Shown: in pieces, positions 1-31,761 of the stretch
Position numbering within the stretch: the first letter of the stretch is position 1
Layout of the letters: each line of letters opens with the position of its first letter
Source: a virus
Virus record (IMG/VR): IMGVR_UViG_3300028394_000218
Span: 1-31,761 of that record
Length of the DNA: 31,761 nt
Direction: 5' to 3' (one strand)
Notes under the pieces: model-generated
Told to the model about the DNA's origin: nothing
The model's input: the letters and a program-made list of their open reading frames with translations, nothing else
Databases searched by the model: none
Position numbers and translations under genes: made by a program

Positions 1-264
1 AAATTCTTTGTACTGTTTAATTTCCTTGTCAGCCCTTGGGTTTACAAAGCCATTTGCTGTGGAAATAAAGAATTCATTGAGTACAGTTATTACATCTTCC
101 TCATGGTCACGCATACCAATCTGGCGAGCAATGTCTCTGTGTTTTATTGGGTTTTCGTGCAAAAAGTAAAAATCTAGCAAACGCCTGTAAGCCAAATCTT
201 CAAGCAAAGAAAGATGGTGGGTGTGACTTTTGTAGTCACCAATGTGAAACTGGTAATAGTGCAT
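1..264 (-). CDS. DUF1376-family phage replication-type protein (partial)
   Basis: The reverse strand reads open from an ATG at 264 to the window edge, giving 88 codons of an N-terminus with no stop, so the C-terminus lies outside. The protein begins MHYYQFHIGDYKSHTHHLSL and continues with LLEDLAYRRLLDFYFLHE. This is the characteristic start of DUF1376 (YdaU-like) proteins, which in phages and prophages are usually fused to or placed beside replication-initiation genes. The molecular function of the domain is not established. The frame stays open upstream of 264 as far as a stop near 323 but offers no better ATG. It is the last visible gene of the leftward set. Family assignment is confident; a role in replication is inference from neighbourhoods in other phages. 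Confidence 0.85.
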   Translation of the reverse strand, partial: MHYYQFHIGDYKSHTHHLSLLEDLAYRRLLDFYFLHENPIKHRDIARQIGMRDHEEDVITVLNEFFISTANGFVNPRADKEIKQYKEF

Positions 265-377
265 ATAGCCCGCTTTTTCAAACCCCTTAAAAAGAAACTG
301 CGGCAGGAGAAGGGGTAACTCTTTTCAGTTGGGGGATCAATCCCAACCTAGCCGTGTTTCAAAAAATTATATACCGT

Positions 378-716
378 TCAAGCCTTGCTGTAAACAATGA
401 CCCGACCATCGGTTCTAGGCAGTCTAACGCTATAAGCCATCTCACGCTTGCTTGTATGGCACTGCGTTTCCCAATTACGCCAATCAAACGCATTAACCGC
501 TTTCTTTGCGGTAACCAAACCCCAGATTGTTTCAGACCCAAACCCTTTGTCAAGCGGCTTTGTGCCTTTTTCCTCAATCAAATTTTCAAGCTCTAGTGTG
601 CGTCTGTGATGATTGACTTGGCTTTTGGAAAACTTAAGCTGAGCCATCAATTGCGCTGTGGTCATTGAGCCGCTGTCAAAAGCGGCAAGGACTTTTTCTC
701 TTGATTTTTGAACCAT
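378..716 (-). CDS. winged-helix DNA-binding protein, hypothetical
   Basis: 112 residues. The N-terminal 60 residues look like a winged helix-turn-helix: a helix at about 5-13 (REKVLAAFD), a turn and helix SMTTAQLMAQLKFSKSQVN at 17-35, then RRTLELENLIEEKG, the usual recognition helix plus wing seen in MarR/ArsR-like and phage HTH proteins. The C-terminal half has no family I recognise and is rich in W, R and K. The gene lies 7 bases downstream of the zinc/HNH-like gene in the same leftward unit. A regulator or replication-accessory role is likely, but the target is unknown. About 110 bases separate it from the next gene on its left. Confidence 0.7.
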   Translation of the reverse strand: MVQKSREKVLAAFDSGSMTTAQLMAQLKFSKSQVNHHRRTLELENLIEEKGTKPLDKGFGSETIWGLVTAKKAVNAFDWRNWETQCHTSKREMAYSVRLPRTDGRVIVYSKA

Positions 717-723
717 TTTGGTC

Positions 724-1032
724 TTAAAGATTTGAGTTGATAAATTTGCTTTTTATAGGGCCTCTTTTATAATTACATTTTCTGCAAACCGGAACAACAT
801 CCAACGGTTTGTCGTAATCTCGATGGTCATAGCAAGAAGCAATTGATTTGCAATCAGTACATTTGAAGTTTTTTGCTGGCTGTAAAACACCTTTTTTAAC
901 AGCATTTTTAACTAATGCAATTGCTTTTTGTTGGTTTTTACCAAATTCATTTTGAATACATTGCAAACAAAGTTTTGCTAAGTGGTGACGGCCTACAATT
1001 TTGTTGCCGCAAAATTGACAATTGGATTTCAT
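724..1032 (-). CDS. HNH/zinc-ribbon-like phage protein
   Basis: 102 residues with eight cysteines arranged as CxxC pairs: C5/C8, C22/C25, C58/C61 and C83/C86. The C-terminal half carries a signature common in phage HNH-like or zinc-finger proteins: CTDCKSIASCYDHRDYDKPL at 58-77, then VCRKCNYKRGP at 82-92, with H70 and D72 placed where an HNH catalytic pair would sit and N87 following the last CxxC. This suggests a two-zinc-ribbon protein, possibly a small HNH endonuclease, but catalytic competence is uncertain because the HNH histidines are incomplete. Its ATG overlaps the stop of the upstream regulator (TAATG), so it is probably translationally coupled to it. Confidence 0.75.
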   Translation of the reverse strand: MKSNCQFCGNKIVGRHHLAKLCLQCIQNEFGKNQQKAIALVKNAVKKGVLQPAKNFKCTDCKSIASCYDHRDYDKPLDVVPVCRKCNYKRGPIKSKFINSNL

Positions 1033-1196
1033 TAATCAATCACCTCAAACCATTCAGGACGCAACAACTTTAGCTGCCAGATACGCGCTTGGGGTATTGT
1101 TTCCCACAGCCAAACCGCCCCCCTGCTGATGCCTAATAGCCTGGCTAACTTGGATTGTGAACCCGCCAACTGGATTGCTTGCTGTTTAGTTATCAT
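1032..1196 (-). CDS. Cro/YdaS-like helix-turn-helix regulator
   Basis: 54 residues read on the reverse strand from an ATG at 1196 to a TAA at 1034-1032. The central stretch QSKLARLLGISRGAVWLWE (residues 14-32) is a classic helix-turn-helix, and the C-terminal IPQARIWQLKLLRPEWF is typical of short Cro/YdaS-type phage repressors. It would bind operator DNA as a dimer in the divergent region at 1197-1332. A perfect palindrome at 1265-1284 and a matching half-site at 1204-1209 are obvious candidate sites. It heads the leftward set and its stop overlaps the next start by one base. No larger CI-type repressor is seen, so whether this acts as Cro or as the only repressor is unknown. Confidence 0.85.
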   Translation of the reverse strand: MITKQQAIQLAGSQSKLARLLGISRGAVWLWETIPQARIWQLKLLRPEWFEVID

Positions 1197-1202
1197 GTGC
1201 TA

Positions 1203-1232
1203 AGTATAGCCCAATAGACAAAAAAACAACAA
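1203..1232 (-). promoter_or_regulatory. candidate leftward promoter for the Cro-like gene (leaderless)
   Basis: On the reverse strand TTGTTG (1232-1227) and TATACT (1208-1203) are separated by 18 bases. The expected start point, about 7 bases beyond the -10, falls on the A of the regulator ATG at 1196, and there is no Shine-Dalgarno sequence. The -10 contains CTATAC, one half of the palindromic operator found at 1265-1284, which suggests self-repression. Predicted by eye only. Confidence 0.5.
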
Positions 1233-1255
1233 ATACCCAACTTTTTTGTGTGGAC

Positions 1256-1283
1256 TTGCATTGTTTGTATAGATTGCTATACA
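1256..1283 (+). promoter_or_regulatory. candidate rightward early promoter
   Basis: TTGCAT at 1256-1261 and TATACA at 1278-1283, spaced 16 bases, are a reasonable sigma-70 pair. A start near 1290 would give a leader of about 40 bases before the first small ORF at 1333. The -10 hexamer lies inside one arm of the palindrome at 1265-1284, so a protein bound there would block this promoter. Confidence 0.55.
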
Positions 1284-1284
1284 A
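1265..1284. promoter_or_regulatory. palindromic operator candidate
   Basis: TTGTATAG and CTATACAA are perfect 8-base inverted arms around the spacer ATTG. Partly matching sequence TGCATTG/AATGCA extends the symmetry outward, with a 4-base offset on the left. The site covers the rightward -10 hexamer and lies in the divergent gap next to a Cro-like gene, the classical setting for a dimeric HTH repressor. A half-site (GTATAG at 1204-1209) recurs in the leftward promoter. Confidence 0.6.
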
Positions 1285-1332
1285 TGCACCTATGCCCAAC
1301 GCAATTTCGCAGGGTCTTTTAAGAAAGCAAGT

Positions 1333-1494
1333 ATGAAACAAACTTATGTTGTTGAATTCAACACAACACAAACATCCGAAAACTGGTCAAGAATTGAATT
1401 TACTTCAATAACCAAGGCTTTAGGATTTCTTTCTTTGATGGTCAAGCGCGGCTGTCATTGCCAAATTTTTCCAACGGTGAATCATGAAAAATAA
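1333..1494 (+). CDS. small hypothetical early protein (53 aa)
   Basis: This is the first rightward ORF after the candidate early promoter. It starts MKQTYVVEFN and ends IFPTVNHEK. The residue pattern is protein-like, with an amphipathic middle (WSRIEFTSITKALGF) and two cysteines in RGCHCQ that could bind a metal or pair. No family is recognised. The Shine-Dalgarno is weak (AAGAAAG upstream). Its 3' end overlaps the next tiny ORF by 11 bases, and the next two genes also overlap, arguing that all are translated from one message. A role in host takeover would be inference from position only. Confidence 0.55.
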   Translation: MKQTYVVEFNTTQTSENWSRIEFTSITKALGFLSLMVKRGCHCQIFPTVNHEK

Positions 1495-1564
1495 AATTTT
1501 TGACATTCTTGCCGCAGTTGCCATTGGCACTGTGTTTGCCATTCTTTTGGCATGGAGAGGCTAA
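1484..1564 (+). CDS. 26-residue single-pass membrane micro-peptide
   Basis: The ORF encodes MKNKIFDILAAVAIGTVFAI followed by LLAWRG. It is a positively charged N-terminus, one hydrophobic helix of about 18 residues (6-23) and a short WRG tail: a minimal inner-membrane protein. It starts inside the end of the preceding ORF and its stop TAA overlaps the start of the next gene (TAATG). This gene-like nesting in a coupled chain is the main evidence that it is real, as its size alone proves nothing. Function is unknown; small early membrane peptides of phages can act in exclusion or host interference, which is only a possibility here. Confidence 0.5.
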   Translation: MKNKIFDILAAVAIGTVFAILLAWRG

Positions 1565-1725
1565 TGGATACAACTATCCTAAAACGCGCTCGTGTGTTGT
1601 GGACAAACCCCAACGTTCCACTCTGCACTCAACGCCACAACATCCGCGCATGGGTCAAGTCCATGCGATTTCTTGGCAACAGACATTTACTGGCAAATAA
1701 GATTATTAAGAAAGACGAATTATGA
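1564..1725 (+). CDS. small basic hypothetical protein (53 aa)
   Basis: The frame runs from ATG 1564 (overlapping the previous TAA) to TGA 1725 (overlapping the next ATG at 1722). The protein begins MDTTILKRARVLWTNPNVPL and continues with CTQRHNIRAWVKSMRFLGNRHLLA and a basic tail. About a quarter of the residues are K, R or H, so nucleic-acid binding is plausible. I do not recognise a named family. Perfect coupling at both ends and sensible amino-acid composition support it as a genuine gene of the early operon. Confidence 0.6.
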   Translation: MDTTILKRARVLWTNPNVPLCTQRHNIRAWVKSMRFLGNRHLLANKIIKKDEL

Positions 1726-1979
1726 AAAAACTTGCGGCCCTAAATACGCCTACTGACATGGAAATTGAAAAACTAAAAGAGCAACTTAAAAAAGCTGATT
1801 CCAATTTAGACAAAGCATTTTTTGAAGTAAAAGAATCAATCGGGGCTGAACGAAACAATTTATACCCAATTGAACAATGTGAAGCCAATCAAGAAAAAGC
1901 CAGAAGCAATTGGAGTCAAGCTAACGCAGAAGTGCAACGCATCAGAAAACATCTTAGAGAACTCGGAGTAAGAATATGA
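1722..1979 (+). CDS. coiled-coil hypothetical protein
   Basis: 85 residues, predominantly helical. Residues about 10-35 (TPTDMEIEKLKEQLKKADSN) and 55-80 (QEKARSNWSQANAEVQRIRK) have heptad-like hydrophobic spacing with abundant K, E and Q, predicting a coiled-coil hairpin. Start and stop overlap the neighbouring genes as ATGA junctions, placing it directly before the ERF recombinase. A structural accessory role in the recombination module can be guessed but nothing in the sequence proves it. Confidence 0.65.
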   Translation: MKKLAALNTPTDMEIEKLKEQLKKADSNLDKAFFEVKESIGAERNNLYPIEQCEANQEKARSNWSQANAEVQRIRKHLRELGVRI

Positions 1980-2554
1980 ATGAAACACCAATCGGAAAAC
2001 AAATTGCCGCAGCCTTTGTCAAAGCACAAATGGCTTTTGGCCCTGCTTTAAAGACTGCCACAAACCCGCATTTCCGTTCACGCTATGCTGACCTGTCTGC
2101 TTGTGTCGAGGCCGTTATGGACGGTTTAAACCGCAACGGCATAGCTATGATTCAGCAATGCTCAGAATCAGATACCGGAGTGATCGTAGAAACCGTGTTT
2201 ATTCATGAATCTGGCGAAATGCTGAACTGCGGCAAACTCCACGTTCCCGCCGTCAAGCACGACCCACAAGGTTACGGCTCGGCTTTGACATACGCTCGGC
2301 GTTACTCATTGATGGCTGCTTGCGGTATAGCGCCAGAAGACGATGACGGAAACGCCGCCAGCCGCAAGACGGAGATCAAGAAGTCTGAGGTTGATGAATC
2401 AAGAATGGCTGATATGTTGGCGGCAATCGAGGCCACCACCACTGAAGAAGACTTAAAGAAGGCTTACGTTGGGGCTTATGCTTACGCTAACGGTGAACCC
2501 ACTTGGCAAAAACGTGTTATTGCGATTAAAGACAAGATGAAGGGGAAACTGTAA
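1976..2554 (+). CDS. erf: ERF-family single-strand annealing recombinase
   Basis: 192 residues matching the ERF superfamily of phage recombinases, which coat single-stranded DNA and anneal complementary strands (P22 Erf type). The signature region is clear: KTATNPHFRSRYADLSACVE at about 26-45, followed by a long beta-rich core and DPQGYGSALTYARRYSLMAACGIAPEDDDGN, with the conserved YGSALTYARRYSL stretch and acidic loop. The C-terminal 60 residues are a more variable helical tail, usual for the family. It is translationally coupled to a coiled-coil gene upstream and to the YqaJ-type exonuclease downstream (TAATG). The exonuclease-annealase pairing mirrors lambda Red organisation. Confidence 0.93.
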   Translation: MNETPIGKQIAAAFVKAQMAFGPALKTATNPHFRSRYADLSACVEAVMDGLNRNGIAMIQQCSESDTGVIVETVFIHESGEMLNCGKLHVPAVKHDPQGYGSALTYARRYSLMAACGIAPEDDDGNAASRKTEIKKSEVDESRMADMLAAIEATTTEEDLKKAYVGAYAYANGEPTWQKRVIAIKDKMKGKL

Positions 2555-3177
2555 TGGAGCAAAGATCACCAGAATGGTTTGCGGCTCGATTGGGCAAAGT
2601 GACCGCATCGCGGGTAGCTGATGTAATTGCCAAGACAAAAACGGGTTATAGCGCTAGCCGAGACAATTACATGGCCCAACTGGTTTGTGAGCGCATGACC
2701 GGAGTGCAAGGTGAGAGTTTTACCAATGCCGCAATGCAATGGGGAACAGACCAAGAGCCTTTAGCGAGAGCAGCATACGAGGCCGCACAAGACGTTTTAG
2801 TGGACGAGACAGGCTTTGTCATCCACCCAAGGATTCAAGAGGCTGGAGCGTCCCCTGATGGCCTTGTGGGTATGTTTGGGCTTATCGAGATCAAGTGCCC
2901 CAATACGGCGACACACATTGAGACTATCTTGAGCGACAAAGTGCCTGGCAAGTACATCACTCAGATGCAATGGCAAATGGCGTGTACCGAAAGAGATTGG
3001 TGCGACTTTGTGAGTTTTGACTCCAGAATGCCTGAAGGACTCCAGTTGTTTATTAAACGGGTTAAATTCGACCCTATTTATGTAAAAATGTTGGAGTATG
3101 AAATCCAAGAGTTTTTAGACGAGCTAGAAACAAAAATTAAGAACCTCAACGAAAGAAAAAATGGCCACAGTACTTAA
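2554..3177 (+). CDS. YqaJ-type viral recombinase / alkaline exonuclease
   Basis: 207 residues of the YqaJ/lambda-exonuclease fold (PD-(D/E)XK nuclease). The N-terminal QRSPEWFAARLGKVTASR at 3-20 is the family hallmark. The active site is visible as E68 in TDQEPLAR, D102 in GASPDGL, and E112-x-K114 in LIEIKCP. It would degrade one strand of double-stranded DNA ends to give tails for the ERF annealase encoded just upstream, whose stop it overlaps. The 3' end overlaps the next small gene by 17 bases. All catalytic residues are present, so an active enzyme is expected. Confidence 0.93.
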   Translation: MEQRSPEWFAARLGKVTASRVADVIAKTKTGYSASRDNYMAQLVCERMTGVQGESFTNAAMQWGTDQEPLARAAYEAAQDVLVDETGFVIHPRIQEAGASPDGLVGMFGLIEIKCPNTATHIETILSDKVPGKYITQMQWQMACTERDWCDFVSFDSRMPEGLQLFIKRVKFDPIYVKMLEYEIQEFLDELETKIKNLNERKNGHST

Positions 3178-3385
3178 AGAACTTAGCGTTATCACAGGCA
3201 AATACACTGACGCTACGGGCAAAGAAAAGAACCGATATACACGAATTGGGTCTATCATTGACACAAAGAATGGTGAAATGCTTAAAATTGACGTTATCCC
3301 AATGATGGAGGGCGCTTGGTCTGGATGGGCATATATCAACGATCCCCGTCCTAAAGAATCAAAAGACGAAGACATTTCTTTTTAA
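3161..3385 (+). CDS. small SSB-like protein of the recombination module
   Basis: 74 residues: a compact beta-rich region (residues 5-60, with alternating strands such as SVITGKYTDATGKEKNRYTRIGS trimmed of insertions and GEMLKIDVIPM) followed by the tail PKESKDEDISF. That last part closely resembles the acidic tip of bacterial SSB proteins (DDDIPF), used to recruit DNA-repair partners. The length is well below normal SSB, yet an OB-like beta core plus an acidic tip directly after an annealase and exonuclease fits a single-strand DNA-binding role. The family of the core is not certain. The gene overlaps the exonuclease gene by 17 bases, indicating coupling. Confidence 0.7.
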   Translation: MATVLKELSVITGKYTDATGKEKNRYTRIGSIIDTKNGEMLKIDVIPMMEGAWSGWAYINDPRPKESKDEDISF

Positions 3386-3460
3386 TGGCCTAACTGGATA
3401 CTCCTCCAGAAAGTCGGGTGCTGGCAGGCCATCCGCATAGGTCAAAGTCTGCCACTTTTA
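3386..3460 (+). other. structured intergenic leader with competing stems
   Basis: The gap between the SSB-like gene and the next ORF holds several inverted repeats: TGGCCT 3386-3391 with AGGCCA 3426-3431; CTGGA 3394-3398 with TCCAG 3405-3409; and TGGCAG 3422-3427 with CTGCCA 3449-3454. The first and third stems share bases 3426-3427, so they cannot both form fully. The last stem ends just before the Shine-Dalgarno AAGGA at 3460-3464. There is no U-tract, so this is not an intrinsic terminator. I do not recognise a known riboswitch class. Confidence 0.45.
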
Positions 3461-3470
3461 AGGATAAATT

Positions 3471-3791
3471 ATGAAATTCTCAGATTTTTTTGGTGGTCAC
3501 CCCTTGAACTTGTTTCCGCGAGTTCGCAAAGATGATCCGGTGACAAGTTATGAAGCGGCGGACAGCATAAAAGACAAAGCCCCAGACCACTGGGACGAAA
3601 TCACGAATTGCTTAGTTAAACACGGGGCGCTAGGCAAAGACGGTATTTCTAGCAAAACAACGTTGGATCCTAACCAAGTTGCTAGGCGGTTAAGCGAGAT
3701 GGAGCGCCTTGGTTTAATTGAGCAAACGGGAAATAAAGTAAAGTCAAACACGGGCAGAAATGAACGTGAATGGCAAATTTGTGTAAAATAA
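3471..3791 (+). CDS. winged-helix protein, hypothetical
   Basis: 106 residues with a good Shine-Dalgarno (AAGGA, 6 bases before the ATG). After a short N-terminus, residues 21-32 (DDPVTSYEAADSI) and 40-100 fit a winged helix: helices WDEITNCLVKHG and DPNQVARRLSEMERLGLIEQ, then a wing ending NEREWQICVK. The pattern of a DP-TS-EAA motif followed by a wHTH occurs in many phage proteins of unknown role. It is probably a DNA-binding regulator or replication accessory. The structured leader directly upstream may control its translation. Confidence 0.65.
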   Translation: MKFSDFFGGHPLNLFPRVRKDDPVTSYEAADSIKDKAPDHWDEITNCLVKHGALGKDGISSKTTLDPNQVARRLSEMERLGLIEQTGNKVKSNTGRNEREWQICVK

Positions 3792-3828
3792 CAGCAGGCG
3801 TTTCCGCCTCAAATTTCAAGGAAATATC

Positions 3829-4044
3829 ATGGGCAAGATGGATTCAAGCAAAGGCGTGAAAAGCGTCACTGGCGCAACCCCACCTAAAGGTGCAACCGCA
3901 TCGGATATGAGTGGTGAGCGCAAAGGCAAAATGGTCGGTGGCGTTGCTATGGGCAAAGAAGATGCTACAAGCGCTGACAAGAAATTTGACGGTGGACGTA
4001 GCTCCGGCATTTGCTACACTCACACACGGTCAGAATACCGTTAA
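3829..4044 (+). CDS. small Gly/Lys-rich hypothetical protein
   Basis: 71 residues, preceded by a clear Shine-Dalgarno (AAGGAA). The composition is dominated by K, G, S, T and A with few large hydrophobics, except an aromatic/cysteine C-terminal patch GICYTHTRSEY. It is probably largely disordered; similar small basic proteins lie before terminase genes in many phages. A short hairpin (AGGCG/CGCCT at 3796-3809) precedes the gene and a much stronger one follows it. No function can be assigned. Confidence 0.55.
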   Translation: MGKMDSSKGVKSVTGATPPKGATASDMSGERKGKMVGGVAMGKEDATSADKKFDGGRSSGICYTHTRSEYR

Positions 4045-4045
4045 C

Positions 4046-4078
4046 GAAACCACGCAGTCGTGCATGACTGCGGGTTTC
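4046..4078 (+). other. strong hairpin, possible terminator or processing site
   Basis: GAAACC (4046-4051) pairs with GGTTTC (4073-4078), and CGCAGTC (4053-4059) with GACTGCG (4066-4072), around the loop GTGCAT, with a single bulged A at 4052. That is 13 pairs, one of the strongest stems in the window. The sequence after it (TAACCAACC) is not T-rich, so efficient intrinsic termination is doubtful. Processing or mRNA stabilisation before the zinc-protein gene at 4104 is equally possible. Confidence 0.5.
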
Positions 4079-4103
4079 TAACCAACCAACTATAAGGAGT
4101 TGA

Positions 4104-4304
4104 ATGGCTGCTGACAATTGTAAAGCCTGTAGATATTTCCAAGACCACGGGCCTATGGGAATATGCAGGCGCTTTCCCGCATACGTTAACCGCCACCATA
4201 CTGAGATATGTGGCGAGTTTTCGGCGTTGCCTGTTGAAATGTTGGTTTTGCCAGTTAAGGAAATGACTGAAGTAAAAAAACAACGTGGGAGGCCAAAGAA
4301 ATGA
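4104..4304 (+). CDS. small four-cysteine zinc-binding-type protein
   Basis: 66 residues with a strong Shine-Dalgarno (AAGGAG). Four cysteines, C6, C9, C21 and C36 in NCKACRYF, GICRRFP and EICGEF, form a CX2C-X11-C-X14-C pattern suited to one zinc ion or Fe-S centre. This type recurs in many tailed phages without a known role. The C-terminal KKQRGRPKK resembles an AT-hook, so DNA minor-groove binding is possible. The gene overlaps the GroES-like gene as ATGA and starts a chain of coupled small genes that runs into the terminase. Confidence 0.7.
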   Translation: MAADNCKACRYFQDHGPMGICRRFPAYVNRHHTEICGEFSALPVEMLVLPVKEMTEVKKQRGRPKK

Positions 4305-4579
4305 AACTTACGCCTTTACGCGACAAAATCATTGTCAAGCCAGAAAAACGAATCCAGAGTATCCTGTACGTCCAGACCGCCGAGGCTGAATCTGTGGGTT
4401 ATGTGGTAGCTGTTGGCCCTGAAGCGGCTAAACACTTAAACGTGGGCGAAAAGGTTTATTTTGGAACGCTTGCCAAAGACTACGGGAATGAATACCTCAA
4501 GTTTGAGGAATTGAAGATTAACAACGAGCGCCATCTTAAAATGAGTTGGCAAGACATTTGCTTTGTGGAAGAACTATGA
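4301..4579 (+). CDS. GroES-like co-chaperonin
   Basis: 92 residues, near the 95-100 of bacterial GroES. The start MKLTPLRDKIIVKPEK matches the GroES opening (xIRPLxDRVVVK). SVGYVVAVGPEAAKHLNVGEKVYFG at about 31-55 matches the conserved G-V-V-A-VG ... VG-D-VLFG core, and the end WQDICFVEE matches the terminal E-DILAVIE strand. Residues 17-31, holding a hydrophobic ILY, occupy the mobile-loop position that touches GroEL, although the loop looks short. It should cap the host GroEL ring, as T4 gp31 does, probably to fold the coat protein. It overlaps genes at both ends. Confident by motif reading; no alignment was run. Confidence 0.82.
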   Translation: MKLTPLRDKIIVKPEKRIQSILYVQTAEAESVGYVVAVGPEAAKHLNVGEKVYFGTLAKDYGNEYLKFEELKINNERHLKMSWQDICFVEEL

Positions 4580-4743
4580 CTGAAGACCAAATCAAAAGCC
4601 GCTTGGAAGAACTGAAAAGCCAAGCTAAAGTAATGGAAGGCAATCTCTACGCCATTCAAGGCGCTATGCAAGACTGTCAATATTGGTTAACCCAATTGGA
4701 GAGCAAAGATGCCGTCCAAGAAGAACCACGACAAGCCGATTGA
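4576..4743 (+). CDS. short coiled-coil hypothetical protein (55 aa)
   Basis: An ATG at 4576 overlaps the TGA of the GroES-like gene, giving MTEDQIKSRLEELKSQAKVM and so on. An upstream ATG at 4546 in the same frame would sit deep in the co-chaperonin gene and is less likely. Residues 3-45 are a helix with leucine/isoleucine heptads (Q-I-x-x-R-L-E-E-L), probably a dimeric coiled coil. Similar short leading-helix proteins are frequent in this phage type and unassigned. The 3' end overlaps the next gene by 35 bases. Confidence 0.6.
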   Translation: MTEDQIKSRLEELKSQAKVMEGNLYAIQGAMQDCQYWLTQLESKDAVQEEPRQAD

Positions 4744-4990
4744 GCATAAAACCACGGGTAAGGGTAAAACCTATAACCCAACGGAAAAAGGTGCGGGTAT
4801 GACCGCTAAAGGTCGTGCGGAATACAATGCTAAGAACAACAGTAATTTAAAACCGCCAGCACCTAACCCTAAGACAAAGAAAGACGAGGGCCGCAAGGCA
4901 TCTTTCTGCGCTCGTATGGAAGGTGTCGTTAAAAACGCTAAAGGCCCAGCGGAACGGGCCAAAGCATCACTTAAGAACTGGAACTGTTAA
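4709..4990 (+). CDS. basic DUF6321-like phage protein
   Basis: 93 residues, strongly basic. It holds GAGMTAKGRAEYNAKNNSNL at about 29-48, then KPPAPNPK, and RKASFCARMEGVV near 62-74. The combination GAGMTAKGR...YN...SNLK.P.P...SFCARM is the recognisable signature of DUF6321 proteins, widespread near terminase genes of phages. Their function is unknown; a DNA- or packaging-linked role is plausible from charge and position. It overlaps the preceding gene by 35 bases and the next by one base (TAATG). Confidence 0.75.
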   Translation: MPSKKNHDKPIEHKTTGKGKTYNPTEKGAGMTAKGRAEYNAKNNSNLKPPAPNPKTKKDEGRKASFCARMEGVVKNAKGPAERAKASLKNWNC

Positions 4991-5112
4991 TGAGCAAATA
5001 TTGTTGTCCCAAATGCAAACAATTTAAACTGAGACTTGCTGATTCAGATAGTATGTATGTTTGTGAAAACTGCAATCTTTGGTGGTATTCAGATGAGGTG
5101 CAATCAAAATGA
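4990..5112 (+). CDS. 40-residue zinc-ribbon protein
   Basis: Translation from the ATG at 4990 gives MSKYCCPKCKQFKLRLADSD followed by SMYVCENCNLWWYSDEVQSK. Two CxxC knuckles, CPKC (6-9) and CENC (25-28), 15 residues apart, form a textbook minimal zinc ribbon. It is coupled on both sides (TAATG upstream, ATGA downstream). No partner is evident; such ribbons often bind nucleic acid or a protein partner. Confidence 0.65.
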   Translation: MSKYCCPKCKQFKLRLADSDSMYVCENCNLWWYSDEVQSK

Positions 5113-5267
5113 AACCAGGACTCTACGCCAACATCCACAAAAAACAAGAACGTATAGAACGTGAAAAGAAAGAAGGCAAGCCTGTGGAGAAGATGAGAAC
5201 GCCAGGCTCCAAGGGCGCTCCCACTGCCAAAGCCTTTAAAGAATCCGCTAAGACTGCCAAAAAATGA
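5109..5267 (+). CDS. small basic phage protein (52 aa), common near terminases
   Basis: The protein begins MKPGLYANIHKKQERIEREK and continues with EKMRTPGSKGAPTAKAFKES. The GLYANIH...EKMR.PGSKGAPTA.AF..SAKTAK pattern recurs in many phages directly before the small terminase gene. It is lysine-rich (about a quarter K) and probably partly disordered. Function is unknown. Its stop overlaps the TerS start (ATGA), so it is co-translated with the packaging genes. Confidence 0.65.
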   Translation: MKPGLYANIHKKQERIEREKKEGKPVEKMRTPGSKGAPTAKAFKESAKTAKK

Positions 5268-5677
5268 CTGAAGCCGAAACTCCCCAAAAGCGTCCAGTAG
5301 GCCGCCCATCCCTTTATGACCCCGCATATTGCGAACAAGTCATAGAGTTGGGGAAAATCGGTAAAAGCGTTGAGGCAATAGGCGCTATTTTAGGTGTCGG
5401 CACTAAAACTTTATACAACTGGCGGGATGAGAATCCAGAATTTTTACACGCCTTGGAGTTAGCCAAAGAGTTTGAGTTGCAATGGTGGGAGGATATAGCC
5501 CAAATGCACATGATTGAGAATAGGGAAAGCGACAAGATCAACGCTTCAATCTGGTCGCGCTCAATGGCTGCAAGGTTCCCAAAGAAGTACCGTGAGAGCA
5601 CAAAGACGGAGATTACAGGCGCTGATGGCGCTCCACTAATCTCTGGCATACAGGTCACCTTTGTTAAGCCTGAATGA
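5264..5677 (+). CDS. terminase small subunit-like DNA-binding protein
   Basis: 137 residues. The N-terminus VGRPSLYDPAYCEQVIELGK leads into a helix-turn-helix at 33-55 (GKSVEAIGAILGVGTKTLYN plus W), the DNA-recognition element of many small terminases. A helical middle (ELAKEFELQWWEDIAQM) would form the oligomer core, and a beta/disordered C-terminus (TEITGADGAPLISGIQVTFV) could touch the large subunit. It ends with an ATGA overlap into TerL. Direct adjacency to TerL makes the assignment firm, although small subunits are too divergent to place in a named subfamily by eye. Confidence 0.85.
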   Translation: MTEAETPQKRPVGRPSLYDPAYCEQVIELGKIGKSVEAIGAILGVGTKTLYNWRDENPEFLHALELAKEFELQWWEDIAQMHMIENRESDKINASIWSRSMAARFPKKYRESTKTEITGADGAPLISGIQVTFVKPE

Positions 5678-6957
5678 GTGAAGTCAGTGGATCAATCAAA
5701 AAAGCGGAGTTTCCTGAGAAGCTCAGTTGCCTATTTCAGCCAGCTAAGTCTCGCTATCGCGTCCTATATGGTGGTCGTGGAGGCGCTAAGTCATGGGGAA
5801 TTGCTCGGGCTTTACTGATTAAAGGCGCTAAAGACCCGCTACGCATCCTCTGCGCCCGTGAGTTTATGACCTCAATGAAAGACTCGGTGCATAAGCTCTT
5901 GTGTGACCAGATAGATGACTTGAGCCTTGGCGGGATGTACGAAATCACTCAAAGCTCAATTAGGGGCAAGAACGGCACTGAGTTTTTCTTTGTGGGTTTA
6001 CGGAACAACATTTCAAACGTCAAGTCTATTGAAGGGGTTTCAATTGCTTGGGTAGAAGAAGCCCAAACGGTTAGCGCAACCTCATGGAATACCCTAATCC
6101 CCACGATTCGCGCTGATAACTCAGAGATATGGGTTAGCTTTAACCCTGAGTTAGAAACAGACGAGACTTACCAGAGGTTTGTGGTCAACCCTCCTGAAAA
6201 CTCGGTGGTCACTAAGATCAATTGGAATGATAATCCTTGGTTTCCTGACACGCTACGGCTTGAGAAGGACTCGCTCAAGCTACGGGATATGCAAGCCTAT
6301 AACACCGTTTGGGAGGGCATATGCCGACAAACAGTGGATGGTGCGGTGTTTGCTAGAGAACTTCAGCAAGCGGACATGGAAGAACGAATTACAAGAGTAG
6401 GATATGACCCATCAAAGCCCGTACACGCTGTATTTGACCTTGGTTGGAGCGATGCGACAGCTATCTGGTTTGTGCAGTTTATCGGCATGGAAACGCGCCT
6501 TATTCGATATATCGAAGACTCGCAAAAGACGATCACGGACTACCTTGCTAAGATGCAGACATTCGGCTATGTCTATGACACTCTCTGGCTCCCACATGAT
6601 GCGGAGAACAAAACCCTTGCGGCGGCGGGAAGATCAATTGAGCAAATTGTTAAAAGTGCAGGTTATAAAACAAAGATTATTCCACGCACACCAGTAGTAG
6701 ATTCAATCAACGCCGCCCGTACATTATTCCGAAATTGTTGGTTTGATAGGGAAAATTGCCATGATGGGCTACAATGTTTGCGTCACTATCGCTATGAGGT
6801 AGATGCTGAAACTAAACAATTTAGTAAAAACCCGTTGCATGACCAGTACAGCCACGGTGCAGATGCCTTTCGTATGCTTGGATTGATGGTAAACGAGCCT
6901 AAGAAACGCGCTCCACCAAGGCCAAGTTATCAAATGCCTAATTCATGGATGGCCTAA
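5674..6957 (+). CDS. terL: terminase large subunit (packaging ATPase/nuclease)
   Basis: 427 residues of the PBSX-type Terminase_3/6 family, the motor that pumps DNA through the portal and cuts the concatemer. Walker A is GGRGGAKS at 33-40, Walker B with catalytic glutamate is SIAWVEEAQ at 123-131, and the coupling motif is near SFNPE at 155-159. The RNase H-like nuclease has D255 in FDLGWSD, D309 in LPHDAE and D397 in HGADAFR. Length and motif spacing are normal, so it appears intact. The start overlaps the TerS stop. Headful versus site-specific packaging cannot be told from the sequence alone. Confidence 0.95.
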   Translation: MSEVSGSIKKAEFPEKLSCLFQPAKSRYRVLYGGRGGAKSWGIARALLIKGAKDPLRILCAREFMTSMKDSVHKLLCDQIDDLSLGGMYEITQSSIRGKNGTEFFFVGLRNNISNVKSIEGVSIAWVEEAQTVSATSWNTLIPTIRADNSEIWVSFNPELETDETYQRFVVNPPENSVVTKINWNDNPWFPDTLRLEKDSLKLRDMQAYNTVWEGICRQTVDGAVFARELQQADMEERITRVGYDPSKPVHAVFDLGWSDATAIWFVQFIGMETRLIRYIEDSQKTITDYLAKMQTFGYVYDTLWLPHDAENKTLAAAGRSIEQIVKSAGYKTKIIPRTPVVDSINAARTLFRNCWFDRENCHDGLQCLRHYRYEVDAETKQFSKNPLHDQYSHGADAFRMLGLMVNEPKKRAPPRPSYQMPNSWMA

Positions 6958-6959
6958 AT

Positions 6960-9095
6960 ATGAGCGATTCCCAATCGGATTACGATCCAATCATTGACGA
7001 GGCTAAACAATTCCTCAAGCTCTGCAACGATGCGGAGACAATGAACCGCCAACAAGGGTTAGAAGACCTCAAGTTTGTTTCCGCTGGTGAGCAGTGGCCC
7101 GTTGAACTACAAAATAGCCGTAACCTTGAATCACGGCCCATTTTGACGATTAACAAGCTCGATGGTTATTGCCGACAAGTCACAAACCAACAAAGACAAC
7201 AACGCCCACGGATTAAAGTCCACGGGATGAATAACCAAGCGGACGCAAAGACTGCGGATGTGCTAGAAGGCATCTGTCGGCACATTGAGGTTAACTCTAA
7301 CGCTGATAATGCCTACGACACCGCTTTTGATTACGCTGTGCGAATGGGATGGGGTTATATCCGGCTGATTACTAAATACCTTAGTGACGAGAGTTTCGAT
7401 CAGGAAATTTACATTGACGCTGTGGATAACCCGTTCACAGTTTACTTTGACCCTAATTCAACCCGCATTGATGGTTCAGATGCGGAGCGTTGCTTAATCA
7501 CCACAATGATTAGCAAAGAGAAGTTCAAAGTCATGTACCCAGATGCGGACGATGGCAACGGCACATCCTTTAGCCAACGGGGAACGGGTGATTCTCAGTC
7601 TGAGTGGATTACAAAAGAGGACATTCGGGTTGCGGAATACTATTACGCTGTAATGGAAAAGGCCAAGCTCTATCTATTGAGCGATGGCACTACCCAATAT
7701 GCGGATGGCAAAGACTTCTTTGCTCGGGTTGAGGCATCTGGCTTGACTATTGAAAATGAGCGCGAATCTTACAAGCGCACAATTAAATACAAAAAACTAA
7801 CCGCCATCGAGATTCTTGAGGAACGTGATTGGCCTAGCCGTTACATTCCGATTGTTCCGGTTTACGGTCGTCATGTTGTAGTTGGTGACAAGCGCCACAA
7901 GTTTGGTATCGTTCGCCATGCCAAAGATGCACAACGGATGTATAACTTCTGGCAGACCACCATCACTGAATCGGTGGCATTGGCTCCAAAGGCCAAATGG
8001 ATCATGGCAGAAGGCCAAGACGAAGGCCACGAAAACGAATGGGCGGCTGCTAACGTTAAATCATTCCCACTGCTCCGTTACAAACAAACGGACATTGATG
8101 GTCAACCCGCGCCTGCACCAACTCGCCTTCAGCCTGAACCGCCCCCAGCAGGCGTTATGGCGGCTTCACAGGCCATTAACCAAGACATTGCCACTCTAAT
8201 GGGCATTTACGACCCGTCACAGCAGATGCCTGGCAACATTTCCGGCAAAGCCTTGAATGGTCAGCAACAACAAGTTGACCTTACTAACTTTGACTTTTAC
8301 GACAACCTTACAAAGTCAATTGCTCATGTTGGTAAGATCATTCTCGACTTGACTCCTAAGATTTACGACACTCAACGGGTGATGCGAATCATTGGCGCTG
8401 ATGGTAAACCGGACTTGGTGACCATTAACGAAGCCAAACAAAATGCGGAAGGCGTTTGGCAAGTGCTTCACGACCTAACAATTGGGCAATATGATGTGGT
8501 GATGGAGACAGGGCCAGGCTACAACAGCAAGCGTCAAGCCGCCGTGGAATCCATGATGCCTTTATTTTCTGGCAATGCGGAATTGTTCCATGTTGCCGGA
8601 GATTTGTTGTTCAGGAACATGGAGTTCCCAGGCGCTGAGACTATTGCCGACCGTTTGGCGGCGGCTAACCCATTGGCCCAGATTGACGATAAATCAGACA
8701 TTCCTCCGCAAATACAGATGCAATTGGCACAAGGTAAACAGCAAGTTGACCAACTCAATCAGCAAGTTCAAGCAATGCAAATGGCGATTAAACAACGTCA
8801 GGATATTGAGCAAGTCAAACAAGACAACGAAACTAAACGTGAGTTGCTCCGTCAGACCGCCAAAGCGCACAACACCGAGACTATGGCTGAAGTAAAGGTC
8901 AACGACCAGAATACTCGTGCCATCACTAGCCAAAACAAGACGGAAATTGATGCAATTGTTCAGCTATTGTTGCACCACATGGACACGTCAAGACTTCAGC
9001 AAGAGATTGAAAAGCGTAATGTTGACCAATACGAAGCAATGCAAATTGCGGCACAAGACATTGAATCGGGTTCAAATCCGTTGACGCAACAATGA
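6960..9095 (+). CDS. P22-type portal protein
   Basis: About 711 residues from the ATG at 6960 (MSDSQSDYDP), just after the TerL stop. An in-frame ATG at 6945 would overlap TerL and add five residues. P22-like features include QGLEDLKFVSAGEQWP near the N-terminus, RPILTINKLDGYCRQVTNQQ followed by a run of basic residues, NPFTVYFDPNSTRIDGSDAE, and NISGKALNGQQQQVDLTNFD. The long C-terminal part (after about residue 580) is glutamine-rich and helical, as in the barrel of P22 gp1, which extends into the capsid. The protein forms the dodecameric DNA channel docking TerL and the gp4-like factor. Confidence 0.93.
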   Translation: MSDSQSDYDPIIDEAKQFLKLCNDAETMNRQQGLEDLKFVSAGEQWPVELQNSRNLESRPILTINKLDGYCRQVTNQQRQQRPRIKVHGMNNQADAKTADVLEGICRHIEVNSNADNAYDTAFDYAVRMGWGYIRLITKYLSDESFDQEIYIDAVDNPFTVYFDPNSTRIDGSDAERCLITTMISKEKFKVMYPDADDGNGTSFSQRGTGDSQSEWITKEDIRVAEYYYAVMEKAKLYLLSDGTTQYADGKDFFARVEASGLTIENERESYKRTIKYKKLTAIEILEERDWPSRYIPIVPVYGRHVVVGDKRHKFGIVRHAKDAQRMYNFWQTTITESVALAPKAKWIMAEGQDEGHENEWAAANVKSFPLLRYKQTDIDGQPAPAPTRLQPEPPPAGVMAASQAINQDIATLMGIYDPSQQMPGNISGKALNGQQQQVDLTNFDFYDNLTKSIAHVGKIILDLTPKIYDTQRVMRIIGADGKPDLVTINEAKQNAEGVWQVLHDLTIGQYDVVMETGPGYNSKRQAAVESMMPLFSGNAELFHVAGDLLFRNMEFPGAETIADRLAAANPLAQIDDKSDIPPQIQMQLAQGKQQVDQLNQQVQAMQMAIKQRQDIEQVKQDNETKRELLRQTAKAHNTETMAEVKVNDQNTRAITSQNKTEIDAIVQLLLHHMDTSRLQQEIEKRNVDQYEAMQIAAQDIESGSNPLTQQ

Positions 9096-9099
9096 TTTA

Positions 9100-9140
9100 G
9101 TGGTAGATTAACCACAAACCTTACCCGTGAGGTTCACGGG
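9100..9140 (+). promoter_or_regulatory. tandem hairpins before the scaffold gene
   Basis: Two inverted repeats fill the gap: GTGGT (9100-9104) with ACCAC (9111-9115), and a perfect 7-base stem CCCGTGA (9124-9130) with TCACGGG (9134-9140) around GGT. The second ends 10 bases before the Shine-Dalgarno GAGG (9151-9154). There is no T-run, so they are not intrinsic terminators. Translational control of scaffold synthesis is an inference. Confidence 0.5.
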
Positions 9141-9160
9141 GCAAATCCTTGAGGCAACTC

Positions 9161-10063
9161 ATGCAAAGCGAAAAAGAAGCTGGTCAGGTACTGACTAGCG
9201 AGAATGCGGCAGATTTTTACTTCTCAAAAATGGGAATAGCTCCTAAATCTGAGCCTGTGGCTGAAGTTGAGGCAACTCCTTCAGAGCCAGTTGAAGAAAA
9301 TAGCGAGAGTGTTTCTGAAGAAGAAAAAGAAGCCAAACCGACAGAGGAACGTAAACCGAATCCAAAACTCGAAAAGCGTTTTACAGATATAACCCGCCAA
9401 CGGGAGGAAGCGCGAAAAGAAGCGCAAACCGAACGTGACGCAAGGGTGAAACTGGAAGAAGAAGTAAAGGCTTTGCGACAACAATCAACGCCAAAAGCAA
9501 CGAATGTAGAAGCAAAGCCTCAGCCAAACCAATTTGAGGATGCTTTTGAATATGCAGAAGCACTCGCAGAGTGGTCAACTGAGCAAGCGTTAGTAAGACG
9601 AGATCAAGAAGATGTAAATCGTAGGGCCGATGCGGAACGCCAAAAAGTCATTCAGACTTGGGCCTCCAAAGTGGCAACAGCGAAATCCGAGCTTCCTGAT
9701 TTTGATGACATGGTGGCATCTAGTGATGTGGTCGTTCCCGATCATGTTCGTGATGCAATTTTAGAGAGTGAAGTGGGGCCACGAATTCTTTATGAACTCG
9801 CTGACAACGCTGAACTTGCTAAAAAGATCACCGGAATGTCGCTAAGTGCTTCTTTGCGCGAGATTGGAAAGTTAGAGGCAAGGTTTGAGAGCAAAACTGA
9901 GACTAAGCCAAGTAATCCTGTCGGAAGAAGTAAAGCACCAACGCCGATCAATCCGATTCGGGGCACTGGAAGTAGCATGAGTGTAGAAGTGGACTCCAAT
10001 GGAGCATTCCACGGCACATATCAGGCATGGAAAGCGGCCCGTAAAGCCGGAAAGATTCGGTAA
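9161..10063 (+). CDS. scaffolding protein
   Basis: About 300 residues from the ATG at 9161, chosen because GAGG lies 6 bases upstream; a TTG at 9149 is in frame but has no such site. The first 90 residues are very acidic (E/S/P-rich), then come basic coiled-coil segments (FTDITRQREEARKEAQTERD, VKLEEEVKALRQQ), a helical middle and a C-terminal region ending AWKAARKAGKIR. A basic helix at the C-terminus is what P22-like scaffolds use to bind coat protein. The position between portal and coat agrees. Primary sequence similarity among scaffolds is low, so the call rests on order, charge pattern and coiled coil. Confidence 0.85.
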   Translation: MQSEKEAGQVLTSENAADFYFSKMGIAPKSEPVAEVEATPSEPVEENSESVSEEEKEAKPTEERKPNPKLEKRFTDITRQREEARKEAQTERDARVKLEEEVKALRQQSTPKATNVEAKPQPNQFEDAFEYAEALAEWSTEQALVRRDQEDVNRRADAERQKVIQTWASKVATAKSELPDFDDMVASSDVVVPDHVRDAILESEVGPRILYELADNAELAKKITGMSLSASLREIGKLEARFESKTETKPSNPVGRSKAPTPINPIRGTGSSMSVEVDSNGAFHGTYQAWKAARKAGKIR

Positions 10064-10090
10064 CCATGTTTTTTAATTTAAGGAAATGAA

Positions 10091-11323
10091 ATGAGCAATA
10101 CTCTGCTTACCATTAGCAAGATCACCAACGAAGCGTTGATGGTCTTGGAAAACGAGTTGACTTTCACCTCAGAAGTAGACCGTAATTATGATGACCAATT
10201 CGCCGTTGTCGGTGGCAAGATCGGTAACACGGTCAATGTCCGCAGGCCAGGCAGGTTCATCGGAACAACTGGCCCCGCTTTGAACGTTGAAGACTTCAAT
10301 GAGACTAGCGTTCCCGTTACTTTGTCCACACAATTCCACGTTGATACCCAATTCACCACACAAGATTTGGCTCTGTCTCTGGATATGTTCTCTGATCGCG
10401 TTCTGAAGCCTGCTGTGGCTGCTATCGCTAACAAGATTGACCGTGATGGTTTGTCCTTGGCGGCTTCTCAGACTGCCAACATTGTTGGTGTCGCTGGTAC
10501 TCCTCCAACTGGTCTGATTACCTATCTGACCGCTGGCGCTTACCTCGACTCTGAAGGCGCTCCTCGTGACGGTCGCCGTTCATGTATCGTTGAACCCTTT
10601 ACATCTGCCACCATCGTTGACTCTTTGAAGGGCTTGTTTGTCCCTCAAGAGGCTATTGGCGAGCAGTACCGTAAGGGTTTGATGGGCCGTGACTCTGCTG
10701 GGGTGAATTGGAAGCTCGATCAGAACGTTGTGTCTCAGACATTCGGTTCTTGGTCGGCAAACACCATTGCTTGCAACGTGACTACCGCCACTGGCTTTCT
10801 GACCTCCGGTTGGGCACAGTATTCCACCATCGCTTTGACTGCTTCATCTGCTTCTACCCTGAATGCGGGTGATGTGTTCACAATCCCTGGTGTGTTTGCT
10901 GTTAACCCACAAAACCGTCAGTCTTATGGCAAGCTGCGTAACTTTGTGGTTCAGTCCACCACTGCTGTTGGCACTTCTGCTACTAACGTAGTGGTTAGCC
11001 CCGCCATCATCACTAGCGGTCAGTTCCAAAACGTCAACGTGACTACTACCAGCTCACAAAACATCACAGCGTTTAACAACACTGGCGTGTCTAGCCCACA
11101 GAACATAATGATGCACCGCAATGCGTTTACGCTGGCGGTGGCTGACCTGGAGTTGCCTGATGGCGTTCACTTTGCTGGTCGTGCTAGTGATAAAGAAATT
11201 GGATTGTCAATGCGTGTAGTACGTCAATATACAATTAACAACGATTCAATTCCAACACGTTTGGATGTGCTTTATGGTTGGGCGCCTCTCTATCCTGAGT
11301 TGTCTTGCCGCATTGCTGCTTAA
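10091..11323 (+). CDS. major capsid protein, P22 coat family
   Basis: 410 residues with a good Shine-Dalgarno (AAGGAAATGAA). The N-terminus LTISKITNEALMVLENELTF, the following GGKIGNTVNVRRPGRF and the segment TQFTTQDLALSLDMFSDRV are diagnostic of P22 gp5-like coats (HK97 fold with an inserted I-domain). GDVFTIPGVFAVNPQNRQSY near residues 258-277 is the conserved stretch of the inserted domain. About 410 monomers assemble on the scaffold into the procapsid. P22 coat is a GroEL/GroES client, which makes the nearby phage GroES-like gene notable. Intact, and codon use looks optimised, as expected for a highly expressed gene. Confidence 0.95.
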   Translation: MSNTLLTISKITNEALMVLENELTFTSEVDRNYDDQFAVVGGKIGNTVNVRRPGRFIGTTGPALNVEDFNETSVPVTLSTQFHVDTQFTTQDLALSLDMFSDRVLKPAVAAIANKIDRDGLSLAASQTANIVGVAGTPPTGLITYLTAGAYLDSEGAPRDGRRSCIVEPFTSATIVDSLKGLFVPQEAIGEQYRKGLMGRDSAGVNWKLDQNVVSQTFGSWSANTIACNVTTATGFLTSGWAQYSTIALTASSASTLNAGDVFTIPGVFAVNPQNRQSYGKLRNFVVQSTTAVGTSATNVVVSPAIITSGQFQNVNVTTTSSQNITAFNNTGVSSPQNIMMHRNAFTLAVADLELPDGVHFAGRASDKEIGLSMRVVRQYTINNDSIPTRLDVLYGWAPLYPELSCRIAA

Positions 11324-11345
11324 TCATTTTTAAAGGAAAAATATC

Positions 11346-11789
11346 ATGGCTAATCCAGGACCAGCTTCCACCATTGCCGCCCACCCACAGAATGTCTTGT
11401 CAAACCAAGCTCTGCGCGTAATCGGCACAATCAAAAACGTTCCCGCTAACGCTGTTGCTAGCTACGCAATCCCTGTCGCCAACTCATCGGTGTTCTTGTT
11501 GCAATCCCTGATTGTTACTAACCTGAACAACGCTGGCGCTGCCGTAACCCCAACGGGTTTGGCTATGGGCATTGCTACAACTTCTGGCGGTTCTAGCTTG
11601 TACGGTGCTATCACCGCTGCAAACTTGGCCTCTATTGCTGGCGCGTCTTTGGTTGCTCCTACTGCTCAAACAACTGCAAACACTGTTCAGAATTTGTACC
11701 TGAACGTGACTGCGGCTTTGACCACAGCAGTGCCAGGCGCTACCTTTGACGTTTACGTCTACGGTTACGACTTCAGCGTCCCATTCTAA
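11346..11789 (+). CDS. putative head decoration protein
   Basis: 147 residues, nearly all small and hydrophobic or Ser/Thr-rich, with regular beta-strand alternation (NVPANAVASYAIPVANSSVF; FDVYVYGYDFSVPF). There are no charged clusters, signal peptide or membrane segment. It lies directly after the coat gene with Shine-Dalgarno AAAGGAAAAA and is closed by an intrinsic terminator. Placement and composition suggest a capsid decoration or stabilisation protein with a beta-sandwich fold. A head-completion role cannot be excluded, and no named family is recognised. Confidence 0.7.
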   Translation: MANPGPASTIAAHPQNVLSNQALRVIGTIKNVPANAVASYAIPVANSSVFLLQSLIVTNLNNAGAAVTPTGLAMGIATTSGGSSLYGAITAANLASIAGASLVAPTAQTTANTVQNLYLNVTAALTTAVPGATFDVYVYGYDFSVPF

Positions 11790-11807
11790 ATAGGACGTTA
11801 TGCTGAA

Positions 11808-11846
11808 AGAAAAAGCCGTCCTCAAAAGGGGTGGCTTTTTTCTTTT
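11808..11846 (+). terminator. intrinsic terminator after the first decoration gene
   Basis: AAAAAGCC pairs with GGCTTTTT, extended inward by G-T wobbles and C-G pairs (TCC with GGG), around a TCAAAA loop. It is followed by TTTTTCTTTT. It lies 20 bases after the stop at 11789. The A-rich upstream arm could also allow function in the reverse direction. Confidence 0.85.
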
Positions 11847-11851
11847 AAAGG

Positions 11852-11857
11852 TATAAT
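11852..11857 (+). promoter_or_regulatory. candidate -10 element after the terminator
   Basis: A perfect TATAAT lies a few bases beyond the terminator T-run and 26 bases before the next ATG at 11883. No convincing -35 is present at the right distance (GGGTGG region), so activity would need an activator, an extended -10, or chance must be accepted. A new transcript starting here would separate the following genes from the capsid message. Confidence 0.3.
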
Positions 11858-11882
11858 TTAAACATTCTGCAAAGGAATAATC

Positions 11883-12323
11883 ATGGCAAATTCTCAAGCT
11901 ATTGGCGCGGCTTACTTAGATCAAAACATCATTGGTGCTAATTATTCGCTCGTAAATTCGGTTACTGGTCAAGTTGGTTACACAACCGGAAGCCCATCAA
12001 TTTCCGTCACATCTGTTACTCAAATTACAAGCAAAGCAACTGGCGTAACTATCAATGCAGCCGCTGGTCAAATTGTTACTCACAATGCTGCTCTCGCAGC
12101 AGGTGCTGAAGTGGCATTTGTGGTTACAAACAATATGGTTAGCGGATACGACATTCCTGTTTTGGCTGTTGCTTCGGGCGGCGCTACCGCCGGAACTTAT
12201 TTGCTTTCTGTTGCCGCAGTTGCAAATGGTTCATTTACTGTTGTAATTTCCAATTCAAGCACTGGCTCTTTGAGTGAAGCTCTGACGCTGAATTTTGGCA
12301 TCTTGCACGTTGCTCAACTGTAA
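11883..12323 (+). CDS. putative virion beta-sandwich protein
   Basis: 146 residues with Shine-Dalgarno AAAGGAA. Ser/Thr/Val/Ala-rich with regular strands: GVTINAAAGQIVTHNAALAAG near 58-78, then EVAFVVTNNMVSGYDIPVLA and SFTVVISNSSTGSLSEAL. The phrase ITINAAAGQIVTHNA-L-AGAEV is common in small uncharacterised phage virion proteins. It is probably a head-decoration or fibre-anchoring protein. It shares no clear sequence repeat with the preceding gene but has the same style and size, so an old duplication is possible. Confidence 0.65.
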   Translation: MANSQAIGAAYLDQNIIGANYSLVNSVTGQVGYTTGSPSISVTSVTQITSKATGVTINAAAGQIVTHNAALAAGAEVAFVVTNNMVSGYDIPVLAVASGGATAGTYLLSVAAVANGSFTVVISNSSTGSLSEALTLNFGILHVAQL

Positions 12324-12325
12324 TC

Positions 12326-12682
12326 ATGTCTAACACTACTGTAATCCGAATTGGTGGCAAAACCGTAGCACTCAGTGTTACGGCTTCTGCTCACGCTGCG
12401 GTGCAGTTGACAGGAAACACAAATGACCAAATTAACTTCGTTTCGTGCCTAAATACAGGTGCTGTAAGCGTAGCGATTCGGTTTAGTCCACTGTCTACTG
12501 ATGCGGCAACGTTGCCTGTTGATGGAACCGTTGGTGACTTTTTGTTACCTCCGCTAATGACAAGGCCAATTGTTTTGGCTTGTCCTCCTATTAATATGCA
12601 AATCCCATGCTATGTAACGGCTATCGGCTCTGCCGCTGGCCCAAGCCTAGTTTATTTGACTCCAGCAGTGGATCAATCGTAA
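12326..12682 (+). CDS. small beta-rich virion protein, hypothetical
   Basis: 118 residues starting 2 bases after the previous stop, so probably coupled. Features are RIGGKTVALSVTASAHAAVQ and FLLPPLMTRPIVLACPPINM, with beta alternation and three cysteines (residues about 41, 85 and 95). No family is recognised. An intrinsic terminator follows immediately. As the third small protein between coat and fibre genes it may be a minor decoration, head-completion or adaptor protein, but the sequence does not decide. Confidence 0.6.
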   Translation: MSNTTVIRIGGKTVALSVTASAHAAVQLTGNTNDQINFVSCLNTGAVSVAIRFSPLSTDAATLPVDGTVGDFLLPPLMTRPIVLACPPINMQIPCYVTAIGSAAGPSLVYLTPAVDQS

Positions 12683-12689
12683 TGAATAG

Positions 12690-12713
12690 CGCCACTCCGG
12701 TGGCGTTTTTTTT
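12690..12713 (+). terminator. intrinsic terminator before the fibre gene
   Basis: CGCCAC (12690-12695) pairs with GTGGCG (12700-12705) around the tetraloop TCCG, followed by eight T residues. It lies 8 bases after the stop at 12682 and 18 bases before the next ATG. UUCG-type stable loops such as this favour termination. The long late transcript must read through it or restart. Confidence 0.9.
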
Positions 12714-12730
12714 GACTGCAAGGTAATCCT

Positions 12731-14980
12731 ATGGGAAAAATAGTCTTTAGCTCAACACTTGGCGGTCAAACGAATGTGGTCGCTCAAGAAACAGCGTCCA
12801 CATATTCTTTAACTTTGCCTTTAGTGACAAGCACATTTGCAACCACTACGGGCACAGAAACTCTTACAAACAAAACATTTGTTAGCCCCGCATTAGGCAC
12901 TCCGGCAAGCGTTACGCTGACAAATGGCACAGGCTTGCCTTTGTCCACGGGTGTAACCGGAATCTTAGCTGTTGCTAAAGGTGGATCAGGAACCGCAACT
13001 CCGTCCTTGGTCGCTGGCTCAAACGTCACCGTAACGGGCACATGGCCTAACCAAACAATTGCGGCTACGGGCACTGGCGTTACTTCGGTAACCGGAACAG
13101 CACCCGTGGTGTCCTCCGGTGGCACTACACCCGCAATTAGCATGGCGGCGGCAACTACCTCGGTTAATGGTTACTTGACCTCAACCGATTGGACTACGTT
13201 TAACGGAAAATACTCTACCGGAGGTGCTTTAGGCACTCCGTCTTCGGGTACGGCTACAAACTTAACCGGATTGCCTCTTACCACTGGTGTAACGGGTGTT
13301 CTTCCGGTTGCAAACGGCGGTAACGGAACGGCAACTCCGGCTCTAGTAGCGGGTACAAACGTAACGATCTCAGGCACTTGGCCTAATCAAACAATTAACT
13401 CAAGCGGTAGCGGCTCTGGCACAGTCACTTCTGTTGCGACAGGAACTGGCCTTACTGGTGGCCCAATTACCACAACAGGCACAATTGCCTTGGCAAACAC
13501 TGCGGTAACTGCTGGCACATACACGGCTGCCAACATTACCGTTGATGCCCAAGGCCGTATTACAGCGGCTGCTAACGGCTCTGGTGGCGGTGGTGGTACG
13601 GTTACCTCCGTTGCTGCAACAGTGCCTTCGTTTTTGTCTGTTACCGGATCGCCCATCACAACGTCAGGCACTTTGGCAATTTCGTACAGCGGAACAGCCT
13701 TGCCAGTGCTTAACGGCGGTACAGGCGTTACAACTTCAACCGGAACGGGCGATGTAGTGTTGTCTACTTCGCCAACACTGGTAACACCATTGTTAGGCAC
13801 ACCGACTTCGGGTGTAGCCACTAACCTGACAGGCTTGCCCTTAACCACGGGTGTAACAGGCACTTTGCCACTTGCCAACGGTGGCACAGGCCAAACCACT
13901 GCGGCGGCGGCTATTACGGCCCTAACAGGCTCACAAACAAGTGCTTATTATTTGCGTTCTAACGGCACAAATGCCACGTTGTCGGCGCTTGCTGCGGCTG
14001 ACTTGACAGGCACTGTTGCTATTGCAAGCGGTGGCTCTGGTCAAACTACTGCACAAACAGCAATGAACGCATTTGCGGGTGCTGTGACTTCTGGCTCTTA
14101 CCTTCGCGGTAACGGCACAAACGTGGTCATGGCAACAATCCAAACTGCGGATGTGCCTACGCTGAACCAAAACACCACGGGAACGGCTGCTAACGTAACC
14201 GGAACCGTGGCAATTGCTAACGGCGGTACAGGCCAGATAACAGCGGCGGCTGCTATCACTGCACTGACGGGCGCACAGACCTCGGCTTATTACTTACGGT
14301 CAAACGGCACAAACTCAGTCTTGGCGGCGCTGGCGGCGGCTGATGTGACGGGCACTTTGGCGGTGGCTAACGGCGGTACGGGTGTAACGACAAGCACAGG
14401 CACAGGTTCTGTTGTTCTATCGACCTCACCGACTTTGGTTACTCCTTTGCTTGGTACGCCGACATCCGGTGTGGCAACCAACTTAACTGGATTGCCACTG
14501 ACCACAGGTGTCACAGGAACCTTGCCTGTAGCCAACGGCGGTACTGGCCTCACAACCCTGACTGCTGGTTATATCCCATACGGCAATGGCACATCGGCAT
14601 TGGGCAACGAGTCCAATCTGTCTTATGACGCTACAAACAACCGCCTAAGTGTGGTTGGTACGGGTTACAGCCCTAACATTGCTTTGACTGATGCGGCTAC
14701 AGTCGCTTGGGACACCACAACAGGCCAAGTGGCTACCTTCACTTTTGTGTCCACAAACAGGACGATGGGAGCGCCTACAGGTCTTGTGTCTGGCGCTTTT
14801 TATGCTCTGGCAGTGATTCAAAACTCTGGTAGCAACACACTGACTTGGAATTCAATTTTCAAGTGGGCCTCTGGCACAGCGCCAACACTGTCCACTGCCG
14901 CATCTGCCAAAGATTACTTTGTGTTCCGAACTGACGGTACAAACTTGTACGAGCAAGGCCGTTCACAGGCGGTTGCATGA
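12731..14980 (+). CDS. repeat-rich tail fibre protein
   Basis: 749 residues of low-complexity G/T/A/S/V repeats. Units such as [20 protein letters not shown], then [12 protein letters not shown], recur at about 165-200, 324-387 and 543-606. A second unit, [20 protein letters not shown], appears near 390 and 505. The N-terminus has [20 protein letters not shown], a phage-fibre motif. The C-terminal 110 residues ([20 protein letters not shown] onward) form a different beta-rich domain that could be a trimer cap or binding tip. The repeats should form a long beta shaft. The gene ends with an ATGA overlap into the next adhesin gene. It has no visible enzyme motif. Confidence 0.8.
13700..13891 (+). 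repeat. fibre repeat unit, copy A
   Basis: 64-residue unit at residues 324-387 of the fibre protein, from [10 protein letters not shown] to LPLANGGTG. Copy B, at 14357-14548, matches it at all but a few residues, yet many synonymous codon positions differ between the two copies. Confidence 0.85.
14357..14548 (+). repeat. fibre repeat unit, copy B
   Basis: 64-residue unit at residues 543-606, from [10 protein letters not shown] to LPVANGGTG, almost identical in protein to copy A at 13700-13891 but with many third-position changes, for example in the segments coding [17 protein letters not shown]. Confidence 0.85.
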
Positions 14981-17343
14981 CCTTTCCCGTCTTATCAGCT
15001 AACGGCCCATCGGGTTACAACTTAACCCGTTCTTTGCGGTTTCGCTCTAGCGCAAGTGCGTATTTGAACCGCACACCCGCCACGGCTACAAACCGCACAA
15101 CATGGACATGGAGTGGGTGGGTTAAATTGTCTGTTAATGGAAATATTAACAGTATTTTTACAACGCGCTATGTTGCTTCTGGCCCAAGTGCTACGGGTAT
15201 TCGTTTTCTTTCTGGAAATACACTTGATGTATTTCAGTACACAAGTGGTTCGCTTGATTGGCAAGTAACGTATACGCCTGTTTATCGTGATCCATCTGCT
15301 TGGTATCACTTTGTCATTGCGGTAGATACAACACAGGCTACATCTACTAACAGGGTTAAATTCTATGTTAATGGCGTTCAAGTAACTGCCACTACAACCG
15401 GATCGTATCCCACGCAAAACAGCAACACTTACGTTAATTCAACTAATAATCACGCAATTGGTACATTGATGTATGGGGACGGGCCAATTACTCCAATTCA
15501 AGGACTTGACGGTTACACGGCTGAAGTCAACTTTGTTGATGGTCAAGCCCTAACCCCATCATCGTTTGGCTCAACCAACGCTACCACAGGCGTATGGCAA
15601 CCTGCTAAATACACAGGCACATACGGCACAAACGGGTTCTACCTGCCTTTCACAGACAACTCTGCGCTGACTACCGCATCCAATGCAGGTCTAGGCAAAG
15701 ACTTTTCGGGCAACGCCAATTATTGGATAACCAACAACATCAGCATTACTGCGGGTGCAACATACGACTCGATGACTGATGTGCCGACACTGACCAGTGC
15801 GACTGCGGCTAACTTTGCTGTATGGAATCCTAATTATAAAGACACTACAGCAAATACAACATCTACTTCAAATGCCAATTTAACTACAAATGGTCAATTT
15901 GCGTTTTCAAGTATAGGCGTAACAACAGATAAATTTTATTTTGAATTAACGATTGGAAGTGCAAATAATCAATTTGTAGGAGTTTGTGCATCGCCATATG
16001 CAGGTGCAAATTTAAGAGCCTATAACAAAGATGGCACTTATTACACGGGTTCTGGTTGGATTTCTTATGGTGCTACATATACAACAAGTGATGTGATTGG
16101 TGTTGCGCTTGATATGACTAATCAAACAATTGAGTTCTTTAAAAATAATACAAGTCAAGGTCAAAAAACAAGCATAGGTTTATCAGGTCAAACAATATTC
16201 CCAATGATTTATGTTGAATCAAGTGGCGGCATAACAGTCAACTTTGGTCAACGCCCATTCAGCTACACCCCACCAAGCGGCTTTGTTGCGCTGAACACAT
16301 ACAACCTGCCAGCAAGCACAGTTCCAAACGGTGCGGTTTACATGGCGGCTACGCTGTACACGGGTACGGGTGCATCCTTGACTGTTGCTAATACTGTAGG
16401 ATCGGCATCCTTTCAGCCTGATTGGGTGTGGATTAAATCGCGTTCTGCGGCTACCGATCACAAGCTGACTGACGTTGTACGCGGCGTGACCAAAGCGTTA
16501 GCTACAAATCAAACAGTCGCAGAAACAACAGATACTCAAGGTTTGACTGCATTTGGTTCTACTGGCTTTACAGTGGGCACAAACACTGACTACAACAACT
16601 TGTCAGCAACGTATGTTGCTTGGCAATGGAAGGGTGGCGGCACTGCTGTATCCAACACCTCTGGCTCTATCACATCATCTGTAAGCGCCAACACGACATC
16701 TGGGTGCAGTGTTGTAGGTTATACGGGTACAGGTGCTAACGCTACTGTAGGGCATGGATTGGGTGTGGCTCCAAGCATGATTATTGTTAAAACAAGATCA
16801 GTCGCCGCAAACGATTGGCGGGTATACCACGCCTCACTTGGTGCGACAAAATACATCAATTTAAATGAAGCACTTGCAGCAGCGGTATATGCTTTAAATT
16901 GGAATAATACAGAGCCAACATCATCAGTATTTACCATTGGTACTAATAGTGCAGTAAATACTAGCGCAGGAACTTATGTCGCCTACTGCTTTGCCGCAAT
17001 CAAAGGTTTCAGCGCATTTGGTAGCTACACGGGCAACGGGTCTGCTGATGGGCCGTTTGTGTACACGGGTTTTCGTCCCCGTTGGATTATGCTAAAAAAC
17101 TCCAGCGAGGCTTATGACTGGTATGTATTTGATACATCAAGGAACACATACAACTTGACAAACATCAGTTTGTATCCTGACCTTAACATTGCTGAAGGCA
17201 CATCAAGCGTTTCAGTGTTAGATGTTCTGTCTAATGGATTCAAAATGCGAGGCGCTTCTGGTGGAACAAATCCGGTCAGTACTTCTACAATGATCTACGC
17301 CGCCTTTGCCGAAAACCCATTTCAAAATTCTTTAGCAAGGTAA
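14977..17343 (+). CDS. multidomain tail adhesin (LamG-like, SPRY-like, DUF7483-like)
   Basis: 788 residues. Residues about 10-205 resemble a LamG/concanavalin fold ([53 protein letters not shown]). Residues about 286-426 resemble a SPRY/B30.2 domain ([37 protein letters not shown]). The rest has repeats of the DUF7483 type ([32 protein letters not shown]; later [29 protein letters not shown]). All are carbohydrate- or surface-binding style beta domains, so receptor recognition is likely. The SPRY-like part is markedly richer in A+T than its flanks, suggesting domain exchange. It overlaps the repeat fibre gene by 4 bases. Confidence 0.8.
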
Positions 17344-17347
17344 CCCC

Positions 17348-17875
17348 ATGTTTGCAATCGTCCAAAACAACACCATTGTCCAACTCGTACCAGAGGGTAC
17401 AGCATTCACACTTGATGATGTGCAATACCCTGCCAACTGGTGCAACCTGTCTACCCCTGAAGAAAAGACCGCCATCGGCATGGTCGATGTGATTTACGGT
17501 CAAGCACCGTCAGACATCTATTATTGGGTAACGCAGAATGCGCCAGCCTTGGTTGACGGGCAAGTTGTAGTCACTTACACCTCAACCCCCAAAGACTTGG
17601 ACGCTACCAAGGCCAATTGCAAGTCACAGATCAACGCTACGGCTTACAGCCTCTTGTTGCCAAACGATTGGATGGTGGTTAAGGCCACTGAAACAAGCAC
17701 ACCAATTGATCCAGCGTGGAATACTTGGAGACAATCCATCCGTACAACGGCGGCTGATTATGTAACTGCAATCATGGCGGCGGCTGATATGCCAGCCCTT
17801 GAGGTAGTGATGGGTAATGTTACTTGGCCTCACGACCCTGATTATGTTGAGCCACAAGCACAAGGTCAAATATGA
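17348..17875 (+). CDS. tail fibre assembly-like / fibre accessory protein
   Basis: 175 residues beginning MFAIVQNNTIVQLVPEGTAF, then DDVQYPANWCNLSTPEEKTA and IGMVDVIY. N-terminal segments of this type (query sequence, then YP-NW, then E-R--IG---V) occur in phage proteins placed after fibre genes. The C-terminal helical part (CKSQINATAYSLLLPNDWMV, TWRQSIRTTAADYVTAIMAA) matches the helical region often seen in fibre-assembly or DUF4376-like proteins. A chaperone or connector for the adjacent adhesin is likely but not proven. It overlaps the next gene as ATGA. Confidence 0.65.
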   Translation: MFAIVQNNTIVQLVPEGTAFTLDDVQYPANWCNLSTPEEKTAIGMVDVIYGQAPSDIYYWVTQNAPALVDGQVVVTYTSTPKDLDATKANCKSQINATAYSLLLPNDWMVVKATETSTPIDPAWNTWRQSIRTTAADYVTAIMAAADMPALEVVMGNVTWPHDPDYVEPQAQGQI

Positions 17876-18177
17876 TTACTTGGTCAATTGACGCAATGAA
17901 CTGCTATCCTGATGTGGATGGCAAAAAAGACGTTGTTTTTAATGTCTTTTGGCGTTGTTCTGGCACAGATGGAAATTACAATGCTTCTGTGTACGGATCG
18001 GAACAAATTAGCGCCACATCCGAGTTTACGCCTTATGAATCGCTAACCCAAGACCAAGTAATTGGATGGGTAAAAACGGCATTAGGTGATAAAGTGGCAT
18101 TGTGCGAGGCTGACGTTACAAAACAAATCGCAAATCTTGCGAATCCACCGATTAAAACCCCTGCGTTGCCTTGGTAA
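17872..18177 (+). CDS. DUF7936-like phage protein
   Basis: 101 residues beginning MITWSIDAMNCYPDVDGKKD and containing VVFNVFWRCSGTDGNY, SVYGSEQI, FTPYESLTQDQVIGWVKTAL and the end NPPIKTPALPW. The string W-I--M-CYP--DG--DVVF-VHWR--G-DG-Y---VYG and the C-terminal NPP---P-LPW are characteristic of this small family, found near tail fibre genes in many phages. Function is unknown. Coupled to the preceding accessory protein, it may be a tail-tip or assembly factor. Confidence 0.75.
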   Translation: MITWSIDAMNCYPDVDGKKDVVFNVFWRCSGTDGNYNASVYGSEQISATSEFTPYESLTQDQVIGWVKTALGDKVALCEADVTKQIANLANPPIKTPALPW

Positions 18178-18186
18178 AGGATAAAC

Positions 18187-19971
18187 ATGACAGTCAACAT
18201 TTCTTCTTATGCTGGCGCTGGTTGGCAACTCTTTGACAATAACGGAGTGCCTTTAAGCGGTGGATTTCTCTACTCTTATTCGGCGGGAACAACAACTCCG
18301 GTTGCGACCTACACCTCTGCATCTGGGCTTATCGCCAACGCAAACCCTATTGTTTTAGACGCATCGGGTCGCATTCCTTTTGAGATTTGGCTAACCGCCG
18401 GAGCAAATTACAAGTTTGTTTTGAAAGACTCTACGGGTGTTCAAATTGGCTCGTATGATGACATTCCTGGCGTAAATGACCAATCTGCTGTTACAGCCCA
18501 AATTGCGGCTTTAGCGGCTTCTTATGCGGCTCCCACAGGTTCCAATTTGATTGGATATTTAGCAACTGGCTCCGGTGCGGTTGCTTCAACTGTCCAAACC
18601 AAATTGCGTGAACAAATTTCCGTTAAGGATTTTGGAGCTAAAGGTGATGGGACAACAGATGACACGGCGGCTATTCAAGCCGCAGTCGCCGCATCTTCAG
18701 GTAAAGCGTTGTATTTTCCGGCGGGCACTTATATTGTTTCCGACATCATTACGCTAGTAGCAAATTCTGTTGTTTACGGTGACCAAGGTATCACAACCTT
18801 AAAACTAAAAGCAAAAGTATATACGGCGGCAAACGTCAGTATTTTTGTATTGACCGGAATTTCAAACGTTTACATTTATGGATTGATTTTTAACGGAAAT
18901 AAAGGAAACATTGGTTCTGCTAGAAATCCTATAAACACCGTATATAACACCGTAAAAGTAACTTTTGATACCTGTGAATGGATAGCTTGTGAAGGCATTT
19001 GTTTAAATGTGTCAACCACTACAGATAGTTTTGCTGTGCTGAATTGTCGATTCATTAGTTGCGGTGGTGCGACGGATAACTCGGACGGTTATCGTAATCA
19101 AGCAATTGCGTTTTCTTCTAGCGCAGGGGCAAGATCAAAAGACATTGAGATTACAGGCAATTATTTCTTTGCTCAAGGTCTGGACTGCATTTCAATGTGT
19201 AACCTTGACGATGTGGTGGTGGCTAACAATGCCGCTTATGATTCTTATTCGTTTTTGTTTAACACGCCATCACCTTACCGCACAATCAACTTGGCTGTTA
19301 CAGGTAACGTAATTTACAACACAAACCAAGGTTCGCTAAACAATGCAGTTAACCCCGTAGCAATTGATTTGCCTAGAGTGTCTAACGCTACGATTACGGG
19401 CAATTCAATTTTTAAATGCGAACAATCCGGTATTGGTATTTTCGATGACTCAAGTAACGTAGTTGTGTCAGGAAACAGTTTGGTTGATTGCGGATACAAA
19501 GGCGTATCATGGTACGGCGGCATTAGCGTAGGCGGTGGCAATGGAACCGCCTCTGGCATTTATGAAGTGGTTGTTTCTAACAACACCGTAATTTCAACAG
19601 GGACATATACAAACATGAAGTTTGGTATTTTGTTGGATAACGATTTGGAAGCAGTCATTATTTCTAGCAATAACCTTGTCAATTACGTTACGTCAAAGTA
19701 TGGGTATTACGCATATACGACAATACCTGGCGCGGCTAACGTTTTTGCTTTGACTACAAACGCAAACATATCGGCAACTACGTTGATTAACGACTTTGAT
19801 GCCTACACCCAGACAATCACAAATTGGCGTAAAGCAAATACTTTGACGGGATATTATTTCAACGGCACTAAGGTAGTCGGAATTCAACAAGCGGCAATTG
19901 CTAATTCGGGAAGTGCGACTACGGATGCTATTCTTGCCGCCCTTCGTGCCCACGGTTTGATTGCGACATAA
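18187..19971 (+). CDS. tailspike with beta-helix (pectate-lyase-like) domain
   Basis: 594 residues with Shine-Dalgarno AAAGGATAA. Residues 1-97 form a head-binding-like domain (WQLFDNNGVPLSGGFLYSYS, then NPIVLDASGRIPFEIWLTAG and YKFVLKDSTG). Residues 144-165 (ISVKDFGAKGDGTTDDTAAI) are the hallmark entry to a right-handed parallel beta-helix of the pectate lyase / glycosidase-28-like superfamily. Repeated rungs follow (ITGNYFFAQGLD, VTGNVIYN, ITGNSIF, VSGNSLVD, VSNNTVIS). Such spikes bind and often cleave or deacetylate capsule or O-antigen. Catalytic residues cannot be placed with confidence. In P22 the tailspike lies at the far end of the late genes; here it is before the gp4-like gene. Confidence 0.88.
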   Translation: MTVNISSYAGAGWQLFDNNGVPLSGGFLYSYSAGTTTPVATYTSASGLIANANPIVLDASGRIPFEIWLTAGANYKFVLKDSTGVQIGSYDDIPGVNDQSAVTAQIAALAASYAAPTGSNLIGYLATGSGAVASTVQTKLREQISVKDFGAKGDGTTDDTAAIQAAVAASSGKALYFPAGTYIVSDIITLVANSVVYGDQGITTLKLKAKVYTAANVSIFVLTGISNVYIYGLIFNGNKGNIGSARNPINTVYNTVKVTFDTCEWIACEGICLNVSTTTDSFAVLNCRFISCGGATDNSDGYRNQAIAFSSSAGARSKDIEITGNYFFAQGLDCISMCNLDDVVVANNAAYDSYSFLFNTPSPYRTINLAVTGNVIYNTNQGSLNNAVNPVAIDLPRVSNATITGNSIFKCEQSGIGIFDDSSNVVVSGNSLVDCGYKGVSWYGGISVGGGNGTASGIYEVVVSNNTVISTGTYTNMKFGILLDNDLEAVIISSNNLVNYVTSKYGYYAYTTIPGAANVFALTTNANISATTLINDFDAYTQTITNWRKANTLTGYYFNGTKVVGIQQAAIANSGSATTDAILAALRAHGLIAT

Positions 19972-19979
19972 GGACAGAC

Positions 19980-20963
19980 ATGACAACAGCATTGGACATT
20001 GTTAGCCGAGCATTAAAAGACATTGGGGCTTTGGAGGCGGGTGAAACCCCGTCTGCTGATTCCGCACAAGATGCGTTAGATATGCTGAACGATATGCTTG
20101 GGCAGTGGTCTAACGAGGACATGATTGTGTATAACTTCACGGAGATTATTTTCCCTGTGATTGCTGGTCAAACCCAATACACAATTGGCCCTAATCCTTC
20201 AACTCTAAATTTTATCGGTGCGTCTTTTACGGGGTCTATTGCCGGAAACGTTTTAACCGTAACAGGCATCCTTTCGGGTGCTGTTGCCCAAGGGCAAACC
20301 CTAAGTGGGACGGGTATTGCGGCGGAAACAAAAATTACCCAATTTTTAACGGGTGCGGGTGGTAACGTAAATGAACAAGGAACGTATCAACTGAACAACT
20401 TTCAGACCGTTGCTTCTACAACTATTACGGCCTACTACCAAAAGCCTTTAAGCATCAATTCGGCTTTTGTGCGGGTGAACACTAGCTCTAATGGTCAGCC
20501 AATTCTTAACGGTGGGCTTGACTATCCGGTGTCGGTTTTGTCGCTTCAAGAGTATGAGTTGATTGGTTTAAAAACATTAAACGGCCCTTGGCCTAAAGCG
20601 TTGTACTTTAACGCCGGAGAAGATTCGGGAAACCTTTTTGTTTGGCCCAATCCCTCTCAAGGTGAAATGCACTTGTTTGCAAATACGGTGTTTAGCCCGT
20701 ATGAATCATTGGCAACTCCCGTTGTGCTTCCGCAAGGCTATTCAATGGCCCTTAGATGGTGTTTAGCCGAGCGCATGATGCCTATGTATGGCAAAGCCTC
20801 ACAAACCCAAATCGGCATGATTATGAAATTTGCCGCCCAAGGTAAGGCTACATTGAAGCGCACAAACATGGGGCCGCAACAAGTTGCACAATATGCGGAT
20901 GCTTTGTTAGTTGGCAGAGCAAAAGATGCGGGATGGATTCTTAGCGGCGGCTTCCTGAGATAA
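19980..20963 (+). CDS. gp4-like tail accessory / head completion protein with inserted domain
   Basis: 327 residues. The N-terminus TALDIVSRALKDIGALEAGE, then ADSAQDALDMLNDMLGQWSN, with IAGQTQYTIG at 61-70, matches P22 gp4-type proteins, which extend the portal channel and close the head. The C-terminal half (PVSVLSLQEYELIGLKTLNG, RWCLAERMMPMYGK) also fits. Residues about 79-153 are a separate Gly/Thr-rich beta module (GASFTGSIAGNVLTVTGILS to TVASTTITAYY) not expected in the core fold and inserted after YTIG. The total is about twice the 166 residues of P22 gp4. It precedes the gp10-like gene, as in P22. Confidence 0.85.
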   Translation: MTTALDIVSRALKDIGALEAGETPSADSAQDALDMLNDMLGQWSNEDMIVYNFTEIIFPVIAGQTQYTIGPNPSTLNFIGASFTGSIAGNVLTVTGILSGAVAQGQTLSGTGIAAETKITQFLTGAGGNVNEQGTYQLNNFQTVASTTITAYYQKPLSINSAFVRVNTSSNGQPILNGGLDYPVSVLSLQEYELIGLKTLNGPWPKALYFNAGEDSGNLFVWPNPSQGEMHLFANTVFSPYESLATPVVLPQGYSMALRWCLAERMMPMYGKASQTQIGMIMKFAAQGKATLKRTNMGPQQVAQYADALLVGRAKDAGWILSGGFLR

Positions 20964-20972
20964 GGACACAAT

Positions 20973-22541
20973 ATGCCAGATTTTGGTTTTGTCGGAGCGA
21001 GTTATGAAGCGCCATCTATTTATCAGGATGCTCAAGAGTGTATAAACTTTTATCCTGAGATTGACCCCACCAAAGCGCCTGGCTCTCGTGGCGTTGTGGC
21101 GCTTTATCCGACTTCGGGTTTGGTTACCAAAGCTCAACTCGCTTCTGGTGAGATTCGGGCGCTTCACGCAATGTCGGGTGGGGAATGGTTGATAGCTGTC
21201 TGTGATCGGTTTGTGTACAAAATTGACAATTCTTTTACGGCTACCCAAATAGGCACAATTAACACCTCTACTGGTTACGTCAAAATAACGGACAACCAAA
21301 CCACTGATAACGGTTTAACCGCTTACATTGTGGACGGTGTGGGTCGATATACATGGATTAAAGGCACAGACACGTTTGCCGCCCTACCTCCTTCTGATGG
21401 CCCGTGGACGGGTGCTAGTTCTTGTGATGTGGTTGACAACTACATTATCTATAACCAACCGGACACGCAATTATGGGCGGCTACCGATCTCGGGTTAGCG
21501 GTTAGCACTACGGGTTATTACGGGTCTAAAGATAGCGCACCGGACAATTTGGTGGCTTTGATTGTGGATCACCGTCAAGTTTATTTGTTGGGTGAAGTGA
21601 CCTCCGAGGTGTGGGTTGATGTGGGCAACCAAATTGCCGGAATTATCACGTTTCCGTTTCAACGCATTGCGGGCACGACCATGCAACATGGATGTGCCGC
21701 CAAGGGGTCTATTGCTCGATTTGCCGAGAGTTTTGCGTTTGTTGCTAAAGACTCCCGAGGAACCGCAACTATTGGTGTAATGACCGGATACGCTTATCAA
21801 AAGATTTCTACTCATGCGGTTGAGAATACGCTTGTCGGCAAAGTTATCTCCGATGCTGTTGCGTACACTTATCGGCTTGAGGGTCACGAGTTTTATGTGG
21901 TCACATTCCCAAGCGTTGATTTGACATGGGTTTACGACTTGGCAACCGAGCAATGGCATAAATGGTTGTCGTTTTCCAACGGTGCATTTCATCGCCATCG
22001 GTCTAATTGCGGGGCTTTCTTTGCCAACCAAAACATTGTTGGTGACTACGCAAATGGAAAGATTTACAGCGTCCAAAAGGAAGTCTACACGGAAGACGGA
22101 CAGCAAATTAGAAGGCTTCGTAGAGCGCCTCATTTGGTTAATGACTTTCAAAGGGAGTATTTTGATGAGCTTCAGATTCAATTCCAACCTGGGGTTGGGA
22201 CAACTGGAGCCACCAACACCTCTGGGGGCGATTTGTATATTGCTCCTTATGAAACGTTCTTAATTGGCCCATCTGAAATTGTGTTCATTGGTGGGGAACA
22301 CATTGTCAATTCCGACATTACCTTTAATCCGCAAGCAATGTTGCGGTGGTCTAATGACGGTGGTTCAACATGGTCAAATGAGCATTGGACAGCTATCGGT
22401 AAACAAGGAAAGTACGCAAATCGCGCTATTTGGCGGCGTTTGGGCATGGCGCGAGATCGGATATTTGAGGTTGCAATTACCGATCCAGTGAGGGCGGTCA
22501 TTATTTCTGCCAATTTGAAAAGCTCTGTGGGTGAAAACTGA
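20973..22541 (+). CDS. gp10-like packaged-DNA stabilisation protein
   Basis: 522 residues. The opening FGFVGASYEAPSIYQDAQEC and INFYPEIDP, then GVVALYPTSGL and ALHAMSGGEWLIAVC, are typical of the P22 gp10 family, which forms the hub below gp4 to keep DNA inside the head and anchors spikes. The middle has beta-propeller-like repeats (VYLLGEVTSEVWVDVGNQ, FAFVAKDSRGTATIGVMTGY). The downstream order, gp4-like then gp10-like, repeats P22. The stop TGA overlaps the next start by one base. Length is close to the 472 residues of P22 gp10. Confidence 0.9.
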   Translation: MPDFGFVGASYEAPSIYQDAQECINFYPEIDPTKAPGSRGVVALYPTSGLVTKAQLASGEIRALHAMSGGEWLIAVCDRFVYKIDNSFTATQIGTINTSTGYVKITDNQTTDNGLTAYIVDGVGRYTWIKGTDTFAALPPSDGPWTGASSCDVVDNYIIYNQPDTQLWAATDLGLAVSTTGYYGSKDSAPDNLVALIVDHRQVYLLGEVTSEVWVDVGNQIAGIITFPFQRIAGTTMQHGCAAKGSIARFAESFAFVAKDSRGTATIGVMTGYAYQKISTHAVENTLVGKVISDAVAYTYRLEGHEFYVVTFPSVDLTWVYDLATEQWHKWLSFSNGAFHRHRSNCGAFFANQNIVGDYANGKIYSVQKEVYTEDGQQIRRLRRAPHLVNDFQREYFDELQIQFQPGVGTTGATNTSGGDLYIAPYETFLIGPSEIVFIGGEHIVNSDITFNPQAMLRWSNDGGSTWSNEHWTAIGKQGKYANRAIWRRLGMARDRIFEVAITDPVRAVIISANLKSSVGEN

Positions 22542-23923
22542 TGGCGGTTAACACCAATATTGTTTTTCCGCAGTCGCCGTTTTTGGATGGGACTACGGGA
22601 AGACCCGCACGAGAGTGGATAGTTTGGCTTCAATATCCTCAAGTTGTTTCAATTAACCTTGCAAACGCCCTTAGTGTGTCTTCCGGCGGTACGGGGTCAA
22701 GTGCCATCCCTACCAATGGTCAAACGCTAATTGGTAACGGTACGGCTTATGTGGCGGCAAATATTACTCCCGATTTGGGAATAGACATAACCAATGGTTC
22801 CGGCTCAATCACCATCAAGAACACTGGCGTTTTGTCGTTCAATGCCGGAACAACGGGGTTAACCCCTAGTTCTGCCGCTACGGGTGTAGTCACATTGGCG
22901 GGCACTCTAAACGTAACAAACGGTGGAACGGGCATTACTGCGGTTCCGCTTGGCAATTTGGTGTTTGGTAATACTTCAACCCAATTAGCTTACGACCCTG
23001 AACTGTACTGGAGTTCAACCTTAAAAGACCTTCAAGTTGTTACGTTGTCTTCTAACGTCAAGCGGTCATTTACGGCATTAAGCGCAACGGCATCAATGTC
23101 AATGGGGATTGATTCGGTCAATCAAGGGTTTTTGTATTCTCAAAATTCCATGTTGGGATACACAAACAACACCGAAAAATTTCGTGTCGATACGGCGGGC
23201 AACTTTGGTATTGGTACGGCATTGGCTTACCAATACGGCAAGTTAACCGTTTTTGGTGGAAATACAACTTCGGTCTTTCATCTCTCAACAGGACAAACAA
23301 ACTTTAAAGCGGTTGCTGACCTTGCGGCATTGTCTACAACCGTGGGTTATGGGTTTTGGTCTACGTTTGGAAGCGGAACGGATTACGTTCCTAGACGCTC
23401 TGCGGACATTTATTCTGGATTTAATGGCGGCACTTGGGGCACTGAGTACCTTACGTTCGGCGTGGGTTATGGCGGGTCTAACAACAATGCCGCCAACATC
23501 ACAACCGAGCAATTAAGAATAAATGCCAACGGTGCGGTTTCTTGGGGGTCTAGCGGCACGAACTACGGCGTGTCGGGGCAACTCCTCATGTCCGGTGGAA
23601 ACGCCCCTCCTGTCTGGCAACAAAGCCTGTATTACGATACGGGGCCACATACTTTACAAAACGTCACATTGGGAACAGGCGTTTATCAAGCGTTTACCGC
23701 TTTGAATGCCGGAGCATATACGGCGGTTGGGATTGATGCTTACAACAACTCATTCCTGACGGCTCAAAATGATTTTGTGTTGAACGCGGGTGGTGCGGAA
23801 AGAATCCACGTTACGGCGGGTGGTGCGTTTTACTGGAATGGAACATTGGGCGCTTCTGGCTCATTTGTCGCTACGGGTAAAACGGTAACCGTTTCTTATG
23901 GAATTATTACGTCAATTGTATGA
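22541..23923 (+). CDS. second fibre-like structural protein
   Basis: 460 residues. The short N-terminus VFPQSPFLDGTTGRPAREWI (with VWLQYPQ) looks like an attachment segment. It is followed by GGTG modules like those of the main fibre (ANALSVSSGGTGSSAIPTNG; LNVTNGGTGITAVPLGNLVF), then beta-rich domains with a repeated pattern (LQVVTLSSNVKRSFTALSAT and LQNVTLGTGVYQAFTALNAG) and two repeats of ERIHVTAGG / TEKFRVDTAGNFGIG type. It sits where P22 has its tail needle gene (after gp10), but has no coiled coil, so it is not a needle homologue by sequence. A fibre or tail-tip role is inferred. Confidence 0.65.
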   Translation: MAVNTNIVFPQSPFLDGTTGRPAREWIVWLQYPQVVSINLANALSVSSGGTGSSAIPTNGQTLIGNGTAYVAANITPDLGIDITNGSGSITIKNTGVLSFNAGTTGLTPSSAATGVVTLAGTLNVTNGGTGITAVPLGNLVFGNTSTQLAYDPELYWSSTLKDLQVVTLSSNVKRSFTALSATASMSMGIDSVNQGFLYSQNSMLGYTNNTEKFRVDTAGNFGIGTALAYQYGKLTVFGGNTTSVFHLSTGQTNFKAVADLAALSTTVGYGFWSTFGSGTDYVPRRSADIYSGFNGGTWGTEYLTFGVGYGGSNNNAANITTEQLRINANGAVSWGSSGTNYGVSGQLLMSGGNAPPVWQQSLYYDTGPHTLQNVTLGTGVYQAFTALNAGAYTAVGIDAYNNSFLTAQNDFVLNAGGAERIHVTAGGAFYWNGTLGASGSFVATGKTVTVSYGIITSIV

Positions 23924-24372
23924 ACGAATTAGACCTTCCGACCCATGTAAGCCGAGAGCAAATTGAGCGTCTTCAGTCTGAAATGGTGGCTATGCCCCAA
24001 GCGGAACTGACTACGGAGCATCACTTTAGCCCTGGGATGTACATGAGAAAGGTATTTCGACCTGCTGGCACATTGATTGTGGGAAAAGTTCATAAAGAAC
24101 CCCACTTTTTTTTATGTGCAAAAGGGGAGATAATTGCATGGACGGAAAACGGAATGAAAAAGCTACAGGCAGGGGATGTTATTGAATCCAAGCCTGGCAC
24201 AAAGCGGGTCACTTTGGCTGTAACTGACGCAATTGGCGTTACGATTCACAGAACTGAGAAGACCGATCTTGATGAGATTGAGGCGGAATTGATTGAACCT
24301 GATTCAATGGCTTTATTTGATTCATCAAACAAATTAAAAGTATCGTTGGATTTACAGAAACTGGAGAATTAA
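23920..24372 (+). CDS. cupin-fold protein in the tail gene cluster
   Basis: 150 residues, coupled to the fibre-like gene by ATGA. The middle (YMRKVFRPAGTLIVGKVHKE, then PHFFLCAKGEIIAWTENGMK, KLQAGDVIESKPGTKRVTLA) is a single beta-barrel cupin. It shows the G-x5-H-x3-H first motif (GKVHKEPHF, with H92-type histidines), a KG-E turn, and the second motif P-G-x-K-R. Two histidines could bind a metal. The N-terminal EQIERLQSEMVAMPQ and acidic C-terminus are helical. Cupins of this type recur in phage tail clusters, but whether they act on glycans or are structural is unknown. Confidence 0.75.
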   Translation: MNELDLPTHVSREQIERLQSEMVAMPQAELTTEHHFSPGMYMRKVFRPAGTLIVGKVHKEPHFFLCAKGEIIAWTENGMKKLQAGDVIESKPGTKRVTLAVTDAIGVTIHRTEKTDLDEIEAELIEPDSMALFDSSNKLKVSLDLQKLEN

Positions 24373-24373
24373 T

Positions 24374-25069
24374 ATGACATGGGTAGCAACAGCAATTGCG
24401 GTATCGGCTGGCGCAAATCTTCTTGGCGCAAGTATGCAATCTAAAGCTGCCTCAAGCGCGGCAGATAAACAATCAGAGGCTGCTCGATATGCGGCTGATC
24501 TTCAGCAAAAGCAATTTAATTTAATTAATGAGCAGCAAGGGCCTTACCGACAGGCGGGTTATTCTGCGCTAAATGAAATAGGCAAGCAAATGCCTTATTT
24601 TACGCATCAGGTAACGGCTGAAGACTTAAGATCAATGCCAGGCTTTACCTTTGGCCTTGAGCAAGGCGTTGGCGCTAATAAACAAATGGGTAACGTGGGC
24701 GGCGGTGGAAGCAACATTACCCGAGGCGCTGAAAAGTTTGCTACGGACTACGCCACAAACGTGGGTCTGCCTCAGTACATTAGTCAACGTCAAGGCATTT
24801 ACAACACCTTGGCGGGGATTGCGGGGATTGGTCAAACCGGACAAACTCAAGTCAACCAAGCGGGTATGAATGCGGCCTCAAACATAGGCGGTGCTGGTAT
24901 GGCGGGTGCGGGTTATCAAGCGGCGGGTCAAATTGCTGGCGCTAATGCTTACAGTGGCGCTTTAAGTAACATGGGCAATGCCGGAATGATGTATAGCTTA
25001 ATGCAACCAAAAACACCAGCAGGTTATGGAAATGTTGTTCCAAATAGTTACATGAGTGATATTGGATAA
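24374..25069 (+). CDS. DNA ejection protein, gp7 position
   Basis: 231 residues. A hydrophobic Ala/Gly-rich N-terminus (WVATAIAVSAGANLLGASMQ) is followed by a charged helix (KAASSAADKQSEAARYAADL, QQKQFNLINEQQGPYRQAGY), then PGFTFGLEQGV and a C-terminal half of Ala/Gly/Asn repeats (AASNIGGAGMAGAGYQAAGQ). This architecture, with QQxxQ-GPYRxAG and PGF-FGL-QG, is found in phage DNA transfer proteins encoded after tail genes. It probably leaves the virion with the DNA to help form the trans-envelope channel. In P22 the equivalent first ejection gene is gp7. Sequence identity to gp7 is not claimed. Confidence 0.75.
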   Translation: MTWVATAIAVSAGANLLGASMQSKAASSAADKQSEAARYAADLQQKQFNLINEQQGPYRQAGYSALNEIGKQMPYFTHQVTAEDLRSMPGFTFGLEQGVGANKQMGNVGGGGSNITRGAEKFATDYATNVGLPQYISQRQGIYNTLAGIAGIGQTGQTQVNQAGMNAASNIGGAGMAGAGYQAAGQIAGANAYSGALSNMGNAGMMYSLMQPKTPAGYGNVVPNSYMSDIG

Positions 25070-25072
25070 ATT

Positions 25073-26509
25073 ATGGCTGAATTAAATTTTCCAACTGCCG
25101 CTGCTGCTGGTATTAAACCAACGCCTCAAATGTCGCTTATGGATATGCTGAACATGGCAAGGGGCGTTCAGTCCTATCAGCAAAGCCAGCAGATGAACCC
25201 TATTGAGTTGCAAAAAGCTCAAGCGGAATTAAGCAAATATCAAGCGTTGTCGCCTTTAGATATTGAAAAAGCAACGGCTGAAACTAAAGTTGCAACGCAA
25301 ACTGCGCCAACACGAATTGAAGCACAACGGTTTGCCACAGAAACCGCTGGTGTTGGTACTGAATCGGCAAAGATGAAGTTTGCCAACGAACAAAGTACAG
25401 CAATTTCTAACCGTTTAACAGGATTGATTAACAATCCTTTAGTAATTGCTTCACAGGAAAACCCTCAAGCAGTCAATAAAGATCAATTAGCTAGTACTCT
25501 TAAAAAGTATGCTGAAGAACAAGCCAAGGCTTTAGGCATTCCCAAGGAACAAGCCGATAAATTGATTGAGCCTTATCTTGAACAAGCAACAACAAACACT
25601 GCTGGTTTACGTCAGTTCTTAAAAGAAAAACTGTTAACTACTTTAGATCAAAGTGCTCGCCTTGGTGCAATTGAGCCTAAAGGTCTTGGTGTTACCACTG
25701 GTGTGGGTGGCTATACAGTGCAGACGGGGCAATTTGGCACTCAACAACCTGGGCAAATATTGCCTGGTACTGCTTATGAATCTCAAATTCCTACTGGAAC
25801 AGCAATTACATTGGGTGAGGGTAATCCTTACGGTTTGCCTGTTGGAACTCAAATTCTTAAACCGCCAGTTTCACAAACTCCACAAAATGCTGGCCCCACA
25901 ATTGGCGCTTTGGCTCCACAAGTTGCAAGCACAATAGCGGCTAACACCGCTGTTGCAAATGAAGATTGGAAACAAACAACGGCGGCGGCTCAAACAGCAC
26001 CGCAACGTATTGCCACATTCCAAAACATCAAAAAACTTGCTCCAGAAAGTTTTACTGCTGTGGGCGGGGAAAAGAAAGCATTGGCATCAGGTATTGCTAA
26101 TGCGCTTGGAATCTCTGCTTATGAGGCTGAAAACACAGCCACTCAAGAGTTAATTAAAAATACCAAATTGCTTGCTATTGCTGGCGGCAATACGGATGCG
26201 GCTCGTCAATTGGCTGAAGCGGCTAATCCAAATAACAAGATGAATGTCCCTGCAATCAAGAACATTGCAGATATGATGATTGGCGTTGAAAAGATGAACC
26301 TTGCAAGGCAAAAGTATTTGGCTTCTGCTCGTGACAATCCATCAACTTATCAACAAAAGATGCAAGAATTCATACCGTTTATGGATTCTCGCTTGTATCA
26401 AGAAATGACAGCAGAAGACGTAAAGAAATTAAAATCTTCAATGTCTGCTAATGAACAAGCGGAAATTAGTGCAAAGATTAAAAAAGCGCGGCAACTGGGG
26501 ATTCTTTAA
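25073..26509 (+). CDS. putative ejection protein, gp20 position
   Basis: 478 residues, mostly helical and rich in Q, A, T and E. Early segments (MSLMDMLNMARGVQSYQQSQ, QMNPIELQKAQAELSKYQAL, PLDIEKATAETKVATQTAPT) are coiled-coil-like. A disordered Gly/Pro/Thr middle (GVTTGVGGYTVQTGQFGTQQ) is followed by a helical C-terminus. The position between the gp7-like and M15-bearing genes matches the P22 gp7-gp20-gp16 order. Its stop overlaps the next ATG (TAATG). The role is inferred from order and composition; there is no recognisable catalytic motif. Confidence 0.65.
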   Translation: MAELNFPTAAAAGIKPTPQMSLMDMLNMARGVQSYQQSQQMNPIELQKAQAELSKYQALSPLDIEKATAETKVATQTAPTRIEAQRFATETAGVGTESAKMKFANEQSTAISNRLTGLINNPLVIASQENPQAVNKDQLASTLKKYAEEQAKALGIPKEQADKLIEPYLEQATTNTAGLRQFLKEKLLTTLDQSARLGAIEPKGLGVTTGVGGYTVQTGQFGTQQPGQILPGTAYESQIPTGTAITLGEGNPYGLPVGTQILKPPVSQTPQNAGPTIGALAPQVASTIAANTAVANEDWKQTTAAAQTAPQRIATFQNIKKLAPESFTAVGGEKKALASGIANALGISAYEAENTATQELIKNTKLLAIAGGNTDAARQLAEAANPNNKMNVPAIKNIADMMIGVEKMNLARQKYLASARDNPSTYQQKMQEFIPFMDSRLYQEMTAEDVKKLKSSMSANEQAEISAKIKKARQLGIL

Positions 26510-28767
26510 TGGCAACACTAGCTGATCTTTGGGAAACTGAAGCCCCTGCCAAAGGTGGCTTAAACGCTGATTTATCCACTAAGTTGGATGAAGCAAAAGC
26601 GGCTTACAAAAAAGAGTTTGGCAAAGATTTGCCGATTACTAGCGGTTTTCGCACAATGGCTGAACAACAACGGTTGTTTGATGCTCGTAAATCAAACCCT
26701 AATTTGGTAGCGGCTCCAGGCACAAGTTTGCATGAAACTGGTGATGCTGTTGATATTTCATCAAAAGTGCCTAATGATTTTTTAGCGCGATTTGGGTTGC
26801 ATCGTCCATTAGGGGCAAAAGACCCTGTTCACGTTACTTTGATGCCGCAAAAATCTGAAGGCAACACATTGGCTGATTTGTGGGATAAGACCCCAACAAC
26901 ACAACCAACACAACCAACACAGACCACACAACAACCAGAGCAACCTGGCATTTTGCAACGTGTTCTGCAAGCTAAACAAGACATTCCGTCTTTCTTGGCA
27001 TCTGCTGCTGATGTTGTTGCTAGCGCTCCATCAGCTATTGCAAGTACTGTTGGTTATGGTGCTGGTCGCTTATTTGGTTTGTCTCCTGATGAAGCCACCG
27101 CCGCATCCCAAATGGTTGCACAACCTTTAGCTCAACCCGTAGGCCGAGCAACTGGTTTAGCCAAGACACAAGGTTATAAACAAGCGGCTCCAACTCAATT
27201 GATGGAGTACATTGGTAAGAATATTGGTGAGGGCGCTCAATCTATTGCCCAAAAATTTGGTGTCCCTGTTGCTGACGTTGAGAACGCAATAAATGCGGCA
27301 ATGATGGCGGGTGGTGCAGTAGCGCCTAAAGTTGTCCGAGGTGTAAAGGCTGCCGCTGCTGAATTGCAACCACAAATGCAAGCTCAATTTGAAGCCAAAG
27401 GCGGGATGCGTTCAGGTGGTGCGGCGGCGGCAACCAATGAATCTACAATTCAAGCAGCTATTTTGGCATCTAGTCCTGAACTTCAGGCGGTGGTTAAAAA
27501 CATCCCTGTTGATAAAGTCAATATGCCAACATTGATGCGGCACATTGAAGCAGATTCTTTGGGCATCCGTTTGACTGAAGGGCAAGCCACTGGCGATATT
27601 GTTAAGCTCTCAAACGAAATGAACCGCAGGGGCCGTGACCCTGAACTGGCTAATCGTTTTAAAGAACAAAACAATCAACTGGTTGAAAAAATTGGTGAGA
27701 TTCGCCAAACCGCTGCTCCTGATGTTTATGGCACTAAAACCATTGAAAACAGCCAAGGCGTGATTGACGCTTACAAAGTTTTGGACAAAGAAAAAACCAC
27801 AGTCATCCGTGATGCCTATAAAGCATTGGAAGACGCAAACGGTGGGCAGTTTCCTGTTGATGGCGTGACTTTGGCTAAAAACGCTGAAACTTTGTTAGGC
27901 AAAAAACTAAAGACAGAATTTTTGCCTTCTTCCATTAAATCGCAATTGGATCGGTTTAAAGCTGGCGAGCCAATGACGTTTGAACAGTTTGAAGCTATGC
28001 GAACTAACCTTGCTGGAGAGGTTCGTAAAGCAGAACGTTCAGGGGACGGTAACGCAAAGATGGCATCAAGTCTTGTTTTGCAGTCTTTAGAGGATTTGCC
28101 TTTACAGCCTGGCGCTGCCGCTAACCTTAAACCAATTGCAGACAAAGCAAGAAGCCTTGCCAAGCAACGTTTTGATATGCTGAAAAAAGACCCCGCTTAT
28201 CGGGCGGCGGTTGATGATTCTGTTCCGGCTGATAAGTTTATTGACAAATTTGTTATCAAGGGCGTTAACAAAAACCTTGAAACAATGGTCGATCATTTGG
28301 GTCGTGGTTCTGAAGCACAGCAACACATGGCTGCTGGCACAGTTAACTGGCTCAGAGACAAAGCGGGTATTGTTGATGAAACAGGAAACTTTGCTCAATC
28401 TGGATACAACAAAGCGTTGCAAGAGTTGGACAAAAACAAAAAGCTCAATTTAATTTTTGATCCTGAATCAAACATGAAACTTAAAACTTTGGGTAATGTG
28501 GCTCGATATACTCAAGCGCAACCTAAAGGTACTTTTATAAACAACTCCAACACATTGGTTGGCTCACTTGCTGAAAGAGCAAGCCAAGGCGTTGCTATGG
28601 GCGTTGAAAAAGGCTTGAACGTAGCTGTGCCAGGTTTGCAACTTGGAACTTCTGTTATGGAAATGAGAGCAAGACGAGCCTTAGAAGCGCAAACCAAAAA
28701 AGCACTTGAAACTGGCGCTGGTATTAAATCTGGCAAGACCAAACTTGAAGATGTGGGGAAAGAATAA
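26509..28767 (+). CDS. large ejection protein with N-terminal M15-type peptidase domain
   Basis: 752 residues. Residues 15-112 resemble the VanY/M15 zinc D,D-peptidase fold: ITSGFRTMAEQQRLFDAR near 43-60, then TSLHETGDAVDIS at 72-84 with H75 and D82, and DPVHVTLM at 105-112 with H108 as the third zinc ligand. This would cut peptide cross-bridges of peptidoglycan during DNA entry. A Thr/Gln/Pro linker (127-145) leads to a long helical Ala-rich body with no named family, consistent with a pilot protein ejected into the cell. TLADLW occurs at 3-8 and again at 120-125, flanking the domain. Its position matches P22 gp16. Confidence 0.8.
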   Translation: MATLADLWETEAPAKGGLNADLSTKLDEAKAAYKKEFGKDLPITSGFRTMAEQQRLFDARKSNPNLVAAPGTSLHETGDAVDISSKVPNDFLARFGLHRPLGAKDPVHVTLMPQKSEGNTLADLWDKTPTTQPTQPTQTTQQPEQPGILQRVLQAKQDIPSFLASAADVVASAPSAIASTVGYGAGRLFGLSPDEATAASQMVAQPLAQPVGRATGLAKTQGYKQAAPTQLMEYIGKNIGEGAQSIAQKFGVPVADVENAINAAMMAGGAVAPKVVRGVKAAAAELQPQMQAQFEAKGGMRSGGAAAATNESTIQAAILASSPELQAVVKNIPVDKVNMPTLMRHIEADSLGIRLTEGQATGDIVKLSNEMNRRGRDPELANRFKEQNNQLVEKIGEIRQTAAPDVYGTKTIENSQGVIDAYKVLDKEKTTVIRDAYKALEDANGGQFPVDGVTLAKNAETLLGKKLKTEFLPSSIKSQLDRFKAGEPMTFEQFEAMRTNLAGEVRKAERSGDGNAKMASSLVLQSLEDLPLQPGAAANLKPIADKARSLAKQRFDMLKKDPAYRAAVDDSVPADKFIDKFVIKGVNKNLETMVDHLGRGSEAQQHMAAGTVNWLRDKAGIVDETGNFAQSGYNKALQELDKNKKLNLIFDPESNMKLKTLGNVARYTQAQPKGTFINNSNTLVGSLAERASQGVAMGVEKGLNVAVPGLQLGTSVMEMRARRALEAQTKKALETGAGIKSGKTKLEDVGKE

Positions 28768-28988
28768 TGGAAACCCAACAACTATTTAACATAGCCGTGG
28801 GCTTAGTTGCTTTTTTTGGTGGATGGGTGCTTAACAACATTACCAAAGCCATTGAGCGTCTTGACATAGACGTTAGGGCAATGCCAACTACATACGTGTC
28901 CAAGGACGACTACCGCCGAGACATTGACGATATTAAAGAAATGCTTGGCAAAATCTTTGACAAGCTAGATGCAAAGGTAGACAAATGA
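28767..28988 (+). CDS. small membrane/coiled-coil lysis-cassette protein
   Basis: 73 residues starting by TAATG overlap. One hydrophobic segment at about 5-24 (QLFNIAVGLVAFFGGWVLNN) is followed by a charged helical region (SKDDYRRDIDDIKEMLGKIF, DKLDAKVDK) that ends as a coiled coil. Such proteins lie next to holin and endolysin genes in many phages and may act as a hemolysin-like (XhlA type) holin partner or antiholin. No Rz/Rz1 spanin pair is evident nearby. The function is inferred from position and topology. Confidence 0.7.
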   Translation: METQQLFNIAVGLVAFFGGWVLNNITKAIERLDIDVRAMPTTYVSKDDYRRDIDDIKEMLGKIFDKLDAKVDK

Positions 28989-29392
28989 GCCTTGATCCCG
29001 TATCAGCATTGCTAGACATTGGCGGCAAAGTTATTGATCGGGTGTGGCCCGATCCGATACAGGCCGCCACTGCAAAGTTAGAACTTATTAAACTCCAGCA
29101 GTCGGGTGAATTAGCGGCTATGGCTGGGCAGTTGGAGATTAACAAGGTAGAGGCGGCAAGCGCCAGCGTGTTTGTTTCTGGCTGGAGGCCATTTATAGGT
29201 TGGGTATGCGGCGCGGCTTGCGCTTGGAATTGGATCGGATTAAAGATTGCTTTATTTGCGGCTGCATATTTTGAACATTCTTTGAATTTGGCCCCTGCTG
29301 ATTTGTCAGAGATGACCCCTGTGTTGATGGGTATGCTTGGCATTGGTGGCCTGCGTACAATTGAAAAGCTGAACGGCGTTGCCCGGACATGA
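28985..29392 (+). CDS. holin, 3-TM (GTA_holin-like)
   Basis: 135 residues. The N-terminal 60 are soluble and helical (DPVSALLDIGGKVIDRVWPD, then ATAKLELIKLQQSGELAAM). Next is GWRPFIGWVCGAACAWNWIG at 66-85, which enters two hydrophobic helices (about 68-83 and 84-98), then a third near 112-126 (PVLMGMLGIGGLRTIEKLNG). The KLEL-K-Q-SGELA and SGWRPFIGW signatures fit the GTA_holin_3TM family (former DUF3154). It would permeabilise the inner membrane to release the GH108 endolysin encoded next, whose start overlaps its stop as ATGA. Confidence 0.85.
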   Translation: MSLDPVSALLDIGGKVIDRVWPDPIQAATAKLELIKLQQSGELAAMAGQLEINKVEAASASVFVSGWRPFIGWVCGAACAWNWIGLKIALFAAAYFEHSLNLAPADLSEMTPVLMGMLGIGGLRTIEKLNGVART

Positions 29393-29898
29393 AAGAGAAT
29401 TTTTACAAAGCCCTTGCTGCCGTCCTTGTTCATGAAGGGGGGTACGTTTTTAACAAACTTGACCCAGGTGGCGAAACAAACCTTGGCTGTACAAAAGCAG
29501 TCTGGGAAGAGCATTGTGGTCACATGGTAGATACCAAAACAATGAAAGCCTTGACCCCTGCTGATGTTGGCCCACTTTACAAAACAAAGTATTGGGACAA
29601 AGTCAAAGGTGATGACTTGCCTAGCGGGGTTGATTACGTTATCTTTGATGCGGCTATAAACAGTGGCCCAGGTCGTGCCGCAAAGTGGCTACAAGCCTGT
29701 GTAAACGTGTATGCAGATGGCGTTATTGGCAATATGACAATACAAGCTGTACGAAATAAAGACCCTAAAGAACTTATCAACGATTACTGTGCATACCGTT
29801 TAGCCTATCTCAAAATGCTTCAAACATGGCAAACATTTGGTAAGGGGTGGGAGCGTAGAGTCAAAGAAGTTAATGCAACTGCATTACTGATGTCATAA
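29389..29898 (+). CDS. GH108 endolysin (N-acetylmuramidase)
   Basis: 169 residues in two parts. The GH108 (Glyco_hydro_108) domain covers about 1-90 and has FYKALAAVLVHEGGYVFNKL with catalytic E16 in the HEGGY motif, then PGGETNLGCTKAVWEEHC. The C-terminal peptidoglycan-binding-3-like part (about 95-165) includes VIFDAAINSGPGRAAKWLQA and CVNVYADGVIGNMTI. It is predicted to cleave the glycan strands of peptidoglycan. No signal peptide is seen, consistent with holin-dependent release. Intact and of normal length (160-180). Confidence 0.93.
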   Translation: MKENFYKALAAVLVHEGGYVFNKLDPGGETNLGCTKAVWEEHCGHMVDTKTMKALTPADVGPLYKTKYWDKVKGDDLPSGVDYVIFDAAINSGPGRAAKWLQACVNVYADGVIGNMTIQAVRNKDPKELINDYCAYRLAYLKMLQTWQTFGKGWERRVKEVNATALLMS

Positions 29899-29910
29899 CT
29901 GCGTCACAGT

Positions 29911-29929
29911 GAGCGTTTTCAATACGCTC
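29911..29929 (+). promoter_or_regulatory. hairpin directly before the GNAT start
   Basis: GAGCGT (29911-29916) and ACGCTC (29924-29929) are exact complements around a seven-base loop, ending immediately before the ATG at 29930. There is no Shine-Dalgarno for either the GTG at 29909 or this ATG, so initiation may be weak and dependent on the structure or on coupling to the endolysin. Confidence 0.45.
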
Positions 29930-30346
29930 ATGCTTAAACGTGTTGACATCCGCAAAGAATCTGTACAGACGAAATTGTCGGTACTTCAGAATAAGTGCCT
30001 ACCTTTTGATACGCCGTATGACACAAATTTTGGATCTTGGTGGATTGCTTCTCAAGATGGCGTGGATATTGGCTTTGCGGGGCTTGTGCGTACCGTTAGC
30101 TGGATTGATTGTGGGTATTTATGTCGTGCAGGTGTTGTTCCTACTGCTCGTGGACAGGGATTACAGAAAAAGCTTATCCATGTCCGACTTAGACAAGCAA
30201 AAACTCTTGGGTGGAAATGGGTCATAACTGATACAACAGATAATCCAGCGTCAGCTAACAGTTTGATTGCCACAGGTTTCAAATTGTTTCAACCAACGAA
30301 ACCTTGGGGTTTCAAAAACACGCTTTATTGGCGTAGGAAATTATGA
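29930..30346 (+). CDS. GNAT-family N-acetyltransferase
   Basis: About 138 residues from the ATG at 29930. A GTG at 29909 would add seven residues but has no better Shine-Dalgarno. Acetyl-CoA-binding motif A is RAGVVPTARGQGLQKKLIHV (66-85), with R-G-Q-G-L in the phosphate loop; motif B follows in DNPASANSLIATGFKLF. The substrate cannot be read from the sequence; phage GNATs may modify host proteins, small molecules or virion components. It lies 31 bases after the endolysin and overlaps the metallophosphoesterase gene. The hairpin just before the start may limit its translation. Confidence 0.85.
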   Translation: MLKRVDIRKESVQTKLSVLQNKCLPFDTPYDTNFGSWWIASQDGVDIGFAGLVRTVSWIDCGYLCRAGVVPTARGQGLQKKLIHVRLRQAKTLGWKWVITDTTDNPASANSLIATGFKLFQPTKPWGFKNTLYWRRKL

Positions 30347-31323
30347 TGCCAGTAAAAAGATTTTCTGATCAGCAAATCATTAGCGCCATTGAAAACAGCG
30401 CTTCGATGAATGCAGCAAGTTTGAGTCTTGGCATGAATTTGTCGGGGTTAAACAAACGCCGTAGACGCATTGAGCAGAGAGAAAAAATAGAAATAAGAGC
30501 GCCTAGAGCCACCAAACAATTTGAGCATCTGCAAATAGCTCACATACATCCAACTAAAAAAGACCTTGGCATCTTAAATGGCACAGTTATTGTTTTTAGT
30601 GACGCTCATTTTTGGCCTGGGGTGTATACAACAGCATTTAAAGGTCTTTTGTGGGCCATCAAAGAACTTAAACCCAAGGCAGTTATCGCAAATGGAGATA
30701 TTTTTGACGGGGCAGGTATAAGTCGGCATCCCCGTATTGGGTGGGCCAAAGCTCCATCAGTGATGGATGAACTTAAAGCCTGTACCATCTCTATGGGATA
30801 CATTGAGGAAGCCGCTAAAGAGGCCCGTCACAACGTTAAACTGATCTGGCCCCTAGGTAACCACGATGCACGGTTTGAAACCTTCCTAGCAGCCAATGCG
30901 CCTCAGTATGAACACGTTAAGGGGTTTACCTTGCGTGACCACTTCCCAAAATGGGAGCCTTGCTGGGCAGTTTGGATGAATGAGAACACGGTGGTTAAAC
31001 ACCGATTTAAGGGCGGTATCCATGCTACCCATAACAACACCATGTGGAGCGGCAAGAACATAGTTACAGGCCACCTGCATAGCCTAAAGGTTACGCCATT
31101 CAGCGACTATAACGGGGTGCGTTACGGTATTGATACTGGTACATTAGCGGAGCCTTATGGCCCGCAATTTAAAGACTACACTGAAGAAGGCCCATTAAAC
31201 TGGCGTAGCGGTTTTGCTGTACTGACGTTTGTGGATGGGAATTTGATATTGCCTGAATTGGTAACAACACACGGCCCCGACTCCATTGAGTTTAGAGGCC
31301 GTGTGATTAAAGTTACTCTGTAG
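30343..31323 (+). CDS. calcineurin-like metallophosphoesterase with N-terminal HTH
   Basis: 326 residues; the start may be 30343 or the next codon (30346). The metal-binding signature is D87-x-H89 (FSDAHFWPG), GD at 118-119 (NGDIFDGAG), GNHD at 172-175 and GHLH at 243-246, all characteristic of two-metal phosphoesterases. The first 60 residues are a small HTH-like region (SDQQIISAIENSASMNAASL, then GMNLSGLNKRRRR) and probably bind DNA, so a nuclease or repair role is attractive though not proven. The gene overlaps the GNAT stop at its 5' end and converges with the leftward acidic-protein gene (11-base overlap at the 3' ends). Confidence 0.88.
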   Translation: MMPVKRFSDQQIISAIENSASMNAASLSLGMNLSGLNKRRRRIEQREKIEIRAPRATKQFEHLQIAHIHPTKKDLGILNGTVIVFSDAHFWPGVYTTAFKGLLWAIKELKPKAVIANGDIFDGAGISRHPRIGWAKAPSVMDELKACTISMGYIEEAAKEARHNVKLIWPLGNHDARFETFLAANAPQYEHVKGFTLRDHFPKWEPCWAVWMNENTVVKHRFKGGIHATHNNTMWSGKNIVTGHLHSLKVTPFSDYNGVRYGIDTGTLAEPYGPQFKDYTEEGPLNWRSGFAVLTFVDGNLILPELVTTHGPDSIEFRGRVIKVTL

Positions 31324-31534
31324 CAACTGCTTCTTCAGCAACTGCTTCTTCTTCAGTCTCTTCTTCGCCGTCTTCATCTTCTTCAGAATCAACTGCGTCC
31401 CAAGCGCCGATCCAGCCGTTTTCTTCCTGAAACTCAATAAATTCCTTCAGGATTTCAATGTGGTCAAAATCGCTTGTCTCAACGGTAACGGTGCTAGTGC
31501 CTAACCAGCCGATTGTCATTTCAAATTTAAACAT
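31313..31534 (-). CDS. acidic small protein, hypothetical
   Basis: 73 residues from the ATG at 31534 (MFKFEMTIGWLGTSTVTVET); an in-frame ATG at 31552 would add six residues, and neither has a strong Shine-Dalgarno. The N-terminal half is beta-rich and compact (EFIEFQEENGWIGAWDAVDS), and the C-terminal 25 residues are almost all D/E (SEEDEDGEEETEEEAVAEEA). The tail is encoded by short direct repeats at 31322-31351. Strongly acidic tails can mimic DNA or bind basic proteins, but no function is known. It is the only leftward gene at this end and overlaps the metallophosphoesterase end. Confidence 0.65.
   Translation of the reverse strand: MFKFEMTIGWLGTSTVTVETSDFDHIEILKEFIEFQEENGWIGAWDAVDSEEDEDGEEETEEEAVAEEAVATE
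31322..31351 (-). repeat. tandem 15-base repeat in the acidic-protein gene
   Basis: AGCAACTGCTTCTTC occurs twice in tandem (31322-31336 and 31337-31351), coding two copies of EEAVA on the reverse strand near the stop. It sits in a TTC/CTT-rich simple-sequence stretch that can slip during replication. Confidence 0.8.
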
Positions 31535-31554
31535 AACAAACCCAATATTCATAA

Positions 31555-31568
31555 CAGCAAAATTGCTG
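31555..31568. promoter_or_regulatory. palindrome in the divergent gap
   Basis: CAGCAAAATTGCTG is a perfect 14-base palindrome between the leftward acidic-protein gene and the rightward ORF at 31619. A leftward TTGCAA (31604-31599) and TACGAT (31581-31576), 17 bases apart, form a plausible promoter whose start would fall beside the palindrome. It is possibly an operator, but short A/T-centred palindromes also occur by chance. Confidence 0.35.
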
Positions 31569-31618
31569 CATAATCATCGTAATTGCATTAAATGACATTT
31601 GCAAGACTAAGGAAAATT

Positions 31619-31761
31619 ATGGCTACAAATATGGTATTGACCCGCGAAAAACCAAAGCACTCAGAAGCTAAAGAGTACATCTTTGAGCGCGAACACAAAA
31701 AAGAAGCTCGCAAAATAGCTGAACTTGAAAAAGAATTAAAAAAGCATGAGCGCACCGACAT
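31619..31761 (+). CDS. charged coiled-coil ORF (partial, 3' end missing)
   Basis: Starts MATNMVLTREKPKHSEAKEY, continues IFEREHKKEARKIAELEKEL, and runs off the window with no stop. There is a clear Shine-Dalgarno (AAGGAAA, about 5 bases from the ATG). The sequence is rich in K and E with leucine/isoleucine heptads (IAELEKELKK), predicting a coiled coil. The rest is outside the window, so no family can be given. It begins a rightward set after the leftward acidic gene. Confidence 0.6.
   Translation, partial: MATNMVLTREKPKHSEAKEYIFEREHKKEARKIAELEKELKKHERTD

Follow-up and report, generated by a model that had tools for sequence, protein, structure and literature searches.

A probable compact single-stranded DNA-binding protein in the ERF–YqaJ unit of a freshwater phage and its relatives

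Phage single-stranded DNA-binding proteins (SSBs) encoded beside annealases are already known. Small viral proteins of this kind include the SSBs of filamentous phages, of about 78–87 aa; to our knowledge, these gene V type proteins have no role that involves an SSB-like tip, and they are not found in annealase–exonuclease units. The smallest bacterial SSB reported has 141 aa (PMC2964679). In SSB, Trp40 and Trp54 stack on ssDNA (PMC4137731), and the C-terminal tip binds partners: in E. coli SSB113 (P176S), Ser in place of the penultimate Pro weakens this binding, the KD for RecG changing from 3.1 to 23 µM (PMC10164576), and poor partner binding of SSB113 is described in PMC4118853 as well. The HK620 SSB is a 21 kDa monomer whose gene adjoins that of the phage annealase Sak4, and its stimulation of Sak4 depends on its six C-terminal residues, NDYPPF (PMC5928155).

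A protein comparable to these is encoded in a 31,761-nt stretch of freshwater phage DNA (IMG/VR record IMGVR_UViG_3300028394_000218, positions 1 to 31,761), hereafter called the window. The ORF 3161–3385 on the + strand translates to MATVLKELSVITGKYTDATGKEKNRYTRIGSIIDTKNGEMLKIDVIPMMEGAWSGWAYINDPRPKESKDEDISF, 74 aa followed by a stop codon. A preliminary description, made from the sequence alone, had reported a 74-residue protein ending in ESKDEDISF, encoded third after ERF and YqaJ genes, and this was confirmed by translation and by Pfam and PHROGs matches. The features of the unit are as follows:

1976..2554, + strand: ERF-family single-strand annealing protein, 192 aa (PF04404, E 5.1e-22; phrog_2324 Erf-like, E 2.6e-42)
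2554..3177, + strand: YqaJ-family exonuclease, 207 aa (PF09588, E 1.5e-30; phrog_149 exonuclease, E 4e-50)
3161..3385, + strand: compact SSB-like protein ("mini-protein"), 74 aa (translation; family alignments)
3167..3265, + strand: conserved beta-hairpin, mini-protein residues 3–35 (AlphaFold2 model, alignments, hhalign)
3344..3364, + strand: short variable linker, mini-protein residues 62–68 (codon changes in the subclade; length varies in relatives)
3365..3382, + strand: SSB-like acidic tip DEDISF, mini-protein residues 69–74, predicted to be disordered (alignments, AlphaFold2)

The ERF and YqaJ genes overlap by 1 nt, the YqaJ start lying over the ERF stop, and the YqaJ and mini-protein genes overlap by 17 nt, the start codon of the latter being within the YqaJ gene. 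Judging from these overlaps, the three ORFs may be translationally coupled. Hundreds of relatives and synonymous conservation rule out a chance ORF, and a toxin or antitoxin identity was dropped, as it had no supporting context. Directly 5' of the ERF gene and overlapping it, there is an 85-aa ORF (1722–1979), coiled-coil-like by weak Pfam matches, which could belong to the ERF–YqaJ unit as an additional, fourth gene.

The mini-protein resembles the bacterial-type SSB (PF00436), including those of MW202520, MW202674 and IMG/VR relatives, in its location beside ERF, its flexible linker of variable length and its acidic tip with a C-terminal Phe; in contrast to them, it is about half as long, has no PF00436 match and no predicted OB fold, and carries Ser before the final Phe. 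The earlier statement that known SSBs are about twice its length holds for bacterial SSBs, but not for the filamentous-phage ones. To the latter, the likeness is that of a similarly small viral protein, presumed in the case of the mini-protein to bind ssDNA; no sequence match to the gene V type proteins was found, and the mini-protein, unlike them, lies in an annealase–exonuclease unit. With the HK620 SSB, it shares the place beside an annealase and a six-residue acidic tip, whereas the size and the partner, Sak4 rather than ERF, are different.

Three queries retrieved 192, 122 and at least 548 relatives of the mini-protein from IMG/VR, and further branches were also found; none were retrieved with the protein P0002. 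The bacterial genome collection contained a single fragment, in a Betaproteobacteria MAG, and as judged from this collection, the family appears to be essentially viral. Cultured or named phages with relatives include Methylophilaceae phage P19250A, Shewanella phage ZP9 and Vibrio phage ValSw3-3, along with phages of Bordetella, Cobetia, Sulfitobacter, Microcystis and Pseudomonas. Neither Pfam (E 1) nor NCBIfam gave a family match, and the three PHROGs profiles that match the family, phrog_18187, phrog_37570 and phrog_37560, are each annotated as unknown function. The window protein (P0001) matches phrog_37570 directly at E 0.004; the link is clear through intermediates and the family-wide alignment, where the conserved core can be aligned between the window protein and the three-profile group. 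Pseudomonas members of this group are encoded after ERF or RecT–YqaJ and end in DDDIPF or DDDIHF; they belong to the same family as the window protein but have a longer core insert and linker. Most relatives are annotated as hypothetical proteins, while six Pseudomonas or spring-phage records say single-stranded DNA-binding protein, the basis being unstated. Every branch has the same architecture, with a core of ~62–80 residues followed by a linker and then the tip, and the invariant or near-invariant core positions include G13, Y15, G20, K23 and G30 in window numbering.

The distribution of the mini-protein was compared with that of the OB-SSB. PF00436, the OB-domain profile, matched neither the mini-protein nor anything else in the window record, and it was absent from all 65 records carrying the mini-protein (49 and 16 more). 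Likewise, no OB-SSB was found in 230 mini-protein loci (1.48 Mb). MW202520, MW202674 and G141, which have related terminases, lack the mini-protein and encode an OB-SSB after ERF instead; in two phages with an OB-SSB and no mini-protein, the terminases are 72–76% identical to that of the window. Similarity of the terminase was the main criterion for a set of 25 records, 15 of which have ERF (three of these 15 were added by hand): 12 encode the mini-protein, three an OB-SSB, and none both or neither. When the ERF of a phage with an OB-SSB was taken as the starting point, 80 loci were obtained, 72 of which encode an OB-SSB without YqaJ or the mini-protein; one (L445) encodes YqaJ and the mini-protein, and seven have neither SSB type, six of them ending soon after ERF. 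The mutual exclusion has no exception in the loci compared; since these share kinship, the counts do not represent independent events. The mini-protein is encoded in recombination or replication units in place of other SSBs, as a phage SSB would be, and this genome context supports a putative SSB function. The SSB-type role in the annealase–exonuclease unit proposed in the preliminary description thus gains support from the replacement of a true OB-SSB in related phages, and the mini-protein is probably the phage's own compact ssDNA-binding protein.

Two of the loci found from ERF are worth describing. The ERF of L445 is of the type seen in phages with an OB-SSB, yet this locus encodes YqaJ and the mini-protein, which suggests that it may have arisen by module exchange. 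In L446, 4 kb located 3' of ERF contain neither SSB type.

The upstream neighbour abuts the mini-protein gene in 199 of 205 loci, at distances from −17 to +11 nt, and the start codon lies inside the preceding gene, in most cases YqaJ, or a short way behind it. The YqaJ gene is present in 203 of 230 mini-protein loci and adjoins the mini-protein in 39 of 43 representative members. Other neighbours are phrog_5715 exonuclease, ERF, RecT with Holliday resolvase, Sak and Rad52; the mini-protein is located beside exonucleases in Cobetia and Sulfitobacter phages and just after a helicase in a Bordetella phage. The annealase and nuclease partners change while the mini-protein stays, as is expected of an SSB.

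Among the 223 window ORFs of at least 40 aa, only the mini-protein has an SSB-like C-terminus. In related loci, this pattern is found in 90 of 136 unique family proteins and in none of the 785 background ORFs; given these counts, the tip is no chance feature. A C-terminal Phe is present in 72 of 84 window-type and in all 45 P19250A-type proteins. The exceptions, 12 among the window-type proteins, include FN, FS, FP and FPI endings, and FN also ends three of 38 true phage OB-SSBs. When 37 distinct window-subclade sequences are compared pairwise, the last codon has on average 0.348 synonymous changes and 0 nonsynonymous ones, unlike the linker, where nonsynonymous change exceeds synonymous change. 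Within this subclade, whose compared sequences are related, the terminal Phe is, judging from the codon changes, under purifying selection. Conservation of the tip in homologues, named as a check in the preliminary description, is borne out both by the final Phe and by the synonymous-only last codon. The longer members (93–114 aa) end in DDDIPF, and also in DADIPF, DDEIPF and similar variants, while the linker, which in the family can be as short as a few residues or exceed 50, frequently abounds in Q, P, A and G, and in the longer members in A, P and Q. Three members run on past a DDDIPF-like tip (L082:5989–6426 in MW202512, L362:3004–3327 in a Microcystis phage and L363:2989–3339 in a Sulfitobacter phage); in these, the terminal carboxylate used by partner pockets should be hidden.

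The penultimate Pro of the bacterial-type tip is absent from the window protein, which has Ser before the final Phe; Asn or Ser takes this position in 19 of 25 subclade members. Pro is found there in all 45 P19250A-type members, in all 35 Phe-ending OB-SSBs from related phages and in 30 of 30 SSBs from the order to which the bacterium of the single MAG match belongs, which may not be the order of the host. The preliminary description had also suggested that the protein hijacks host SSB partners. For the window protein, this is doubtful, as DEDISF has Ser where SSB113 carries its P176S substitution. Given this Ser, we regard docking of the window tip to the phage's own ERF or YqaJ as at least as likely as docking to host proteins, and for this branch probably as the likelier of the two. 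The relatives of the mini-protein that end in DDDIPF could bind host partners too.

The AlphaFold2 model of the window protein, built from 96 sequences, has strands at residues 3–16, 22–35, 38–43 and 58–60 (mean pLDDT 81.6), with residues 67–74 forming a disordered tail. The four-stranded sheet recurs in the second model, made for a relative of 102 residues (pLDDT 78.1). Both are monomer models, in which an obligate oligomer may be missed. Foldseek comparison of the two models with the PDB revealed no convincing match (best E ~0.7), and the best VIA-align Z values, 2.2 and 2.7, were with unrelated chains. Neither the sequence nor the profile comparison with PDB chains gave a useful match, and the viral structure library matched only uncharacterised phage proteins. 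The OB fold considered earlier is therefore unsupported, both models being four-stranded sheets that match no solved OB fold; SSBs are missing from the Foldseek and VIA-align results, although this does not by itself exclude the fold. These structural results speak against an SSB, as do the net charge of the core, which is only about +1.3, and the members that lack a terminal Phe or continue past the tip.

As for its origin, the mini-protein might be a reduced bacterial-type SSB, in which the OB domain was trimmed mainly to the strand 2–loop–strand 3 hairpin and the tip was kept, an explanation that does not compete with the proposed function. Profile comparison with hhalign does place the hairpin on SSB residues 35–58, with Y15 and Y26 on Trp40 and Trp54, and the core-only score was equalled in one of 150 column shuffles. 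However, the match is weak, with a core-only probability of 5.7%; against SSB, the mini-protein core and a YqaJ control profile score alike (18.9 each), and neither AlphaFold2 model looks like SSB. We consider such a reduction unlikely. Homology to the bacterial SSB is not claimed, given the equal score of the control; the alignment of Y15 and Y26 is suggestive only and may serve as a lead for mutagenesis. We tentatively consider another origin, possible if somewhat doubtful, in which a non-OB fold independently gained both strand coating and an SSB docking tip, and the tip of the window subclade was later retuned from host partners to the phage's own annealase or exonuclease. If this is true, the mini-protein would be smaller than any SSB known to carry a tip of this kind.

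Two further explanations would deny the mini-protein a strand-coating role. It could be an adaptor that mimics the SSB tail and, without coating DNA, either tethers repair proteins of the host or competes for them with the host's SSB. The tip is indeed its most recognisable SSB feature, and the core matches no known DNA-binding fold, but the mini-protein takes the slot of a real SSB gene, conservation is much higher in its core, whose hairpin has invariant Gly, Tyr and Lys residues, than in the linker, and most of the window subclade is without the Pro that host partners prefer; an adaptor is thus improbable. A role as a subunit that assists the YqaJ exonuclease, in the manner of a loading or processivity factor, is still harder to accept and, in our opinion, very improbable. 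The frequent presence of YqaJ and the position of the start codon at its end would suit such a subunit, yet there are members beside Sak, Rad52, ERF or RecT with no adjacent YqaJ or, in Bordetella phages, after a helicase, and phages of the same type with an OB-SSB fill the slot even though they have no YqaJ.

For a compact ssDNA-binding protein, the preferred reading, the following order of events can be proposed. The YqaJ exonuclease would resect double-strand ends, and the mini-protein would coat the exposed single strand through its small conserved beta-sheet domain. Its flexible acidic tail ending in Phe would recruit an annealing or processing partner, and ERF would then anneal the complementary strands in phage recombination and replication. 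The HK620 SSB, whose tip is required by Sak4, offers an experimental precedent for such recruitment. What the analysis establishes is the family, the conserved tip, the place of the gene in the unit and the mutual exclusion with the OB-SSB; the ssDNA binding, the identity of the partner and the oligomeric state in which the protein would act are what we infer here.

Within the literature searched, the grouping of the window protein with three PHROG families into one compact, OB-profile-negative family that substitutes for the OB-SSB is apparently new. If the reading is correct, hundreds of environmental phages, as well as cultured phages of Pseudomonas, Shewanella, Vibrio, Sulfitobacter, Cobetia and Bordetella, have an SSB that annotation pipelines have mostly missed, and three PHROG families of unknown function would gain one. 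The SSB docking tip may then have arisen twice or persisted while the DNA-binding domain was drastically reduced. So small an SSB, with a tip that varies in nature, would also allow testing how annealases choose their SSB partners, which would be useful for recombineering.

Elsewhere in the window, Rfam and tRNA scans of the whole stretch gave no matches. A 102-aa ORF at 724–1032 on the − strand has several Cys pairs (CQFC, CLQC, CTDC, CRKC) and looks zinc-binding, possibly of the HNH type. A GroES-like co-chaperonin gene is located at 4301–4579, and relatives with similar terminases have an annotated co-chaperonin GroES near the terminase. The 326-aa ORF at 30343–31323 resembles calcineurin-like phosphoesterases; in the relative MW202674, an annotated calcineurin-like phosphoesterase adjoins the recombination genes.
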